Below, piece after piece: positions 1 through 64,000 of a stretch of 64,000 nt of DNA. A program made the translations under genes and the position numbers. Below the pieces are notes generated by a model. The model made no database searches. It was not told where the DNA came from and was given only the letters and a program-made list of their open reading frames with translations. Origin of the DNA: Catellatospora paridis. Lineage in GTDB: Bacteria; Actinomycetota; Actinomycetes; Mycobacteriales; Micromonosporaceae. Position 1 is the stretch's first letter, and each line of letters starts with the position of its first letter. The stretch is taken from contig NZ_ML769316.1 in NCBI RefSeq assembly GCF_009720365.1, positions 400,228-464,227 of the forward strand, given 5' to 3'.

Positions 1-2140
1 CGAACTCGGCGCCGGGCCCGCCACCGGGCGACGGCACCCGCACCCGGGTCCGCTGTCCGTCCGCCGGAGCGTACAGGCACAGCCGCACGCCGTCGGCCCA
101 CTCATAGTCCGGCCGGTCGTCGCGCTCGCCGAACGCGATCACCGCGCCGGGCCGCGCGAGCACCGGCACACTGTCGAACTCGTGCTTCTCGGTGACCCAC
201 GCCGGTCCGGTGAGCTGCGCGCCGGTCACCAGGTGCGTCCAGGTGCCGGCCGGCACGTAGAACGTCACCTCGCCGTCGGCGCTCATCACCGGCGCGACCA
301 GGACATCCGGGCCGAGCATGTACTGCCGGTCCAGGTATGCCGCGGTCGGGTCGTCCGGGAACTCCAGCACCATCGGGCGCATCATCGGCAGGCCCTCGCG
401 GTGGGCCTGCTCGGCGACCGCGGCCAGGTACGGCATCAGGCTCATCTTGAGCTTGGTGAAGTGCCGCAGCACGTCGACCGCCTCGCTGTCGAACGCCCAC
501 GGCACCCGGTACGACCCGGAGCCGTGCAACCGCGAGTGCGACGACAACAGCCCGAAGGCGATCCACCGCTTGAACACCGCCGCGTCCGGGGTGCCCTCGA
601 AGCCGCCGATGTCGTGGCTCCAGTAGCCGAAGCCCGACGCGGCCAGGGACAGCCCGCCGCGCAGCGACTCGGCCATCGCGGTGAACGTCGACTCGCAGTC
701 GCCGCCCCAGTGCACCGGCAACTGCTGGCCCCCGGCGGTGGCGGAGCGGGCGAAGACCACCGCCTCGCCCTCGCCGCGCTCGGCTTCCAGCAGCCCGAAG
801 ACCGCCTTGTTGTACAGGTGGGCGTAGTAGTTGTGCATCCGCTGCGGGTCCGAGCCGTCGTGCCAGACCACGTCGGTCGGGATGCGCTCGCCGAAGTCCG
901 TCTTGAAGCTGTCCACGCCCATGTCGAGCAGCGCCTTGAGTTTGCCGGTGTACCAGGCGACGGCGTCGGGGTTGGTGAAGTCGACCAGGGCCATCCCGGC
1001 CTGCCACTTGTCCCACTGCCAGACCGAGCCGTCCGGCCGCTGGACCAGGTAGCCGTGGCGGCGGCCCTCCTCGAACAGGTATGAGCGCTGCGCGATGTAC
1101 GGGTTGATCCAGACGCACACCTTGAGGCCGCGCTCGTGCAGGCGGCGCAGCATGCCCTCCGGGTCGGGGAAGGTCGCCGGGTCCCAGATGAAGTCGACCC
1201 AGTGGAACTGCCGCATCCAGAAGCAGTCGAAGTGGAACACCGACAGGGGCAGGTCACGCTCGGCCATACCGTCGATGAACTCGTTGACGGTCTTCTCGTC
1301 GTACGACGTGGTGAACGACGTGGACAGCCACAGCCCGTACGACCAGGCGGGCACCTTGGCGGGACGGCCGGTCAGCGCGGTGTAGCGGCGCAGCACGTCC
1401 TTGGGCGTGGGGCCGTCGACGAGGTAGTAGGTGAGCGACTGGCCCTCGACGCTGAACTGGGCCTGCGACACCACCTCCGAGCCGATCTCGAACGAGACGT
1501 GCTCCGGATGGTCGACGAAGACGCCGTAGCCGCCGCTGCTGAGGTAGAACGGCACGTTCTTGTACGCCTGCTCGCTGGCGGTGCCGCCGTCGGCGTTCCA
1601 GATGTCGACGGTCTGGCCGTTCTTGACGAACGCGCCGAACCGCTCCCCCAGCCCGTAGACGGTCTCGCCCACGCCGAGGGCGAGCCGGTCGTGCACGTAC
1701 GTGCGGCCCTCGGCGTCGGTGGCCAGGCCGATGCTGCGCTCGGTGGACGAGGTGAGCACCCGGTCGCCGTGCAGGAAGTCCACGCGCCACCCGTCGACCA
1801 GCGCGACCCGCGCGGTCAGCTCACCCGTGGTGAGCGTGGCGGACAGGCCGGTCACGTCGACGGCGACCGGGTGGTCGTCGCCGTCGGCCAGCGCGAACCG
1901 GGGCGTCTTGGGCAGGCCGCCGAGGTGGTGGGCGACGGTGACGCCGATGACGCCTTCGGCGGGCGAGAAGAACCGCACCGTGACCAGTGGCCGGTTGAGG
2001 GTGTCGCCGCGCCTGGTGATCTGGCCGGTGGGGGCGAAGACGGTGAAACCGCGCTCGTCGAGCTCGACCGACTCGACCGTGCCGGGGCGCAGCACGCTGA
2101 CGCCGGGTCGCAGTTGCCAGTACCCGTCGGTGAACTTCAC
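1..2140 (-). CDS. GH31 alpha-xylosidase/alpha-glucosidase, 3' end beyond window
   Basis: This is a family GH31 retaining alpha-glycosidase, closest in layout to YicI-type alpha-xylosidases, which release xylose from xyloglucan-like oligosaccharides. About 713 residues are visible; the C-terminus lies outside the window. The translation reads MKFTDGYWQLRPG and has an N-terminal beta domain, then a TIM barrel. The nucleophile motif KTDFGERIP and the acid/base motif SHDIGGFEG are both present. There is no signal peptide, so it is cytoplasmic and acts on imported sugars. The start is GTG, overlapping the stop of the upstream permease gene as GTGA, so translation is coupled to the ABC importer. 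The alpha-xylosidase rather than alpha-glucosidase assignment is inference from family resemblance and context. Confidence 0.9.
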   Translation of the reverse strand, partial: MKFTDGYWQLRPGVSVLRPGTVESVELDERGFTVFAPTGQITRRGDTLNRPLVTVRFFSPAEGVIGVTVAHHLGGLPKTPRFALADGDDHPVAVDVTGLSATLTTGELTARVALVDGWRVDFLHGDRVLTSSTERSIGLATDAEGRTYVHDRLALGVGETVYGLGERFGAFVKNGQTVDIWNADGGTASEQAYKNVPFYLSSGGYGVFVDHPEHVSFEIGSEVVSQAQFSVEGQSLTYYLVDGPTPKDVLRRYTALTGRPAKVPAWSYGLWLSTSFTTSYDEKTVNEFIDGMAERDLPLSVFHFDCFWMRQFHWVDFIWDPATFPDPEGMLRRLHERGLKVCVWINPYIAQRSYLFEEGRRHGYLVQRPDGSVWQWDKWQAGMALVDFTNPDAVAWYTGKLKALLDMGVDSFKTDFGERIPTDVVWHDGSDPQRMHNYYAHLYNKAVFGLLEAERGEGEAVVFARSATAGGQQLPVHWGGDCESTFTAMAESLRGGLSLAASGFGYWSHDIGGFEGTPDAAVFKRWIAFGLLSSHSRLHGSGSYRVPWAFDSEAVDVLRHFTKLKMSLMPYLAAVAEQAHREGLPMMRPMVLEFPDDPTAAYLDRQYMLGPDVLVAPVMSADGEVTFYVPAGTWTHLVTGAQLTGPAWVTEKHEFDSVPVLARPGAVIAFGERDDRPDYEWADGVRLCLYAPADGQRTRVRVPSPGGGPGAEF

Positions 2141-3015
2141 TTCTCGGCTCCTGCTGTGATGCCGCGCGAAAGGGTGCGCTGGAAGATGATGAAGAAGAGG
2201 ACTGCCGGCACCAGGCTGATCAGCGCGCCCGCGTTGGTGGTCGGGGCGTCCATCAGCCGGTCGCCCTGCAACGAGGCCAGCGCGACCGGGATGGTCTGCG
2301 TGCTGTTGTCGATGAGCATGACCAGCGGGATCAGGAACTCGTTCCAGGTCCAGATGAAGAAGAAGATCAGCAGCACCGCGAGGGTCGGCCGCACGTTGGG
2401 GAAGACCACCCGCCGCAGCACCGTCCACTTGCCCGCCCCGTCCAGCGCCGCCGCTTCGAGCACGGAGCGGGGGAAGGTGCCGAGCACCGAGGCGAGCAGG
2501 TAGGTGCCGAACGCGCTCTGGATGACCGTGAAGATGATGATCACTGAGAGCTGGGTGTTGTAGAGGCCGATCTGCTTGGCCGCGTAGTACAGCGGGTAGA
2601 TCAGCGCCTCCTGCGGCATCATGTTCGCCAGCAGGAACAGGCCGACGATCCAGAGCCGCCCCTTGACCCGGCCGATGCCCAGCGCGTACGCGTTGAACAG
2701 CGACACGGCCACCGCGAGCACCGCCACCGAGCCCGAGATGAGCAGCGAGTTCCAGAACTTCAGCGGGAAGTTGACCTCGGTCCAGTACGTCTTCAGACCC
2801 TTGGTGTAGAACTCCGTCGGCCAGCTCAGCGGGCCGGCCGACGAGTAGTCACCGGGCGACTTGAACGCGTTGAGCAGCATGAACAAGAACGGCACCAGCA
2901 TGATCACCGCGCCGAGGGTGACCAGCGCGAGCACGACCCAGCGGCTCGCGCCGCGGTGGTGCCGGTCGCGGACCTTGCGGCGCGGGGCCCGGTCCGTTAC
3001 GAGCGTGACGGCCAT
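2137..3015 (-). CDS. Sugar ABC transporter permease, MalG type
   Basis: This is the inner-membrane permease of a CUT1 carbohydrate importer, 292 residues with six predicted membrane segments. The EAA loop that contacts the ATPase is visible as EAAALDGAGKWTVLRRVVFP at about residues 187-206. The start ATG sits one base after the stop of the MalF-type gene, and its own stop overlaps the GH31 start. No ATPase is encoded in the cluster, which is usual in actinobacteria where one MsiK-like ATPase serves many CUT1 importers. The likely substrate is an alpha-linked oligosaccharide cut by GH31. Confidence 0.92.
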   Translation of the reverse strand: MAVTLVTDRAPRRKVRDRHHRGASRWVVLALVTLGAVIMLVPFLFMLLNAFKSPGDYSSAGPLSWPTEFYTKGLKTYWTEVNFPLKFWNSLLISGSVAVLAVAVSLFNAYALGIGRVKGRLWIVGLFLLANMMPQEALIYPLYYAAKQIGLYNTQLSVIIIFTVIQSAFGTYLLASVLGTFPRSVLEAAALDGAGKWTVLRRVVFPNVRPTLAVLLIFFFIWTWNEFLIPLVMLIDNSTQTIPVALASLQGDRLMDAPTTNAGALISLVPAVLFFIIFQRTLSRGITAGAEK

Positions 3016-3016
3016 G

Positions 3017-3988
3017 TCAGACCTCCCGGTCCTGGCGCTCGCCGCGGTACTGCAGCCAGATGAACAGCCCGGCCACCACGATGATGATCAGGGTGAGCAC
3101 GGTGGAGATGGCTGAGCCGTAGCCGACCTGGAGCTTCTTGAAGAACGTGTAGTAGGCGAAGTACGAGGGGACGTTGGTCGCGTTCTCCGGCCCGCCGCGG
3201 GTCAGCGCGAACACCGGTCCGAACACCTTCAGCGCGGCGATCGTGCAGGTCAGCGCGACCACGAAGGTCTCCGGGCGGATCTGCGGCAGGGTGATGGAGC
3301 GGAACCGGTGGAACCAGTTGGCGCCGTCGACCTCGGCGGCCTCGTACAGCTCGGGGTCGACCCGCTGCAGCGCCGCCATGAACACGACCACCGGGTAGCC
3401 GATCTGCACCCAGATCATCACCGCCATGACGGTGGGCAGTGCGGTGTCCGGGTCGCCGAGCCAGTCGTGGCGCAGCGCGCCGAGTCCGATCACGTCGAGC
3501 AGGCTGTTGAACGCGCCGTCGGGGCGCAGGATCCAGCCCCAGACGATGCCGGCCACCACCACGGGCAGCACCTGCGGCAGGTAGAACGCGGCGCGCAGGG
3601 CGGCGGCGGTCCGGGGCTTGAACCGGCGGCCGATGACGTCGAACAGCACGGCGGCCAGCAGCAGCCCGAGCAGCGTCGGCACGACGACCATCGCGACGAT
3701 CATGGCGATGGTGTTCTTGAACGACGTCCAGAACACCTCGTCCTGGAACAGGCGCGTGTAGTTGTCGAAGCCGATGAACGTGGGGTCGCCGACGCCGGAC
3801 CACTTGGTCAGCGACAGGTAGAGGGTGCCGCCCAGCGGCACGCCGATGACGAGCACGAACAGAATCGCGCCGGGCAGCAGGTAGAGCCAGTATCCGGCGC
3901 CGCCTTCACGGCGCTTGCGCGGCGTCCGGACGGGTTCGGGGCGGGTGGCGGGCCGTTGCGGGCCGGCCGAGGTCTGGGTGAGTGCCAT
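3017..3988 (-). CDS. Sugar ABC transporter permease, MalF type
   Basis: This is the second CUT1 permease, 323 residues, with a basic cytoplasmic N-terminus (RTPRKRREGG) followed by six membrane segments. The EAA motif is EAAEVDGANWFHRFRSITLP. I chose the ATG at 3988 because AAGGA lies about 8 bases upstream. A GTG at 4048 would add 20 low-complexity residues without a Shine-Dalgarno site. It lies between the binding protein and the MalG-type gene, in the standard actinobacterial CUT1 order. Confidence 0.92.
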   Translation of the reverse strand: MALTQTSAGPQRPATRPEPVRTPRKRREGGAGYWLYLLPGAILFVLVIGVPLGGTLYLSLTKWSGVGDPTFIGFDNYTRLFQDEVFWTSFKNTIAMIVAMVVVPTLLGLLLAAVLFDVIGRRFKPRTAAALRAAFYLPQVLPVVVAGIVWGWILRPDGAFNSLLDVIGLGALRHDWLGDPDTALPTVMAVMIWVQIGYPVVVFMAALQRVDPELYEAAEVDGANWFHRFRSITLPQIRPETFVVALTCTIAALKVFGPVFALTRGGPENATNVPSYFAYYTFFKKLQVGYGSAISTVLTLIIIVVAGLFIWLQYRGERQDREV

Positions 3989-4044
3989 GGGAGATCCTTC
4001 CCGGGGAGGTCGGGCGCACCGGGGCGCGCCCGACCCTCGCCGTC

Positions 4045-5352
4045 TCACTTACCGGTGATCTCCTTGACGCCCTCGCCGTACGGCTTGGCGATCGCGTCGA
4101 GCACCTGGTCGGGCGTCTTCGAGCCGTTGATCAGGCTCTGGAACCCGGAGACCAGCACGTCGTAGTAGCCGGGCACCGGCCAGTCGGGGTAGAAGGCCAG
4201 GCCGTCCTGCTGGCTGATCGTGTTGAAGTTCTCGATCAGCTTCTGGTTCTTCGGGTCGGTGATCTGCGACGCGTCGGCGGCGACGGGGACACCGCCGTTG
4301 TTGCCGATCAGCGCCTGGATCTCCGGGCGCAGGGTGATGTCGATGAAGTCGTACGCCAGTCCCTTGGCCTTGCTGCCGGCGGGCACGACCCAGAGGTTGC
4401 CCGACGAGCCGGCGTGGAACTTGTTGCCGGGGAACAGGAACGAGTCCCAGTTGAACTTGATCTCGTTCTTGAACCGGCCGTACCACCAGCTACCGGAGAC
4501 GATCATCGGGGCCTTGCCGGAGATGAACGCGGTGCCCATGTCCTCGGCCTTGAGGCTCGCCGAGGTCTTGGCGACGTAGCCCTTGGCGACGTAGTCGGCG
4601 AAGGCCTGCGCGCCGGACTTCAGCGGGTCGGCCTTGAAGTCGACCGGGTTCTTGTAGAGCTGGTAGTCGTCGACGAACTTGCGGTCGGCCTTGGCCAGCG
4701 CCAGCTGGTAGAACAGCTGCCCGGCCGGGTACTCGGCGCCGGCCTCGGCCAGCGGCGTGACGCCCTTGGCCACGAACGCGTCCATCGCCTTGGTGAACTC
4801 GTCGTACGTGGTCGGCACCGCGACGTTGTACTTGGTGAACAGGTCCTTGTTGTAATAGACCATGACGTACTCGCCGTAGTTGGGCACGCCGTACCAGTTG
4901 CCCTCGCCCATCACGCCCTTGTCGCTGTAGCGGGCGGTGGTCTGCAGGCTGGGGCTGAGCTTCTTGTCCCAGCCGCGCTTCTCGGTCTCCGCGGTCAGGT
5001 CCGTCAGCAGGCCCTGGGAGGACAGCAGGCCCGCCGTGGCGTTGCCCTTGTTGTACTCCATGATGTCCGGACCCTCGGACGAGTTGATGATCATGCCGGC
5101 GTTCTGCTGGATCTGCTCGAACGCCTTGCGCTCGAACTGGACCTCGACGCCCGGGTGCTCGTCCTTGAAGGTCTGGATCGCCTTGTCCCAGGCGATCCCC
5201 ATCGCGCTGTTCGCGCTCTCGTAGTGCCAGAGCTTCAGGGTCTTGGCGTCGCCGCCGTCGCCACTGTCCCCGTCGCCACCGCACGCGGCCAGCGTGCCGG
5301 CGGCCAGCGCCGCCGTCACGACAGCCACGCCCAGCTTGCGGAATCGCGTCAT
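4045..5352 (-). CDS. Extracellular sugar-binding lipoprotein of CUT1 ABC importer
   Basis: This is a 435-residue solute-binding protein of the MalE/family 1 type. It has a lipoprotein signal peptide ending in the lipobox LAAC (Cys24), followed by a Gly/Asp-rich linker and the sequence KTLKLWHYESANS that starts the first lobe. It delivers sugar to the two permeases encoded downstream. The start ATG has a strong AGGAGGAT site. It is the first gene of the operon 5352 to 1, which lies just downstream of the LacI gene. Specificity cannot be read from the sequence; the adjacent GH31 suggests a xylosylated or glucosylated oligosaccharide. Confidence 0.92.
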   Translation of the reverse strand: MTRFRKLGVAVVTAALAAGTLAACGGDGDSGDGGDAKTLKLWHYESANSAMGIAWDKAIQTFKDEHPGVEVQFERKAFEQIQQNAGMIINSSEGPDIMEYNKGNATAGLLSSQGLLTDLTAETEKRGWDKKLSPSLQTTARYSDKGVMGEGNWYGVPNYGEYVMVYYNKDLFTKYNVAVPTTYDEFTKAMDAFVAKGVTPLAEAGAEYPAGQLFYQLALAKADRKFVDDYQLYKNPVDFKADPLKSGAQAFADYVAKGYVAKTSASLKAEDMGTAFISGKAPMIVSGSWWYGRFKNEIKFNWDSFLFPGNKFHAGSSGNLWVVPAGSKAKGLAYDFIDITLRPEIQALIGNNGGVPVAADASQITDPKNQKLIENFNTISQQDGLAFYPDWPVPGYYDVLVSGFQSLINGSKTPDQVLDAIAKPYGEGVKEITGK

Positions 5353-5400
5353 TGCTATCCTCCTGGTGAGTATCTAGCCGGTACTTACCTAGGCCCGTCG

Positions 5401-5473
5401 TCGCGTTGCAGCGCGGCGGCGGGCCGTCTGCCTGTCATCGCGTTGCAGCGCGAGGACGGGCCGTTGCCTGTCA
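5401..5473. repeat. Tandem direct repeat carrying two near-palindromes upstream of the ABC operon
   Basis: Two head-to-tail copies, 5401-5437 and 5438-5473, share TCGCGTTGCAGCGCG and GGGCCGT(C)TGCCTGTCA with a few differences between them. Each copy contains CGCGTTGCAGCGCG, a 14-bp palindrome with two mismatches. The array lies about 50-120 bp upstream of the binding-protein start, and its second copy contains the LacI stop codon. It could be a double operator or simply a local duplication. It does not match the palindrome upstream of the LacI gene. Confidence 0.5.
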
Positions 5474-6532
5474 CGTGTCCGGCGGCCCCGAGCCGGTCAG
5501 TCCAACATCGCCGCCGGTGCGCGCAGCCGGGCCGGTCGAACCGCGGACCTCCAGAGCGCACGGCAGCAGCTGCTGGTGGTGCTCTTTGGCCACGCCCTCC
5601 AGCTGGCGCAGCAGCGCCTCCATCGCGATCCGGCCCAGCGCCGCGCCCGGCGAGGTCATCGCGGTCAGCGCCGGGTGAGCCAGCTCGGCGACCTGCGGCG
5701 AGGTCACCATCGACACGACCGAGACGTCGCCGGGCACCGCGCGATGGCGGATGGCCAGTTCGCCGAGGATGCCGAAGATCGCGCTCTCGTTCATGGCCAG
5801 CACGGCGGTCAGGTCGGGGACCTGCGCAACCGCGGCGCTCAGCGCGGCCCTGCCACCGGCGGCGCTGTCCTCGGCCGCGATCATCACGGGCTCCAGCCCG
5901 TGCCGCGCCATCGCCGCGCAGAAGGCGTCCCGGGTGCGCAGCGCCGGGCCGTAGCCGGCCGCGATGGCGTCGGCCGAGTGGTTCACGTAGACGATCCGGC
6001 GGTGGCCGAGCCCGACCAGGTGGTCGACGGCCTCGTGGACGGTCTGCTCGAAGTCGATGTCGACGTATGACAGCCCCGCGGTGTCGCCGGTGCGGCCGAT
6101 CAGCACCACCGGCAGGCCGGCCTCCTGGAGTGCGGCGACCCGGTCGTCCTCGACCTGCACCTCCATCAGCACGACCCCGTCGAACATGCCCTGGGTCGCC
6201 AGCCGGCGCAGGACGTCGTGGTCGGCGGCCCCGACCGGTGAGAGCACCAGGTGGTAGCCCGCCGCACTGGCGGCGGCCGCCGCCCCGGTCACGAACGCGG
6301 TCTCGGTGGCGCCGAGTCCGCGCTCGTCCATCGGCATCAGCAGGCCGACGATCCGGCTGCGCCGGGTGGCCAGGCCGCGAGCCATCGCGTTCGGCTGGTA
6401 GTCGAGCTCGGCCATGGCCGCGAGCACCCTGGTCCGGGTGGCCTCGGAGATCGGGCGGGTGCCGGTGAGCACGTATGACACCGTGCTGACCGAGACCCGG
6501 GCAAGGCGCGCGACGTCATGCATGGTGGCCAT
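5471..6532 (-). CDS. LacI-family transcriptional regulator
   Basis: This is a 353-residue LacI/GalR repressor. The N-terminal helix-turn-helix is HDVARLARVSVSTVSYVLTG and the hinge helix ends in NAMARGLATRRSRIVGLLMP. A periplasmic-binding-protein-like effector domain fills the rest. The ATG at 6532 is preceded by AAGGAGGTG at 5-6 bases, so I prefer it to longer upstream starts in the same frame. It lies directly upstream of, and in the same direction as, the importer/GH31 operon. It probably controls that operon and itself, releasing DNA when the imported sugar or a derivative binds. Confidence 0.92.
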   Translation of the reverse strand: MATMHDVARLARVSVSTVSYVLTGTRPISEATRTRVLAAMAELDYQPNAMARGLATRRSRIVGLLMPMDERGLGATETAFVTGAAAAASAAGYHLVLSPVGAADHDVLRRLATQGMFDGVVLMEVQVEDDRVAALQEAGLPVVLIGRTGDTAGLSYVDIDFEQTVHEAVDHLVGLGHRRIVYVNHSADAIAAGYGPALRTRDAFCAAMARHGLEPVMIAAEDSAAGGRAALSAAVAQVPDLTAVLAMNESAIFGILGELAIRHRAVPGDVSVVSMVTSPQVAELAHPALTAMTSPGAALGRIAMEALLRQLEGVAKEHHQQLLPCALEVRGSTGPAARTGGDVGLTGSGPPDT

Positions 6533-6573
6533 GCGCGCACCTCCTTGACCAGCGGTGGGACTACCTCGGCCCG

Positions 6574-6606
6574 TCGTCGAAACGCTTCGACTAAGCGGTT
6601 CGACGA
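6574..6606. promoter_or_regulatory. Palindromic operator candidate upstream of LacI gene
   Basis: A 33-bp interrupted palindrome has perfect outer arms TCGTCGAA and TTCGACGA. An inner block, GTCGAAACGCTTCGAC, is itself a 16-bp palindrome with two central mismatches. It ends 42 bp upstream of the LacI start codon. CGAA-N4-TTCG cores of this kind are typical LacI-family sites in actinobacteria. Autoregulation is inferred. Confidence 0.6.
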
Positions 6607-7124
6607 ACGATAGGTCGCGTGTTACGACGCCGTCAACTGTTGATGTTGAAAAGAAGTCCGGACGGTGCCACCGGCGCACCGCTCCGTCGGCCGCTTTCAG
6701 TGGTTGACGTCGATACCGACCGCACCCTCGGCCGCCCCATCGGGCGACTACCCGACGATCGGCCCGTCCAACCGGCCACACCCCTGCGGCCGGCACGCAG
6801 CCCACACCCGACCTGGGAGGACCGGGGTGCCGGACATCGACACCTCGGGTGCGACATCCGGCCCCGCAAAAGGCGACAGCCTGCCCCTCCACCGCCGAAA
6901 TCCCACTGCACCGGAAAAGCCCCATGCAGGTTTGACCGCAGCCAACGGCCGATTATCCGAGTTGTGGCCCGGATCACGGCGATCCGGACGGTCAGTTCGG
7001 GTCACCGATCCATAAAGCGGCCCTTTCCGACGTTTGGTGCCATCCTGGCCAGATTTGCCATAACGTGGAGAGATCCGGTGATGACAGCTCCCGGATCGAT
7101 GACCTTCGACATCCGAGGACGCAC
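6607..7124. other. Intergenic region without a supported gene
   Basis: About 520 bases between the LacI operator and the SHOCT gene hold no convincing coding sequence. Open frames on both strands here are rich in Pro, Arg and Ser and lack a plausible start or family resemblance. The end near 7065-7124 should hold the promoter of the next gene. I could not identify a clear -35/-10 pair or a riboswitch fold. Confidence 0.5.
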
Positions 7125-7532
7125 ATGATCACCTTGGCTCAGTCGTCGTTCGGCAACGGCGACTTCCTGCTCTGGATGTTCGAGTTCTTCCTGTTCGTGA
7201 TCTGGTTCTGGCTGCTGTTCACGGTCTTCACGGACCTCTTCCGCGATCACGAGACCTCAGGTTGGGCGAAGACCCTGTGGATCATCCTGGTCATCGTCCT
7301 GCCCTACCTGGGCGTCTTCATCTATCTCATCGCGCGTGGCCGCGGGATGGCCGAGCGCGGCCTGAAACAGCAGCAAGCCATGAAACAGCAGATGGACGCG
7401 CAGATCCGCTCCGCCGTCGGCACCGGCATGTCGCCCACCGACCAGATCGCGCAGGCCAAGTCCCTGCTCGACACCGGAGCGATCACCCAGGCCGAGTTCG
7501 ACGTGCTCAAGGCCAAAGCACTGAAAGCCTGA
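7125..7532 (+). CDS. Two-TM membrane protein with PLDc_N-like and SHOCT domains
   Basis: This is a 135-residue membrane protein. Two hydrophobic helices occupy about residues 16-38 (FFLFVIWFWLLF) and 48-68 (WIILVIVLPYLGVFIYLIAR), the arrangement seen in PLDc_N proteins. A Gln/Met-rich stretch follows. The C-terminus, IAQAKSLLDTGAITQAEF, is a SHOCT motif, a short C-terminal oligomerisation element found on many bacterial proteins. The ATG at 7125 has GAGGA at about 8 bases. It is a single-gene unit closed by a strong hairpin. Its exact function is unknown. Confidence 0.85.
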   Translation: MITLAQSSFGNGDFLLWMFEFFLFVIWFWLLFTVFTDLFRDHETSGWAKTLWIILVIVLPYLGVFIYLIARGRGMAERGLKQQQAMKQQMDAQIRSAVGTGMSPTDQIAQAKSLLDTGAITQAEFDVLKAKALKA

Positions 7533-7562
7533 GCCCCGAGAGATCGCCGTCAAGCAGCACAC

Positions 7563-7590
7563 GGTCAGGCCGGTTATCACCGGCCTGACC
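7563..7590 (+). terminator. Hairpin terminator after SHOCT gene
   Basis: GGTCAGGCCGGT and ACCGGCCTGACC form a perfect 12-bp stem with a 4-base loop, 30 bases after the stop codon. There is no T-tract, which is common for actinobacterial terminators. Confidence 0.75.
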
Positions 7591-7745
7591 TGCGTTCATC
7601 GGTGGGTTACGGCAACCGACCGGTCGTCGGCGGATCCCTTGTCTATCAGTTAGGAATGTTGCAAGATGTCTGTCTTCGACAACTCTCGATGCTCTGATGT
7701 CGACACCGCTCCCGGAGTCCGTCAGGGAACGGCCCTGGAGGTCGC

Positions 7746-8609
7746 GTGCTGCTCGTCTACTCCGGCCGCCACAAGGCGGCGTCCAGCTGGTCACGCGCCA
7801 TCCTGCGGGAGGCCGCCGCCCTGCTCGGCCTGAACATGGTCACCGTCATCGCGCCGGAGCAGTGGGCGCCCTACGGCTCGCTGGCCGAACTCGTCCGCCA
7901 GGAGCGGGTCGACCTCCTGTCGCTGACCAACATCGAGCAGCGGCACTACGAGACCCTGCCGCCGCGGCGCACCGTCAACATCATCCGCGACCCGCGCGAC
8001 ATCGTGGTCTCGGGATACTTCAGCCACCGCAACACCCACGGCATACACGCACTGGGGGTGACCTGGCACGAGCTCATCGACCACCGCAAACGCCTGCTGG
8101 AGCTGGACGTCCCGGACGGCCTGCTGGAGGAGATCGAGTTCAGCGGCTACTTCCTCGACCACATGAGCACCTGGGACTACCACCAGCCGGAGGTGCTGGA
8201 GCTGCGGATGGAGGACCAGATCTGCGACCAGGTCGCCGTGTGGACGCAGATCTTCGAGCACTACGGGCTGCTGGTTCCCCGCCGGACGGTCGGCGAGTGG
8301 GTCCGCGCCACCGCGGTGCGGTGGCGCCTGGCCGCACTGCGGGCCGAGCCGGACGCCAGGCTGCGCCGCGCGCTACCCGCGTTCACCCTGGGCCGCCTGC
8401 CACGGTCGTATGCGCGGCTCGCGGTGGACCACTACACGTTCACCCGGCTGTCCTCCTCCGACCGCAGGCCCGGTGAGGTGGACGAGATGAACCACTACCG
8501 CAACGGCGTCCCCGGCGACTGGCGCAAGCACTTCACGGAACGGCACCGCAAGGCCTTCCGGGCGCGGCACGGCGACCTCGCGGAGCGGCTGGGCTACCCC
8601 GCCGACTGA
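7746..8609 (+). CDS. Sulfotransferase-family protein
   Basis: This is a 287-residue PAPS-dependent sulfotransferase-like protein, which would transfer a sulfuryl group to an unknown acceptor. The 3'-phosphate-binding motif is IIRDPRDIVVSGYFSH at about residues 79-94. The C-terminal MNHYRNGVPGDWRKHFT motif matches the conserved (R/K)xGxxGDWKxxF signature. The N-terminal 5'-phosphosulfate loop is degenerate (YSGRHKAASSWS), although Lys10 and Ser13-Ser14 could serve. The start is GTG with GGAGGT five bases upstream. It stands alone, with nitrile hydratase genes converging from the other side, so the substrate cannot be inferred. Confidence 0.8.
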   Translation: MLLVYSGRHKAASSWSRAILREAAALLGLNMVTVIAPEQWAPYGSLAELVRQERVDLLSLTNIEQRHYETLPPRRTVNIIRDPRDIVVSGYFSHRNTHGIHALGVTWHELIDHRKRLLELDVPDGLLEEIEFSGYFLDHMSTWDYHQPEVLELRMEDQICDQVAVWTQIFEHYGLLVPRRTVGEWVRATAVRWRLAALRAEPDARLRRALPAFTLGRLPRSYARLAVDHYTFTRLSSSDRRPGEVDEMNHYRNGVPGDWRKHFTERHRKAFRARHGDLAERLGYPAD

Positions 8610-8641
8610 CTCACCCGAACTCGCCGACCCGCCACGGGGGA

Positions 8642-9001
8642 TCAGTGGTGGTGGTCGTGCCGGCCGTCGCGGTGGTCATGGTCGGCCGGGAGCCGGGCCA
8701 GGGCGTGGGCACGGGCGGCGATCTCGTCGTGGGAGACGGTTCCCTGCTCGTCCAGCACGTCTTCGAGCGCGGCGAGCCAGTGCTCGTAGTAACTCCAGTG
8801 CTGGTCCTGGTCGGCGGTGTCCTCCCAGGCGCCGATGCGGGCGATGAGTGCGGCCTGGAACCGGGGCCAGGTGAAGGCGCCTGCCTCGTGGAGGGTGACG
8901 GCCATGCCGAAGGCACGGCTCTGCCAGGGTTCGGCGAAGAGCAGTTCCCCGTTGGCGCGCGGCGGGGCGGCGACCCCGTCGACGTCGAGCGGGGCGGTCA
9001 A
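8642..9001 (-). CDS. Nitrile hydratase accessory (activator) protein
   Basis: This is a 119-residue accessory protein of the P14K/NhlE type. These proteins load or swap the alpha subunit and insert the metal. It shares the N-terminal fold of the beta subunit: [20 protein letters not shown] is conserved, followed by [11 protein letters not shown]-like helices. The C-terminus ends [12 protein letters not shown], a likely metal-binding tail. I place the start at TTG 9001-8999 because it overlaps the alpha stop as TTGA and lets the reading frame begin at DVDGVAAPP without a gap. There is no other in-frame start nearby. Confidence 0.8.
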
Positions 9002-9597
9002 GGCGCGGCCACCTTCGCGACGCCGACCATGGCGTCGCGGGTGATGAGCGGGACGAGTTCCTCCTCGCTCAGGTGCTCGGTGCCGGCGGGCCGCTCGGGC
9101 AGCACGAGCCAGCGGACCTCGCTCGTGGAGTCGCGGACCGTGATCTGGACGTCGTCGCCGAGTTCGAGGCCCATCTCGGCGAGGACGGTGCGGGGCTCGC
9201 GGACCATGCGGGCGCGGTAGGCGGGGTCCTTGTACCAGCTCGGCGGGAGGCCCAGCACCGGCCACGGGTAGCAGGAGCACAGGGTGCAGACCACGACGTT
9301 GTGGGTGGCGGGGGTGTTCTCGACGACGACGATGTGTTCGCCCTGGGAGCCGCCGAAGCCGAGTTCCTTGATGGCCGCGGTGCCCTCCGCCAGCAGCCGC
9401 CTGCGGTAGTCGGGGTCGGTCCAGGCCCTGGCGACGACCTTGGCGCCGTTGAGCGGACCCACGTTGGTCTCGTAGTTGGCGATGAACGCGTCCACCATCC
9501 TGGGGTCGACCAGGCCCCGTTCGACGAGGAGCTGTTCGAGTGCCGCGGTGCGCAGGGCCGCGGAGGGGGCTCGGTCTGCACCGCCGGCGGCCGTCAT
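8998..9597 (-). CDS. nthA: Nitrile hydratase alpha subunit, cobalt type
   Basis: This is the 199-residue alpha subunit of nitrile hydratase, which hydrates nitriles to amides in the cytoplasm. The metal claw VCTLCSCY has Cys104, Cys107 and Cys109. Thr after the first Cys (CTLCSC) is characteristic of cobalt enzymes, while iron enzymes carry CSLCSC. The following [13 protein letters not shown] segment is also conserved. Its ATG overlaps the beta stop as ATGA, and its stop overlaps the accessory gene start. The beta-alpha-accessory order is typical of cobalt enzymes. No amidase, aldoxime dehydratase or cobalt transporter is encoded nearby. Confidence 0.93.
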
Positions 9598-10265
9598 GAG
9601 CCGGCCTCCAGGTAGTTCTCGAACAGTTCCACGGTGACGGCGAAGGAGTCGCCGTGCTCGCCCCACAGCTCGTGCGAGTCGAAACGTACGGAGTAGACGT
9701 ACTGGGGGTTCTCGCCCTGGAACTGGGCGTTGGTGTCGGGGAACACGGCGGCGGGCTGGACGACCTCGACGACGCCGACCTGTCCCCGGACGTATCCGGG
9801 CAGGCGGGTGGGCCCGGGCGGTGAGCTGTTCTTGGTGCGGACCCACTGGCCGACCGCGAAGGCGGGTGCGGCGTCGACGGTGCGCAGCGAGCCGGGTGCG
9901 GCCGGCCAGGCGGGCGCCGACGGGTCGGGTCGGGCGGGTTCGCCGGGCTGCTCGAAGTGTCCGTCGCGCAGGTCGCGGGCCCGTGCGTCGAGTTCGCCGG
10001 GGGCGAGCACGGCACCGTCGACGAGCATCAGTTCGGCGGCGTTGAGCCAGCGGCCGAAGTAGCCCTGGTCGAGGTAGGCGGCTCGGTCCAGGCGGTCCTG
10101 CGCGTACCGGAACGCGTCGATGTTCCGCCCGGACAGCCGGATGGCCAGGATGGTCAGCGCGGTGGCCCGGCCCTGCCAGGGCTCGGGAAAGACCGGTTCA
10201 TCGGCCCTCGGCGGAGATACGGGACCCCATCCCGAGGTGCCTCCCAGGTCGGCGATGCCATCCAC
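9594..10265 (-). CDS. nthB: Nitrile hydratase beta subunit
   Basis: This is the 223-residue beta subunit that pairs with the alpha subunit encoded downstream. It starts [16 protein letters not shown], the signature N-terminus of the family. It ends with the SH3-like barrel ([36 protein letters not shown]). The start is GTG with GAGGAG about 8 bases upstream. It is the first gene of a three-gene coupled operon; the promoter should lie in 10266-10450. Confidence 0.93.
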
Positions 10266-10502
10266 GACGCGGCTCCTCGAATCGCTGCATAGCGGATCGG
10301 ATACTCAAAAGGGATTTTATCGGAGTTTTCCGTGTCCGGGCCTGTGGAGCGGGTGACCGATTCTCGGTCGATTCCCGGTCAAGAGGCGGTGAGAGTACAG
10401 TTCAGGCAGATCACCTGATCCGTTTCACGCCCATGGCGTTTCTGGCACTCACTTGCAGACCGTGCTGGTCGAACCGCTCGTCGAGCTTGTGAGGGAGCCA
10501 CC

Positions 10503-10703
10503 GTGCCTGACAATTCCGCCCCGACCGCCAAAGCAGGGGTCAAGACAGTCGACAAGGCGAGGATCCTGGCCGCGCTGCGTGACAAGGGTCAGGACGGGCG
10601 GGCTGATTTCGTCGATCGGCAGCTACCCGAGACCATCGATGTCGCGTCGAACGCCGGCCTGCTGAGGACCCTCGGAATCGACGTCGCCGAGTTCACCTCC
10701 TGA
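10503..10703 (+). CDS. Small hypothetical protein, 66 residues
   Basis: This small soluble protein has the sequence MPDNSAPTAKAG followed by a charged helix (VDKARILAALRDKGQDG) and an acidic C-terminus. The start is GTG with GAGGGAG about 6 bases upstream, and codon third positions are mostly G or C, both consistent with a real gene. I do not recognise a family. Its 3' end overlaps the 3' end of the convergent membrane-protein frame by 81 bp, so either that overlap is real or one annotation is too long. Confidence 0.55.
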   Translation: MPDNSAPTAKAGVKTVDKARILAALRDKGQDGRADFVDRQLPETIDVASNAGLLRTLGIDVAEFTS

Positions 10704-11651
10704 GCCAAGGCCTGCGGAGCCGACGGCCCCGTTCCTCCTTCCGTCGGCGGGCGGCTGCCAGAACAGGGCGGCCAGGCCGGGCAGGATCGCGCTCGGCACC
10801 GCCAGGAACACCACGTACTGCATCGGCCAGGCCAGGAACATCGTCAGCGGCAGGCCCCCTGGGAGCACCGGGCCGGGGAAATGGTCGTACGCCCAGTGCC
10901 AGTGCACGGCGTTGGGCACCTCGAACGCCACCGACACGACGGCCGCCGCCAGCGCGACGGCGGCGAACGGCACCCAGTACAGGCGTGCCGCGGCCGTCAC
11001 CAGCGCATCACTGAGCAGGGCCACCCCGGTGAAGGCCAGGACGGCGTAGCCGAACGGAGGGGCGGCCGGCGTCGGGCCCGTGACGTCGAACGTGAAGCCG
11101 CGCTGGGCGTACCACCGGATGGTCAGCAGGGCGAAGACCGCGAGCGCGGCCGCACCGACCGGCCAGAGCCGCACGGACCTGCGTACGGTCCGGCGGCGCG
11201 CGACGGCGTCGAGCACGGCCTTGGCCGCCAGGTAGCTCTCCACGATGAACAGCCAGTACAGCGCGAAGCCCGGCACGAGCACGAGCGCGTAGAACCAGGT
11301 CGTCCACCACGGGTAGTACCAGAGCCGGCCCAGCCACTGCGCGACGATCTCCAGCACGAGCCCGGCGACGACGCCGCAGGCGAGCAGCCGCAGCAGCAGC
11401 AACGGGTCCCGCACGACGAGGTCCCACAGGGACGTGCTGCCGAAGGCGTCGCAGATCCCTTCGGCGGCGACGATGGCCCCGCTCGCGAACAGCGCCGAGC
11501 AGAGACCCAGCACGACCACGGGCCCGGGCGGGAGCCCGAACAGGCGCTCCTGCGGCGGTGCGAACAACCACGCCGGGGCCACCACCTGCAAGCCGGACAA
11601 CGCCATCAGCACCGAGCCGATGCCGATCTTCAAGGCCGCCGCCCACCGCAC
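10623..11651 (-). CDS. Multi-pass membrane protein of unknown function
   Basis: This 342-residue integral membrane protein has about eight hydrophobic segments (for example LCSALFASGAIVAAEGI and WTTWFYALVLVPGFALYWLF). Many aromatic residues lie at the membrane edges, and conserved-looking HWHWAYDHFPGPVLP sits between late helices. I do not recognise a family and no catalytic motif is obvious. The GTG at 11651 has only a weak ribosome site (TGGAA), so the start is uncertain. The last 27 residues are polar, low in complexity and antisense to the small gene at 10503-10703. Confidence 0.7.
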   Translation of the reverse strand: MRWAAALKIGIGSVLMALSGLQVVAPAWLFAPPQERLFGLPPGPVVVLGLCSALFASGAIVAAEGICDAFGSTSLWDLVVRDPLLLLRLLACGVVAGLVLEIVAQWLGRLWYYPWWTTWFYALVLVPGFALYWLFIVESYLAAKAVLDAVARRRTVRRSVRLWPVGAAALAVFALLTIRWYAQRGFTFDVTGPTPAAPPFGYAVLAFTGVALLSDALVTAAARLYWVPFAAVALAAAVVSVAFEVPNAVHWHWAYDHFPGPVLPGGLPLTMFLAWPMQYVVFLAVPSAILPGLAALFWQPPADGRRNGAVGSAGLGSGGELGDVDSEGPQQAGVRRDIDGLG

Positions 11652-11730
11652 CGTTCCATTATCGCGGTGCCGCCGCGCGGCCGGGCAGCGTCACCGCAGG
11701 TCAGGGCCGTGTTCGAGACACGGCGTCAGG

Positions 11731-12903
11731 CTACGCCGAAAGCCCAGCCCGGCCCAACCACGCCTCGCCCTGGGCGACCCAGCCCGCGACGAGCACCAGG
11801 CCCGACGATCGGTGCCGGGCCACGAACCCGAACGGCCGGTCCAGCAGCAGCCGGACCTGCAGTGGCCGCCCGGAGGGCGCGCCTCCTGCACGCATGTCGA
11901 AGGCGGTGACCACCGCCGCCTCGAACCCGTCCGCGGTGAACGACGCCGTCAGGTCCTGCGCCGCCGCGCCGACGCCCAGCGGGAAGTCGCTCACGCCGGG
12001 CAGCCGCTGCGAGCTGAGGTCAGACACGGTACGCAGCCCGAACACGTCCGCGTGGGCGAGCAGATCGTGCGACGACGTCACGGTGAACCGGGGCAGGCTC
12101 GCCAGCAGTCGGGGCGTGTCGTCGTGGTCGTAGCCGGTGCCCACGGTGACGCCGGGTGCGGTGTCCGCCTCGGCGAACTGCGAGCCACGCCGCGACGGCA
12201 CGGCCGACGGGGCGTCCACGCCGGCGGCGAGCACCGCGGCGGCCGGGGCGTCGGGCAGGCCGATGACCAGGTCGACGTCGATGCCGTCGGCGCCCTCGAC
12301 GGTCAGCACGGTGACGGGACCGGCCGGGGTCTCGTACACGGCGAGCAGGTCCCGGTCGGCGGTGGTCCGGTGCAGGCCGGCCAGCCGCCGCCCGGACCAG
12401 GGGCCCGCCTCGGGGCGCAGCATGCCGTCGGCGAACGGTTCGATCCACCGGGTCCGGGCGACCAGCGCCGACGCCAGCACCAGCAGTGTCTCGGGGTCGA
12501 TGGTCAGCGGCATCCGGTCGAGCAGGCCGTCGGTCTGCTCGCGCACCCATGCGTCCAACACCGCCTGCTCGCCGAGCACACCCACGGCACCGGGCGGCAG
12601 GCTGTCGCTCCACTGTGGGCGAAGCTTCAGCTCGGGGTGGACCCAGGCGCCGATCGCGGCACGCAGCCCGGGTGTCGACTGGAGCAGCTCGACCAGGGCA
12701 GCGGCCCCTGCGGCAGCCTCGTCGGCGCTCAGCCCGACAGCGGACGTCAGTTCGTCACGGCCGTCGCCGCCGGCGGCCGGGGCCAGATAGGCCAGCAGCG
12801 GCCACACTCCCGCCCCGGACACGGCCACCGAGCCATCGGGGTCGATCGAGGCCACCCATCGCCGCGTCAGCGCGTTCGCGCCCGCCACCGCCGTCTTGAT
12901 CAC
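11731..12903 (-). CDS. Serpin-family protein
   Basis: This 390-residue protein has the length and order of a serpin, a suicide inhibitor of serine proteases. Recognisable pieces are LPRFTVTSSHDLLAHADVFG (beta-sheet A/helix region), FEAAVVTAFDMRAG (reactive-loop hinge) and the C-terminal DRPFGFVARHRSSGLVLVAG, which matches the DRPFxFxI-xxxTGxxLFxG signature. There is no signal peptide, so it appears cytoplasmic. The hinge lacks the run of small residues seen in strong inhibitors, so inhibitory activity is uncertain. It lies between two unrelated genes, and no protease is adjacent. Confidence 0.75.
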   Translation of the reverse strand: MIKTAVAGANALTRRWVASIDPDGSVAVSGAGVWPLLAYLAPAAGGDGRDELTSAVGLSADEAAAGAAALVELLQSTPGLRAAIGAWVHPELKLRPQWSDSLPPGAVGVLGEQAVLDAWVREQTDGLLDRMPLTIDPETLLVLASALVARTRWIEPFADGMLRPEAGPWSGRRLAGLHRTTADRDLLAVYETPAGPVTVLTVEGADGIDVDLVIGLPDAPAAAVLAAGVDAPSAVPSRRGSQFAEADTAPGVTVGTGYDHDDTPRLLASLPRFTVTSSHDLLAHADVFGLRTVSDLSSQRLPGVSDFPLGVGAAAQDLTASFTADGFEAAVVTAFDMRAGGAPSGRPLQVRLLLDRPFGFVARHRSSGLVLVAGWVAQGEAWLGRAGLSA

Positions 12904-13038
12904 GGCGCCACCCTATGTCCTGCCGGCAAGGCCCGTGGTCCCTCCACACCCGACTCGATGGGGCGCACGGTGGGCTAAACGGTCGCGGCTTGCGCAGCAG
13001 GAAGTGTCCTGGCGGGAGTGTGCTTGCCCGGGGCCGGG

Positions 13039-13644
13039 TCAGCGGACGCGGACCCGGCCGTCGGTGAAGCCCGCCAGCGCCTGGTCGATCGCCGAGACCG
13101 GCTGGCGCAGCACCCGCACTGCGGTCCGCAACCCTCTGACGCCCAGCACCTTGCGGTTCAGCACGCGCTGGACGTCCGGGTGCTCCAGGCCCGTCACTCC
13201 GGGCGAGCCGGGTCCGACGCCCGGGGCGAGCTCGACCACCAGGACCTGCTGGCCCAGTCGGCGCACCAGTCGCATGCCCTGCACAGCAGCCCACGGCAGG
13301 AAGATCGAGTCGGGTGCCGCGTCGATGCTGAGCCGCAACCCGGCCGCCGACAGGCGCATCGCCACGGGTGCGACGCCCTGGCCGGCCCACAGGGCGCGCA
13401 GCTCCCGGACCCTGCGCAGGCTCCGGGCGCCGGACGCGCCCAGGAGCACGGCGGGCACCGCGTTGATCAGGCCTAACGGGCCGGCGATGGCGAGCATGAC
13501 CGCGGCCAGGCCGGCGATCAGACCCGCTCCTACCAGGCCCACCCACGCCGAGGACGTCAGCGCCCGCAACGTCATGGTCCTGGCGCGCAGCACGGCGTCC
13601 TGGTCGACCTCGACCGTGAACTCATCGACAGTCCTGTACTCCAC
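13039..13644 (-). CDS. Membrane protein with PH-like domain
   Basis: This 201-residue protein has two adjacent hydrophobic segments at about residues 31-75 (WVGLVGAGLIAGLAAVMLAI and LINAVPAVLLGASG). A cytoplasmic domain resembling bacterial PH (YdbS/YcxB-type) folds follows, including LRLSIDAAPDSIFLPWAAVQ. The start is GTG. It appears to be a stand-alone gene; function unknown. The 135 bases between it and the serpin gene hold nothing I can name. Confidence 0.65.
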   Translation of the reverse strand: MEYRTVDEFTVEVDQDAVLRARTMTLRALTSSAWVGLVGAGLIAGLAAVMLAIAGPLGLINAVPAVLLGASGARSLRRVRELRALWAGQGVAPVAMRLSAAGLRLSIDAAPDSIFLPWAAVQGMRLVRRLGQQVLVVELAPGVGPGSPGVTGLEHPDVQRVLNRKVLGVRGLRTAVRVLRQPVSAIDQALAGFTDGRVRVR

Positions 13645-13744
13645 CGGCCCAGTGTCCCGGAAAGGGCGGGCGCGCGGAGACCCGCGAAACGGTCACCGTG
13701 CGGCGCACGACCATGCGAAGGAGGGCAGGTCGCGGCGACGGCTG

Positions 13745-14425
13745 TCACGAACCGGGGCTGACCAGGCCGCTCTCGTACGCGAAGATGACCGCCTGCACCC
13801 GGTCGCGCAGCTGGAGCTTGGCCAGGATCCGCGCGACGTGCGTCTTCACCGTCGCCTCACCGAGCTGCAACTGCGCGGCGAGCTCCGCGTTGGACAGTCC
13901 GCGGGCCAGCAGCACCAGCACCTCCCGCTCGCGGGCGGTCAGCGTCGGCAGCGCGCCGTGGTCCTCGCGTACGCCGGAGGTCGAGCTGAACCGGTCGACC
14001 AGCCGGCGGGTGATCGACGGGGCGAGCAGCGCATCGCCGTCGCGGACCAGCCGCACGGCGTGCACCAGGTGGTCCGGTGTCACGTCCTTGAGCAGGAAGC
14101 CGCTGGCCCCGGCACGTAGCGCCGCGTAAACGTACTCGTCGAGGTCGAACGTCGTCAGGATGATCACGCGGGTGGGCTCGCCGGCGGTGGTCGTCGCCCC
14201 GGTCGCCAGCAGGCGGCGGGTCGCCTCCAGGCCGTCCATGCCCGGCATGCGGATGTCCATCAGCACCACGTCCGGGCGCAGCCGCCGCACCGCCGCGAGC
14301 GCGGCCTCGCCGTCGCCGGCCTCCCCCACCACGTCGAGGCCCGCCGCGGCGAGGATCATCGTGAACCCGCTGCGGACCAGCGCCTGATCGTCGGCGACGA
14401 CGACTCTGACCTGCTGCTCGCTCAT
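13745..14425 (-). CDS. NarL/LuxR-family response regulator
   Basis: This 226-residue response regulator has a receiver domain with acidic pair Asp12-Asp13 and phosphoacceptor Asp57 (VVLMDIRMPGMDG). A C-terminal LuxR helix-turn-helix follows: LTAREREVLVLLARGLSNAE and TVKTHVARILAKLQLRD. Its ATG overlaps the kinase stop as ATGA. It is paired with the DesK-type kinase upstream and probably controls the divergent ABC exporter at 15876-18994, an arrangement seen often in actinobacteria. Confidence 0.93.
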   Translation of the reverse strand: MSEQQVRVVVADDQALVRSGFTMILAAAGLDVVGEAGDGEAALAAVRRLRPDVVLMDIRMPGMDGLEATRRLLATGATTTAGEPTRVIILTTFDLDEYVYAALRAGASGFLLKDVTPDHLVHAVRLVRDGDALLAPSITRRLVDRFSSTSGVREDHGALPTLTAREREVLVLLARGLSNAELAAQLQLGEATVKTHVARILAKLQLRDRVQAVIFAYESGLVSPGS

Positions 14426-15711
14426 GACAACGCCGGGATGCGGGCGGTCAGCCGGAACCCGCCGCCCGGCGCGGCGCCGGCCTGCAGCGTGCCGTCGTGC
14501 AGGCGCAGCCGCTCGCGCAGTCCGAGCAGGCCGCGCCCGGCTCCGGGGCCGCCGGGTTCGGCAGTAGGGACCTCGTTGCTCACCTCGACGAGCAGGTCGA
14601 CGCCGTCGCGGCGGATGTCCACCGCGGTGCGCGCACCGGGCGCGTGCCGCAGCGCGTTGGTCAGCCCCTCCTGCACCACCCGGTATGCGGTCAGGTCGAC
14701 GCCCTCGGGCACGTCCGCGCCGTCGCGGTGCAGCGTCACCGGCTGGCCCGCGGCGCGTACCGCGTCGACCAGGGTGTCGAGTTCGCGCAGGCCGGGCTGC
14801 GGGTGCAGGCGGTCGTCGACGGGCGCCATCAGGCCCAGCAGGTGGCGCAGTTCGGCCATCGCGGCCCGGCCGCTGTCCTCGATCGCCGACAGGGCGCCCG
14901 CCGCCAGGTCGGGCCGCCGGTCGATGACCTTCCCGGCCGCACCGGCCTGCACCACCATGACGCTGACGTGGTGGCTGACCACGTCGTGCAGCTCGCGGGC
15001 GATGCGCGCCCGCTCCTCGACGATCGCGGCGCGGGCCGTCGCCGCCTGTTCCAGCTCCAGCGCGGCGGCACGGCGGGCGGCCGCGTCGGCCCGCCCCCGG
15101 GCGTTGCGCAGCGCGAACGCGAACAGGCCCGCGGGCACAAGCACCGCGAACGGGCTGGCCCAACCGGGCATCTGCGGGATCGACTGGGCGAACAGGGTCG
15201 CGGAGACGATCGCCGAGACGACCAGCAGCGCCGCCGCCCACCGCACGGAGCGGCCGTACGCGACCGCCGAGTACGCGCAGATCAGGATCGCCACGAAGCC
15301 CGGCCAGAGCAGGCCGTCCTGGATCACGAACACGGCCCCGGCCGCGACGGCGAGCGCGGTCATCGGCCATTTGCGGCGCACCGCCACCATCGCCCCGGCG
15401 ATCATGTTGACGGCCAGCATGCCGACCGACGTCCCGTCACCCTCCTCGTGCGGGTGGAATCCTGGCGGCGGCATCGGCACGCGGCCCACGCCGGGCACGT
15501 CCGGGACCTCGGGGATCGGCGGGTACTGGGGCCGCAGGCCCATGCCGGGCAGATCGAGCTGCACCGGAGCGGCCGCGTCACCCCTCAGTCCACCGCTCGT
15601 CGCCGCCCAGACGATCCCGGCCACCACAAGCACCGCCGCGAGGGCGAAATCGGTCCGGGGCACTCCGAGGCGGTCGGGCAGGCGGCGCAGGTCTATCGGC
15701 ACGCCGCCCAT
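14422..15711 (-). CDS. Sensor histidine kinase, DesK/HisKA_3 type
   Basis: This 429-residue membrane kinase has a first membrane helix at about 22-40, then a Pro/Gly-rich extracytoplasmic stretch (about 50-90) with PPPGFHPHEEGDG. Four or five more membrane helices run to about residue 200. The phosphoacceptor is His242 in RELHDVVSHHVSVMVV. The C-terminal ATPase motifs include RVVQEGLTNALRHAPGA (N box) and GRGLLGLRERLRLHDG (G box). It phosphorylates the coupled response regulator. The His/Pro-rich external segment could sense metal or a cell-envelope signal, which is inference. Confidence 0.92.
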   Translation of the reverse strand: MGGVPIDLRRLPDRLGVPRTDFALAAVLVVAGIVWAATSGGLRGDAAAPVQLDLPGMGLRPQYPPIPEVPDVPGVGRVPMPPPGFHPHEEGDGTSVGMLAVNMIAGAMVAVRRKWPMTALAVAAGAVFVIQDGLLWPGFVAILICAYSAVAYGRSVRWAAALLVVSAIVSATLFAQSIPQMPGWASPFAVLVPAGLFAFALRNARGRADAAARRAAALELEQAATARAAIVEERARIARELHDVVSHHVSVMVVQAGAAGKVIDRRPDLAAGALSAIEDSGRAAMAELRHLLGLMAPVDDRLHPQPGLRELDTLVDAVRAAGQPVTLHRDGADVPEGVDLTAYRVVQEGLTNALRHAPGARTAVDIRRDGVDLLVEVSNEVPTAEPGGPGAGRGLLGLRERLRLHDGTLQAGAAPGGGFRLTARIPALS

Positions 15712-15875
15712 TGTGCCCAGGTCAGCCGCGGGCTGCGTCCGCCGTGATGACTACCCGCCTCATCATCGTGGTGGACGCCACCCCGCCAGGTTCGCCCCCG
15801 CGCCGGACGCGCCCGCGCACCGCCGCTTCCTACGGTCACCGGGTCCGATGTCCGACCCGGAAGGGGCCATTGACC

Positions 15876-16556
15876 ATGACCGAACTGATCCGCCTGCGTG
15901 ACGTGGCGAAAGCGTACGAAGCGGCCGGGCCGCCCGCCCTGGCGGGCGTCGACCTGACCGTGCACGCCGGGGAGGCCGTGGCGGTCATGGGCCCGTCCGG
16001 CAGCGGCAAGTCGACCCTGCTCAACGTCATCGCGGGCCTGGACCGGCCGACCGGCGGCAGCGTCGAGGTCGCCGGGGTGCGCGTGGACAAGCTGTCGGAG
16101 ACCGCGCTGGCCCGCTTCCGCAGCGCCCACATCGGCATCATCTTCCAGTTCTTCCACCTGCTCGACGAGATGACCGTGCGCGACAACGTGCTGCTGCCGG
16201 CCCGGCTGGCCGGAACCCGCCCCGCCCAGGCCCGTACGCGGGCCGACGAGCTGCTCGAACGGCTCGGCATCGCGGGCAAGGCCGACGAGTATCCGGCGCG
16301 GCTGTCCGGCGGGCAGCGCCAGCGCGTCGCCATCGCCCGCGCGCTGATGAACCGGCCCCAGCTGCTGCTGGCCGACGAACCCACCGGCGCCGTCGACCAG
16401 GAGGCCGCCGCGGGTGTACGCGACCTGTTGCACGAGCTGTCCGCCGACGGCCTGACCCTGCTGCTGGTCACCCACGACCCGCAGCTGGCCACGGCCGCGG
16501 GCCGACGGCTGATCACGATGCGCGACGGCCACGCCGCCGAGGCGGTGCCCGCATGA
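15876..16556 (+). CDS. ABC transporter ATPase, MacB/LolD type
   Basis: This 226-residue ATPase has Walker A GPSGSGKS, signature LSGGQRQRVAIARAL, Walker B LLLADEPTGAVD and the switch His in LLVTHDPQ. The FQFFHLLDEMTVRDNV Q-loop region is typical of the MacB/LolD/FtsE family, which powers mechanotransmission rather than simple uptake. I chose the ATG at 15876, with GGAAGGGG about 11 bases upstream, over an upstream in-frame start that adds a low-complexity leader. Its stop overlaps the permease start (ATGA). It is divergent from the two-component system. Confidence 0.93.
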   Translation: MTELIRLRDVAKAYEAAGPPALAGVDLTVHAGEAVAVMGPSGSGKSTLLNVIAGLDRPTGGSVEVAGVRVDKLSETALARFRSAHIGIIFQFFHLLDEMTVRDNVLLPARLAGTRPAQARTRADELLERLGIAGKADEYPARLSGGQRQRVAIARALMNRPQLLLADEPTGAVDQEAAAGVRDLLHELSADGLTLLLVTHDPQLATAAGRRLITMRDGHAAEAVPA

Positions 16557-18994
16557 GCGCCGAACTGACCGGCACCCGCCCCGCCCGGCCAGGCCAGGCG
16601 AGCGGGCCGGACGAACCCGGCCCCGTGCAGCTCGACGTGCCGCGCCGCGGCCGGGGCGGCCGGGCCGTGTTCGCCGCGGCCCGGTCGGCGGTCGCGCGGC
16701 GCAGGCTGCAGACCCTGATCGTCGGTGTCGTCGTGCTGCTGTCGGCGGCCACGGCCGTGCTCGGCGTCGGGCTGCTCGTCGCCTCGCACGGGCCGTTCGA
16801 CGCCGCGTTCGCCGACGCGTCGGGCTCCCACGTGACCGCCACAGTCAGCGCCGACGTGCCCGCCGACCAGGTCGCCGCCACCGGCCAGGCCGCCGGGGTC
16901 GCCGCTGCCGCGGGACCGTACGACGTGGTCACCGCGCCGCTGAGCGGCATGATCGGGCCGCAGGGCATCAAGTCCGTGATCGTCGGCCGCAGCGAGCAGA
17001 ACGGGCCCGTCGACCGGCTCATCCTCAGCACCGGCACGTGGCTGACCGGCCCCGGGCAGATCGTGCTGACCAAGCGCACGGCCGGACCGCGCACCGCCCC
17101 GGGCAGCGAGGTGACGGTCGGCGGGGTGAAACTGCGCGTGGCGGGCATCGCCGCGTCGGTCACCGGCACCGCCGACGCCTGGGTGTGGCCCACCCAGAGC
17201 GACGTCCTCACCGGCGACGACACCGCCCGGCAGATGCTCTACCGCTTCACCACCCCCGGCGCCGACGACACGGCGCTGCGCGCCGCCCTGGCCGACGCCA
17301 CCGCGACCCTGCCCGGCGGGGCGGTCACCGGCGCGACGACGTACCTGACCGTCCGGCAGGCGCTCAACCGGTCCATCTCGGCCATCGCGCCGTTCGTCGT
17401 CGCGTTCGCGGTGCTCGGCATCGTGCTGTCCGTGCTGATCACGGTCAACGTCGTCAACGGCGCGGTCGTCTCCGGCTTCCGCACCATCGGCATCCTCAAG
17501 ACCATCGGCTTCACCCCCGGCCAGGTCGTCGCCGTGTACCTCGCCCAGGTGCTGGTCCCGGCCATCGTGGGCGCTGCGCTCGGGGTCGGGCTGGGCGCGG
17601 TGCTGGCGGTGCCGCTGCTCGCCGAGACCGACGACGCGTACGGCCTGCCCGGCGACGGCACCGGCGTCCCGCTGTGGGTCGTCGGGCTCGTGCTGCTCGC
17701 CGCGCCGCTGCTGGTCGCGCTCGCCGCGCTCGGTCCGGCGACGCGGGCCGGGCGGCTGGCCGCCAACCAGGCGATCAGCGTCGGCCGCGCGCCGCGTACC
17801 GGCCGGGGCTTCCGCGCCCGCCGGGCGCTGACCGCCTCTGCGCTGCCCCGCTCGGTCGCGCTCGGCCTCGGCATGCCTCTCGCACGCCCCTCGCGGGCCG
17901 TCGCGACGCTGGTCGCGCTGCTGCTCGGCGCGGTCACCCTGGTCTTCTCCAGCGGGCTGTCCGCGTCGATGACCGAGGTGAACACCGCGTTCACCCGCAT
18001 CGACGCGGTGACCGTGGAGGCACAGGTCATGATCGCGGGAGCGTTCGGTCCGATGAGGGCCCGGCCGGGCGGCGGCCCGATCGATCCACCCGACCCCGCC
18101 GAGGTCGCCGCGGCGGCCGCCGCGCTGCCGGGCAACGCCCACTCGACCCTGCTCCGCGAGGCCGAGATCCGGGTCGCGGGCATCGGCCAGGAGGTCAACC
18201 TCCACGGCTACACCGGCGACGCGAGCTGGAACGGCTACCGCATCGTCACCGGGCGCTGGTACTCGGGCACGAACGAGGTCGCGGTCTCGTCGTACTTCCT
18301 GCGCCAGACCGGGTACGCGGTCGGCGACCGGCTCACCCTGCCGGGCGGGCACGTGGTCACCATCGTCGGGGAGGTCATCGACGGCAGCGACCGGTACACG
18401 GTCATCGGCGACACGTCGCTGGTGACCGACCCGATGATGGCCCGGGTCGAGGTCGCGCTCACGCCCGGCACCGACCCCGGTGAGTACACGAAGGCGCTGC
18501 AGGCCAAGTTCCCGGAGGAGAGCTCCGGGGTGTACGTCGAGGACCGCACCGTCGGCGAGGACGGCGAGACGATGCTGATCATCCAGTCGCTGATCGCCAC
18601 GCTGACGCTGCTGCTCAGTGTCGTCGCCGCGCTCGGCGTGCTCAACACGGTCGTGCTCACCACCCGCGAGCGCATCCACGAGATCGGCGTGCTCAAGGCG
18701 CTGGGTATGACACCCCGGCAGACCCGCATCATGATCATCACGTCGATGGTGGGACTGGGACTGCTCGCCGGGGTGATCGCGGTGCCGCTGGGCATCGCCC
18801 TGCACCACGCCGTCATCCCGATCATGGGCGAGGCCGCGAGCACCGCACTGCCGCAGTCCGCGATGGAGGTCTACCAGCCCGCCGTGCTGGTCCTGCTCGG
18901 CGGCGCGGGCATCGTGCTCGCAGTGCTCGGCGCACTGCTACCCGCCGGCTGGGCCGCCCGCACCCGAGTCGCCACCGCTCTCCGGGCCGAGTAG
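16553..18994 (+). CDS. FtsX/MacB-like ABC permease
   Basis: This 813-residue permease has an N-terminal membrane helix (about 50-75), a large extracytoplasmic domain, and a first FtsX block (ISAIAPFVVAFAVLGIVLSV, FRTIGILKTIGFTPGQV). A central segment precedes a second extracytoplasmic domain, and a C-terminal FtsX block ends the protein (LNTVVLTTRERIHEIGVLKA, LGMTPRQTRIMIITSM). This two-FtsX layout is that of bacitracin/lantibiotic-type or lipoprotein-type exporters. With the coupled ATPase it likely exports or dislodges an envelope-active compound. Control by the divergent kinase/regulator pair is inferred. Confidence 0.92.
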   Translation: MSAELTGTRPARPGQASGPDEPGPVQLDVPRRGRGGRAVFAAARSAVARRRLQTLIVGVVVLLSAATAVLGVGLLVASHGPFDAAFADASGSHVTATVSADVPADQVAATGQAAGVAAAAGPYDVVTAPLSGMIGPQGIKSVIVGRSEQNGPVDRLILSTGTWLTGPGQIVLTKRTAGPRTAPGSEVTVGGVKLRVAGIAASVTGTADAWVWPTQSDVLTGDDTARQMLYRFTTPGADDTALRAALADATATLPGGAVTGATTYLTVRQALNRSISAIAPFVVAFAVLGIVLSVLITVNVVNGAVVSGFRTIGILKTIGFTPGQVVAVYLAQVLVPAIVGAALGVGLGAVLAVPLLAETDDAYGLPGDGTGVPLWVVGLVLLAAPLLVALAALGPATRAGRLAANQAISVGRAPRTGRGFRARRALTASALPRSVALGLGMPLARPSRAVATLVALLLGAVTLVFSSGLSASMTEVNTAFTRIDAVTVEAQVMIAGAFGPMRARPGGGPIDPPDPAEVAAAAAALPGNAHSTLLREAEIRVAGIGQEVNLHGYTGDASWNGYRIVTGRWYSGTNEVAVSSYFLRQTGYAVGDRLTLPGGHVVTIVGEVIDGSDRYTVIGDTSLVTDPMMARVEVALTPGTDPGEYTKALQAKFPEESSGVYVEDRTVGEDGETMLIIQSLIATLTLLLSVVAALGVLNTVVLTTRERIHEIGVLKALGMTPRQTRIMIITSMVGLGLLAGVIAVPLGIALHHAVIPIMGEAASTALPQSAMEVYQPAVLVLLGGAGIVLAVLGALLPAGWAARTRVATALRAE

Positions 18995-19023
18995 CCGCCG
19001 GAGGCAGGCGCAAGGCAGGAAGG

Positions 19024-19078
19024 TCGCCGTTTGGCGTCAAGATCTGGTCCAGTCGCAGGTCATGACACCAAACGGCGA
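19024..19078. terminator. Long inverted repeat downstream of the exporter
   Basis: TCGCCGTTTGGCGTCA (19024-19039) pairs with TGACACCAAACGGCGA (19063-19078): 16 bp with one mismatch and a 23-base loop. It is 30 bases after the permease stop. It may terminate the exporter transcript or be a copy of an intergenic repeat family. There is no T-tract. Confidence 0.55.
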
Positions 19079-19136
19079 TCATGCGTGTCGGCTGCGTCAC
19101 GGTGGAATACCACAGGGCCCCGGCCGGTTTATTTTT

Positions 19137-19148
19137 ATGCAAACGCAT
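19137..19148. promoter_or_regulatory. Candidate MarR operator upstream of flavin operon
   Basis: ATGC-AAAC-GCAT is a small inverted repeat in an unusually AT-rich patch (TTTATTTTTATGC), 52 bp upstream of the monooxygenase start. The operon carries its own MarR gene, so this is a plausible autoregulatory site, but the arms are only 4 bp. Confidence 0.35.
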
Positions 19149-19200
19149 GGACCCTGGCCGGTCGCCAACCGGACCGGGACGAGTGGAATGAGGGGTTCTC

Positions 19201-20382
19201 GTGCAGTTCGGAGTTTTCTCGGTCAGCGACATCACCCGCGATCCGGTGTCGGGGCACACGCCCAGCGAGGCGGAGCGCATCGACGCCGTCGTGCAGATCG
19301 CCAAGAAGACCGAGGAGGTCGGGCTCGACGTGTTCGCCATCGGCGAGCACCACAACCCGCCGTTCTTCTCCTCCGCGCCGACGACGCTGCTCGCGTTCAT
19401 CGCGGCCGCCACCGAGCGCCTGATCCTCACCACGTCCACGACGCTGATCACCACGAACGACCCGGTGCGCATCGCCGAGGAGTACGCGATGCTGCAGCAC
19501 CTGTCCAAGGGCCGGATGGACCTGATGCTCGGACGCGGCAACACCGCGCCGGTGTACCCGTGGTTCGGCCAGGACATCCGCCAGAGCCTGCCGCTGGCGC
19601 TGGAGAACTACAACCTGCTGCACCGGCTGTGGCGCGAGGACGTCATCGACTGGGAGGGCAAGTTCCGCACCCCGCTGCAGGGCTTCACGTCGACCCCGCG
19701 GCCGCTGGACGACGTGCCGCCGTTCGTGTGGCACGGCTCCATCCGCACGCCCGAGATCGCCGAGCAGGCCGCCTACTACGGCGACGGCTTCTTCGCCAAC
19801 CACATCTTCTGGCCGAAGGAGCACTACATGCGGCTGATCAAGTTCTACCGCCAGCGGTACGCGCACTACGGCCACGGCACCGAGCAGCAGGCGATCGTCG
19901 GCCTCGGCGGGCAGGCCTACATCGCACGCCGGTCCCAGGACGCCGTCAAGGAGTTCCGCCCCTACTTCAACGAGGCGCCCGTCTACGGCCACGGCCCGAA
20001 GATGGAGGACTTCATGCGCTCCACGCCGCTGTCGGTCGGCAGCCCGCAGGAGGTCATCGACAAGACCCTGACCTTCCGCGAGCACTTCGGCGACTACCAG
20101 CGCCAACTGTTCCTGATCGACCACGCGGGCCTGCCGCTCAAGACGGTCCTCGACCAGCTGGAGCTGCTCGGCGGCGAGGTCGTGCCGACGCTGCGCAAGG
20201 AGCTGGCCGCCAAGCGCGACCCGCAGGTACCCGACGCGCCCACCCACGCCGCCCGGGTCAAGGCCAAGTACGGCGACCTCTTGCCGCGCCAGCCGCGCCC
20301 CAACGCCAACCGGGGCGACAACGTGACCGGCGGGTCCCCGTACCAGGACACCGACCAGGTCACCCAGGCCGCGGGCAACTGA
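19201..20382 (+). CDS. LLM-class flavin-dependent monooxygenase, CE1758 family
   Basis: This 393-residue luciferase-like monooxygenase uses reduced FMN and oxygen. The N-terminus MQFGVFSVSDITRDP and the segment IAIGEHHNPPFF-like (FAIGEHHNPPFFSSAP) are characteristic, and the TIM-barrel phosphate-binding region is present. The start is GTG with GAGGGG upstream. It is followed without a gap by a MarR regulator and an FMN reductase, the CE1758/CE1759 pairing known in corynebacteria and relatives. The substrate is unknown. Confidence 0.9.
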   Translation: MQFGVFSVSDITRDPVSGHTPSEAERIDAVVQIAKKTEEVGLDVFAIGEHHNPPFFSSAPTTLLAFIAAATERLILTTSTTLITTNDPVRIAEEYAMLQHLSKGRMDLMLGRGNTAPVYPWFGQDIRQSLPLALENYNLLHRLWREDVIDWEGKFRTPLQGFTSTPRPLDDVPPFVWHGSIRTPEIAEQAAYYGDGFFANHIFWPKEHYMRLIKFYRQRYAHYGHGTEQQAIVGLGGQAYIARRSQDAVKEFRPYFNEAPVYGHGPKMEDFMRSTPLSVGSPQEVIDKTLTFREHFGDYQRQLFLIDHAGLPLKTVLDQLELLGGEVVPTLRKELAAKRDPQVPDAPTHAARVKAKYGDLLPRQPRPNANRGDNVTGGSPYQDTDQVTQAAGN

Positions 20383-20849
20383 TGTCCGACCGGGGACGGC
20401 TGGCCAACCACGCCTGGGAAGGGCTGCTGACCGCCCACGCCAGGATGATGAAGCAGTTCGCCGACACCGACATCTGGCAGGACCTGTCGATGCGCGAGTA
20501 CGACGTGCTCTACACCCTGTCCAAGTATCCCGAGCCGCTGCGCATCGGCGAACTGAGCCGCCATGTCCTGCTCAGCCAGCCGGCCCTGTCCAGGATGGTG
20601 GACCGGCTGGCCGAGCGGGGGCTGCTGGAACGGTGCCCCGACCCGGCCGACGGGCGAGGGGTGCGCCTGTCGCTGACCGAAACCGGCCGCGACACCCAAC
20701 GCCAGATCGGACGGCGGCACGCCGCACAGGTCGCCCGTGCCGTGACCGCCGAACTGAGCCGCGACGAACTCCAGCAGCTCGCCACGATCTGCTGGAAGCT
20801 GGCCGGAGCCAGCACCCCGAACGACGACACGGAGGCTGACCGCCCATGA
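20382..20849 (+). CDS. MarR-family transcriptional regulator
   Basis: This 155-residue winged-helix regulator has recognition elements LRIGELSRHVLLSQPALSRM and wing RCPDPADGRGVRLSLTETG. The ATG shares a base with the monooxygenase stop (TGATG), and its stop overlaps the reductase start. It sits between the two enzyme genes of a flavin monooxygenase system and probably represses this operon until a phenolic or similar substrate binds; the ligand is inference. Confidence 0.92.
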   Translation: MSDRGRLANHAWEGLLTAHARMMKQFADTDIWQDLSMREYDVLYTLSKYPEPLRIGELSRHVLLSQPALSRMVDRLAERGLLERCPDPADGRGVRLSLTETGRDTQRQIGRRHAAQVARAVTAELSRDELQQLATICWKLAGASTPNDDTEADRP

Positions 20850-21517
20850 CCGACCCGTACACCCTCGTGGTCGTCACCGCCGGGATCGGTGACCCGTCCT
20901 CGACCCGGATGCTCGCCGACCGGGCCGCCCAGCGAACCCGCGACCTGGTGACCCGGCGCGGCGGCACCGCCGACGTGCAGGTCGTCGACCTGCGGGAGCT
21001 GGCCGCCGAGGTCACCACCGCGCTGACCTCAACCCACGTGGGCCCGAAGCTGCAGCTCGCGATCGACGCCCTCGGCCGGGCCGACGGCGTCATCGCCGCC
21101 ACGCCCGTCTACAAGGCCGCGCCCAGTGGGCTGTTCTCGTCGTTCTTCCAGGTCCTGGACAACGACCTGCTCATCGGCAAACCCGTCGTGCTCGCCGCGA
21201 CGGCGGGCACGGCCCGGCACTCGCTCGTCGTCGACGAGCAGCTGCGGTCGCTGTTCGGTTTCCTGCGCACGCTCGTGGCGCCGACGTCGCTGTTCGCCGC
21301 GCCGGAGGACTGGGGCGACCCGGGGCTGAACAAGCGCATCGACCGGGCGGTGCTGGAACTGGTGCTGCTGATGGAGAGCGGCTTCGCCCGGCAGGTCAGG
21401 GACGAGTCCTGGCACAGCTACCAGCACGAATTCGGCAGCGCGGGCGGCACCGAGGTCTCCATCGACCTGGACTCCGACATGATGCGACTGGCCGCGGGCG
21501 GCACCGTGCCCGACTGA
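20846..21517 (+). CDS. NAD(P)H-dependent FMN reductase partner, CE1759 family
   Basis: This 223-residue flavodoxin-fold reductase begins YTLVVVTAGIGDPSSTRMLA, with the FMN phosphate-binding loop at GIGDPSST. TPVYKAAPSGLFSSFFQVLD is the conserved flavin-contact region. It would supply reduced FMN to the monooxygenase two genes upstream. The start overlaps the MarR stop (ATGA). Confidence 0.9.
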   Translation: MTDPYTLVVVTAGIGDPSSTRMLADRAAQRTRDLVTRRGGTADVQVVDLRELAAEVTTALTSTHVGPKLQLAIDALGRADGVIAATPVYKAAPSGLFSSFFQVLDNDLLIGKPVVLAATAGTARHSLVVDEQLRSLFGFLRTLVAPTSLFAAPEDWGDPGLNKRIDRAVLELVLLMESGFARQVRDESWHSYQHEFGSAGGTEVSIDLDSDMMRLAAGGTVPD

Positions 21518-21525
21518 ACCACATC

Positions 21526-21555
21526 GGCCGGGCCGGGCAACCGCCCGGCCCGGCC
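21526..21555. terminator. Bidirectional hairpin terminator
   Basis: GGCCGGGCCGGGC and GCCCGGCCCGGCC form a perfect 13-bp stem with loop AACC. It lies between the convergent FMN reductase and molybdenum hydroxylase genes. Confidence 0.8.
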
Positions 21556-21591
21556 ACGGCTCAGCCCACGCTCGGTGCCGTCATCGGACCG

Positions 21592-23799
21592 TCACAGCCG
21601 CAGCGGCAAGCTGCGCAGCCGCGGGCCGCCTGCGGCGTGGACGGCGTTGGCCACCGCGGCGGGCACCGGGCCGACCACCGGCTCGCCCATCCCGTGCGGA
21701 ACGTCTCCGCCACCGGTGAACGTCACCCGCACCGGCGGCGTATCGGCCATGCCCAGGATCGGATAGCTGTCGAAGTTGTCCGACACGACCTGGCCGTCGC
21801 GGATCTGCAGGCTCTCCCGCAGCGCCGAGCTCAGTCCCATCACGATCGCCCCCTGTGCCTGCAGCTTCGCTCCGGCCGGGTTGACCACCAGGCCGCAGTC
21901 GACCGCGGCGTCGACACCGGTGACGCGAAGCCGCCCGCCGGACAGGTCGACCTCGGCGACCACGGCCACCACCGTGCCGACATCACCGGAGCACGCGATG
22001 CCCCGGCCCCGTCCGGGCGGCAGCGGCTCACCCCAGCCCGCCATCTGCGCCGCGGTCCGCAGCACGGTCCGCAGCCGCTCCCCCTGCGCGCCGCCCTTGC
22101 GCAGGTGTGCCAGCCGGTAGGTCAGCGGATCGGACCCGGCCGCCTCGGCCAGCTCGTCGAAGAAGCTCTCCAGCGCGAACGTGTTGGGCATCAGGCCCAG
22201 CCCGCGCCACGGACCGGTCGGCACCGGCAGCTGCTCGCGGCGGTTCACCAGCCGGTACGCGGGCAGGTCGTACGGCAGGAACAGGCCCAGCAGCCCGCCT
22301 GGATCGAACCCGAGCAGGCTGCGCACCGGCTCGGGCAGCCCCGCGACGGCCCAGATGATGTCCCCGGCGGCGCTGTGCTGCTCCACGCCCCGGATCATGC
22401 CGTCGGGCCCGATCGAGCCGCGCATGCTGGTGTGCGTCGGCGGCCGGTAGAAGGCCTGTCTCAGGTCGGTGTCGCGGGTCCAGCCGACGTGCACCGGACG
22501 GCCGGTGGCCGCGGACAGCCGCGCCGCCTCGACGGCCAGGTGCTGGCCGCCCTTTCGCCCGAACGAGCCGCCGAGCTGGGTGACGTGGACGACGACCGGC
22601 CGGTCCTCCCCCAGCGCGGCGTGCAGGTCCTCGATCACACTCTCCGGGCTCTGCGTCGGCACCCAGACCTCGACCTTGCCGCCCGGGCGCGGCTCCACCC
22701 GGGCCAGTGCCGCGAGCGGCTCCAGGTGGGCGTGGGCGGCCATCGGCGTACGGTATTCCGCTTCGACGATCCGGCCCTGCGACAGGGCGGCGCGAGTCGA
22801 GCCCTCCCGGCGCAGCACCACGCCGTCACCGGCGGTGACCTGCTGTTCGAGCGCCGCCGTGTCGACGCGGGTGCCCTCGCTCCAGCTCACCTTCAGGGCA
22901 CGCACCGCCGCCCAGGCCCGGGTCCTGGTATCGGCGACCACCCCGGCGAACCCGGCCTCGACGTCGATGACCACCTGTCGCACGCCGGGCATACCCGCGG
23001 CGTCGCCCGCTTCGGCGCTCTCCAGCTGCGCCCCGAAGCGCGGCGGCACGGCGAACGCGCCGTAGCCCATGTCCGGCAGCCGGGCGTCGTAGCCGTAGAC
23101 CGCCTCACCGAGCACCTTCGCCCGGAAGTCGACCCGGGGCACGGACCGGCCGATGCTGGTGAACTCACCGGCCGGGCGCAGCACCGGCTGCTCGGCAGGC
23201 TCCTGCCACGGCCCATGATGCGCGGCGATCACATCGCGGTAGGCCAGCCGCCGGTCCGTTCCGGAGACCTGGAACCCGCCGTCGGCCGCGGTCAGCTGCT
23301 GCACCTGCACGCCGAGTTGCCCCGCCGCGGCCAGCTCCAGCATCGACCGCACCGCGGCGGCCGCCTCGCGGATCGGGGTGTACAGCGAGGCCACGGAGGT
23401 GGAGCCGAACGTGAACAACGTCGCCGCCGGAAACCCGCGTGCCGTGTCGGCCTGCACCACTCGCAGCTGCTCTGGCCGCACCCGCAGTTCCTCGGCGGCC
23501 AGCTGCGCCAGCGCCGTGTGGATGCCCTGCCCCATCTCGATCTTCGGTACGTGCAGCGTGATGCCGTCGCGGGTCAGCTCGAACCACACCAGCGACGACT
23601 CGGGGATCTCAGTCGGGCCGGTGCCGCGTTCCAGCATCCACTGCACCAGCGACGGCCGGCCGTACTCCAGCGCGACCGGCACACCCACCAGCAATGATCC
23701 GAACGTCGCCCCCGCCCCGATCAGCAGGCGGCGGCGCGCGACGCGCCAGCGGCGGGGACGGCCGAGCGGTGCGGGCGGATCGGCGCTCGCGTCGCTCAT
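21592..23799 (-). CDS. Molybdopterin-binding subunit of xanthine-dehydrogenase-family oxidoreductase (IorB-like)
   Basis: This 735-residue large subunit hydroxylates an aldehyde or N-heterocycle at a molybdenum-cytosine-dinucleotide-type cofactor. Conserved segments include IPKIEMGQGIHTALAQ-like VPKIEMGQGIHTALAQLAAE, QLGGSFGRKGGQH and the C-terminal HGMGEPVVGPVPAAVANA, with the catalytic Glu. The IorB-type single-chain layout, without an FAD subunit, matches isoquinoline 1-oxidoreductase-like enzymes. The N-terminus RRRLLIGAGATFGSLLVG looks like a twin-arginine signal, so export is possible. The ATG at 23799 overlaps the iron-sulfur subunit stop. Confidence 0.9.
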   Translation of the reverse strand: MSDASADPPAPLGRPRRWRVARRRLLIGAGATFGSLLVGVPVALEYGRPSLVQWMLERGTGPTEIPESSLVWFELTRDGITLHVPKIEMGQGIHTALAQLAAEELRVRPEQLRVVQADTARGFPAATLFTFGSTSVASLYTPIREAAAAVRSMLELAAAGQLGVQVQQLTAADGGFQVSGTDRRLAYRDVIAAHHGPWQEPAEQPVLRPAGEFTSIGRSVPRVDFRAKVLGEAVYGYDARLPDMGYGAFAVPPRFGAQLESAEAGDAAGMPGVRQVVIDVEAGFAGVVADTRTRAWAAVRALKVSWSEGTRVDTAALEQQVTAGDGVVLRREGSTRAALSQGRIVEAEYRTPMAAHAHLEPLAALARVEPRPGGKVEVWVPTQSPESVIEDLHAALGEDRPVVVHVTQLGGSFGRKGGQHLAVEAARLSAATGRPVHVGWTRDTDLRQAFYRPPTHTSMRGSIGPDGMIRGVEQHSAAGDIIWAVAGLPEPVRSLLGFDPGGLLGLFLPYDLPAYRLVNRREQLPVPTGPWRGLGLMPNTFALESFFDELAEAAGSDPLTYRLAHLRKGGAQGERLRTVLRTAAQMAGWGEPLPPGRGRGIACSGDVGTVVAVVAEVDLSGGRLRVTGVDAAVDCGLVVNPAGAKLQAQGAIVMGLSSALRESLQIRDGQVVSDNFDSYPILGMADTPPVRVTFTGGGDVPHGMGEPVVGPVPAAVANAVHAAGGPRLRSLPLRL

Positions 23800-24269
23800 C
23801 TGTCGCGGGCCAGCTCGGCGGCGCGGGCGACCGCCGCCTTGATCGTGTTGTAGCCGCCGCAGCGGCAGAGGTTCGGCTGCGCGGCTTCGGCGATGGCGGC
23901 CTCGTCCGGGGCGGGATCGCGGGCCAGCAGCGCGACGGCGCTCAGCACGTGGCCGGGCAGGCACCAGCCACATTGCAGCGGGTTCTCCACGAACGCCTGC
24001 TGCACCGGATGCAACGCGACGACCGCACCGTCGGCGTCGCGTTCGGCGAGGCCTTCCAGCGTCACGACGGGACGCTCGCCGACCTCCGCGGCGGTGATCT
24101 GGCAACTGCGCGCCGGGCGGCCGGCCAGCAGCACGGTGCAGCAGCCGCACATCCCAATCCCGCAGCCGTAGTGGGTACCGGTCAGGCCCAGCTCGTCACG
24201 CAGCACCCACACCAGCGGCTCGTCGCCGTGCTCGATCTCGTGGTGCCGTCCGTTGATCAGCAACTGCAT
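23796..24269 (-). CDS. 2Fe-2S subunit of xanthine-dehydrogenase-family oxidoreductase (IorA-like)
   Basis: This 157-residue electron-transfer subunit carries two 2Fe-2S clusters. The plant-type cluster uses GCGIGMCGCC plus a later Cys (RPARSC). The C-terminal cluster uses QCGWCLPGH and LCRCGGY. It passes electrons from the molybdenum subunit to an outside acceptor, probably a cytochrome or quinone, since no FAD subunit is encoded. Its stop overlaps the downstream start (ATGA). Confidence 0.93.
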   Translation of the reverse strand: MQLLINGRHHEIEHGDEPLVWVLRDELGLTGTHYGCGIGMCGCCTVLLAGRPARSCQITAAEVGERPVVTLEGLAERDADGAVVALHPVQQAFVENPLQCGWCLPGHVLSAVALLARDPAPDEAAIAEAAQPNLCRCGGYNTIKAAVARAAELARDR

Positions 24270-24391
24270 CGCGACCGCTTCGGCAGGACCATGCGACGTA
24301 GTCTAGGCAGCCGCATTCGGCACCACCACTGACACATGTCTCCTCTTCGATGCGGCGAGCGCCGTCGGTGGTCACCGCTATGGTGCCGCCC

Positions 24392-25060
24392 ATGACGATC
24401 AAAGACGGCTGGATCGCTTTCGATCTGGGCAGGTTCCGCCCCCACGAGGTCGCCTTCGCCACGTACAGCGGCAGCCCGTACGCCGCGCTGCCGGTCCTGC
24501 CCCTCGGGCACCCGGGCGGTCTGCACGGGTGGATGCGGGAGCTGGTGCCGCTGGGCGAACTCGCCGCAGGTGAGTACGGCATGGACACGGTCACCGGCGG
24601 CGCTCCCGTGTCCGGGCACGAGGCGGTGCTGCCGCAGGAGTTCGTCGCGTTCATGGCCGATCCGGTGCTGCGCGAGTCGGTGCCGACCTGCACGTCGTGT
24701 TACTGGGCCGCCGACCTTCGGGTGGCGCCGAGCCCCGTCCACGACGGGGCGCTGCTGGTGCGGTTCCTCAACGACCAGCAGGGCTGCGTGTACTGGTATC
24801 TGCACCTGCTGCCCGACGGCGGCCACGAGGTCCTGTGCGGCGGTGAGGCGTACGACGCGCAGCCGGTCCTTCGCGAGGTCGCGGTGGAGGACCTGGTGCG
24901 GGTGGCCGACGGCTTCGACCGGTTCATCGCCCGGTTCTGGATCGAGAACCTCGCCTGGTACGAGGTGGCGGGCCAGAAACGATCCGATGAGGAGCTCTCC
25001 GCACCGGTCTGGGAGTACGTGCGCCAGTATGCGAACGCGGACCGGCCTGCCGCCGAGTGA
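24392..25060 (+). CDS. Hypothetical protein, possibly SUKH/SMI1-KNR4-like
   Basis: This 222-residue soluble protein is rich in aromatic residues. The segment FLNDQQGCVYWYLHLLPDGG resembles the ENQGV...W motif of SMI1/KNR4 (SUKH) proteins, and a C-terminal FIARFWIENLAWYEV helix follows. SUKH proteins are often immunity proteins, but no toxin gene is adjacent. The start is uncertain: the ATG at 24392 lacks a ribosome site, and the ATG at 24380 (GGTGG upstream) is equally possible. It is transcribed divergently from the molybdenum hydroxylase genes. Confidence 0.6.
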   Translation: MTIKDGWIAFDLGRFRPHEVAFATYSGSPYAALPVLPLGHPGGLHGWMRELVPLGELAAGEYGMDTVTGGAPVSGHEAVLPQEFVAFMADPVLRESVPTCTSCYWAADLRVAPSPVHDGALLVRFLNDQQGCVYWYLHLLPDGGHEVLCGGEAYDAQPVLREVAVEDLVRVADGFDRFIARFWIENLAWYEVAGQKRSDEELSAPVWEYVRQYANADRPAAE

Positions 25061-25102
25061 GCGGTGCCGTGGCGGCTCGGCCGGGCCGCCACGGCACCGC
25101 TC
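25059..25102. terminator. Perfect 18-bp bidirectional hairpin between convergent stops
   Basis: GAGCGGTGCCGTGGCGGC pairs exactly with GCCGCCACGGCACCGCTC around an 8-base loop. The hairpin begins inside the plus-strand stop codon and ends inside the minus-strand stop, so one structure closes both genes. Confidence 0.85.
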
Positions 25103-25715
25103 ACCGCGAACCGCGCGCGGCGGCGACAATCCCGCCCACCGCCGTCGCGACCAGCGCGACCAGGATCAGCAGCACCATCGACAGGTACGCCAGCCGCCAG
25201 CTCAGCATCGTGGGCAGCAACCAGCCGAGCACCGCACCCGCCACCAGCCCGCCGAGCACGGCGAGCCCGAGCCCCAGGCGCGCCTGTGCCCGATGCGCGC
25301 CCACCTGGCCGCTCAGACCCGCGGCGGTGCCGAGCACCGCACCCGCGCCGAGACCCGTCACCACGCCCGCGGCCAGCACCATCGCCGGCGTGGCGGACAG
25401 TGCCGTCACCACCGTCCCGACGAGCAACAGCAGAAGTCCCGACGCGACCACCGACGTGGGCGCCCGCCGCCCGAGCAGGAAGCCCGGCACGGCACCCAGT
25501 GCGGCGGCGACCAGCTGTGCGACGACGGTCACCGCGAGCCACGCGGCCGAGGCACTGAGGTCGCGCTGGAGGGCACTGTGCGGCGGTCCGAAAACGATGG
25601 CGACCTGGCATGCCGCGACCATCACGGCGACTCCCGGCCCGATGAGCGTCCACAGCGGACGATCGGCCGACGGGGCGGTGGGGGTCGTCTGCTGCCGGCT
25701 GCTCGGCTCGATCAT
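25101..25715 (-). CDS. Six-TM MFS-like membrane protein
   Basis: This 204-residue protein has six hydrophobic helices resembling one half of a major facilitator transporter. VVTGLGAGAVLGTAAGL and LGRRAPTSVVASGLLLL match the MFS loop 2-3 and helix 5 style. A full MFS carrier has twelve helices, so this would work as a dimer or be a degenerate half. The ATG at 25715 overlaps the stop of the upstream gene (ATGA), so the two are co-translated. Function unknown. Confidence 0.65.
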   Translation of the reverse strand: MIEPSSRQQTTPTAPSADRPLWTLIGPGVAVMVAACQVAIVFGPPHSALQRDLSASAAWLAVTVVAQLVAAALGAVPGFLLGRRAPTSVVASGLLLLLVGTVVTALSATPAMVLAAGVVTGLGAGAVLGTAAGLSGQVGAHRAQARLGLGLAVLGGLVAGAVLGWLLPTMLSWRLAYLSMVLLILVALVATAVGGIVAAARGSR

Positions 25716-26815
25716 TGCGCCATAGTAGACACCGGTGGCGGGTGCAGGAACCGCGTGATCGCGGCCGATTCCCGGTCGACCTCGACCTGGACGGGTCCGG
25801 CCAGGGGCGAGAAGGGGTCCACGGCGATCGCCCGGCCGCCGGGGCCCCGCGACCACGTACCGACCACCTGCCCGTCGACCAGCACCGTAGGCCGGATCAC
25901 GCCTCCGCCGGGCCACACCCGGGCCTCGAACGCGGCGTCGACCGACTCCTGCCGGGTGCGGTAGCCGGTCAGGTAGTTGTCGTAGGCGGGCAGCAGGCGC
26001 ACGTCCGGCGAGGCGACCTGGTCACCGGTCTCCTCCGGGCGTCGGGCGAGGACGGTCACGTCGCCGTCGGTGACGATCGCGGCGGCCTGGGCCAGGTCCC
26101 GCCATGCCCGTCGAGCCGAGCCGACGGCGAGGCCCGACCAGGACGCGAAGTCGTCCACGGTCGCCGGGGCGTATGCGGCCAGGTACCGGCGGGCCAGTTC
26201 CGCCACCGCCGCGTCCTCGGTCGGGCCGCGCTCACCCGCCGCGGGCAGCCAGTCTTCCAGCAGCACATACGTCGGCTCACCGGCGCGTAGCGGGCCGTGG
26301 CACAGCAGCCCGCCCAGCGCGGCGTGCCGGATCAGATGGAACGGCGCCTGGCCGGTGAGGTCGACGCCGATGACGGCCAGGCGCTCGGCCAGTTCGGCCC
26401 TGGTGAGCGGGCCGTGCACCGCGAGCGCCTGGCCGATCAGCGCGTCGGCGCGGTGCCGCAGCTCGTCGGTGAGGCCGAGGTCCCGGTAGCGGTGGCGGGT
26501 CGCGGCGAGCACGCGTGGAGCGAGCAGCCGGGTGACCCAGCCGACGTCGTCCGCCGGGATCGTGTGCAGGGTGCCGCGCATGAACCAGTTGCGCACGACG
26601 GTGCGGTCCTGCTCGTACGCGGCGCGGACCGCCTGGGCGGTGAGGTCCTGCCCGCGCGCCCGGATGCCGAGGTCCGCGGCGGTGGTGTCCTGGGCCTGGA
26701 TCGCGAAGACCCGCCGCACGACGTCCTCGGCGGTCTTCCCGCGCCGTCCGCCGCCCAGCAGTTGCGCGCGGGCACGCGCCCTGCTCAGAGAATCGTCGTC
26801 GGCGGGGTGGGACAC
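25712..26815 (-). CDS. Winged-helix DNA-binding protein, AlkZ/HTH_42 family
   Basis: This 367-residue protein belongs to the winged-helix HTH_42 family that includes AlkZ/AZL interstrand-crosslink glycosylases. The catalytic-loop motif of that family, QxQ or QAQD, appears as FAIQAQDTTAADLGIRARG. The FMRGTLHTIPADD and LLPAYDNYLTGYRTR blocks are also conserved. Such proteins unhook bulky DNA lesions and often protect producers of DNA-alkylating antibiotics. Here it is coupled to a six-TM protein rather than a biosynthetic cluster, so the role is uncertain. Confidence 0.85.
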   Translation of the reverse strand: MSHPADDDSLSRARARAQLLGGGRRGKTAEDVVRRVFAIQAQDTTAADLGIRARGQDLTAQAVRAAYEQDRTVVRNWFMRGTLHTIPADDVGWVTRLLAPRVLAATRHRYRDLGLTDELRHRADALIGQALAVHGPLTRAELAERLAVIGVDLTGQAPFHLIRHAALGGLLCHGPLRAGEPTYVLLEDWLPAAGERGPTEDAAVAELARRYLAAYAPATVDDFASWSGLAVGSARRAWRDLAQAAAIVTDGDVTVLARRPEETGDQVASPDVRLLPAYDNYLTGYRTRQESVDAAFEARVWPGGGVIRPTVLVDGQVVGTWSRGPGGRAIAVDPFSPLAGPVQVEVDRESAAITRFLHPPPVSTMAQ

Positions 26816-26848
26816 GGCGTCGAAGTTACGGCACCTCGCCCGGCCGGC

Positions 26849-27169
26849 CTACGCAAGGATGCTGATTCCGATCATGCGGGCGCCGGTCTCGGTGCGCGGG
26901 CGGTGCGTGCTGCCGGGGGCGAAGACCACGTAGCTGCCCGGCCCGAGGCGGTGCCCGCGGTCGATGAACTCCCCGGACACCACGTAGTAGCGCTCCTCCC
27001 CCTCGTGCACGTCCACCTCCGGCCACTGCGTGCCGGGCGCGAAGTCGTACATCCAGCCACGCGCCCGGTCGGTGGCCGGCAGCCGCCGCCGCACGATGCC
27101 GGGCACGACCTCGACGGGTTCGACCTCGTCGACGTGCACGACCTGCACGTCACCGATGTGTTCTGACAT
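26849..27169 (-). CDS. Cupin-domain protein
   Basis: This 106-residue single-domain cupin has motif 1 in the region PEVDVHEGEERYYVVSGEF and motif 2 GSYVVFAPGSTHRPR. These give a possible metal site of His, Glu and a second His. It is cytoplasmic. The ATG has AAGGAGGGG six bases upstream. It may follow the PNPOx-like gene in a loose operon, with 80 bases between them containing a 15-bp CCCGCCT-C-AGGCGGG palindrome at 27190-27204. Substrate unknown. Confidence 0.85.
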   Translation of the reverse strand: MSEHIGDVQVVHVDEVEPVEVVPGIVRRRLPATDRARGWMYDFAPGTQWPEVDVHEGEERYYVVSGEFIDRGHRLGPGSYVVFAPGSTHRPRTETGARMIGISILA

Positions 27170-27249
27170 CAGGTTCCCCTCCTTGACTCCCCGCCTCAGG
27201 CGGGACGAAACGATGCCCCTGCGCGGCAGGGCGTGGCCCGAAGGCCGGT

Positions 27250-28110
27250 TCACAGCGAACGCCACACCAGCGCGGGTCCTGGTGCCTCGACGACGCGGTC
27301 GACGACGAAATCGATCATCCGTTCCGCGCCGGGATGGTCGGCCACCCGGCCCGGGTCCCAGTCGACGGATGCCCGGCCGGTCAGCCGCAGCGCGGGCTGG
27401 GCTCCGGTCCAGTCGACGAAGGTCAGGCCGCAGCGCGGCTGCACGTGGAGGTTGCCGAGCGTCATGTACATGGCGTTGCCGCGGTATTCCGGCCACGACA
27501 GGGTCATGCCGTCGTGCGCGAGGACGAACCCCGGCTCGCCGCCGCGGTGCGAGACGTCCACACCGTGGCCCTCGGCGCCCGTCGCGATGAAGAACGTGTC
27601 CGCGCCGGCGATCAACCGCAGCTGCTCGACCGAGAGCCGGTCGGCGGCCGCCGCCGGCGAGCCGCTGCCGACCTCGCCGTGGACCTCCCGGCGGGTGATG
27701 TGCTTCGGGCAGTTCGCGAAGACCTGGTCGGCCGTGATGACCAGCCTGCCGCCCTGCTCGTGACCGGTGCCGTTGACGCGCATGCGGCGGCGGCCGGCCG
27801 GTTCGAGGACGAGGGCTCCGATGGGGTTCGGGGTCGTGAACGCCCCTTCCAGCGGGTCACCGGCGGCAGGCACGGTCTCGGCGAGCACGTCGCGCTCGCC
27901 TTCGGCGCGCAGGAATCCCGGTGGTCCGTGCAGCGGGCTCGCCCACAGGGCTCCCCCGGCGTCGGCTCCGCCGATCATCAACATGCGCTGCTCGGTGAGG
28001 AACCGACGGGCGACCTCCGGCAGCCGTACGCCCATGCCGGCTGAGCCGAGCCCGGCACGGTCGTGACCGGACCGGCGCTGCACGTATACCTCTCCTGGAT
28101 GTGTCCGCAT
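27250..28110 (-). CDS. Pyridoxamine 5'-phosphate oxidase-fold protein
   Basis: This 286-residue split-barrel flavin-binding protein contains two related half-domains. The N-terminal HPGEVYVQRRSGHD motif is typical of this PNPOx-like subgroup. SVEQLRLIAGADTFFIATG and GVDVSHRGGEPGFVLAHDG form the second barrel. It is probably an FMN- or F420-dependent oxidoreductase of unknown substrate. Seven bases separate its ATG from the VOC gene stop, so the two are one operon under the divergent regulatory region at 28568-28655. Confidence 0.85.
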   Translation of the reverse strand: MRTHPGEVYVQRRSGHDRAGLGSAGMGVRLPEVARRFLTEQRMLMIGGADAGGALWASPLHGPPGFLRAEGERDVLAETVPAAGDPLEGAFTTPNPIGALVLEPAGRRRMRVNGTGHEQGGRLVITADQVFANCPKHITRREVHGEVGSGSPAAAADRLSVEQLRLIAGADTFFIATGAEGHGVDVSHRGGEPGFVLAHDGMTLSWPEYRGNAMYMTLGNLHVQPRCGLTFVDWTGAQPALRLTGRASVDWDPGRVADHPGAERMIDFVVDRVVEAPGPALVWRSL

Positions 28111-28117
28111 GGCGTGC

Positions 28118-28567
28118 TCAGAAGAAGCCGCACGCCGGGCCGTCGCCGGTGGCGGGCGCCGGCCGGGACGGCCGCTCGAGGGCATGGAACTCCAGGCGGA
28201 TGCCGTCGGGATCGAAGCAGAAGAACTGCCCGGCGGCGGCCGGTTCGCCGGTCACCCCGCTGTCGTCGCGGATGGCGGCGCCGAGCGCGCGCAGCCGGGC
28301 CTCGATACCTGCCAGCGCCGCGACGTCGGGGACCTGGAACGCGAGGTGATGCAGGCCGGCCCGGTCCGTGGCGAACGGCGCGGCGCTCTGCTGCCAGAGG
28401 GTGATCATCGGTATGCCGCCGCTGCCCAGGAAGGCGTAGCGCCGGCCGTCGGCGTCGGATCCGCCGACGATCTCGACGCCGAGCGCGTCGCGGTAGAAGT
28501 CGATGGACCGGTCGAGATCGGTGACGTTCAGACCGGTGTGGCCGATGGTGATGCCTTGATCGATCAT
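28118..28567 (-). CDS. VOC-family (glyoxalase/dioxygenase-fold) protein
   Basis: This 149-residue vicinal-oxygen-chelate protein has GHTGLNVTDLDRSIDFYRDA at the start and AGQFFCFDPDGIRLEFHAL at the end. These supply candidate metal ligands (His near residue 10, Glu in RLEFHA). Typical roles are glyoxalase, ring-cleaving dioxygenase or antibiotic-binding resistance protein; the sequence does not decide. It leads an operon with the PNPOx-like gene and is divergent from a CGNR regulator. Confidence 0.88.
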   Translation of the reverse strand: MIDQGITIGHTGLNVTDLDRSIDFYRDALGVEIVGGSDADGRRYAFLGSGGIPMITLWQQSAAPFATDRAGLHHLAFQVPDVAALAGIEARLRALGAAIRDDSGVTGEPAAAGQFFCFDPDGIRLEFHALERPSRPAPATGDGPACGFF

Positions 28568-28575
28568 GGCGCTAC

Positions 28576-28652
28576 CTTCTAATGGTTTTCTTCCGCCTAC
28601 CCGTTAGAAGCTAGCACGGTGATCTAATGCCATCAAGAGGCGATACCATTAG
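28576..28652. promoter_or_regulatory. Cluster of CTAAYGG half-sites, likely CGNR operator
   Basis: The 88-bp divergent region holds an inverted pair CTTCTAATGG (28576-28585) and CCGTTAGAAG (28601-28610). A second inverted pair is CTAATG (28624-28629) and CATTAG (28647-28652). Four copies of a CTAAYG half-site in so short a space suggest operator DNA controlling both divergent genes, most simply bound by the adjacent CGNR protein. Confidence 0.65.
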
Positions 28653-28655
28653 GGC

Positions 28656-29213
28656 ATGCACCTTGCGATCGAGCTCGCCAACACCGTGCACGCCCGCCAG
28701 GGCGAACTCCGCGACGAGCTCCAGACGCCCGCCGAGCTCGCCGCCTGGCTCGACCAGGTCGGGCCGCTGCTCGCCGTGCCCACCGCGGGCGGGTCACCGC
28801 GTGCCGTCAGCCGCGGTGACCTCGCGTCCGCCCGCGACCTGCGGGACGCCATCCGCGCCGTCGCGCTGGCCGCATCCACCGGGCAGGCCCCGGACCAGGA
28901 GAGCATCGAGCGCCTGAACGCGGCCGTCCGCATGGCCCCGCGCTGGCAGGAGCTGGCTCCCGACGCGAAGTCCACGGCGACCCGGCACGGTGCGGCGGCC
29001 GTGCCCGGCGCGCTCGCCCAGGTGGCCGCCGACGCGGTCGACCTGCTGTCCGCCGGCCGGGTCGGGGCATGCGCCGCGCCCGGCTGCGTCCTGCTGTTCG
29101 TGCGCGACCGGCCCAACCGCGAATGGTGCGGCAACGCCTGCGGGAACCGGGCACGCGTGGCACGTCACCACGACCGGCACAAGCAGCCGGCACCGCGGCG
29201 AGACAGGGACTAG
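28656..29213 (+). CDS. CGNR zinc-finger (ABATE-domain) transcriptional regulator
   Basis: This 185-residue protein has an N-terminal ABATE domain starting LAIELANTVHARQG. The C-terminal CGNR zinc finger has CAAPGCVLLFVRDRPN, WCGNACGNRARVARHHDR, with four Cys to hold zinc. The family is described as putative stress-induced transcription regulators. It is divergent from the VOC/PNPOx operon and shares its operator-like intergenic region. Its stop codon TAG shares the bases CTAG (29210-29213) with the stop of the convergent methyltransferase gene. Confidence 0.9.
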   Translation: MHLAIELANTVHARQGELRDELQTPAELAAWLDQVGPLLAVPTAGGSPRAVSRGDLASARDLRDAIRAVALAASTGQAPDQESIERLNAAVRMAPRWQELAPDAKSTATRHGAAAVPGALAQVAADAVDLLSAGRVGACAAPGCVLLFVRDRPNREWCGNACGNRARVARHHDRHKQPAPRRDRD

Positions 29214-29839
29214 GCGGTCAACGCGGAGTCGGCCCGGGAGCCCAGCACCGCCGCGATCGCGGCCTGCGGCCGCTGAGTGTCGTCGCCCGGCCGGTGCAGG
29301 CGCTCGACCTCCGTGAAGCCGGCCCGCGCCAGCCGTGCGGAGAACTCGTCGACGGGCCAGCGATAGGCCGTCGCGACCTTGTGGTCGAAGGCGGAGAGCT
29401 CCTCGCCGTGGACGAAGCCGACCACCAGCGTCCCGCCCGGGGCCATCATCTTCCGGAATGTGGCGAGCACGACGTCCAGGTCCGGCGGCGGCAGGTGGAT
29501 CAGCGAGTACCAGGCCAGGATGCCGGCGATGGCACCGTCGCCGACGTCGAGGCTGTTCATCGACCCGAGCCGGTAGCTGCCGTCCGGGTGGGTCGCCTTC
29601 GCATGGGCGATGAAATGGGTGACCGGGTCGATCCCCGTGGCGTCGACACCGAGCGACCGGAGGTGGCCGGTGATGTGGCCGGGGCCGCAGCCCAGATCGA
29701 GCACGGCGCCGGGCCTGATCGACAGATGTCGCTCGATGAACGCGAGGTCGTCGGCAGGCACCTGCTCGATCGTGCCAAACAGGCTGATGTAGAGGTCTGC
29801 GACGGAGGCGTACGCGTCCCGAACCTGCTCCACGTTCAC
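29210..29839 (-). CDS. Class I SAM-dependent methyltransferase
   Basis: This is a methyltransferase of about 209 residues. Motif I is VLDLGCGPGHITGHLRSLG, followed by ATGIDPV (motif II acidic residue) and AGILAWYSLIHLPPPD (motif IV). It uses S-adenosylmethionine; the acceptor is unknown. I place the start at GTG 29839, reading MNVEQVRDAYASVADLY, because the family usually begins just before VRxAYxxVA. GTG at 29842 or 29878 are alternatives. It converges on the CGNR gene with a 4-base overlap. Confidence 0.85.
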   Translation of the reverse strand: MNVEQVRDAYASVADLYISLFGTIEQVPADDLAFIERHLSIRPGAVLDLGCGPGHITGHLRSLGVDATGIDPVTHFIAHAKATHPDGSYRLGSMNSLDVGDGAIAGILAWYSLIHLPPPDLDVVLATFRKMMAPGGTLVVGFVHGEELSAFDHKVATAYRWPVDEFSARLARAGFTEVERLHRPGDDTQRPQAAIAAVLGSRADSALTA

Positions 29840-29946
29840 CACGTGACTATAGGAGTCCCCGGCATCCGTGTCGTACACCGCCCACGGCCTGCGGCGCGTG
29901 GACCGCAGCCTTCAGGGAGAACAGGCACAGCCGAATCGCGACGGCG

Positions 29947-30489
29947 TCATTGCTGCTCGACCTCCTTGAGGTAGTCCTCGCGCCGCCGGTCCTCCTGGGT
30001 GACCAGCTTCTCTCGGTGCAGTTTGTCGGCCCAATCGTCGGACTCCCAGGTGTCGGTGTCCGACACCGTGGCCACGAACGGCGACATCGACTCGGCTTCG
30101 TCCTGGTTGTCGAACTGCTCCCGGGTCGACCGGAGGCCGAGCAGCCACGCCATCGCGGCGGTCACGACCGCGTACGCGACGAACTGCGTGCGCATGACGG
30201 TCGGCAACGTCACCGCGGTCGCCGCGAGGATCAGCAGCATCAGGGTCAGCAGGCCTGTGCTCATGCCGAGCCGGCGGTAGGAACGGGCGTGGCCGCGGTC
30301 GGTTCTGATCGCGTAGTACACGAGGACCAGCGAGCTGAGAATGCAGATGATCTCCCGCAGCGGCTCCCACAGCAAGACGATGCGCGCGTTCGCGAGCTCG
30401 CGACCGTACGCGACGCCGAAGCCCAGGTTGACGAGCACCGCGAGATACGCCACATACTTCACCAGAGTCGTTTTCATGCGCGAGACCAT
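29947..30489 (-). CDS. Four-TM membrane protein of unknown function
   Basis: This 180-residue protein has four hydrophobic segments in the first 120 residues (YVAYLAVLVNLGFGVAYG, IICILSSLVLVYYAIR, LLTLMLLILAATAV, FVAYAVVTAAMAWLLGL). A charged cytoplasmic tail follows, ending KLVTQEDRRREDYLKEVEQQ. I recognise no family. The start is either ATG 30489 (MVSRMKTT) or ATG 30477 (MKTTLVKY); neither has a clear ribosome site. Confidence 0.7.
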   Translation of the reverse strand: MVSRMKTTLVKYVAYLAVLVNLGFGVAYGRELANARIVLLWEPLREIICILSSLVLVYYAIRTDRGHARSYRRLGMSTGLLTLMLLILAATAVTLPTVMRTQFVAYAVVTAAMAWLLGLRSTREQFDNQDEAESMSPFVATVSDTDTWESDDWADKLHREKLVTQEDRRREDYLKEVEQQ

Positions 30490-30666
30490 AGTGCCCGAAC
30501 AGCGGGCCGTGGTGCCCCTTTCCCGCGGTCGCCGCCGCGAAGGTGCCGTCGCCGAATACCCTGACCAGCCTCGACGCGTCCACCACGAACGTCGTGCAGT
30601 GCCCGCGACAGCCCCGCCACCGGCCTGGTTACGATCATGCGACCGTCCGAACTGGAGGAACTGCCG

Positions 30667-31536
30667 ATGGCGCGGCGCAACAGCCCCTCCGGGTGCGGGT
30701 GTCTCATGCTCATCCTGCTGGGGCCGCTCCTGGTGAGCCTGGCCGTCTCCGTTCCCGGCACCGTGCTCGCCTCGCCTGCGGTCGTGGCGTTCCTGCTGGC
30801 ACGGGACCCGAAGCAGATCGCGGCCTACCCCTCATGGTGGGCGGGTGTGGCGCTGGCCCCGCTCGTGGCATACCTCGTGGTCCGGTTCGCCGGGCGCGGC
30901 AGGGTGCACGCTCGGCATCGGGTCCACCTGGTCCGCGCCGGCGTCCTGACCGCGCTGTGCGCCGGTGCGGCCCTGCTGGCGATGGTGCTTCATCAGCAGC
31001 ACCTCGGTGGCACGACCGGCGCGACACCGCAGGCCCCGGCCGGGCCGCAGCCTCTGTCGCTGGAGACCTCGCTGCCGCTGGTCGGCCCGGTGGCGGCCGG
31101 CACGACGGCGCTGCTCTTCTACTTCGCGCTCCGGCTGCTCGACCGCGGGCTCGCGCGCCGGGCGCAGGGCACGCCGCACACCCAGACCGCACCCGCCCGG
31201 CTCGACCCGCGGCCGCAGGAGATCTGGTGGGGGGAGATCGAGTTCCGCGACGGCGACGGCGCCAAGGACCGTCCGTTCGTCGTCCTGCGGGCGCTGCCGC
31301 ATCACCTGGAAGTCCTGCAGATCACGTCGCAGGACAAGTCGCACCGCGACGACCATCTCCCGTTCTGGACCGGCAGCTCCGACCCGCACGCCGTCGACGA
31401 CGGCTACCTGGAGCTCAGGGTCCGGCAGGTGAGCAGGCTCGACCTGCGCCGCAGGGATGCCGCCCGCTGCCCGGACCCGATCTGGCAACAGGTGCGGTCG
31501 ATGAGAGCGACCGACGCGCCGCGAACACGGCCGTGA
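30667..31536 (+). CDS. Membrane protein with C-terminal PemK/MazF-like domain
   Basis: This 289-residue protein has four predicted membrane helices (about 12-44, 56-74, 89-109, 134-158) joined to a soluble domain at about 183-275. That domain reads RPQEIWWGEIEFRDGDGAKD, then RPFVVLRALP and QITSQDKSHRDDHLPF. It resembles PemK/MazF toxins, with IWWGEI matching the first strand and RPFVVL the second. MazF proteins are mRNA endonucleases; membrane tethering is unusual, and no antitoxin-like small gene precedes it. The ATG at 30667 has GGAGGAA nine bases upstream. Toxin activity is not established. Confidence 0.65.
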   Translation: MARRNSPSGCGCLMLILLGPLLVSLAVSVPGTVLASPAVVAFLLARDPKQIAAYPSWWAGVALAPLVAYLVVRFAGRGRVHARHRVHLVRAGVLTALCAGAALLAMVLHQQHLGGTTGATPQAPAGPQPLSLETSLPLVGPVAAGTTALLFYFALRLLDRGLARRAQGTPHTQTAPARLDPRPQEIWWGEIEFRDGDGAKDRPFVVLRALPHHLEVLQITSQDKSHRDDHLPFWTGSSDPHAVDDGYLELRVRQVSRLDLRRRDAARCPDPIWQQVRSMRATDAPRTRP

Positions 31537-31626
31537 CCACGGCGTTCACGCCGCCACCCGCGCCAGGTCGAGCCGGCGCAGGGGGCCGGATCGGCGAGAA
31601 TGTCGTGACCGGGCCGGCCGCTGCGG

Positions 31627-31965
31627 TCAGCGGCCGCGCTTGGCGCGCAACAACGTGAGCCGTTCGTCGAGCAGCTCGTCGAGTTCGGCGATAGAGCGAC
31701 GCTCCAGCAGCATGTCCCAGTGCGTACGCGGCGGCTTGCCCTTCCGCTGCTCCAGCTCGGTGCCGTCGACCAGCCGCGCCACCACGCCGTCGAACTTGCA
31801 GTCCCAGGTCGTGGGGACCTCCACGTCCATCGCGAAGGGCACCGAGAAGCGGTGACCGTTGACGCAGCGAAACTCGCGACTCTGCCGCGCCACGAACTCG
31901 GTGTTGCGGACTGATTCGTAGCTGACGGATCCGAGGCGGCTTCCTCGTAGCGTGCGGTCTGCCAT
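31627..31965 (-). CDS. rbpA: RNA polymerase-binding protein RbpA
   Basis: This 112-residue RbpA is an actinobacterial transcription factor that binds RNA polymerase and group I/II sigma factors and stabilises the open complex. It starts MADRTLRGSRLGSVSYES. The core zinc-binding region spans FRCVNGHRFSVPFAMDVEVP to TTWDCKFDG (Cys34, Cys56). It ends with the sigma-interaction domain PPRTHWDMLLERRSIAELDE. The ATG at 31965 has GAGGAG five to six bases upstream. It may be the main RbpA or a second copy. Confidence 0.95.
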   Translation of the reverse strand: MADRTLRGSRLGSVSYESVRNTEFVARQSREFRCVNGHRFSVPFAMDVEVPTTWDCKFDGVVARLVDGTELEQRKGKPPRTHWDMLLERRSIAELDELLDERLTLLRAKRGR

Positions 31966-32097
31966 GTCTGCTCCTCGCGGTTGGCGCCGGGTCAAGGTGA
32001 CGCGACGACGCGTACCACCGTGTATGCACGTGAGAGCTGGGCGCCATTCAGCAGATCATGCTTGGGCGTGCCGTCATGTCCAGCCTACCCGCGGAGC

Positions 32098-32145
32098 ACG
32101 GAGCTTGGCGGTGAGGCCGTGGAGCTGGGCCGGCCGGCGAGCGGA
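32098..32145 (+). pseudogene. Fragment of a histidine kinase gene
   Basis: GCACGGAGCTTGGCGGTGAG and the bases that follow closely match 32958-33008 inside the downstream kinase gene, with scattered substitutions and a missing CTGG. In frame it reads TELGGEAVELGRPASG, against TELGGEAAELGRLAGE in the kinase. It sits in the otherwise empty 382-bp region 31966-32347 with no open frame of useful length. I read it as a leftover of a partial duplication. Confidence 0.5.
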
Positions 32146-32347
32146 GTGACCGCCCCGCGCGGCGGCGATTCTCTGGCACAATCGCCGCCGTGAACGGGAT
32201 CGCATCCACGAGACACCAGGTCGCGGCAGCGCTCAGCGCCGGACCGGCCCAGACCTGTTCGATGCATGCCGTCCTGACCGCCGACGCCGTGCCGTCGATG
32301 CTGACGCGGTTGCGGGCAAGGCCCTGATGGCGGAGAGGAAACCGCCG

Positions 32348-33460
32348 ATGGCACTGCAGGCGCCGCTGTGGCGGGCCGTCACCGTCTTCCGGGTGGCGGC
32401 GCTGGTGTACGCCACCATCCTGATGCTGGCCGGCTTCCGTGACTTCACCCGGCCCTGGCTGGGCTGGGCGGTGCTCGCGGCGATGGTGGCCTGGACCGCT
32501 GTGACCGGCGTGCGCTACCAGGACCCCGCGGGCCGCAACCGCACCTGGCTTGCCGCCGACCTCGCCGTCACCCTGACCTGCCTGCTCGCATCCGCCCTGG
32601 TCGTGTCCGCCGACCGGCTGTCCTCCGGCGGGCCGACCTTGCCGATGGCCTGGGTGGCCGGAGCGGTTCTGGTGTGGGCGTTGCGCGGCGGCCGGCGGGC
32701 GGGCGGCATCGCGGCGCTGATCATCGGCGCCGCCGACCTGTTCCTGCGCGGCGAGATCACCTCCGCCACCGTGAACGGCACGGTGCTGCTGCTGCTTGCC
32801 GGCGGAGTCATGGGATACGTGTCACGGCTGACCGACGACGCCGAGACCCGACTGCAGCGGGCCGTGGAGCTGGAGGCGGCGACCCGCGAGCGCGAGCGGC
32901 TCGCCCGCGGCATCCACGACTCCGTCCTGCAGGTCCTCGCCCTGGTGCAGCGGCGCGGCACGGAGCTCGGCGGTGAGGCCGCGGAGCTGGGTCGGCTGGC
33001 CGGCGAGCAGGAGGCGGTGCTGCGCTCGCTGGTCGGGGTGCACGACACGGCGGCGGCCGCGGGCAGCACCGACCTTCGGCTGCTGCTGGGACGGTACGGC
33101 TCGCCACGGGTCACCGTGGCCACCCCCGCGACGCCGGTGCTGCTGCCGGCGGCGGTCGCGGCGGAGGTCGCCGCGGCCGCGGGCAGCGCGCTGGACAACG
33201 TGGCCGTCCACTGCGGTCCCGTGGTGCGGGCCTGGGTGCTGGTCGAACAGGAGCCGGACGCGGTCACCGTGTCGATCCGCGACGACGGGCCAGGCATCGC
33301 GCCGGGACGGCTGGCCGAGGCGTCCGCGTCGGGTCGGCTCGGGGTGGCGCAGTCGATCCAGGGCCGGATCCGCGACCTGGGCGGCACAGTCGCGATCACC
33401 AGCGCGCCAGGGCAGGGCACCGAGGTCGAGCTGCGGGTGCCGGCGCCCCGGATAGGCTGA
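32348..33460 (+). CDS. MacS-family sensor histidine kinase
   Basis: This kinase of about 370 residues has five or six membrane helices in the first 155 residues. A dimerisation helix carries phosphoacceptor His190 (RLARGIHDSVLQVLALVQRR), and a HATPase domain (SIRDDGPGIAPGRLAEASAS) follows. The MacS family belongs to the HisKA_3-like group of actinobacteria. I chose ATG 32348 because GGAGAGGA lies nine bases upstream; ATG 32327 would add seven residues. Its partner regulator starts five bases after its stop. The system faces the ketosynthase-oxidase genes in the same direction. Confidence 0.88.
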   Translation: MALQAPLWRAVTVFRVAALVYATILMLAGFRDFTRPWLGWAVLAAMVAWTAVTGVRYQDPAGRNRTWLAADLAVTLTCLLASALVVSADRLSSGGPTLPMAWVAGAVLVWALRGGRRAGGIAALIIGAADLFLRGEITSATVNGTVLLLLAGGVMGYVSRLTDDAETRLQRAVELEAATRERERLARGIHDSVLQVLALVQRRGTELGGEAAELGRLAGEQEAVLRSLVGVHDTAAAAGSTDLRLLLGRYGSPRVTVATPATPVLLPAAVAAEVAAAAGSALDNVAVHCGPVVRAWVLVEQEPDAVTVSIRDDGPGIAPGRLAEASASGRLGVAQSIQGRIRDLGGTVAITSAPGQGTEVELRVPAPRIG

Positions 33461-33465
33461 CCGTC

Positions 33466-34107
33466 GTGGTGGACGTGATGGTGGTCGACGACCATCCGAT
33501 GTGGCGGGACGGCGTGGCACGGGACCTCACCGACGCCGGATACACGGTGGTGGCGGCGGTCGGCGAGGGCGCGCAGGCGGTGCGGATCGGCCCGTCGGTG
33601 CGCCCCGACGTCGTCGTGCTCGACCTGCAGCTGCCGGACCTGTCCGGGGTGGAGGTGATCCGCGGCCTGGTCGCGGCCCTGCCGCAGGTGCGGGTGCTGG
33701 TGCTGTCGGCCAGCGGCGAGCAGCAGGACGTGCTCGACGCGGTCAAAGCCGGTGCGGCGGGTTACCTGTTGAAGTCGGCGGCGCGGGAGGAGTTCCTGGA
33801 CGCGGTGCGGCGTACGGCCGAGGGTGACGCGGTGTTCACGGCCGGGCTCGCGGGCCTGGTGCTGGGCGAATACCGGCGTCTCGCGGCCGCGCCGGGCGAC
33901 GGGCCGGACGCGCCGCGGCTGAGCGAGCGGGAGACCGAGGTGCTGCGGCTGGTCGCCAAGGGCCTCACCTACCGGCAGATCGCCGAGCGGCTCACCCTGT
34001 CGCACCGCACCGTGCAGAACCATGTGCAGAACACGCTGGGCAAGTTGCAGCTGCACAACCGGGTGGAGCTGGTCCGCTACGCGATCGAGCAGGGCCTGGA
34101 CGACTGA
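33466..34107 (+). CDS. NarL/LuxR-family response regulator
   Basis: This 213-residue regulator has a receiver domain with Asp8-Asp9 and phosphoacceptor Asp53 (VVVLDLQLPDLSG). The LuxR helix-turn-helix is LSERETEVLRLVAKGLTYRQ and TVQNHVQNTLGKLQLHNR. The start is GTG at 33466, reading MVDVMVVDDH. It is the cognate partner of the MacS kinase and ends 81 bp upstream of the ketosynthase-oxidase gene, so that operon is its most likely target. Confidence 0.92.
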   Translation: MVDVMVVDDHPMWRDGVARDLTDAGYTVVAAVGEGAQAVRIGPSVRPDVVVLDLQLPDLSGVEVIRGLVAALPQVRVLVLSASGEQQDVLDAVKAGAAGYLLKSAAREEFLDAVRRTAEGDAVFTAGLAGLVLGEYRRLAAAPGDGPDAPRLSERETEVLRLVAKGLTYRQIAERLTLSHRTVQNHVQNTLGKLQLHNRVELVRYAIEQGLDD

Positions 34108-34188
34108 GCGGCCACTGAGTACGGCGCACATCGCGGTTGAGTGCCTGAGCGGATTCGCGTGCGCCCGGCGGCTGGCTGAATCGGAGGC

Positions 34189-36042
34189 ATGACGGCTTTC
34201 CCGAACGTGTACCTGACCGGATTCGGCGCCTACCTGCCCGGCGAGCCGCTGGACGCCGAGCAGATCGCCCTGCGGCTGGGCGCGGGCGCGCGCGGCGCCG
34301 GGCTGCGGGCGCGGGTGCTGGCCGCCAACGGCATCCGGACCCGGCACTACGCGCTCGACGAGCACGGCGCGGTCACCATGCTCAACGAGGAGCTGGCCGC
34401 CGCGGCGGTGCAGGAGGCGTTGAAGGACCGGGACCTGCCGCTGGAGTCGGTGGGCATGCTGGCCGCCGGGACCACCCAGGGCGACCTGCTGGTGCCGGGC
34501 TTCGGTTCGATGGTGCACGGCCGGCTGGGCGGGCCGCCGATGGAGGTGCTGTCCGCGGGCGGGGTGTGCGCGTCGAGCATGGCCGCGCTGTCGGCCGCGG
34601 CGCGGGCGGTGCGGCTCGGCGAGCACGACGCGGCCGTGGTGGTCGGGTCGGAGCTGGTCAGCCGCTCGCTGCGGCAGAGCCGGTACGAGGGCGAGCGGTC
34701 GGGTTTCGACGCGGAGTTCCTGCGCTGGACGCTGTCGGACGGGGCGGGTGCGGTGGTGCTGGAGCCGCGACCACGCCCGGACGGGCTGAGCCTGCGGCTG
34801 GACTGGACGCACCTGGTGTCGTATGCCGGGGAGCGTCCGGTGTGCATGTCGGCGGGCGGCGAACCGGTCGCCGGGAAAACGTGGCTGGACGGCCCGGATG
34901 TGGCAAGCGCCGAGCGGGCGGGGCTGGTGCGGCTGCGCCAGGACGTGAAGTCGCTGCCCGCGCTGTTCCGGCTGGGACTGCGTGAGTACATGGGGCTGGT
35001 GCGGGCGGGCAGGTTCACGCCCGACAGCATCGATCATGTGCTGTGCCACTACAGCGCCGAGCACTTCCGGGGCGAGATCTTCGGGCTGCTGCGCGAGGCG
35101 GACCTGATGATCGACGAGCGGCGCTGGTTCACGAACCTGCACACGCGCGGCAACACCGGGGCCGCCAGCATCTTCGTGATGCTGGAGGAGGCGTGGCGGG
35201 CTGGCCGGTTCAGCCCCGGCGAGCGCATCCTGCTGATCGTGCCGGAGTCGGGCCGCTACTCGCTAGCGTTCGCCCAGCTGACCTGCGTGGCCGCCTCGGC
35301 GCGGGCGGTCTCGGCGGTCGCGGGCGCGGCGGACCACCCCGCTGGGACGCCGTCGCCGCTGGTGGCCCAGGACGGTGACGGTGAGGTGGTGCGGTGGACG
35401 GTGCTGGAGCTGGCCCGGGTGTGGGAGCAGTTCGAGCGGCAGGTGCGGGCGACCCCGCTGGTCCGGCGGATCGACACCGGCACGGCGACGCTCGACGACT
35501 ACCGGCGGCTACTGGTGCACCTGCGCCAGCAGGTCGTCGAAGGCGGGCGCTGGATCAGCCGCGCGGCGTCGAACTTCTCCGTCGAGATGTTCGCGCTGCG
35601 CAGCGCGGCGATCACACACGCGGCCGAGGAGCACCGCGACTACCAGCTGCTCGAACGTGACTTCTGCGCGGTCGGCGGCACCATCGAGGAGATCCGGGGG
35701 GCGCGCAAGAACATCGGCTCGGAGGCGCTGTCGGCGTACGTGTTCCACCAGGCGAGCCAGCCTGACCCGGTGGACCTGCTGGGCGCGATGTTCGTCATCG
35801 AAGGGCTCGGCGCGGGCCTGGTGCTGGGCTGGGCCCGCGCGCTGCGCGAGCAGCTGAACCTGCGCGAGGACCAGGTGAGCTTCCTCGGCTACCACGGCGA
35901 GGCCGACGACGCGCACTTCGCCGAACTCGCGCACCTGCTGCGCGAGGCGGTCCCGGACCGGGCGGCCGCGGCCCGGGTGGTGCGCACGGCCGAGGTCGTC
36001 GCCCGGCTGTACGCGATGCAGCTCGCGGAGGTCGACGCGTGA
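34189..36042 (+). CDS. Ketosynthase III (KASIII) fused to haem-oxygenase-like diiron oxidase (HDO)
   Basis: This is a 617-residue two-domain protein. Residues 1-370 are a FabH/KASIII-type thiolase-fold condensing enzyme with the full triad: Cys127 (GGVCASSMAA), His287 (LCHYSAEH) and Asn322 (GNTGAAS). Residues 400-617 are a helical haem-oxygenase-like domain. Glu538, His569, Asp573 and His576 have the spacing of the diiron ligands in CADD-type HDO enzymes, and Glu480, Glu481 and His482 are further ligand candidates. KASIII joins or transfers acyl groups; HDO enzymes oxidise or cleave small substrates, including fatty acids. A fatty-acyl or polyketide-derived small product is inferred. GGAGG lies only one base before the ATG, an unusual spacing. 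Confidence 0.85.
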   Translation: MTAFPNVYLTGFGAYLPGEPLDAEQIALRLGAGARGAGLRARVLAANGIRTRHYALDEHGAVTMLNEELAAAAVQEALKDRDLPLESVGMLAAGTTQGDLLVPGFGSMVHGRLGGPPMEVLSAGGVCASSMAALSAAARAVRLGEHDAAVVVGSELVSRSLRQSRYEGERSGFDAEFLRWTLSDGAGAVVLEPRPRPDGLSLRLDWTHLVSYAGERPVCMSAGGEPVAGKTWLDGPDVASAERAGLVRLRQDVKSLPALFRLGLREYMGLVRAGRFTPDSIDHVLCHYSAEHFRGEIFGLLREADLMIDERRWFTNLHTRGNTGAASIFVMLEEAWRAGRFSPGERILLIVPESGRYSLAFAQLTCVAASARAVSAVAGAADHPAGTPSPLVAQDGDGEVVRWTVLELARVWEQFERQVRATPLVRRIDTGTATLDDYRRLLVHLRQQVVEGGRWISRAASNFSVEMFALRSAAITHAAEEHRDYQLLERDFCAVGGTIEEIRGARKNIGSEALSAYVFHQASQPDPVDLLGAMFVIEGLGAGLVLGWARALREQLNLREDQVSFLGYHGEADDAHFAELAHLLREAVPDRAAAARVVRTAEVVARLYAMQLAEVDA

Positions 36043-36869
36043 AAGGCCCCACCGTGTGGACGGCGATCATGGCCGACCCGACCGTGCCCATCGACCGGGA
36101 CGTGCTGGCGATGGTCGTGGCCGACCAGCGGCAGTGGACCCGCCGCTGGCTGTATCCGCCCGCGCGAGTCCTGTCCCGGGTCGCCGTGTGGCTGATCCGG
36201 GTGGTCAAGGCACTGCTGCCATGGACGTTCTCGGCGCATACCACGATGGACCGGCTGTGCGTGTGGTTCCTGCGCCGGTTCGTCTCGCCGCGGGCCGGTG
36301 AGCTGCTGATCCGGCACTTCCTCATCGAGACGAACCTGCTGGCGTTCATCGCCCGCAACAGCGGCGTGGCCGGGGTGACCGAGCCGACCCTGCGGCCCAC
36401 CACGCTCGCCGGGCTCGGGGACCGGGCGGTGATCGAGCACGACGTCAGCGTGTACGACGTGCTCATCGCCCTGGGTGCGGGGCGCCGGGGGCCCCGCGGG
36501 CCGCTGGACTTCTCGATGCTGGCGCTGCCGCCGGTCGACCCCTCGCGGGGGCTGCGGCGGCTGCTGCGCCTGGACATCCAGACCGCGCTGTGCCTGATGA
36601 ACATCCCGTTCGCGCTGTGTCTGACCCCGCAGGAGTACCGGCGCGCGGTGCACTCGATGCGGCTGGACGAGTCGCTGCTGACGGTGCTGGCGGAGCTGAC
36701 CGGGGACGACACGTTCCTGCGCTGGCGGCCGGGCGGGGTGGTGGTGCGGGTGGACAGCGGCCTGGACGTGCCGCGCGCGGTGTACGAGCACGCGGTGATC
36801 CATGAGTACGCCCACGCCCGGCTCGTGAAACTGGCGGCAGGCGACCCGGCCGCACACTCCCGTGCCTGA
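36039..36869 (+). CDS. Unknown protein coupled to the KASIII-HDO gene
   Basis: This 276-residue protein starts at GTG 36039, overlapping the upstream stop as GTGA, so it is made together with the fusion enzyme. It is largely helical, with a possible amphipathic or membrane-associated stretch (LSRVAVWLIRVVKALLPWTF). Possible metal-binding pieces are IRHFLIETNLLAFIARNS, AVIEHDVSVYD and the C-terminal YEHAVIHEYAHARLV, which is rich in His and Glu. I do not recognise the family. Its role may be substrate or membrane delivery, or a further oxidative step; this is inference from coupling only. Confidence 0.75.
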   Translation: MKGPTVWTAIMADPTVPIDRDVLAMVVADQRQWTRRWLYPPARVLSRVAVWLIRVVKALLPWTFSAHTTMDRLCVWFLRRFVSPRAGELLIRHFLIETNLLAFIARNSGVAGVTEPTLRPTTLAGLGDRAVIEHDVSVYDVLIALGAGRRGPRGPLDFSMLALPPVDPSRGLRRLLRLDIQTALCLMNIPFALCLTPQEYRRAVHSMRLDESLLTVLAELTGDDTFLRWRPGGVVVRVDSGLDVPRAVYEHAVIHEYAHARLVKLAAGDPAAHSRA

Positions 36870-36934
36870 TGAACCGAGTCGCCTGCCCCCGTGCCGCGTA
36901 GTCTGCCGCGACGGGGTCGAACTCGGTGCGCGTG

Positions 36935-36966
36935 ACGGCAGGGTGCCTGCTTCCGGGCACCCTGCC
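36935..36966. terminator. Bidirectional hairpin terminator
   Basis: CGGCAGGGTGCC and GGCACCCTGCCG form a perfect 12-bp stem with an 8-base loop. It separates the convergent unknown gene (ends 36869) and secreted F5/8C protein gene (ends 36976). Confidence 0.8.
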
Positions 36967-36975
36967 GCCTTCGTC

Positions 36976-38784
36976 TCAGCTCGCGTACGCCTCCAGTTCG
37001 TAGATCCGGGCGGCGGTGTCGGTGTCACTCGTCGGCGTGATCACGTTGACCCGGATATATCGGGCGGTCACCGGGGTGATCGTGTGGGTGGTGACGTTGG
37101 CGGTGTTGCCGCGCGGCGAGGCCACCGTCGTCCAGGTCGTGCCGTTGGTGCTGACCTGGACGTCGAAGTCGCGCGTGTTCCAGACGGCCTTCTCCCCGCC
37201 GGCGCCGGAGTGGCGCAGCACGACCCGGCCCACCTGCTGGTTGGACTGCAGGTCGACCCGGATCCACTTACCGCTGCCCAGGGCGCACCATTTGTCGGTG
37301 TTGCCACCGGTCCAGCTGCCGTTGACGGCCTTGGCCGGGGCCTCGTTCGCCGCGCACTGCCCGGAGGCGGTGGCGGGCTTGTTGAGGGCCAGGTTCGCCG
37401 GCGGCGTCGTGGTCGGCACGTACAGGTTGATGTCGGTCAGGCTGGCACTGCCCTCGTACACGTTGGTGTAGAGGTCGCCGATGACGAAGTAGTCCGGGTA
37501 CTGCGAGCCGGCCGGCCACTGGTTGGGCCAGCTGGCGCTGCCGTGGTCGTCGTTCTGCGTCAGGGTGCCGTTGAACTGCCCGCCGTACTCGGCCGCCGTG
37601 GTGTTGTAGTGCCAGATCGGCGCGTTGTTGACCACGAACGGCCGGTGGAAGCGCAGCGTCTGCTGGCCCGCGCGGGCGAAGTTGCCGCTGGCCTCCAGGG
37701 TGTATCCGGTCGCGTCACGCTCGATGGCGAACGAGTAGAACTGGTTGGGCATCAGCTCGGGCTGCAGCTCGGCGGCCGAGGACAGCTGCTGCTCGGCGAC
37801 GCCGCCGGAGCAGCTGGTCATGAACCACTGGGAGTTGCCGGGCAGGCCGCCCGCGCCGGGATTCCAGTTCGGCATGCCGCTGATCCACATGTTGACGGTG
37901 TTGAAGCTGCTGTCGCGGTAGTTGTAGTACTGGTTGGTGGCCGCGTTGCAGACCCGGCCGCCGGTGCCGGTGCCGACCCGGTCGGGGTGCTGGGAGAACG
38001 AGTCCATCAGCACCTTGCGGTGGTAGTGCCAGAAGTGGTTGTTGCGCGGCGCGGGGTTGGCGAAGTCGACGATCGACAGGAAGTGGAAGCCGTTGTAGCC
38101 GTACGGGCCTTCGCGCACGCTCTGCCACTGGCAGTACGGCACGGACGCGTCGCCGCTCCAGCCGGGCGTGCCCTGCCCCTCCCCCCACGGGTGCTGCGTC
38201 TTGCAGCCGGTGGCGCTGTATCCGTTGACGCGCCCGCCGTAGTTGATGGTGCCGTTGCGCTTGCCGCCGAAGTCGAGGGTCTTGAGCTTGTACTCGATGC
38301 GGTAGCGGTCGGGCAGCCGGTTCGTCGGCCGGAAGATCGCCCCGCCGGTGCTCTCGGGCACGTTGAGCACGGCCACGTTGCCGCCGCCCTGCGCCTGGGT
38401 GGTGATCGACGGCGGCGACTCGATGACGCCGTCGGAGTTGAAGTCACGGGCCGACAGTGACGCGGTCAGCCAGCCGTTCTGCCCGAGCGTGATGTCCTTG
38501 CGGTAGGTCGCGAACGAGTTCAGGGCGGTGTCCCACGCCGAGCCGTAGTCGTTGTGGTACCACACGCCCGGATCGTCGGTGATGTTGTCGAACCCGGTGG
38601 CGTAGGTGTCGCGTACCCACGCGGAGTTGTTGCTGTTGAACGAGGTGGTGAAGTTCTCCCCGTAGAGCAGCTGCCAGCCGGGCGGAGCGGCCGCGGCGGG
38701 CGCCGCGGTCACCGCCGACGCGGTCGCCGCGAACAGGACACCGGCGGTCAGGCCCGTCGCGAGCAGTCTCCTTTTCCTGATCAT
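36976..38784 (-). CDS. Secreted protein with C-terminal F5/8 type C (CBM32-like) domain
   Basis: This 602-residue protein has a Sec signal peptide (RKRRLLATGLTAGVLFAATA, cleaved near AAA-PPG). A large N-terminal region of about 430 residues, rich in Trp, Tyr, Asn and His (GENFTTSFNSN, HFWHYHRKVLMDSF), looks like a beta-sandwich carbohydrate-active fold, but I cannot name its family. The C-terminal 140 residues form an F5/8 type C module (LALNKPATASGQC, RVVLRHSGAGGE, YIRVNVITPTS). It is the last gene of the ribose-type importer operon, 14 bases after the binding protein, so it probably releases or captures that sugar outside the cell. Confidence 0.8.
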   Translation of the reverse strand: MIRKRRLLATGLTAGVLFAATASAVTAAPAAAAPPGWQLLYGENFTTSFNSNNSAWVRDTYATGFDNITDDPGVWYHNDYGSAWDTALNSFATYRKDITLGQNGWLTASLSARDFNSDGVIESPPSITTQAQGGGNVAVLNVPESTGGAIFRPTNRLPDRYRIEYKLKTLDFGGKRNGTINYGGRVNGYSATGCKTQHPWGEGQGTPGWSGDASVPYCQWQSVREGPYGYNGFHFLSIVDFANPAPRNNHFWHYHRKVLMDSFSQHPDRVGTGTGGRVCNAATNQYYNYRDSSFNTVNMWISGMPNWNPGAGGLPGNSQWFMTSCSGGVAEQQLSSAAELQPELMPNQFYSFAIERDATGYTLEASGNFARAGQQTLRFHRPFVVNNAPIWHYNTTAAEYGGQFNGTLTQNDDHGSASWPNQWPAGSQYPDYFVIGDLYTNVYEGSASLTDINLYVPTTTPPANLALNKPATASGQCAANEAPAKAVNGSWTGGNTDKWCALGSGKWIRVDLQSNQQVGRVVLRHSGAGGEKAVWNTRDFDVQVSTNGTTWTTVASPRGNTANVTTHTITPVTARYIRVNVITPTSDTDTAARIYELEAYAS

Positions 38785-38798
38785 GGGTGCGCTCCCTG

Positions 38799-39764
38799 CT
38801 ACTTCGGGTCGATGTACTGGGCGGCGTTGTCCTTGGTGATCTGCGGCGACGGCACGACGGTGTCCTTCTCCACGCTGGCGCCGCCCAGGATCTCCACGGT
38901 GCGGTCGAGGGCGAGGCTGCCGATGACCTTCGGGCTGTTCAGGCCGGTGACGACGTAGTTGCCGCCGGTCAGGATGGCCTGCAGCGCCTCCAGTTGGCCG
39001 TCGACGCCGGCGAAGACGATCTGCGCGGACTTGCCCGCGGTCTGCACGGCCCGCTGCGCGCCCAGGCACATGGCGTCGTTCTCGCAGAACACCGCCGACA
39101 GGTCGGGGTTGGTCGCGAGCAGGTTCTCCATGATGGTCAGGGCGCCGTCGGAGCTCCAGCCGCCGAAGCCGGGCGCTTCGACGACGGTGATGCCCGGCGC
39201 CTTGCTCAGCGACGACTTCAGTCCGTTGGTGCGCGCCAAACCGATGCTGTTGTCGGCGGGACCGCCCTTGATGATCGCGACCTTGCCCTTGCCGCCGAGC
39301 CGGGTCGCCAGGAACTCGCCGTCCTGCTTGCCGATGGCCTCATTGTCGGGGCCGATCCAGCTGGTGTACTCGCCGGTGGCGAACTTGCGGTCGACGAGCA
39401 CGACCGGCTTGCCGGCGGCCTTGATGGCGTTGAGGGCGGCAGGCGCCGACTCCAGCGGTCCGCCGGAGATGATGATCGCGTCGACGTTCTTGCTGAGCAG
39501 GTCCTCGACGTCGGCGGCCAGCTTCGCCGCGTCGCCGTTGGCGTCGGTGCTGATCGTCTTGACGGTCAGGTCACCGGTCGACTTCGTCTTGGCCTGCGCG
39601 GTGATCGCGGCGTCCATGCCACTGAAGTACGGGCCGCTGAGCAGGAAGTTCGCGACCCCGATCGTGTACGTCTTCCCGCTGCTCGGTTCGTCGGCGGAGC
39701 AGGCGGCGCCGCCGGCGAGCAGGACGGTGGCGGCCAGCAGGCCGATCAACCGGTTCTTCGACAT
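38799..39764 (-). CDS. Ribose-type (CUT2) sugar-binding lipoprotein
   Basis: This 321-residue periplasmic-binding protein family 4 member has lipobox LAGGAAC (Cys22 after a hydrophobic helix). The sequence TYTIGVANFLLSGPYFSGMD then begins the RbsB-like lobe, and DAIIISGGPLESAPAALNAI and AVFCENDAMCLGAQRAVQTA are conserved CUT2 segments. It binds a monosaccharide for the permease and ATPase encoded upstream. Substrate not readable from the sequence. Confidence 0.92.
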   Translation of the reverse strand: MSKNRLIGLLAATVLLAGGAACSADEPSSGKTYTIGVANFLLSGPYFSGMDAAITAQAKTKSTGDLTVKTISTDANGDAAKLAADVEDLLSKNVDAIIISGGPLESAPAALNAIKAAGKPVVLVDRKFATGEYTSWIGPDNEAIGKQDGEFLATRLGGKGKVAIIKGGPADNSIGLARTNGLKSSLSKAPGITVVEAPGFGGWSSDGALTIMENLLATNPDLSAVFCENDAMCLGAQRAVQTAGKSAQIVFAGVDGQLEALQAILTGGNYVVTGLNSPKVIGSLALDRTVEILGGASVEKDTVVPSPQITKDNAAQYIDPK

Positions 39765-39795
39765 GTGGGCATCTCCACTGGTTGAGGGACGGATT

Positions 39796-40770
39796 TCAGC
39801 CGCGGGACCGGTTCACACGCTGCACGAGGATGACGGCGATGATGATCAGTCCCTTGAGCACCTGCTGCCAGAAGCTCTGCACGCCGTACAGGTTCAGCAG
39901 GTTGTTGATGAGCACCAGGACTGCGACCCCGCCGAGGGTCGCCCGGACCGAGCCCCGTCCACCGGACAGGCTCGCCCCGCCGATGACGCACGCGGCGATC
40001 GCGTCGAGTTCGAACGCGACACCGACGCTGGGTTGGGCGATGCCGACCCGGCTGGCCAGGATGACCCCGGCCAGTCCGGCGCACGCGCCGCTGATCGTGT
40101 ACGCGGCCACGACATGGCGGCGCACGTTGATGCCCGCCAGCCGGACCGTCTCGGCGTTGCCGCCGATCGCCACGATCGACCGACCGGCGGGCGTACGGGT
40201 CAGGAACACCCCGCCGACCGCGAACACGGCCAGCATGATGACGGTGATGAGCGGGACCGGCCCGACCATCGCCGTGCCGAGGTCGAGGAACGCCGGGTCG
40301 GCCGGGGCGATCGGCACCTCCGAGTACACGAACGCCAGGCCGCGGATCGTCGTCAGCGACGCCAGCGTCACCACGAACGGCGCCAGCGCGAACCTCGCCA
40401 CCAGCGTCCCGTTGACCAGACCGAACGCGATGCCGCTCGCGACGCCGACCGCCATCGCCACCGGGATGGGCAGGTCTGCGGCCAGACCGGCGGTGACGAT
40501 GCCGGCGAACGCCACGATCGAGCCGACCGACAGGTCGATCCCACCGGTGAGGATCACCACCAGCATGCCCAGGGAGAGCAGTCCCACCGTCACCATCTGC
40601 TTGAGCAGGCTGGTCAGGTTCACCGGCGTGAGGAAAGAGTCCGACGTCGTCGCCGCGACCGCGACGAAGGCCACGATGAGCAGCGTGAACCCCGCCTCCA
40701 CGGTGAGGTCCCGGCCGCCGACGACCAGCCGCGGCAGGCGTCGGGGTGCTCGGGCGGACTCGGCACTCAT
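39796..40770 (-). CDS. Ribose-type ABC transporter permease
   Basis: This 324-residue permease of the RbsC family has eight or more membrane helices. The conserved ILTGGIDLSVGSIVAFAGIV motif and the GRNAETARLAGI-like segment GGNAETVRLAGINVRRH are present. ATGA overlap joins it to the ATPase gene. It forms the channel of a CUT2 monosaccharide importer. Confidence 0.93.
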   Translation of the reverse strand: MSAESARAPRRLPRLVVGGRDLTVEAGFTLLIVAFVAVAATTSDSFLTPVNLTSLLKQMVTVGLLSLGMLVVILTGGIDLSVGSIVAFAGIVTAGLAADLPIPVAMAVGVASGIAFGLVNGTLVARFALAPFVVTLASLTTIRGLAFVYSEVPIAPADPAFLDLGTAMVGPVPLITVIMLAVFAVGGVFLTRTPAGRSIVAIGGNAETVRLAGINVRRHVVAAYTISGACAGLAGVILASRVGIAQPSVGVAFELDAIAACVIGGASLSGGRGSVRATLGGVAVLVLINNLLNLYGVQSFWQQVLKGLIIIAVILVQRVNRSRG

Positions 40771-42236
40771 GCGGGCCTTCCCATCGATAGGGCGAGGACC
40801 TCGTCCTCGCCGGTGTCGGCGGACCTCAGCTCGCCGGTGATCCGGCCCTGGTGCATGACGAGGACCCGGTCGGTGGCGCCGATGACCTCGGTGAGGTCGG
40901 AGGAGATCAGCAGGACGGCCAGGCCCTGCCGGGCGAGCTCGTCGACCATGCGGTAGATCTCCACCCGGGTCGCCATGTCGACGCCGCGGGTCGGCTCGTC
41001 GAGCAGCAGCACGCGGGGGTCACGCAGCAGCCATTTGGCCAGCACGACCTTCTGCTGGTTGCCGCCGCTGAGGTGGACCGCGGGCATCGGCGCGCAGCCC
41101 GCCGGCCGGATCTGGAGCCGGTCGACCATCGCGGCGACGTCGCGGCGCTGCCGGGCGACGTCCAGCAGCGGCCCGCGGGACGTCGAGTGCCAGGTCGTCA
41201 GCGACATGTTGTCGCGCACGGTCATGCCCAGGACCAGGCCGGTGCGGGCGCGGTCCTCGGTGACCAGGGCCATTCCGGCCTCGATCGCCTCGGCCGGTGA
41301 CCTGTGCGCGCCCTTGCCTGCCACGGCGGGCGCAGCGCCGAACACGCACCGGGCGAGTTCACTGCGGCCCGAGCCGACCAACCCGAACAGGCCGGTGATC
41401 TCACCTGCCCGCAGCTCGAACCCGATGTCGGCGAACTCGCCGGGGCGGGTCAGCCCGTCCACGCGGTGCAGCACCTGCCCGTGGCCGTCGCGGCGCGCGG
41501 GATAGATCTGCTCCAGGCGGCGGCCCGCCATCAGGCCGATCAGTTCGTCCTCGCCGGTGTCGCCGGGCGTGAGGGTCTCGATGACCCGGCCGTCCTTCAT
41601 CACCACGATGGACGTCGCGAGCTGGAGCACCTCAGGCAGCCGGTGCGACACGTAGATGACCAGTACCCCGCGTTCGCGCAGCTGTCGTATCAGCGCGAAC
41701 AGTGCTTCCAGGTCGGCTCCGGCGAGCACGGCCGACGGCTCGTCCAGGACCAGCACCCGCGGTTCGCTGATGAGGGCCTTGGCGATCTCGACCATCTGCT
41801 GGCGGGCCACCGACAGCCGCCCGGCGCGCTCGCGGGGGTCGATCGCGCCGAAGCCCACCCGGACGAGCAGTTCCCGGGCACGGGCGTCGGCGGCCTTCCA
41901 GTCGATCAGGCCCAGCCGCCGGGGAAAGGCGCCCAGCAGCAGGTTCTCGGTCACCGACAGCTCCGGCACCAGCGACAACTCCTGGTAGACGGTGCGGATG
42001 CCGAGGTCGTGCGCGTCGTGCGGCGAGCGCGGGTCGACGCGTTCGCCGTCCATCCACATCGCACCGGAGCTCATCGGCAGCGCACCGGACAGGATCTTGA
42101 TGAGGGTGGACTTGCCGGCGCCGTTGGCCCCGACCACGCCGATGACGTCGCCCGCGTCGCCCCGCAGCCCGACGCCGTGCAACACCTCGACTCCGCTGAA
42201 CTCCTTGTGCACGTCGCGCAGCTCCAGGCGGCTCAC
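40767..42236 (-). CDS. Ribose-type ABC transporter ATPase, double domain
   Basis: This 489-residue RbsA/MglA-type ATPase has two fused nucleotide-binding domains. The first has Walker A GANGAGKST and LSVARQQMVEIAKAL. The second has the degenerate P-loop GLVGSGRSEL, signature LSGGNQQKVVLAKWL and Walker B VLLLDEPTRGVD. It drives the CUT2 importer. The start is GTG, overlapping the aldehyde dehydrogenase stop (GTGA). Confidence 0.94.
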   Translation of the reverse strand: MSRLELRDVHKEFSGVEVLHGVGLRGDAGDVIGVVGANGAGKSTLIKILSGALPMSSGAMWMDGERVDPRSPHDAHDLGIRTVYQELSLVPELSVTENLLLGAFPRRLGLIDWKAADARARELLVRVGFGAIDPRERAGRLSVARQQMVEIAKALISEPRVLVLDEPSAVLAGADLEALFALIRQLRERGVLVIYVSHRLPEVLQLATSIVVMKDGRVIETLTPGDTGEDELIGLMAGRRLEQIYPARRDGHGQVLHRVDGLTRPGEFADIGFELRAGEITGLFGLVGSGRSELARCVFGAAPAVAGKGAHRSPAEAIEAGMALVTEDRARTGLVLGMTVRDNMSLTTWHSTSRGPLLDVARQRRDVAAMVDRLQIRPAGCAPMPAVHLSGGNQQKVVLAKWLLRDPRVLLLDEPTRGVDMATRVEIYRMVDELARQGLAVLLISSDLTEVIGATDRVLVMHQGRITGELRSADTGEDEVLALSMGRPA

Positions 42237-43633
42237 GCGAACGCCTCCATCACCACGATCGTCTTCTGCCGGGTCAGGTCGAGCGCGGTCTCGTGCAGGC
42301 CCTCGCGGTAGCCGCCGGTGTCCTTGGTGCCGCCGAACGGCAGGTTCTCGGCCCGCAGCGCGGTCGAGCCGTTGATGATGACGCCGCCGACGTCGAGCTG
42401 CCGGGCGATGGTGAACGCGCGGGAGACGTCGCGGGTGAACACGGCCGCGTGCAGCCCGTACGGGGACGCGTTGGCCATCGCGACAGCCTGCGCGGGGTCA
42501 GCGAACCGGGCCACCGGCGCCACCGGCCCGAAGATCTCCTCGGCGAACGCCGGGCTGCTCGTGGGCACGTCGACGAGCACGGCCGGCTCGACGAACGCGC
42601 CGTCGCGGGTGCCACCGGCGAGCAGCCGCGCCCCGTCGGCAACGAGCTGGTCGACCGCCGCGGTGACCCGCGCCGCGGCCTGCTCGGCGATGAGCGGCCC
42701 GACGTCGGTCTCCTCGCTCAGCTGGTCGCCGACCACCAGCGCCGCGGTCTGGGCCAGCAGCGCGTCGACGAACGCGTCGTGCACACCGTCCTGCACGTAC
42801 ACCCGCTTGACCGCGCAGCAGATCTGGCCGTTGCCGCGGGCCAGCCGGCCCAGCACCACCGCCTGCGCGGCGGCCTGCACGTCGGCGTCGTCGCAGACGA
42901 TCAGCGCGTCGTTGCCGCCGAGCTCCAGCAGGACCTTCTTGAGGGTCTGCGCGCCGAGCCGGGCGATCTCCCGGCCCGCGGCGGTGCTGCCGGTGAGGGT
43001 CACCGCGGCCACCCCGGGATGCTCGGCGAGGGTCCGCGACACCTGCGCGTCGCCGGTGACCAGCTGATGCCCGTACTGCGGAATGCCTGCCCGCTGGACG
43101 AGTTCGGCGATGCGCACGAGGGCGAGCGGGCAGCGCGCGGGGGGCTGGACGACGACGGCGTTGCCGGCGGCGATCGCGGCGGCGGCCTTGTGGGCGTACA
43201 GCTCCACGGGGTAGTTGAAGGGCACCAGCGCGGCGACCACGCCCAGCGGTTCGCGGATCGTCACGGCGAGGTGGCGTTCCAGACCGGGCACCGCGTCCAG
43301 CGGGATCTGGCGGCCGAACAGTCGGGTGGCCTCGGCCGCGCTCCCCCGGAAGATCCGGATGGCGGCGTCCACCTCGCCGCGGGTCTGCAGGATCGGCTTG
43401 CCGTTCTCGGCGGCCAGCAGGACGGCCAGGTCGTCGCGTTCGGCCTCGATCAGGTCCGCGATCCGCTGCAGCAGTGCCGCCCGGTCGTGGGCCGCCAGTG
43501 CGGCCATCGCGCGCTGGCCCTGCTGGGCCAGGTCGACGACGGCGGCGACCCGCTCGGGCGTCATGGCCTCGATCTGGCCGAGCGGTTCGGCGGTGCCGGG
43601 ATTGCGGACATGCAGAAGGGCAGCGTCGGGCAC
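42233..43633 (-). CDS. Aldehyde dehydrogenase, NAD(P)-dependent
   Basis: This 466-residue ALDH-superfamily enzyme has the NAD-binding region TLTGSTAAGREIARLGAQTL, the general base Glu in LELGGNDALIV and the catalytic Cys in GNGQICCAVKRVYV. A later EEIFGPVAPVARF motif is conserved. I chose GTG 43633 (MPDAALLHVRNPGTAE) because GAGGAG lies six bases upstream. It heads the operon with the ribose-type importer. A role in oxidising a sugar-derived aldehyde such as lactaldehyde or glycolaldehyde is plausible but inferred. Confidence 0.9.
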   Translation of the reverse strand: MPDAALLHVRNPGTAEPLGQIEAMTPERVAAVVDLAQQGQRAMAALAAHDRAALLQRIADLIEAERDDLAVLLAAENGKPILQTRGEVDAAIRIFRGSAAEATRLFGRQIPLDAVPGLERHLAVTIREPLGVVAALVPFNYPVELYAHKAAAAIAAGNAVVVQPPARCPLALVRIAELVQRAGIPQYGHQLVTGDAQVSRTLAEHPGVAAVTLTGSTAAGREIARLGAQTLKKVLLELGGNDALIVCDDADVQAAAQAVVLGRLARGNGQICCAVKRVYVQDGVHDAFVDALLAQTAALVVGDQLSEETDVGPLIAEQAAARVTAAVDQLVADGARLLAGGTRDGAFVEPAVLVDVPTSSPAFAEEIFGPVAPVARFADPAQAVAMANASPYGLHAAVFTRDVSRAFTIARQLDVGGVIINGSTALRAENLPFGGTKDTGGYREGLHETALDLTRQKTIVVMEAFA

Positions 43634-43726
43634 GGGAACTCCTCGGGATTCACCGGAAGGCCGACCGCGCCGACGGTCGTGACAAACTCGCATAATTCGG
43701 AGCAAGTGCATGCAAGTCACTACGAT

Positions 43727-43755
43727 CAATGTACCCGAATCCTATAGGATGTCAA
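43727..43755 (-). promoter_or_regulatory. Promoter with perfect 12-bp palindrome (GntR-like operator)
   Basis: On the minus strand TTGACA (43755-43750) forms a consensus -35. It overlaps ATCCTATAGGAT (43739-43750), a perfect palindrome. A weak -10 (ACATTG) follows at 17 bases. The site is about 95-120 bp upstream of the aldehyde dehydrogenase start. Short AT-centred palindromes like this are typical of FCD-type GntR regulators; no such gene lies in the window. Confidence 0.55.
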
Positions 43756-43806
43756 CGCCTGGTTTCCGGGACGTCCCCAGGCCGTCACCGGCCGCACCGG
43801 GGCGGG

Positions 43807-44718
43807 TCAACGCCGGTCGAAACGGCGCAACTGATCGCGCAGCATGCGGGCGACCTGCGCCATCAGCGCCTCAGCCTCGGGCTGGACCGCCGCCGCCACC
43901 TGCGACTCGGTGAGCGCGGCGACCGCGAATGCCTGCCCGTCGGCGTGCTCGACCACACCGATCTCGTGGCGCAGGTTCAGCAGGGTGCCGGTCTTGGACG
44001 ACCACAGCGAGGCATCCGAGCTGAAATCCGGGGCCAGCCGGTGGCGCATCACCGTGGCGCCCATCAGCTCCCGCACCCGCGCCGCCACCGCCGGCTCGAC
44101 AACCGACGGCCGCCACAGCGCCTGCAACAGATCCACGAACGCCCGCGCCGAACCCGTGTTGGCCCGCGCGATGTCCAGCTGCGCCACCACATGCCCGCCC
44201 GTCGGCGTCGCGCCCGCGATGGCCAGCGAATGCGCGACGTGCAGGTCAGCGGGGTCCAGCAGTTCGGCGGGAGTGCTGGCCAACTCACGCATCAGGAATC
44301 GGACGCTGATGCCGCCCACGCCGAGCCGCCTCAGCTCCGCAGTCACCTGGTCGGGCGGCGTCAGCTGCAGCAGCGCGTCGGCGGCGGTGCTGTCGCTGAC
44401 GGCGACGGCCAGGTAGGCCAGATCCTCGACCGCGATCGTCGCCGGGTGCCGGAACCTGCTCAACCCGGTGGGACCCGGCGTGCTCACCCGGCCCGGCTCG
44501 ACCGTGACCGGCGCCGCCGCGTCGAGCTCGCCCCGGGCGGCCCGTTCCAGGGTCGCGACCGCGAGCGGGACCTTCACCAGCGACGCGACCGGCCACACCA
44601 GGTCCGCCTCGATGCCCAGCTCCGCACCGGAGTCCAGGTCGCGCACCAGGAATGAGCCCCGAAGCCCGCCGTCACGCAGGACTTCGCGGGCCTCGGCCAC
44701 GACTGCCGCATCGTTCAC
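43807..44718 (-). CDS. Class A beta-lactamase-like serine hydrolase
   Basis: This 303-residue serine hydrolase of the beta-lactamase fold has SxxK at Ser46-Lys49 (ASLVKV) and KTG at 242-244 (SSKTGTL). At the second motif it has SDS (108-110) where true class A enzymes have SDN. There is no signal peptide, so it appears cytoplasmic, unlike resistance enzymes. It is coupled (GTGA) to the LysR gene upstream. It may act on a soluble amide or ester rather than cell-wall antibiotics, which is inference. Confidence 0.82.
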   Translation of the reverse strand: MNDAAVVAEAREVLRDGGLRGSFLVRDLDSGAELGIEADLVWPVASLVKVPLAVATLERAARGELDAAAPVTVEPGRVSTPGPTGLSRFRHPATIAVEDLAYLAVAVSDSTAADALLQLTPPDQVTAELRRLGVGGISVRFLMRELASTPAELLDPADLHVAHSLAIAGATPTGGHVVAQLDIARANTGSARAFVDLLQALWRPSVVEPAVAARVRELMGATVMRHRLAPDFSSDASLWSSKTGTLLNLRHEIGVVEHADGQAFAVAALTESQVAAAVQPEAEALMAQVARMLRDQLRRFDRR

Positions 44719-45608
44719 GGCCGCCGCCGCCTCTCGTCGCCCACACCCAGGCAACGACCGATCTCGGCCGACAGCAGCTGCCCCACCTCGGTCGCGTCGT
44801 CCCGCGTACCGGCCGCCATGTCGTACCCGCGACGCAGGTCCAGCTCGCCGACGGGTCGCCAGTGCAGGCCCAGCTCGCCGGCCTGCGCCCGCGAGCACGC
44901 CAGCAGGTCGTCGGACGTCAACGTCGCCGCTACCGCGGCGACCAGCGATGGCGCGGTGACCACCTGCGAGGGCTGCAGGCCGACCGCCGCGCCCAGCCGC
45001 GCCAGCTCGTCGCCCACGTGTGCCACATCGTCCTCCGGCTGCACCCAGATCCTGCGCCGCCGCGCGTTTCGCGCCGCCCGGCCCGCCCGCAGCGTCTCGA
45101 CGTGGACGGCCGTCCGTCCGGGATCGGCGACCGCGGCCAACCCCACCGGCACCTGCCAGGCGGCCCCGTCGGCCGGTGCGGCCACGATCGCGGCCCCGAC
45201 CTGCAGCGCCCGCACCAGCTCCGCCCGCTCGACCGGCCCGGCGGGAGTCAGGTCCAGGTGCACCTGCTCGTCCCGGCCCGCGGCCACCAGGCGGGCGAGC
45301 ACGAGCGTGCCGCAAACGGCCGGGACGGCCAGCCGCACCGGGCGCAGCCGCGCCCGCGCCGCGTCCTGGGTCATCGCGTCAGCCAGGTCGGCCAGCCGCC
45401 TGGCCCACGGCAGCATGTCCCGCCCGAACGGGGTGAGCCGGACCGTGCGCGAAGACCGCTCGAACAGCCGCCCGCCCAGGTGCTCCTCCAGCGCCGCGAC
45501 CCGTCTGCTGGCCACCGACTGCGGGATCCGCGCCACCGCCGCGCCCGCGGTGAAGCTGCCCTGACCGGACACGGCCAGAAACGCCTGGCACGCCGCCACC
45601 ACATCCAC
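44715..45608 (-). CDS. LysR-family transcriptional regulator
   Basis: This 297-residue regulator has an N-terminal winged helix ([40 protein letters not shown]) and a co-inducer-binding domain starting about residue 90. It is divergent from the class A beta-lactamase gene with a perfect operator between them. This is the AmpR/BlaA-type arrangement known for Streptomyces beta-lactamases. It is co-translated with the downstream serine hydrolase, as in the blaA-blaB layout described in Streptomyces cacaoi. Autoregulation and activation of the lactamase are inferred. Confidence 0.9.
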
Positions 45609-45616
45609 CTCGCGAT

Positions 45617-45637
45617 TCTATGCTCGAACAGCATAGA
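45617..45637. promoter_or_regulatory. LysR operator (T-N11-A type)
   Basis: TCTATGCT-CGAAC-AGCATAGA is a 21-bp perfect inverted repeat with 8-bp arms. It contains a T-N11-A core and lies nine bases upstream of the LysR start and 82 bases upstream of the beta-lactamase start. It is the expected binding site for the divergent LysR protein. Confidence 0.8.
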
Positions 45638-45718
45638 TCCGCCTGTTTCTGTCTTTGCTTGCATTCATCAGCCGATGGGATGCTCGCGGCCCGGACACGA
45701 TACGAGGAAAGGCAAGAG

Positions 45719-46612
45719 ATGATCAACTCTGTGCGGCGGGCCGCTGCGGCCGCCACGCTCACCGGCCTGCTCCTCAGCGGCTGTTCCAGCCATCCCGCCG
45801 AAGTGCCACCATCACCTGCAGCACAGACCTCGGCCACCGCCGCTTTCGCGGACCTCGAGACCCGGTTCGACGCCCGGCTGGGCGTGTACGCCGTGGACAC
45901 CGGCACCGGCCGTTTCGTCGAGCACCGCGCCGACGAGCGCTTCGCCTACGCCTCCACCTACAAGGCCCTGGCCGCCGCCGCGGTCCTGGATGCCACGACC
46001 GCCGAGGAACTCGACCGCATCGTCCGCTACACCGCCGCCGACCTGGTCACCTACTCGCCGGTCACCGAGAAGAACGTCCAGACGGGAATGACCCTGCGCG
46101 CACTGGCCGATGCCGCCGTGCGCTACAGCGACAACACCGCCGGCAACCTGCTGCTGGACCACCTGGGCGGCCCCGACGGCTTCGAGCGGGCGCTACGCGA
46201 CATCGGCGACCAGACCACCGACGCCGCCCGCCACGAGACCGAACTCAACGAGGCCACCCCGGGCGACAACCGCGACACCAGCACCCCGCGTGTCCTGGCC
46301 ACCGACCTGCGGGCGTACGCCCTGGGCGGCGATCTCGCCGACGACGACCGCACCGTGCTGACCGACTGGCTGCGTGGCAACACCACCGGCGCCAAGCTCA
46401 TCCGCGCCGGCGTCCCCGCCGGTTGGCAGGTGGGCGACAAGACCGGAGCAGGCAGTTACGGCACCCGCAACGACATCGCCGTCGTCTGGCCCACCGACGG
46501 CGCCCCGATCGTGCTGGCCGTCCTGTCCAGCCGCAGCCAGCAGGACGCGAAGTACGACGACGCGCTGATCGCCCAGGCCGCGGCTGCCGCGATCGGGGCG
46601 CTTCGCCCTTGA
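45719..46612 (+). CDS. Class A beta-lactamase, lipoprotein form
   Basis: This 297-residue class A beta-lactamase hydrolyses penicillin-type antibiotics outside the membrane. All motifs are present: STYK (nucleophile Ser79, Lys82), SDN (137-139), ExELN (Glu173, equivalent to Glu166) and KTG (241-243). The signal peptide ends in lipobox LLSGC (Cys22), so the enzyme is membrane-anchored. ATG 45719 has GGAAAGG upstream and gives a proper signal peptide; an upstream in-frame start does not. It is probably induced through the divergent LysR regulator. Confidence 0.95.
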
Positions 46613-46763
46613 GCGGTGGTGAGACCACCGGGGCCGGGCGCTGTACGGTGCCCTGCCCCGTCCCACCGTTGTCCAGCGCACATACGCGGTCGACGAGTTC
46701 CCCGATCGCCCGGCGGCCGGGACGTCGAGAGGATGGTCCACTGTTCCCCGTTAGCCTCACGCC

Positions 46764-47399
46764 ATGGAGCTGGAGGCTGGGGCGATCTTGGCGGGACTGC
46801 CTGACCCTGTCGACATCGGTCGGCGGGTCACCCGTGGAGGCCGGCTGGTCATTCGCCTCGATGAAGCCAGGGACATGCCGGCTGCCACGGCCGCTGCGCA
46901 GGCCCTGCGGGTTGCGCTCCAGCCCGATGTGCATGTCATTGCCTCGCCGGGGACAACGGGCCGGGGACCGACCCTCACTGTGCTCCGGCTCGTCACCGAG
47001 GCAGAGGCGGCGGCCCTGCGTCCGGCCCTTGACCACCTTGTCGCCGAATTCCGGCAAACGGCCGGCGCGCTCGTCGCCCAACTGCGGGCTGAGTCGCAAA
47101 TGGGTGACGTCGACGAGTGCTGCCCGGAGACTGTCCTGGTTCGGGATGTGATCTGGCACCTGGACCCGCACGGGGAACACTGCCGGTTCGAAAACCCCGC
47201 GAGCGGCGAGGTCGTCGAGGCCGACATCAATGCTCCGGACACGGTCGATCCGTACTTTCTCCTGCTGTATGCCAAGACTTCCGGCCGCCATGGTGCGGTC
47301 CTCGATGCGTGCGTCGAGGGCTTCCACGACATGTGCCGTCTACTCGACCTCGCTGGCTCCCAGGGTGATGGCGCGTCGCATCAGTTGCTCCCTTGGTAG
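46764..47399 (+). CDS. Hypothetical protein with chimeric 3' end
   Basis: This 211-residue frame begins MELEAGAILAGLPDPVD. Residues 1-197 look like a normal soluble protein ending in a conserved-looking helix (DACVEGFHDMCRLLDLA). Residues 198-211 (GSQGDGASHQLLPW) are encoded entirely by the 183-bp segment duplicated from 52695-52877. There the same strand is antisense to the GH16 signal peptide. The native C-terminus has therefore been replaced, and the gene may be inactive. Family not recognised. Confidence 0.6.
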   Translation: MELEAGAILAGLPDPVDIGRRVTRGGRLVIRLDEARDMPAATAAAQALRVALQPDVHVIASPGTTGRGPTLTVLRLVTEAEAAALRPALDHLVAEFRQTAGALVAQLRAESQMGDVDECCPETVLVRDVIWHLDPHGEHCRFENPASGEVVEADINAPDTVDPYFLLLYAKTSGRHGAVLDACVEGFHDMCRLLDLAGSQGDGASHQLLPW

Positions 47400-47537
47400 A
47401 GGCGGTTGTCGGTGAGGTCGGCAGAACGTCCGGCCATCCTGCGTGCCGTCGGTTCGTCGACGGTGATGCCGAGGCCGGGTGCGGTGGGCACGGTGCGGGT
47501 CATCGGCCCGTCCGGCCCGGGCAGGGGTGAGTCGAGG
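47355..47537. repeat. 183-bp direct repeat, copy A (remnant of GH16/enolase junction)
   Basis: This segment matches 52695-52877 with four mismatches and no gaps, in the same orientation, 5,340 bp apart. In the other copy it holds the first codons of the GH16 gene and the last 52 codons of the enolase-family gene. Here both are only fragments. The left edge falls inside the 46764 gene. Confidence 0.9.
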
Positions 47538-47798
47538 CTGGTACGACATCGTCAGCACGGGGCAGCGGCAGCCGATCCCGCTGGCCAAGCCCGAGCGGCG
47601 CCTGCCGGAAACCGGCGGAACGCATCGCGGTCACCTGGCAATGAAGATGCTCGAGCCGACGTGGGTTGACGGCCATCCGGAGAGCGCTCCCTGGCGGCGC
47701 GTCGGCTAAGAGCCCGCGGCTGGGAAGCCTCTCCATCCCGCGTCTGATTTGCGGAGAAAGCGATCTTTGGCAAGCGCACTTCCATCGATTTTGACCTA
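47538..47798 (+). other. Intergenic remnant after repeat copy A
   Basis: The frame running to a stop at 47707-47709 reads WYDIVSTGQRQPIPLAKPER and ends DGHPESAPWRRVG. It looks protein-like but has no start of its own outside the duplicated repeat, so it may be the 3' end of a lost gene. From 47710 to 47798 I see no coding content. Confidence 0.35.
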
Positions 47799-47850
47799 TT
47801 GACACCGGTCGTCGAGGGGTTCAATATGCAGAGACAGAGAGCGCTCTCTG
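47799..47850 (+). promoter_or_regulatory. Strong promoter overlapped by LacI-type operator
   Basis: TTGACA (47799-47804), a 17-base spacer and CAATAT (47822-47827) form a near-consensus sigma-70-like promoter. CAGAGAGCGCTCTCTG (47835-47850) is a perfect 16-bp palindrome over the expected start point. The GAGCGCTC core is the classic LacI-family operator core of actinobacterial sugar regulons. It lies about 90 bp upstream of the F5/8C-DUF1996 gene. Confidence 0.75.
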
Positions 47851-47941
47851 GCAAGATCATCACCCCGCGAGCCCCCGCGGGGGGTCTTGTGCACCGGTGG
47901 AACCCCGCCGCGACCGTCCCCGCAGAACCGGAGGATCCGTC

Positions 47942-49339
47942 ATGTCCAGTAGTGCCCTCACGGGCAGAATTCGGCCGCGCACCCTTGTGCTCGGTGTTGT
48001 CATCACCACGCTGATCGGCGCGTTGCTCACCAACCAGGCGCTGCGCGCCTCCGCCGCCGAGACCCCGCTTTCACAGGGGCGCCCGGCGACGGCGTCGTCG
48101 ACGGAGAACGGCGGCACGCCCGCATCCGCCGCGGTCGACGGCAACCTGGGAACACGATGGGCGAGCGCGTTCAGCGACCCGCAGTGGCTCCAGGTCGACC
48201 TGGGTGCCACGGCCACCATCACCCGCGTGGTCATCACCTGGGAGACCGCCTACGCGCGCGATTTCACCATCCAGACGTCCGCCAACGGCTCCACCTGGAC
48301 GACGATCAACACCACGGTGAACGGCACCGGCGGCGTCCAGACGCTCAACGTCAGCGGCACCGGCCGATACGTGCGGCTGAACACCACCCGCCGCGCCACG
48401 CAGTACGGCGCGTCGGCATGGGAATTCCAGGTCTTCGGCACGGGCGGTGTCCAGCCCAGTCCCAGTCCCAGCGGGTCGTCCGGCACCGGCTGGGTCAGAA
48501 TGGACCAAGCCGCGTGGAACGCCCAGCTCGCCGCGTTCAACGCGATGACCATCAACCCGGCGCCCCCCAACGCCGTGCGGGTCCCCGAGTTCAACGCCTC
48601 ATGCGTCTACAGTCACTCCCTCAAGGACGACCCGATCATCTTCCCGGGTCTGCCCGGCGCGTCGCACATGCACAGCTTCTTCGGCAACCGTGGCGCGAAC
48701 GCGAACACCACCACCGGGTCGTTGCTCGGCAACACGGCGTCGAGCTGCGGGCCGGTGGGCGACCCCTCCGCGTACTGGATTCCCACCCTGTACGAGCGGG
48801 GCGTGCCGATCGAGCCGCGCGGCGTCACCGTGTACTACAGCTCGCGCCTGCCCGACCCGACCCAGACGGTGCCTTTCCCGCAGGGCTTCCGGATGATCGC
48901 CGGCGACGCCAAGAAGCAGGTGCCGACCCCTGCCGGTGCGCCCAACCAGTTCTGGTGCGCCGGCCCCGGCGGCGAGATCGGCCGCAGCGCCGACGGCAAC
49001 TGGCCCGTGTGCGCCCCGACCGCCAACCTCACCTACCAGCTGGTGTTCCAGGACTGCTGGGACGGCGTCCACCTGGACAGTCCGGACCACAAGTCGCACG
49101 TCTCCTACAACACCGTCAACGGCAGGTGCGCCGGCGCGTTCCCGGTCGCCATCCCGAACGTCTCCTTCGTCATCGATTACCCCACCCACGGCAGCGCCGA
49201 CGGGTACACGCTGTCCTCGGGCCTGGCCTCGTCCATCCACGGCGACTCGTTCCTCGTCTGGGACAACGCGGCCCTGGGTCACCGGGTGAAGGACTGCATC
49301 GTCCAGAAGGCCAAGTGCAACACCGCCGGTACGTTCTGA
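47942..49339 (+). CDS. Secreted F5/8 type C plus DUF1996 protein
   Basis: This 465-residue secreted protein has a signal anchor (TLVLGVVITTLIGALLTNQA) followed by an F5/8 type C carbohydrate-binding domain at about 40-165 (RPATASSTENGG, DPQWLQVDLGATATITRVVI). A Pro/Ser linker (PSPSPSGSSG) joins it to a DUF1996 domain at about 200-450 (FNASCVYSHSLKDDPI, GASHMHSFFGNRGAN). DUF1996 proteins are common in fungi and actinobacteria and are probably carbohydrate-active, with conserved His residues. The ATG has GGAGGA seven bases upstream. A LacI-type operator and a strong terminator define a single-gene unit. Confidence 0.9.
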   Translation: MSSSALTGRIRPRTLVLGVVITTLIGALLTNQALRASAAETPLSQGRPATASSTENGGTPASAAVDGNLGTRWASAFSDPQWLQVDLGATATITRVVITWETAYARDFTIQTSANGSTWTTINTTVNGTGGVQTLNVSGTGRYVRLNTTRRATQYGASAWEFQVFGTGGVQPSPSPSGSSGTGWVRMDQAAWNAQLAAFNAMTINPAPPNAVRVPEFNASCVYSHSLKDDPIIFPGLPGASHMHSFFGNRGANANTTTGSLLGNTASSCGPVGDPSAYWIPTLYERGVPIEPRGVTVYYSSRLPDPTQTVPFPQGFRMIAGDAKKQVPTPAGAPNQFWCAGPGGEIGRSADGNWPVCAPTANLTYQLVFQDCWDGVHLDSPDHKSHVSYNTVNGRCAGAFPVAIPNVSFVIDYPTHGSADGYTLSSGLASSIHGDSFLVWDNAALGHRVKDCIVQKAKCNTAGTF

Positions 49340-49362
49340 TCGGCTTCCCGACCACGGTATGA

Positions 49363-49397
49363 GGACGTGGCCCTGGCCGCACGCCAGGGCCACGTCC
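49363..49397 (+). terminator. Strong hairpin terminator
   Basis: GGACGTGGCCCTGGC and GCCAGGGCCACGTCC form a perfect 15-bp stem with a 5-base loop, followed by TTC. It begins 24 bases after the DUF1996 protein stop. Confidence 0.85.
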
Positions 49398-49647
49398 TTC
49401 GCCGTCGGGCTCATTCGGCCAGGTGGTCGTGGAGTCGCCGCATCACCTTCGGCAAGTCGGCGGTTGCCGAACCGAGCGGGCCGCCGCGCCGTCGCATCGC
49501 CTGCGCGGGCGGTCAGCCGTGTCGGCGCGGCTCGATGGCCCTACCCGGCCGGCTGAGGCGGCTGCCTACCGCATCCCCTACGCTGCGATAGATCGGCAGA
49601 CATCGAAGTCATGGCCATGGGGTCCATCAGACCGACAGGGGTGCCGA
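49398..49647. other. Intergenic region before the GNAT gene
   Basis: About 250 bases without a supported gene. It contains an 8-bp inverted repeat, TTCGGCAA (49448-49455) and TTGCCGAA (49464-49471), of unknown meaning. The GNAT promoter should lie in its right half; no clear -35/-10 pair is visible. Confidence 0.4.
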
Positions 49648-50271
49648 GTGCCCTTTCCGGTGACCATCGACGGTGGTGACATCGTCCTACGCGAGCTGTG
49701 CGAGCAGGACCTGCCCGCGCTGACACGGCTCTACACCGATCCCGACCTGACCCAGTTCATGGGATTCGACAAGCTGGCGACCGACCAGGTGCCCGAGGCG
49801 CTGAGAGCGCACCTGGCCGCGGCCCGCCGCACGCCCCGCACCCAGTACACCCTGGCCATCACCGTCGACGGGTCACCCGACCTGGTCGGGGTGGTCCGGC
49901 TGCTGGTGGAGGAGTACGGCCGCAACGCGATGCTCGGCGGCCTCATCGTGATCCCCGAGTCCCCGGGCGTGGGCCGGGGCGTGACCGCCTCCCGCCTGCT
50001 CATGGCATACGCGTTCGGCCCGCTCGCCCTGCATCGCATCTGGGGCGGCAGGCGCACCGACTACCTGCGCATGCACGAGCGGATGACCCGCCTGGGCCTG
50101 GTCCAGGAAGGGTTCATGCGGGAACTGTTCTACACCCACGGCGTCTGGCACGACGTGGTCAGCTACTCCGTCCTTGCCCACGAGTGGAAGCCGGACGGGC
50201 CCGAGGTGTCCATCATGGAGTCGACCGTCGGGGCGGCCCTGTCGGCCTCCGGCCCGGCCGGGCTTGCGTAG
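49648..50271 (+). CDS. GNAT-family N-acetyltransferase
   Basis: This 207-residue acetyl-CoA-dependent acetyltransferase of the RimJ-like type opens with TIDGGDIVLRELCEQDLPAL. The acetyl-CoA loop is degenerate (IPESPGVGRGVTASRLLMAY), and LHRIWGGRRTDYLRMHERMT corresponds to the RimJ-like helix after it. The start is GTG 49648 with AGGGG eight bases upstream. Eleven bases after its stop comes a ThiF-like gene, so the two probably act together. The acetyl acceptor is unknown. Confidence 0.85.
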   Translation: MPFPVTIDGGDIVLRELCEQDLPALTRLYTDPDLTQFMGFDKLATDQVPEALRAHLAAARRTPRTQYTLAITVDGSPDLVGVVRLLVEEYGRNAMLGGLIVIPESPGVGRGVTASRLLMAYAFGPLALHRIWGGRRTDYLRMHERMTRLGLVQEGFMRELFYTHGVWHDVVSYSVLAHEWKPDGPEVSIMESTVGAALSASGPAGLA

Positions 50272-50282
50272 AAGGAGGACAG

Positions 50283-51419
50283 GTGACGATCCCGGAACTG
50301 CTGGCCGAGCGGGAACGCGAAGGCGACGTGCTGGCCTGGCGCCCCGAGCTGTTCCGGCTGGGCGGCGACGGCGACCGAGAGCGGTTCGAGGCACTGCTGG
50401 TCTCGGGGCGGGTGCGCGAGGTCTGCGACACCTTCGCCGAGCAGGTGACCGACCTGGTCGCCGCGCTGCACCCGTCACTGAAAGGTGATCACGACCAGCT
50501 CGCCCGGCTCGCTGCCGAGCACCTGGCCGGCGCCGAGCCGTGGCAGGCCGGCACGTGGGTGTTCTACCCGTGGTCGGGGCGGCTGGTACACCTGCTGGAC
50601 CGCGACGACTTCCGGCTGCTGCGCACCGACCGCAACCGGGGCAAGATCAGCCGGGAGCAGCAGCACAGCCTCGCGGGACGCCGCATCGGCGTCATCGGGC
50701 TGTCGGTCGGCAACAGCGCGGCGCTGACCCTGGCCACCGAAGGGATCGCGACCGCGTTCACCCTCGCGGACTTCGACACCGTGGCCCTGTCCAACCTCAA
50801 CCGTCTGCGTGCCGGGGTGCACGAACTCGGCGTCAACAAGACCGTCATCGCGGCCCGGCAACTGTTCGAACTCGACCCCTACCTCGACGTGGACGTCTAC
50901 CCCGACGGGCTGCACGACAACAACATCAAGCGGTTCTTCCTCGGCGGCAGCGGCCCGATCGACCTGCTGGTCGAGGAGTGCGACGAGCCGCGCATAAAGC
51001 TGGCCGCCCGCGAGTGGGCGCGCACCTGCCGCATCCCGGTCCTGATGGACACCAACGACCGGGGCATGCTCGACATCGAACGCTACGACCTGGAGCCCGA
51101 CCGGCCGCTGCTGCACGGCATCCTCGGCCCGATCGCTTCGGCGGACCTGGCCGACCTCAGCCGGGCCGAGGTGGTCGAGAGCGTGCTCAAGATGATCGGC
51201 GAGATCAGCCCGAAGCTCGCCGCCTCGATCCCGCGCATCGGCGTCGAACTGAGCAGTTGGCCGCAGCTGGCCTCCGGCGTCAGCCTGGGCGGTGCGCTGG
51301 TCGCCGATGTCGCCCGGCGGGTGCTGCTGGGCGAGTTGCGCGAGTCGGGCCGCTTCTACGTCGACCTGGATCTGCTGATCCGCGACGGTGCCGGCAGCGA
51401 CCCGGTGCCGGCCGAGTGA
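50283..51419 (+). CDS. ThiF/MoeB/HesA-like E1 enzyme (Rv1355c-like)
   Basis: This 378-residue protein has an N-terminal helical extension of about 125 residues before a Rossmann domain, RRIGVIGLSVGNSAALTLAT. The E1-like residues LADFDTVALSNLNRLRAG and LFELDPYLDVDVYPDG follow. E1-like enzymes adenylate a carboxylate using ATP. The P-loop is GLSVGNS rather than GxGGxGS. I see no CxxC zinc pair and no obvious catalytic Cys loop, as in Rv1355c-type proteins. The GTG start has GAAGGAGG upstream. It pairs with the GNAT gene; no ubiquitin-like partner is nearby. Confidence 0.8.
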   Translation: MTIPELLAEREREGDVLAWRPELFRLGGDGDRERFEALLVSGRVREVCDTFAEQVTDLVAALHPSLKGDHDQLARLAAEHLAGAEPWQAGTWVFYPWSGRLVHLLDRDDFRLLRTDRNRGKISREQQHSLAGRRIGVIGLSVGNSAALTLATEGIATAFTLADFDTVALSNLNRLRAGVHELGVNKTVIAARQLFELDPYLDVDVYPDGLHDNNIKRFFLGGSGPIDLLVEECDEPRIKLAAREWARTCRIPVLMDTNDRGMLDIERYDLEPDRPLLHGILGPIASADLADLSRAEVVESVLKMIGEISPKLAASIPRIGVELSSWPQLASGVSLGGALVADVARRVLLGELRESGRFYVDLDLLIRDGAGSDPVPAE

Positions 51420-51551
51420 TGTGGCCTGCGCCGGTGTCCGTGGGTCGCGCGCGTGCGGTGGCCGCCACGGCCCGGACTACAGCTCACCCGCACCAGGTGC
51501 GCGGACGACGTGGCGGCCTTTCCCGCAGACGATGCTCCGACCAGCGACGGA

Positions 51552-52721
51552 TCAGACGCGGACGAACTTGACGGCGTCCGCGCGGGCACAGCCCGAGCCG
51601 CTGGAGGTCAGCTTCACCGAGCCGGCCGTGCCGGACGGGAAGTGGTACGAGCCGAGCGACACCCAGCCTGACGTGCCTGTCGTGCCGTTGATGAACGAGG
51701 TGCTGGTGACGCCGTCGTGGACGGTGTCGTAGCGGGCGTTCGGGTCACTGCCCGAATGCACGATCTTGTGCACGAAGACCTGGTAGGTCCCCGCCGCACG
51801 CAGGTTCGGTCGCCAGGTGGCGGTGTTGCCGACGCTGTGGCAGGTGGCGTACCGGGTGGGCGAGGCGTAGTTCCAGCCGGTCAGGGTGGAGTCGAGCCAG
51901 GTGCCGGTCTCGGTGTAGCCGTAGGCGGCCGGCCCGTCGTTGTCGAGGTAGTAGTCCTTCTGCCAGTACCGGATGTAGTCGAACTGCACGGCGGTCGGCA
52001 GGAAGGCCGGGTCCGGCGACGTGCCGTAGCCGATGCTGGTCAGCCAGATGCTGGTGTAGTCGTGGGTCCACTGGCTCGGCGTGTACGCGGCGGTGTATTT
52101 CAACACCCCGTCCACGTAGAACTTCACCGAGGTCTCGGCCCAGTCGATGCCGTAGGTGTGCCACTGGCGCAGGTCGAGGCCGGTGTTGTAGGTCGAGCCC
52201 GGGTGGTATGGGCCAGACGCTCCCCCGCCGTTCCAGGTGTGCACGCCGGAGTGGTTGTTGCGCAGCAGCGCGGGCGAGGACGTCGAGTCGATCTCGAAGC
52301 CGTCGATCTCGGTGCGCTGCTCGGCCGGGAACGTCGTGGACCCGTTGCCCGCCATCAGCCAGAACGAGCTGTGCCAGCCCACCCCGTCGTTGATCTTCGC
52401 GCGGGTCTCGTAGTAGCCGTACCGCATGGTCTGCTTGCTGACGAGCCCACCGCCGGTGAAGCTCTTGCCCGCGTACGCCTCCTGCTTGAGGTTGATGCTC
52501 ATCAGGCCGCCGGAGACGGTCACGTTCTCGGGCCGCTGGGCGCTGTAGGCCTTGACGTCGGTGCGGTAGTTCCACTTCGCGGTGTCGACGGTGCTGCCGT
52601 CGAAGTCGTCGCTGAAGACCATGGTCCAGCCGGTGCCGGTCGGGTCGGCTTGCGCGGGTGCCGCCGCGCCCATGCCGATGACGGTCGCGAGCACGGCTCC
52701 CAGGGTGACGGCGCGTCGCAT
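51552..52721 (-). CDS. Secreted GH16 glycosidase with Golvesin-like C-terminal domain
   Basis: This 389-residue secreted endo-glycosidase has a signal peptide (MRRAVTLGAVLATVIGMG, cleaved after APAQA). The GH16 jelly roll at about 30-265 has active-site motif EIDGFE (Glu138, Asp140, Glu143). A C-terminal domain at about 270-389 (AAYGYTETGTWLDS, ATWRPNLRAAGTYQVFV, CARADAVKFVRV) matches Golvesin/xanthan-lyase-type carbohydrate-binding modules. GH16 enzymes cut beta-1,3/1,4-glucans or galactans; the ExDxxE form does not settle which. The ATG overlaps the enolase stop by one base. It is the last gene of the large operon. Confidence 0.9.
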   Translation of the reverse strand: MRRAVTLGAVLATVIGMGAAAPAQADPTGTGWTMVFSDDFDGSTVDTAKWNYRTDVKAYSAQRPENVTVSGGLMSINLKQEAYAGKSFTGGGLVSKQTMRYGYYETRAKINDGVGWHSSFWLMAGNGSTTFPAEQRTEIDGFEIDSTSSPALLRNNHSGVHTWNGGGASGPYHPGSTYNTGLDLRQWHTYGIDWAETSVKFYVDGVLKYTAAYTPSQWTHDYTSIWLTSIGYGTSPDPAFLPTAVQFDYIRYWQKDYYLDNDGPAAYGYTETGTWLDSTLTGWNYASPTRYATCHSVGNTATWRPNLRAAGTYQVFVHKIVHSGSDPNARYDTVHDGVTSTSFINGTTGTSGWVSLGSYHFPSGTAGSVKLTSSGSGCARADAVKFVRV

Positions 52722-52877
52722 CAGTTGCTCCCTTGGTAGAGGCGGTTGTCGGTGAGGTCGGCAGAACGTCCGGCCATCCTGCGCACCGTCGGTTCGTCGA
52801 CGGTGATGCCGAGGCCGGGTGCGGTGGACACGGTGCGGGTCATCGGCCCGTCCGGCCCGGGCAGGGGTGAGTCGAGG
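52695..52877. repeat. 183-bp direct repeat, copy B (functional GH16/enolase junction)
   Basis: This is the intact source copy of the duplicated segment found at 47355-47537. It contains the end of the enolase-family gene and the first nine codons of the GH16 gene. The two copies differ at four positions. Recombination between them could delete the intervening 5.3 kb. Confidence 0.9.
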
Positions 52878-53962
52878 TCGGGGGCGACGGCGGCGAGCGG
52901 GTTGTCGCCCACCCAGTGCTCCATGACCTCCAGGTTCGGCATCGCGGCGGCGCACTGCAGGCTCGCTGCGAAGTGCACCGCCGAGCCGATGCTCACGTGC
53001 GGCGTGGCCTGCGCCCCGAACGCGTCGGCGAGCACGGCGATCCGCATCGTCTCGGTGATGCCGCCGGCCCGGCAGACGTCCGGTTGCAGGACGTGCAGCG
53101 CGCCGGCGCGCAGGAACTCCAGCGCCCGGTGCCGGTTGGCCAGGGAGTCCAGGGCCAGCGGCAGGTCGAGGCGGGCGGCGAGGGTGCGGTAGTCGTCGAG
53201 CTGTTCGGGGGGCACTGGCATCTCGAAGAAGCCGACGCCGAGTTCTTGCAGGCCACGGCCGACGTGCAGGGCTTGGCGGAGGTCGTACTGCCCGGCGGCG
53301 TCGGCGTAGACGGTCGGCAGGACCGCCGCGACCTCGGCGACCGAGGCCAGGTCGCGTTCGGGTGTCACGCCGATGGCGACCTTCGCGGCGGTCCAGCCGG
53401 CGTCGCGAAGCCGTTGTGCGGTCTGGCGGACCGCGGCCAGGCCCGCGTCGCCGGAGCCGGTCGGGGCGGCGGGGATGCCCGACGCGTACACGGGCACGGC
53501 CGTGCGGAACGCCCCGCCGAGCAGCCGGTGCACGGGCTGGCCGAGGGTGCGGCCCCAGGCGTCCCACAGGGCGATGTCGACTCCGGCGATCGCCTCCAGC
53601 CAGAAGCCGGAGTCGTGGCCGCGCACCCGCATCGCGGCGTACATCCGCTCCCAGGTCACCGCGATCTCGTCGACGGAGGTCCCGACGACCAGTGGCGCCA
53701 GCAGTTCCGTGACGAGGGCGGCGGTGACCCTGGCGGCAACCGGGGCTTTGCACTCGCCCCAGCCGACGACGCCGTCGGCGGTCTCGACCCTCACCAGGAC
53801 GGTGTCGATGGTGGCGGAGTAGGCGTAGCGGCGGCGGGCCTGGACCGGGTAGGCGCCCAGCGCCGCGCCGCTGCTGCTCCAGGCGCGGGCGCCCCAGTAG
53901 CGTTCGCCGATCGGTTCGGCGAGCAGCGCGAAGGCCTCGACGGAGATGACCTTCATCGTCAT
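52721..53962 (-). CDS. Enolase-superfamily (mandelate racemase-like) dehydratase/cycloisomerase
   Basis: This 413-residue enolase-superfamily enzyme has probable metal ligands Asp221 (VYADAAGQYD), Glu247 (FFEMPVPPEQ) and Asp272 (LALDSLANRH). A further Asp295 (LQPDVCRAGG) and catalytic His322 (TPHVSIGSA) are present. The usual KxK motif is KVA (Lys194, Ala196), so the second Lys, which acts as a base in mandelate racemase, is missing. That fits a sugar-acid dehydratase or lactone cycloisomerase using His as base. ATG 53962 overlaps the GH2 stop (ATGA). It likely acts on an aldonic or anhydro-sugar acid. Confidence 0.87.
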   Translation of the reverse strand: MTMKVISVEAFALLAEPIGERYWGARAWSSSGAALGAYPVQARRRYAYSATIDTVLVRVETADGVVGWGECKAPVAARVTAALVTELLAPLVVGTSVDEIAVTWERMYAAMRVRGHDSGFWLEAIAGVDIALWDAWGRTLGQPVHRLLGGAFRTAVPVYASGIPAAPTGSGDAGLAAVRQTAQRLRDAGWTAAKVAIGVTPERDLASVAEVAAVLPTVYADAAGQYDLRQALHVGRGLQELGVGFFEMPVPPEQLDDYRTLAARLDLPLALDSLANRHRALEFLRAGALHVLQPDVCRAGGITETMRIAVLADAFGAQATPHVSIGSAVHFAASLQCAAAMPNLEVMEHWVGDNPLAAVAPDLDSPLPGPDGPMTRTVSTAPGLGITVDEPTVRRMAGRSADLTDNRLYQGSN

Positions 53963-56900
53963 GCCACCGGGGTGAGGCGGATCGCGTTGCTGCGCAGGAA
54001 GCCGCCGCTGAACGTCGACACGACCCGGCCCGCGCCGGCGGCCATCGCCCAGGTGCCCAGGGTCGTCCAGGCACCGGACTGGGTCACCTGGTTGACCGTG
54101 ACGGTGGCGGTGCCGCCGGTGTGGGTGACGGCGTACTGGGCGGCGGTGGTGCTGCCGGTGTTGGCCGGGACCCAGATCTCGACCCGGTAGTTCGCGGCGG
54201 CGGCGAGGGTCGGCCGCCAGGTGGCGCTCGCCCCGGCGGCGTCGGTGTAGCGGCTCGGGGTGCCGTCGACGCCGGTCAGGGAGCTCGCCGACCACGTGCC
54301 GGTCTCGGTGTAGCCGACGACGCCGGAGCAGTTCGGCGCGGTGGCGGTCACGGTCAGCATGACCTGGCGCGGGCCGGGTGTGCCGGGCACCAGGTACGCG
54401 GCGGACGGCGCGCTGATCCCGGCCGGGCTGACGGCACGGACCCGGTGGGTGCGCCCGGCCGCCTCCGCGGTGGTGCCGAGCAGCAACTGGTTGACTCCCG
54501 CCACCGTGGCGAGTGGTGTCTCCGCGCCGCATTCGTCGACGGTGACGAGGTAGCCCTCGGCACCGGCGACCGCCGACCAGGTCAGCGTGGTTTGACCGGC
54601 GCTGGTGCTGCTGGTCAGCGCGGTCGGGGCGGCGGGCACGGCACCGGGCCCGGCGGGCCGGGTGCGGGCGGTGACCGTCTTCGGCGGCGACCAGCCGGTG
54701 GCTGTCTGGGTGCGTACCGCGAGCTGGTAGTCGCGGTCGGGCAGCAGCCCCGGCACGGTCAGCAGGTCGACCGCGGCGGCCTCGATGAGGTGGGTGGCGC
54801 CGCCGGTGACGGCGACCTCGTGCCGCTCGGCGTGGCGGTCGGGGGTGAGGCGCACGCCGAGGGTGTCGCCGCCGCGCAGCACGCCGTGCACGGTGGGCGC
54901 GGCCGGTGCCGTCTGGGGCACAGCGGTGCGGGGCTCGGACCAGGCGGTCAGCAGCGCGGAGGCGGTGCGGGCGCGGATCCGTACGCTGTGCGGCACTCCC
55001 CCGGCGAGACCCTCGATCCTGGTGGACGCCTTGAGCGTGGTCAGGTAGTCACGGACCACGCTGCCGCCGGTGCTCACCTCGACCTGGTAGTTGACCGCGC
55101 TGGGCACGGTCATGAAGCCCGCGACGAGGCCGCCGGGGATCGGTGCGAGGTCCTGCCAGCGCGGCGGTAGCCCGAGCGCGGCGGCGGTCGGCGTGACGGT
55201 GACGGGCGCGGACGGCGCGGAGCTGCCGGACCCGTTGCGAGCGGTGACGGTCACCTGATACGTGGTGCCGTTGACCAGCCCGGTCAGGTCGGCGAACGGG
55301 TTGGCGGTGTCGGTGGAGGTGACCACGGTGGACCCGGTGGTCGCGGTGGCCCGGTAGCCGACGGCCCCGGCGACCGGGGCGAAGGCGACCCGCAGTGCGC
55401 CGTCGGCGGCCACTGCGGCGACGCCGGTCGGGGTGGCCGGGGGCCGCAGGTCGGCGGTGGCGACGGCCATCTCGTAGCCGAGCGGGCTGAGCAGGGTCAG
55501 CCGCTGCCCGACGGCCGTGCCGGGGTCGGTCCAGCCGAAGCCGACCTGCACCGGGGCCGCTCCGGGCAGGAGGTCGGGCAGGTCGATCAGGCGGCCGTCG
55601 AGGACCGTTCCGGACGCGTCGGTGACCTGCCAGGCGAGCCGGTAGCCGCGCAGCGGGTAGGCGGGGGCGTCGGTGGCGAGGGTGCCGCGCGGGGTCAGCG
55701 TGAGCAGGCTCAGCCGGGCACCGGAGCCCGGTGAGGTGGTGACGGTCAGCGACCTGATCGGCGCGTTGGTCGCCTGCAGTTGCGGGTAGGCCCGTTTGAG
55801 CTGCCCCCACACGTTCTGAATGCCCCAGCCGCGGACCTGGTTGGCCGAGGTGCCGCCGAAGTTGCTGCGGTAGTCGTTGAAGGTCCAGTGCGACGAACCG
55901 ATCAGCCAGGGCCGGCCCGTGAAGGCGCTCGCCGCCGCCGCGGAGGTCGTCGTGAAGTCCACGTCCTCGCGGCTGATCGGGAACGTGAACGTGTCGGAGC
56001 TGTACTCGCTGACGAAGATCGGCTTCGTCGGGTAGAGGCTGTGCGCGTGGTCGGCCCCGGAGGCGAAGCCGCCGTACATGTTGATGCAGGCGAAGTCCGT
56101 GTACTGCAGCGCCTCGTCGGCGCCGGTGGCCGCGGCGCCGAAGCTGTTGGAGACGTAGGTGTACAGACGGGTGCTGTCGAGCTTGGTCCGGGCGTGGGCG
56201 ATGATGTCGCGCACGTAGGTCCGCCCGGCCGCGCTCGCGCCCTGGATCTCGTTCGCCACCGACCAGGCGATCACCGACGGGTGGTTGTAGTCGCGGCGGA
56301 TCATGTCGGTGAGCTGCCCGACGGTCACCGGGTCCGTGGGGTCGAGATTCGCGCCGCCGCCCCACACCGGGATCTCCTCGATGATCAGCAGGCCGCGCTC
56401 GTCGGCGTAGTCGAGCAGTTCGGGGGCCTGCGGGACGTGGTGGATGCGGGTCAGGTTGGCTCCGGAGGCCTTCATCCGGTCCAGGTCCCGGCGGATCAGG
56501 TACGTCGGCTCGGTGGCCCCGACGATCCGGTCGTCACCGACCCGGTTGTAGCCGTTGAGGCGTATGGGTTCCCCGTTGAGCAGCAGTGACGTGCCCTGGA
56601 CCGCCACGGTGCGCAGCCCGAACCGGTCCGCCAGCGCATGGCGCACCGTGCCGCCGGTCTTCGCCGTGGTCGTGAACGTGTACAGGTTCGGCTGGTCCAG
56701 GCCCCACAGGGCGAAGCTGCCGGCGGGCAGGTTCACGGTGAGCAGCCCCTCGGCGCTGCCGCCCGCGGGGACGCTCACCTGCACGCTGGGCACGGTGACC
56801 CCGGCGAGCGGCTGTCCGGCGGCGTCGGTGACCGTGCCGGACAGGGTCACCGTCTGCGCGGAGGTGGCTCGGTTGCTGACGGTGACCCAGTTCTTGAGCT

Positions 56901-57534
56901 GCGCCGACGGCCCGGCGAGTGTCACCGTGGTGATGACGTGCTGGCGTTCGATGCGGACCGCGTCGTTGACGGTGAAGCCGACGGAGCGGCTGAACCCGCC
57001 CCAGGGCCACCAGGCGCCGACGGAGTAGGTGTTGTCGACCGCAACCGCGATCGTGTTGTCGCCGGCGGCGGCGAGCAGGGCGGTCACGTCGTACTCGAAG
57101 GCCGTGTAGCCGCCCTTGTGCTCGCCCAGCAGCGTTCCGTTGAACCAGACTTTCGCCTGGTGGTAGAGGGCCTCGAAGCGCAGCCGCACCACCTGCCCGG
57201 CGGTGTGGGCGGGGCTGGGCACGCGCTCGCGATACCAGGCGAGGCCGCGGTAGTTGGCGTAGGTGTCGTGGACGTCCCAGTTGCCGGGGACGAGCTGCTC
57301 GGCCCAGGCGGCGTCGTTGAGGGCGGTTCCGGCATAGCCGTTGGCCTCGCCGGTGCGGCCGGGGTCGGTGGCGAACTTCCAGATGCCGTCGAGGGTGATG
57401 TCGGTCTGACCCGCGGTGTGGGCGTGGCCGGGGGGCAGCGCTTGCGCGTCGTCGGTGGGCAGGGACAGGGGCAGGAGTGCACCGGCGCAGCCTGCGCCGA
57501 GGAGTTTCAGTACGTCGCGGCGTGGCAGGGACAT
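53959..57534 (-). CDS. Secreted GH2 beta-galactosidase/glycosidase, multidomain
   Basis: This 1,191-residue enzyme has a twin-arginine signal peptide (RRDVLKLLGAGCAGALLPL). The GH2 sugar-binding, immunoglobulin-like and TIM-barrel domains span about 40-620, with acid/base Glu429 (WSVANEIQ) and nucleophile Glu510 (FVSEYSSD). About four fibronectin-III-like repeats fill 700-1060. A Golvesin-like domain at about 1075-1191 resembles the one in the GH16 protein. The ATG has GGAGG five bases upstream; a longer in-frame start is unsupported. GH2 enzymes remove terminal beta-galactose, beta-mannose or beta-glucuronate. Galactosidase is the default call. Confidence 0.9.
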   Translation of the reverse strand: MSLPRRDVLKLLGAGCAGALLPLSLPTDDAQALPPGHAHTAGQTDITLDGIWKFATDPGRTGEANGYAGTALNDAAWAEQLVPGNWDVHDTYANYRGLAWYRERVPSPAHTAGQVVRLRFEALYHQAKVWFNGTLLGEHKGGYTAFEYDVTALLAAAGDNTIAVAVDNTYSVGAWWPWGGFSRSVGFTVNDAVRIERQHVITTVTLAGPSAQLKNWVTVSNRATSAQTVTLSGTVTDAAGQPLAGVTVPSVQVSVPAGGSAEGLLTVNLPAGSFALWGLDQPNLYTFTTTAKTGGTVRHALADRFGLRTVAVQGTSLLLNGEPIRLNGYNRVGDDRIVGATEPTYLIRRDLDRMKASGANLTRIHHVPQAPELLDYADERGLLIIEEIPVWGGGANLDPTDPVTVGQLTDMIRRDYNHPSVIAWSVANEIQGASAAGRTYVRDIIAHARTKLDSTRLYTYVSNSFGAAATGADEALQYTDFACINMYGGFASGADHAHSLYPTKPIFVSEYSSDTFTFPISREDVDFTTTSAAAASAFTGRPWLIGSSHWTFNDYRSNFGGTSANQVRGWGIQNVWGQLKRAYPQLQATNAPIRSLTVTTSPGSGARLSLLTLTPRGTLATDAPAYPLRGYRLAWQVTDASGTVLDGRLIDLPDLLPGAAPVQVGFGWTDPGTAVGQRLTLLSPLGYEMAVATADLRPPATPTGVAAVAADGALRVAFAPVAGAVGYRATATTGSTVVTSTDTANPFADLTGLVNGTTYQVTVTARNGSGSSAPSAPVTVTPTAAALGLPPRWQDLAPIPGGLVAGFMTVPSAVNYQVEVSTGGSVVRDYLTTLKASTRIEGLAGGVPHSVRIRARTASALLTAWSEPRTAVPQTAPAAPTVHGVLRGGDTLGVRLTPDRHAERHEVAVTGGATHLIEAAAVDLLTVPGLLPDRDYQLAVRTQTATGWSPPKTVTARTRPAGPGAVPAAPTALTSSTSAGQTTLTWSAVAGAEGYLVTVDECGAETPLATVAGVNQLLLGTTAEAAGRTHRVRAVSPAGISAPSAAYLVPGTPGPRQVMLTVTATAPNCSGVVGYTETGTWSASSLTGVDGTPSRYTDAAGASATWRPTLAAAANYRVEIWVPANTGSTTAAQYAVTHTGGTATVTVNQVTQSGAWTTLGTWAMAAGAGRVVSTFSGGFLRSNAIRLTPVA

Positions 57535-57596
57535 GACGCCTCCGGGGTGGGGACGGGCGGGGTGGGAGCGGGTGGGGTGGGCTGGCCGTGCCGGAC

Positions 57597-58544
57597 TCAG
57601 CGGGGCACGGCGGCGTCGAGGAGCGCGAGCAGGAGCGGGCCCTGCCCCCACGGGAAGACGCCGGTGGTGCGGTGCAGGTAGATGTCGGGCGGGCCGGCGG
57701 GGGTGGCCGCCGAGACCGGCAGCCCGCCGTTCCCGTCGAGAGCGGCGACGGCCGCGTGCAGGCTCCGGTCGGCGAGGGCACGCCGGCTCGGATCGACCAT
57801 CCCGGTACGCAGGCCGTGCTGGATCCCGACCGCCACGAGCGCGGACACGCTGTGCTCGACGGGGGCAGCCGGGTCGTCGACGATCGTGCGCCAGCGGCCG
57901 TCGGTCTCGTACCGGGCCAGCGCGTCCAGCAGGCGCGACGTGCGCTGCCGCAGGGCGCGGTGGGCGGCGTCGCGAGCGGGGTCGGCCGGTCCGAGTGGGA
58001 CGAGGCCGTGCAGCGCCCAGCCCTGGCCGCGTCCCCAGTGGACGTTGTTGGCGCGGGCCGGGCCGGTGTTGAAGGAGTGGCTGAACAGCCCGGTCTCGTC
58101 CTGGAGCCGGTCGCAGGCCAGGGACATCGCGGCGGCGGCCGCGTCCGGGTGCCCGGCGAGCAGGAGCCCGGGGGCGTCGGTGTGCATGCAGTCGACCCAG
58201 ACGGTGTCGCCGAGGTCGGGCAGGTCGGGCCGGTGGACCGGCAGCGGGACGCCGTCGCGCCATACCGCGGCGACGAACCTGGCGATCGCCGCGTCGACCC
58301 GGATCGCAGGGCGCAGCCGGTGCAACTCGACGAGCACCTCGACCGGGATGAGGTGATCGGTCGGCTCCGCCTGCGGACCGAGGGCGGGAGCGGTCAGGTC
58401 CGCGACGGCGTCGATCCACTGCGGACGGTCGTAGCGGGATCCGGCGCGCAGCAGCCCGAGCAGGGCCATGCCCTCGCCGAATCCCCAGATCCGGAAGTCG
58501 TGGTCGAGCGTGCGCGCTGCCACGGCTTCGATCGTGTCGCGCAT
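57597..58544 (-). CDS. GH88/GH105 unsaturated glucuronyl/galacturonyl hydrolase
   Basis: This 315-residue cytoplasmic alpha/alpha-barrel hydrolase has VWVDCMHTDAPGLLLAGHPD, with the conserved catalytic Asp pair, and HWGRGQGWALHGLVPLG, the WGRGQGW signature of GH88/105. These enzymes remove the 4,5-unsaturated uronic acid left by polysaccharide lyases. The ATG at 58544 has GGAGGG upstream; an earlier in-frame start adds a low-complexity leader. Its presence implies that a lyase product is imported, though no lyase lies in the window. Confidence 0.88.
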   Translation of the reverse strand: MRDTIEAVAARTLDHDFRIWGFGEGMALLGLLRAGSRYDRPQWIDAVADLTAPALGPQAEPTDHLIPVEVLVELHRLRPAIRVDAAIARFVAAVWRDGVPLPVHRPDLPDLGDTVWVDCMHTDAPGLLLAGHPDAAAAAMSLACDRLQDETGLFSHSFNTGPARANNVHWGRGQGWALHGLVPLGPADPARDAAHRALRQRTSRLLDALARYETDGRWRTIVDDPAAPVEHSVSALVAVGIQHGLRTGMVDPSRRALADRSLHAAVAALDGNGGLPVSAATPAGPPDIYLHRTTGVFPWGQGPLLLALLDAAVPR

Positions 58545-58554
58545 CCGCCCTCCC

Positions 58555-59397
58555 TCAGGCCTGGCCGACGAGCTGGCGCTGGCGGCCGAGACCGTCGATC
58601 TCGACTTCGACGACCTGGCCGGCACGCAGGTAGGGCCGGTCCGGCAGCCCGATGGCGCAGCCCGGCGGGGTACCTGTGTTGATCACGTCGCCGGGTTCGA
58701 GGACCATGAACTGGCTGACGTGCCAGACCAGGTACGCCACGTCGAAGATCATGTCGGCGGTGGTGCCGTTCTGGCGCAGCTGCCCGTCGACCCACAGCCG
58801 CATGCCCAGGTCGTTCACGTCGCCGACCTCGTCGGGGGTGACCAGCCACGGGCCGAGCGGGTTGAAGGTCTCGCAGCATTTGCCCTTGTCCCAGGTGCCG
58901 CCACGCTCGTGCTGGAAGACGCGCTCGGATACGTCATGGGAGACGGCGTAGCCGCCGATCACGGCCTTCGCGTCGGCCGGGGAGTCCAGGTAGCGGGCGG
59001 TGGCGCCGATGACGACGGCGAGTTCGACCTCCCAGTCCACGGCGGTGCCGCCGCGCGGCAGCAGCACGTCGTCGTGGGGTCCGACGACGGTGTTGGACGC
59101 CTTGAGGAACAGCGCCGGCTCGTCGGGCCAGGTCTGCAGCCCCGGCTTGCGGAAGTTGGGACCGATACAGACGACCTTGCCGGGCCGGGCCACCGGCGCG
59201 CCGACCCGCTGCCCCGCGAGGTCGAGCACGGGCAGGTCCCCGGCGGCGAAGGCCCGTTCGGCACGGTTTACCCCGCCGCCGTCGAGGAATCCCCCGTCGA
59301 CGTCCGGGGTGACCGACGACAGGTCGAAGGCGGTGCCGTGCTGGTCCAGCATGGCGGGCCGTTCACGGCCGGCCGGTCCGATCCGCATGAATCGCAT
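58555..59397 (-). CDS. Fumarylacetoacetate hydrolase-family enzyme
   Basis: This 280-residue FAH-superfamily enzyme has metal ligands in the region VDWEVELAVVIGATARYLDS (ExE) and in YAVSHDVSERVFQHERGGTW. The C-terminal DVINTGTPPGCAIG is the family signature. Close relatives hydrolyse 2,4-diketo-3-deoxy-fuconate/rhamnonate or act as dehydratases or lyases on related acids. In this operon a step in deoxy-keto sugar-acid breakdown is most likely. Ten bases separate its stop from the GH88/105 start. Confidence 0.87.
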   Translation of the reverse strand: MRFMRIGPAGRERPAMLDQHGTAFDLSSVTPDVDGGFLDGGGVNRAERAFAAGDLPVLDLAGQRVGAPVARPGKVVCIGPNFRKPGLQTWPDEPALFLKASNTVVGPHDDVLLPRGGTAVDWEVELAVVIGATARYLDSPADAKAVIGGYAVSHDVSERVFQHERGGTWDKGKCCETFNPLGPWLVTPDEVGDVNDLGMRLWVDGQLRQNGTTADMIFDVAYLVWHVSQFMVLEPGDVINTGTPPGCAIGLPDRPYLRAGQVVEVEIDGLGRQRQLVGQA

Positions 59398-59422
59398 CGC
59401 AGCGCCTCGCTTTTCCGATGTG

Positions 59423-60046
59423 TCAGGTGGGCCAGGCCGCCGCCGCGGCGGTGGCGAAGGCTTGAGCGCGGGTGCGCAGGGCGGGCCAGTCAGCGGCGTC
59501 GACCAGGGCCGCGCTGACCAGCGCACTGCCGACGCCCACCGCGACCGCGCCGGCTGCGGCGTAGGGCGCCACCAGGTCGGGGGTGACGCCGCCGGTGGGG
59601 GCGAGCTTCAGCTCCGGCATGGGGGCGAGCAGTTCACGTACGTAGCCGGGACCCATCGCCCCAGCGGGGAAGACCTTGACCAGCGCCGCGCCTGCCTCGG
59701 CCGCGGTCTCGATCTCGGTGGGGCTGAACGCCCCGCACATCACCGGCAGCTCGGTGGCGGCCAGGACGGGCGGCCGCAGCGTCGGGGTGACCAGGAACTG
59801 CGCCCCGGCGTCGCGTGCCGACAGCGCCTGCTCGGGACTGCGGACGCTGCCCGCACCGACCAAACACTCCGGCGGAAGCGCGGCGCGCAGTGCGGTGACC
59901 GCGTCGAGCGCGCCGGGTGTCGTCAGGGTGATCTCGACCGCGGTGAGGCCCGCGCCGGCGATGATCTCGCCGACGCGGACCGCGTCCGTGGCGGACGGCA
60001 GCCTGATGATGGCGATCACTCGGCCGAGGCCGCCGTTGACCGTCAT
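59423..60046 (-). CDS. KDPG/KDPGal-type aldolase
   Basis: This 207-residue class I aldolase of the 2-keto-3-deoxy-6-phosphogluconate family has the Schiff-base Lys124 in ALVKVFPAGAMGP and Glu38 in VEITLTTPGA. It cleaves a 2-keto-3-deoxy-6-phospho-sugar acid into pyruvate and glyceraldehyde 3-phosphate. The ATG overlaps the binding-protein stop (ATGA). No KDG kinase is visible here, so it either lies elsewhere or the substrate is non-phosphorylated. Confidence 0.9.
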   Translation of the reverse strand: MTVNGGLGRVIAIIRLPSATDAVRVGEIIAGAGLTAVEITLTTPGALDAVTALRAALPPECLVGAGSVRSPEQALSARDAGAQFLVTPTLRPPVLAATELPVMCGAFSPTEIETAAEAGAALVKVFPAGAMGPGYVRELLAPMPELKLAPTGGVTPDLVAPYAAAGAVAVGVGSALVSAALVDAADWPALRTRAQAFATAAAAAWPT

Positions 60047-61338
60047 GACGTCAGGGCGTCCATCTGGGACTTCGCGGTGGCGAGCGCCTCCTTCGGAGAC
60101 GCTTTGCCGATGAGCGCGGACTGCACCCCGTTGGCCAGCGCCGTCTCGATCTGGGCGAACTTCGGGTAGATCCAGAACGGGTCGGGCGTGGTGTTGGCGC
60201 CGATGGTGCTGGTGAACGCGGTGACGTACCCGTCGGCGGTGACGTCGCCGGCGGCGAGCCCGGCCTTGGTGGTCGGCGGCAGGCCGGCGCTCTTGAACCA
60301 CTTCGCGGTGTACGCCGGGTCGCTGGTGATGGTGGCGGCGAACTTCGCCGCGGCGGCGGACCCGTCGCCCTGCAGGACGGCGAGGGCGTGGCCCCAGGCG
60401 AGATGGCGCGGGGTGCCGCCGGACGCCTTGACCGGACGGGAGATCGGCATGAGCTTGGAGCCGAGTTCCTTGTCGGCGGCGGTCTTGGTGACCGCACCGC
60501 GCCCGCCGATGGCGTCCTCGTAGAAGCCGACCTTGCCCTGGGAGAACAGGGCGCGGGCGTCGAAGCGGTTGACGTCGGCCGCGATGAGCTTCTCGTCGTA
60601 GAGCTTCTTGTACCAGGTCAGCGCCTCGACGCTGGCGTCGTCGCCGACGACGATCTTCCCACCGTCGACGACCGGCGAGCCGAACGTCCACATCCAGGCG
60701 ATGAAGTCCTTGAGCTGGTCGACCTTGGTCATCGCGGCCCACGGCACGACGCCGCCGCCGAGGCCCTTCAACGCCCGCAGGGCCTGCTCGAACTCGTCGA
60801 CCGTCTTCGGCGCGGTCGTGATGCCGGCCTTGCCCAGCAGCTCGGAGTTGCCGATGAGGCCGATGCCGGCCGACGTCCACGGCAGGCCGTACTGCTTGCC
60901 GGCGGCCTTGCCGATGCCGACGGCCGCATCGGTGTAGCCGCCCTTGTCGACCAGGGGGCCGAGGTCGACGAGCTTGCCGGTGGCGGCCAGGGTGGTCAGC
61001 CAGGCGACGTCGAGCTGGACGACACCGCTGAGGCTGCCGCCCTGCACCTGCAGCAGGAGCTGGTTGAGGTAGTCGTTGTAGGGGTACGACGCGGTGGTGA
61101 TCTTGGCACCGACCGCACCGGCGTAGGTGTCGACCAGGCCGGTGAGCGCGTCCTTGGTGGAGGCCTCGTTGAGCGACCAGGCGGTGAAGTTGAAGTCCTT
61201 GACCCCGTTGTCGGCGAGGGGGTCACCGGAGGTGGCGGCGGGGCCGCTGGAGGGAGCGCAGGCGGCGAGGGCGCCCGCCCCGGCGGCGAGGCCGAGGAGC
61301 TTGAGCGCGCCACGGCGGTTCATCGGTGACAGAGACAT
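60043..61338 (-). CDS. Sugar-binding protein of CUT1 ABC importer (Tat lipoprotein)
   Basis: This 431-residue extracellular solute-binding protein has a signal that combines a twin-arginine motif (NRRGALKLLGLAAGAG) with a lipobox (ALAAC), suggesting Tat export and lipid anchoring. The mature part reads VKDFNFTAWSLNEASTKDAL and is typical of oligosaccharide-binding proteins. The ATG has GGAGAA eight bases upstream. It feeds the two permeases encoded just upstream. Confidence 0.9.
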   Translation of the reverse strand: MSLSPMNRRGALKLLGLAAGAGALAACAPSSGPAATSGDPLADNGVKDFNFTAWSLNEASTKDALTGLVDTYAGAVGAKITTASYPYNDYLNQLLLQVQGGSLSGVVQLDVAWLTTLAATGKLVDLGPLVDKGGYTDAAVGIGKAAGKQYGLPWTSAGIGLIGNSELLGKAGITTAPKTVDEFEQALRALKGLGGGVVPWAAMTKVDQLKDFIAWMWTFGSPVVDGGKIVVGDDASVEALTWYKKLYDEKLIAADVNRFDARALFSQGKVGFYEDAIGGRGAVTKTAADKELGSKLMPISRPVKASGGTPRHLAWGHALAVLQGDGSAAAAKFAATITSDPAYTAKWFKSAGLPPTTKAGLAAGDVTADGYVTAFTSTIGANTTPDPFWIYPKFAQIETALANGVQSALIGKASPKEALATAKSQMDALTS

Positions 61339-61374
61339 CGTTGTTCTCCTGGAGGTGTGGTGGGAGGGTGCTGT

Positions 61375-62265
61375 TCAGCCCTTGACCGCGCCGCTGGTCA
61401 GCCCGGCGACGAGGTAGCGCTGCAGTACGACGAATCCGATGACGACGGGTAGGGACACCACGAGGGAGGCGGCCATGAGGTCGGGCCAGGCCGCCTGGAA
61501 TTCGCCGAGGTAGGTGTTGACCAGGCCGGGCGGCAGGGTCTGCTTGGCCGGCCCGGCGAGGGTGAGGGCGAAGATGAAGTCGTTCCAGCCCCGGATGAAC
61601 GCGAACAGGCCGGTGGCGACCAGGCCCGGCAGGGACACCGGCAGCAGGATGCGGTGGATGACGGCGCCCTGTCCCGCGCCGTCGACCTTGGCCGCTTCGA
61701 GCAGCTCGTTGGGGATCGTGTCGAAGAAGCCCTTGAGCATCCACACGCACAGCGGCAGCGTGAAGGTGGTGAAGGACAGGATCAGCGCCAGATAGGAGTT
61801 GAGCAGCCCATAGGCGCTGAAGACGAGGTAGAGGGTGATGAGCAGCAGCGCCTGCGGGAACATCTGCGAGGCGAGGATCAGCGACATCAGCGACCGGCGT
61901 CCCCGGTAGCGGAACTTGCTGAAGGAGTAGGCCGTGTACGCCGACACCAGCACCGTGAGCACCGCGGTCAGCGTGGAGACGATCAGGCTGTTGACGAGGT
62001 AGCGGCCGAGGACCGCGTTGTCGGCGAGGTTGGCGAAGTGCTCCAGGGTGAAGTGCTCGGGCCACAGGCGCGGCGGGAACCGGAACACGTCGTCGTTGGG
62101 CGTGAACGCCGTGACGAGCAGCCAGTAGACGGGGCCGAAGGCGAACACGCCGATGACGGCGACGGTCGCGGCGGCGCCCAGGTTGCCGGGCTTGCGCCTG
62201 CGCGGCGCGGGTGCGGGCGCGGGCGCGGTGGCGGTCTGCGCGGGGGCGTGGACGGTGGCGGTCAC
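61375..62265 (-). CDS. Sugar ABC transporter permease, MalG type
   Basis: This 296-residue permease has an Ala/Pro-rich N-terminus, then six membrane helices and the EAA motif LLEAAKVDGAGQGAVIHRIL. The start is GTG 62265, overlapping the MalF-type stop (GTGA). It is part of the operon's CUT1 importer. As in the first cluster, no ATPase is encoded, which implies use of a shared MsiK-like ATPase. Confidence 0.92.
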   Translation of the reverse strand: MTATVHAPAQTATAPAPAPAPRRRKPGNLGAAATVAVIGVFAFGPVYWLLVTAFTPNDDVFRFPPRLWPEHFTLEHFANLADNAVLGRYLVNSLIVSTLTAVLTVLVSAYTAYSFSKFRYRGRRSLMSLILASQMFPQALLLITLYLVFSAYGLLNSYLALILSFTTFTLPLCVWMLKGFFDTIPNELLEAAKVDGAGQGAVIHRILLPVSLPGLVATGLFAFIRGWNDFIFALTLAGPAKQTLPPGLVNTYLGEFQAAWPDLMAASLVVSLPVVIGFVVLQRYLVAGLTSGAVKG

Positions 62266-63161
62266 GACTGCTCCTCCCGTTCGGCGAACCGGACGTAGAC
62301 GACGACCAGCACGAGCAGCAGCACCAGCCAGAGCGCGCCGAGCGCGCCCGCCCGGCCCAGGTCGAAGCCCTTGAACGCGGTGTCGTAGACGGCGACGGCG
62401 AAGGTGGTGGTGGCCCCGGCCGGGCCGCCGCCGGTGAGCACGTAGATCGTGTCGAAGTGCTGGAAGTTCCAGATGATCTCCAGCAGGACCACGATGCCGA
62501 TGATGCCGCGCAGGTGCGGCAGGGTGACGTGCCAGAAGCGGCGCAGCACGCCCGCGCCGTCCATGCCGGCGGCCTCGTGCAGCACGGCGGGCACAGTCTG
62601 CAGGCCCGCCAGCAGCATCACCATGATCCAGGGAAAGCTGGCCCAGGTCTTGGCGACGATGACGGCGTACATGGCGGTGTCGGGATCGCCCAGCCAGCTG
62701 ACCGGCTCGGCGATCAGTCCCAACCGGACCAGGATGCCGTTGAGCAGCCCGTAGTTGGCATTGAAGATCCACAGCCAGGCGAAGGAGACGACGACGCCCG
62801 GGATGACCCACGGGAACAGGAACGCCCCGCGCAGCAGCGCCCGCCCGGGCAGCCTGGTGTTGAGCGCCAGCGCCAGCGCGAAGCCGATGAGGAACGGCGC
62901 GAGCGTGCCGAGCCCGGTGAACACGAGGGTGTTCCACAGCACGGGCCAGAACTGGTCGTCGAGCACCGCGCGGAAGTTGTCCAGCCCGACGAACTCCCGG
63001 CCCGGCTGCACCAGGCTCTGTTCGAACAGGCTCGTGGTCAGCGACCCGACGAGCGGGTAGAAGACGATCGCGCCGAACAGCACCAGAGCGGGCAGGGTCA
63101 GCAGGAAGCCGAAGGTCCGGTCGGACAGGGGACGCCGTTCGGCGGTGGGCGACGGCGTCAT
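62262..63161 (-). CDS. Sugar ABC transporter permease, MalF type
   Basis: This 299-residue permease has six membrane helices (for example FGFLLTLPALVLFGAIVFYP) and the EAA loop LHEAAGMDGAGVLRRFWHVT. The ATG overlaps the IclR stop (ATGA), so the regulator and importer genes are on one transcript. It partners the MalG-type permease next to it. Confidence 0.92.
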   Translation of the reverse strand: MTPSPTAERRPLSDRTFGFLLTLPALVLFGAIVFYPLVGSLTTSLFEQSLVQPGREFVGLDNFRAVLDDQFWPVLWNTLVFTGLGTLAPFLIGFALALALNTRLPGRALLRGAFLFPWVIPGVVVSFAWLWIFNANYGLLNGILVRLGLIAEPVSWLGDPDTAMYAVIVAKTWASFPWIMVMLLAGLQTVPAVLHEAAGMDGAGVLRRFWHVTLPHLRGIIGIVVLLEIIWNFQHFDTIYVLTGGGPAGATTTFAVAVYDTAFKGFDLGRAGALGALWLVLLLVLVVVYVRFAEREEQS

Positions 63162-63973
63162 GACTGCCAGACCTCCGCGTGCGCCTGCTGCGACGGCGCC
63201 CGGGCCGGGCCGTGGTAGCCCAGGCCCATGCTGATGGAGTCGGCCGCTTCGATGACCGCGCTGGCGAGCATCGTCTCCCGATTCTGCAAGTCGATTGCAG
63301 ACAGCGGGCCCGACACCGACAGCGCGGCGACGACGGCGCCGGACGCGTCGCGGATCGGCGCGGCGACGCAGGCGCGGCCGAGCGCCAGCTCCTCGATCTC
63401 GCTGGCGTAGCCGCGGGCCACGGCCTGCGCGATCGCCTCGTCGAGCGCCTCGTGGGTGGTCAGCGTGCGCGGGGTGTATCCGGGCAGGTCCTCCAGCAGC
63501 ACCCGGCGCTCGGTCGGGCTGAGCCCGCTGAGCAGGGCCTTGCCGAGTCCGGTGCTGTGCAGCGGGTTGCGCTGGCCGGCGAGCGTGAACGGCCGCGGCG
63601 CCTGCCGGCCCTCGAAGTTGAGCAGGTAGAACAGCTCGTCGCCGCGGCGGATGGCGACGTTGGCGCCCAGTCCCAGCTCGGCGGCGAGGTTCTGGGCGAC
63701 CTGGCGGGCCTCGCGGTGCACCGGGTGGCTGTTGAGCACCGCCCCGCCGAAGGAGACCATGTCCAGGCCCAGCCGGTAGAGGCCGCTCACCGGGTCGCGG
63801 TCCACGAAGCCGGCCGTCTCCAGCGTCGCCAGCAGTCGCGACGCGGTCGACAAGGTGAGCCCGACCGCACTGGCCACATCGGAGACGCGCAGCTCGGCGC
63901 GCCCGGCCGTGAAGACCCGCAGCACACCGAGCGCTCGCTCGACGCTCTGGTTGCCGCTTGTATCCGAAGCCAT
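63158..63973 (-). CDS. IclR-family transcriptional regulator
   Basis: This 271-residue regulator has an N-terminal winged helix (RVSDVASAVGLTLSTASRLL, ATLETAGFVDRDPVSGLYRL) and a C-terminal GAF-like effector domain (AAPIRDASGAVVAALSVSGP). It heads the 12.4-kb carbohydrate operon and is translationally coupled to it. IclR proteins often respond to sugar acids such as 2-keto-3-deoxygluconate, which fits this pathway; the effector is inference. Its promoter lies at or beyond the right window edge. Confidence 0.93.
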   Translation of the reverse strand: MASDTSGNQSVERALGVLRVFTAGRAELRVSDVASAVGLTLSTASRLLATLETAGFVDRDPVSGLYRLGLDMVSFGGAVLNSHPVHREARQVAQNLAAELGLGANVAIRRGDELFYLLNFEGRQAPRPFTLAGQRNPLHSTGLGKALLSGLSPTERRVLLEDLPGYTPRTLTTHEALDEAIAQAVARGYASEIEELALGRACVAAPIRDASGAVVAALSVSGPLSAIDLQNRETMLASAVIEAADSISMGLGYHGPARAPSQQAHAEVWQS

Positions 63974-64000
63974 GTGAGAAAGCCCCTCTGGAAGTTGCTT

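Follow-up and report, generated by a model that had tools for sequence, protein, structure and literature searches.

What could a single polypeptide make if it joins a ketosynthase III to a haem-oxygenase-like oxidase? The question is raised by a gene in a 64,000-nt stretch of Catellatospora paridis DNA (contig NZ_ML769316.1, positions 400,228–464,227), referred to here as the window, in whose coordinates the following features are given.

32327–33460, + strand: DUF5931 sensor histidine kinase (Pfam, position)
33466–34107, + strand: LuxR-type response regulator, 81 bases upstream of the fused gene and on the same strand (Pfam, position)
34189–36042, + strand: fused gene, with ketosynthase III (residues ~6–367), linker (~368–398) and haem-oxygenase-like domain (~399–613) (ORF, Pfam, alignment, structure model)
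34204–35289, + strand: StlD/DarB-like ketosynthase domain with Cys127, His287 and Asn322 (NCBIfam, PDB sequence and fold matches, alignment)
35383–36027, + strand: haem-oxygenase-like (PF14518) domain; predicted ligands Glu481, Asp484 (or His477), Glu538, His569, Asp573 and His576 (Pfam, model, alignment)
36039–36869, + strand: DUF6999 (PF22523) partner, overlapping the fused gene by 4 bases (ORF, Pfam, alignment)

The fused chain and its active sites

The fused ORF begins with ATG and encodes 617 residues, and the partner ORF begins with GTG and encodes 276; they share the tetranucleotide GTGA, as the first-pass annotation had reported. Its reading of the first gene as one polypeptide made of a ketosynthase III and a haem-oxygenase-like domain is also upheld, both Pfam domains being found in the single chain (ACP_syn_III_C, 43.8 bits; Haem_oxygenas_2, 36.1 bits against a cut-off of 28.9, residues 485–608). 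The fusion is not a frame artefact, because fused homologues of several phyla can be aligned with the chain over its whole length (alignment A1, 39 sequences: the window and 38 of 42 fused loci, without L023, L026, L029, L032 and all split loci); a random ORF was likewise ruled out by these homologues and the invariant residues. A further alignment, A3, holds 37 sequences. In the structure model of the two-domain chain (pTM 0.61) the linker is of low confidence, and residues 399–613 are all-helical with high confidence. A fold search gave only ketosynthase matches among the 50 listed; by sequence, 3dde, of haem-oxygenase-like fold, is a detectable homologue of the oxidase domain (E 6e-11).

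Judged from the alignments, both enzymes look complete. The triad Cys127, His287 and Asn322, correctly named earlier, is invariant in all 71 ketosynthases, including that of the window, and Glu538, His569, Asp573 and His576, also correctly named, are invariant in 70 of 70 oxidase domains. Five positions of the three-His, three-carboxylate set of haem-oxygenase-like diiron oxidases (HDOs) are present in all 70. The usual helix-1 His position is occupied by Asp484 throughout (70/70), with an invariant His477 upstream that may take the place of this His. The first-pass annotation named four ligands, and the label 'CADD-type' proposed for them is shown for four of the six positions; the helix-1 ligands, Glu481 and Asp484 with the invariant His477, are unusual. 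The helix-1 pair of UndA is spaced Glu-x2-His; this motif is not matched in the module, where Glu481-x2-Asp484 (70/70) aligns with the Glu-x2-His of 3dde.

The oxidase thus has Glu538 and the H569-x3-D573-x2-H576 pattern in common with the HDO superfamily (UndA, CADD, SznF, AetD, PolF, MboA), and is likewise helical and above the PF14518 cut-off, but differs in having Asp484 in the helix-1 His register, His477 upstream and a ketosynthase as partner. According to an HDO review, only about a dozen members of the superfamily are functionally validated, and desaturation is among their known reactions (PMC13108848); the words 'ketosynthase', 'fused' and 'fusion' occur 0 times in that review.

Relatives of the ketosynthase and the DarA-like gene

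StlD is the top PDB match to the ketosynthase by sequence (E 2e-73) and occupies ranks 1–6 of the fold search at 38–39% identity, followed by OleA-, FabH- and other ketosynthase III chains at 19–24% (among the 50 matches listed). OleA, the head-to-head Claisen ketosynthase of olefin synthesis, has the ketosynthase III fold in common with the module enzyme, but only 20–22% identity to it among these matches. With StlD nearest by both sequence and fold, a FabH- or OleA-type enzyme was rejected as the best model. The window ketosynthase scores 323.2 bits against the StlD/DarB model NF005293, below the curated cut-off of 450, so it is related to that family rather than filed as a member. Two other module ketosynthases also score below 450 (L055, 389.9; L064, 364.6) and one above it (L041, 455.8), so that three of the four scored fall short of the cut-off, whereas all eight DarB-type ketosynthases that lack the oxidase reach the cut-off. 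Among 70 module ketosynthases 46 columns are near-invariant, and 36 of these are identical in all eight of these DarB types; two residues that never vary in the module, Phe105 and Arg159, are different in every one of the eight.

StlD/DarB ketosynthases, which serve dialkylresorcinol, stilbene and flexirubin pathways, form cyclohexanediones or resorcinols. The Cys-His-Asn triad is common to them and to the module enzymes, but the module carries an HDO-type oxidase, fused or adjacent, and DUF6999 in place of a DarA-like gene. A gene of ~305 residues, probably DarA-like as judged by place and size only, adjoins the ketosynthase in five of six oxidase-less Desulfobacterota-type loci and in three Streptomyces plasmids; it matched no curated model or PDB chain. 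Across whole genomes it occurs in 5/6 Desulfobacterota-type DarB-only genomes versus 1/27 module genomes, leaving 26 of the 27 without it, and the six Desulfobacterota-type genomes contain neither an oxidase of the module kind nor DUF6999 (0/6 each). At the level of gene content, the DarA-like gene and the module are nearly mutually exclusive. The gene is not a strict mark of DarB types, because it is absent beside both of two ketosynthases of this type on Bacteroidales plasmids, which also have no oxidase nearby (0/2). One Streptomyces plasmid ketosynthase (L142; 382 bits) has a DarA-like neighbour and no oxidase in view, and the tree places it among the module sequences, with a long branch and modest support. 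The tree was built without L032, whose ketosynthase is partly missing, and labels L138 'split' though that locus has no oxidase nearby.

Distribution, DUF6999 and neighbouring genes

A scan of genome contigs with six short peptides recovered at least 57 module loci, a lower bound because of the small number of peptides. The module is represented in Actinomycetota, Cyanobacteriota, Bacteroidota, Acidobacteriota, Myxococcota and Pseudomonadota; a number of the genomes are incomplete MAGs, and the phylum given for some loci is that of the sample of origin. The neighbourhood search for fusion plus partner, suggested in the first-pass annotation, thus found the same genes together across several phyla. 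In the Halomonas/Pseudoalteromonas clade the ketosynthase and the oxidase are encoded by two neighbouring genes, in most other clades by a single fused one, and the gene arrangement therefore supports a functional coupling of the two, with DUF6999 as part of the same unit. The coupling and partnership proposed earlier gain from this pattern and from the presence of DUF6999 in 18 of 18 tested module genomes, a test that took in 24 of the 57 loci. One genome (G1087) has the ketosynthase and DUF6999 with no oxidase found, and in another (G1147) DUF6999 and the oxidase are far apart. Both families, PF22523 and PF14518, are represented in the well-studied species Caulobacter vibrioides.

The partner had been described as belonging to no recognised family, which is incorrect: it is a member of the Pfam family DUF6999 (275.6 bits against a gathering cut-off of 27), matched by all 47 aligned sequences (alignment A2: the window and 46 of 48 DUF6999 loci, without L023 and L078). 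To our knowledge, the family has no known function. Asp13, Arg92, His93, Asn107, His134, Asp135, Asp179, Asp210, His251 and Glu256 are invariant in the alignment, and the His, Asp and Glu residues among them may point to a second metal site. No match was found by fold in the PDB (best E 0.26) or a viral library (best E 0.19), by sequence in the PDB (best E 1.1), or to a second Pfam family beyond single weak matches (best E 0.043). An HD-domain oxygenase, considered for the His...His-Asp pattern, had no tool support. The open-access literature yielded no paper naming DUF6999 and no account of a ketosynthase–HDO–DUF6999 module, subscription papers lying mostly outside the search.

Neighbouring genes were counted over 70 loci (without L175–L180), with profiles seeded from genes beside the module and hence biased towards such genes. 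Leaving aside the actinobacterial and cyanobacterial loci, a putative membrane oxidase, either a fatty-acid hydroxylase/desaturase relative or a His-rich membrane-type protein, lies beside the module in 41 of 47 loci, and in 30 of the 47 a hydroxylase or desaturase relative does so. All 49 membrane-oxidase-type genes are within 952 bases of the module; none accompanies the 21 actinobacterial or two cyanobacterial loci. Pfam assignments were checked for L050, L055, L058, L103, L108 and L137. The His-rich protein (~190 residues, 13 loci) has six His and several Asp/Glu residues invariant in 13/13; two members had no Pfam match above cut-off and a third no NCBIfam match. By eye it appears to be a membrane protein, and that it is an oxidase is a guess. 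Around the fused gene of the window, no acyl carrier protein or adenylation gene was present among ten proteins scanned, in agreement with the earlier remark that none is adjacent. The DUF5931 kinase is possibly the regulator of the module in Catellatospora, given its place.

A proposed pathway and its alternatives

Taken together, the sequences suggest an undescribed O2-dependent pathway to an unusual lipid-like molecule. Our preferred reading, to which we give a probability of roughly 0.4, is that a DarB-like condensation precedes an O2-dependent oxidation carried out by the fused diiron domain, which would replace DarA and give a modified lipid. The ketosynthase would condense two acyl units derived from fatty acids to a 1,3-diketone, probably a cyclohexane-1,3-dione. 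The fused domain would oxidise this product with O2, either by a desaturation that aromatises it or by hydroxylation, and would thereby take the role of the separate DarA-type partner of dialkylresorcinol pathways, if the excluded gene is indeed DarA. DUF6999 would be a third, nearly always present enzyme acting on the same intermediate, and in many Gram-negative lineages membrane oxidases would go on to introduce double bonds or hydroxyl groups into the alkyl tail. A modified (dialkyl)resorcinol- or hydroxyquinone-type lipid would result. A bolder form of this proposal seems doubtful as a whole: an undescribed phylum-spanning pathway in which a diiron HDO domain with rearranged ligands shares its chain with a DarB-like ketosynthase and has taken over from the DarA aromatase, DUF6999 is a new enzyme family, and the oxidised alkyl-ring membrane lipids that are formed belong to a new class.

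The acyl desaturase and hydroxylase relatives beside the module would also fit an open-chain product, in which condensation proceeds without ring closure and the oxidase hydroxylates or desaturates an acyl lipid for the membrane. A diacylglycerol kinase gene (L108) and an acyltransferase/acyl-activating fusion gene (L109) lie 3′ of DUF6999, but each of these lipid genes was seen in one locus, and the strong retention of DarB-type residues with the exclusion of the DarA-like gene points to DarB-like chemistry; we consider this product rather unlikely. Oxidative cleavage of the kind put forward in the first-pass annotation, with the ketosynthase supplying a β-keto or fatty acid that the oxidase cleaves or decarboxylates to an alkene, ketone or shortened chain, is less probable still. 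It draws on the neighbouring fatty-acid-oxidase relatives, on the placement of Glu481-x2-Asp484 at the Glu-x2-His position of 3dde, which is the UndA spacing, and on UndA itself, an HDO that converts fatty acids to 1-alkenes (PMC13108848). The helix-1 ligands differ from this model, however, with Asp at the His position in 70/70, there is no sign of free-acid release, and the ketosynthase has its nearest relative in StlD rather than in OleA or FabH, so that a condensed and possibly cyclic product being oxidised is more likely than a fatty acid simply being cleaved. A mainly protective oxidase domain, handling peroxide or iron, is very improbable. The precedent is DtpC, a desiccation factor of Acinetobacter baumannii considered for such a role, which resembles the module in having an HDO domain without assigned chemistry and depends on its predicted HDO ligands to survive desiccation; in its description, DtpC is co-transcribed with a catalase gene, its partner in place of a ketosynthase, a word absent from that text (PMC13232832). 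The module oxidase is instead coupled to a condensing enzyme and frequently accompanied by relatives of lipid oxidases.

If the preferred reading, DarB-like condensation with oxidation on the fused domain, is right, it would connect a condensing enzyme with an oxidase subfamily and a Pfam family, both orphans so far, in one testable pathway that occurs in culturable Halomonas, Pseudoalteromonas, Zobellia and Corallococcus, and the HDO superfamily would be extended by a fusion to a condensing enzyme and by an unusual set of ligands.

The fused gene and its surroundings in Catellatospora

The first-pass annotation had described a ketosynthase III fused to a haem-oxygenase-like (HDO) oxidase, followed by a second gene, and its coordinates and residues were correct. 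The 617-residue chain contains ketosynthase III and Haem_oxygenas_2 (PF14518) domains, each scoring above the Pfam cut-off, and the gene that follows is identified by Pfam scan as DUF6999 (PF22523). These three components, ketosynthase, oxidase and DUF6999, are referred to as the module.

Window 32327–34107, + strand: DUF5931 sensor kinase and LuxR-type response regulator (Pfam), directly upstream of the fusion
Window 34189–36042, + strand: ketosynthase III–HDO fusion

Both parts of the fusion were matched in 9 of the 10 other Catellatospora genomes searched, so the module is native to the genus; in a set of 101 genomes of relatives, 19 (own genome counted) matched the fusion at E ≤ 1e-40. Of the 57 loci from the scan described below, 10 (6 Catellatospora, 4 other actinobacteria) contain homologues of both the DUF5931 kinase and the LuxR-type regulator, and in actinobacterial loci L034 and L037 these genes lie downstream of the module.

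Conservation and arrangement of the module

A peptide-pattern scan of approximately 85,000 species genomes yielded at least 57 loci: a single open frame covers both domains in 42, two neighbouring genes encode them in 9 (L057, L062–L068 and L070), and the remaining 6 have only the ketosynthase. DUF6999 is present at 48 of the 51 oxidase-bearing loci; in L053 and L056 the contig stops within the gene preceding its place, and in L040, from a cyanobacterial MAG, it resides on a separate small contig, not adjoining the fusion. Genome-wide, DUF6999 was found in 18 of 18 oxidase-bearing genomes tested, compared with none of the six ketosynthase-alone genomes, in which a genome-wide search also found no oxidase of the module kind.

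The reverse search looked for DUF6999 in four phylum samples and inspected the genes around each match. Ketosynthase and oxidase lay within about 2 kb of 25 of the 30 matches (3/3 in 296 Actinomycetota genomes, 9/9 in 398 Pseudomonadota, 2/3 in 247 Bacteroidota and 11/15 in 146 Myxococcota). The third Bacteroidota match (G1030) is weak and adjoins a ketosynthase only, and the four remaining Myxococcota matches include two fragments (G1103 and G1179). Within the Myxococcota, G1087 has a ketosynthase and DUF6999 (L138:7389–9598) with no oxidase found genome-wide, and G1147 has an intact DUF6999 with its oxidase far off in the genome, in a 715-residue open frame. Of the 14 well-known genomes used as controls, only Caulobacter vibrioides has DUF6999; it is also one of the two containing PF14518. 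The DUF6999 of Cyclobacterium qasimii (L078:9851–10746) is split across two frames that overlap, which reflects either a frameshift or an assembly error.

Ketosynthase and oxidase are separate neighbouring genes in Halomonas, Pseudoalteromonas and other gammaproteobacterial-type loci and in three Myxococcota loci; L109, L111 and L112 are also split, and the remaining two-domain loci examined encode a single chain. In the ketosynthase tree, which has long-branch warnings, 13 Halomonas-type rows group in a single clade (100/100) next to fused clades. Eight of the nine oxidase-less rows fall in one clade (100/99), and the ninth, from a Streptomyces plasmid (L142), is placed among the module rows (84/80). 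Over 67 sequences the three module proteins are correlated in their pairwise distances (r = 0.87, 0.82 and 0.71), as might be expected of a unit inherited together; the rows being related, these values are descriptive only.

Predicted active sites of the oxidase and DUF6999

All 70 oxidase domains share seven residues without exception: His477, Glu481, Asp484, Glu538, His569, Asp573 and His576. His482 varies (61/70). In 3dde, the only clear PDB homologue, the Glu aligns with Glu481 and the His with Asp484. Alignable PF14518 proteins of related genomes (L143, L146, L147 and L149) have Glu at position 481 and His ten residues on, a place occupied in the module by Asp, Asn or His (His in 6/70); others (L152, L159, L165 and L167) have His near position 477, followed by gaps. 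The helix-2 Glu spacing also fits CADD and UndA if Asp484 corresponds to their His position. On the basis of these alignments and spacings, the ligand set is predicted to be rearranged, comprising two His and four carboxylates, or three and four if His477 binds. Section 4 of PMC13108848 gives three His and three carboxylates as the majority HDO set, with 3H/4C and mononuclear variants also occurring.

The full-chain fusion model is confident within domains (mean pLDDT 87.6, pTM 0.61), with pLDDT below 50 at residues 371–385. The DUF6999 model (pLDDT 85.5, pTM 0.85) is mainly helical, and no known-fold match to it was found in the PDB or a viral library. Arg92-His93, His134-Asp135, Asp210, His251 and Glu256 are invariant in 67 or 68 of 68 DUF6999 sequences (one a fragment), suggesting that it is an enzyme, possibly metal-dependent.

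Neighbouring genes and a candidate pathway

Neighbour families were assigned by profile search, using profiles seeded from module neighbours, with representatives verified against Pfam. In the Bacteroidota, 15 of 16 loci have a fatty-acid hydroxylase relative 5′ of the fusion, and a desaturase relative adjoins it in 2/3 Acidobacteriota and 4/6 Myxococcaceae-like loci; one clade of the Pseudomonadota sample has the desaturase relative in 6/6 loci and the hydroxylase relative in 5/6. Split-clade loci contain a His-rich small protein (13/13) and, in 2/13, a desaturase relative. The profile search found no such neighbours in 21 actinobacterial and 2 cyanobacterial loci. All 49 neighbour genes, the group that supplied the profile seeds, lie within 952 bases of core genes in the 1.12 million bases examined. 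Because differing oxidase families occupy the same place, they point to a lipid-like product with tail modification.

L141:6436–6993, and 12 other loci: His-rich protein of ~190 residues, apparently membrane, beside the split ketosynthase

In this protein six His and several Asp/Glu residues are invariant, the members scanned gave no family match above cut-off, and it is possibly a new metalloenzyme family. Immediately after DUF6999 lies a diacylglycerol kinase gene in one Pseudomonadota-sample genome (L108:7171–7557), a further hint of lipid metabolism, and in another genome a gene whose product combines MFS, acyltransferase and AMP-binding domains (L109:4697–8098), an acyl-activating, lipid-type enzyme. 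A cupin-like (JmjC-type) gene lies 5′ of the Corallococcus module (L055:4802–5680), and genes that are similar by eye stand ahead of it in L053 and L056.

The top NCBIfam family of the window ketosynthase is StlD/DarB (NF005293), yet the score is under the cut-off (323 of 450); among PDB entries, StlD matches this ketosynthase best both in sequence and in predicted fold. The 70 module ketosynthases have 46 columns that are invariant with no more than one deviation, and 36 of these columns are the same in each of the eight oxidase-less DarB-type sequences compared, which all exceed that cut-off (490–557 bits); the L142 ketosynthase is below it (382). A gene of ~305 residues lies just upstream of the ketosynthase in 5/6 Desulfobacterota-type loci and adjoins it in three Streptomyces plasmids; none was found near the ketosynthases of two Bacteroidales plasmids. 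From its place and size we infer that it is DarA; in Azoarcus, according to PMC3949708, darA adjoins darB. Genome-wide, the DarA-like gene occurs in 5/6 Desulfobacterota-type genomes versus 1/27 module genomes, there on a different contig. On the Streptomyces plasmid, the genes at L142:7718–15364 (an ACP, the StlD-like ketosynthase, a DarA-like gene, a monooxygenase, FabF, a P450 and another ACP) appear to form an uncharacterised cluster for a resorcinol-type polyketide.

Both enzyme kinds, ketosynthase and oxidase, are already known, and the parts already carry automatic annotation; the open-access literature searched, with subscription papers mostly outside it, yielded no report of their pairing, of DUF6999 as third family or of the ligand variant. 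The first-pass annotation suggested that the oxidase could cleave the ketosynthase product, which is possible; the reading favoured here has it oxidising that product in the role of DarA. Aromatisation needs a desaturation-type reaction. Desaturation is among the HDO activities given in section 4 of PMC13108848. Because we infer the product, metal and step order, the favoured pathway is held tentatively, at a probability of about 0.4: the DarB-like ketosynthase would condense acyl substrates, the fused HDO domain would oxidise the condensation product in place of DarA, and DUF6999 would perform a third step.
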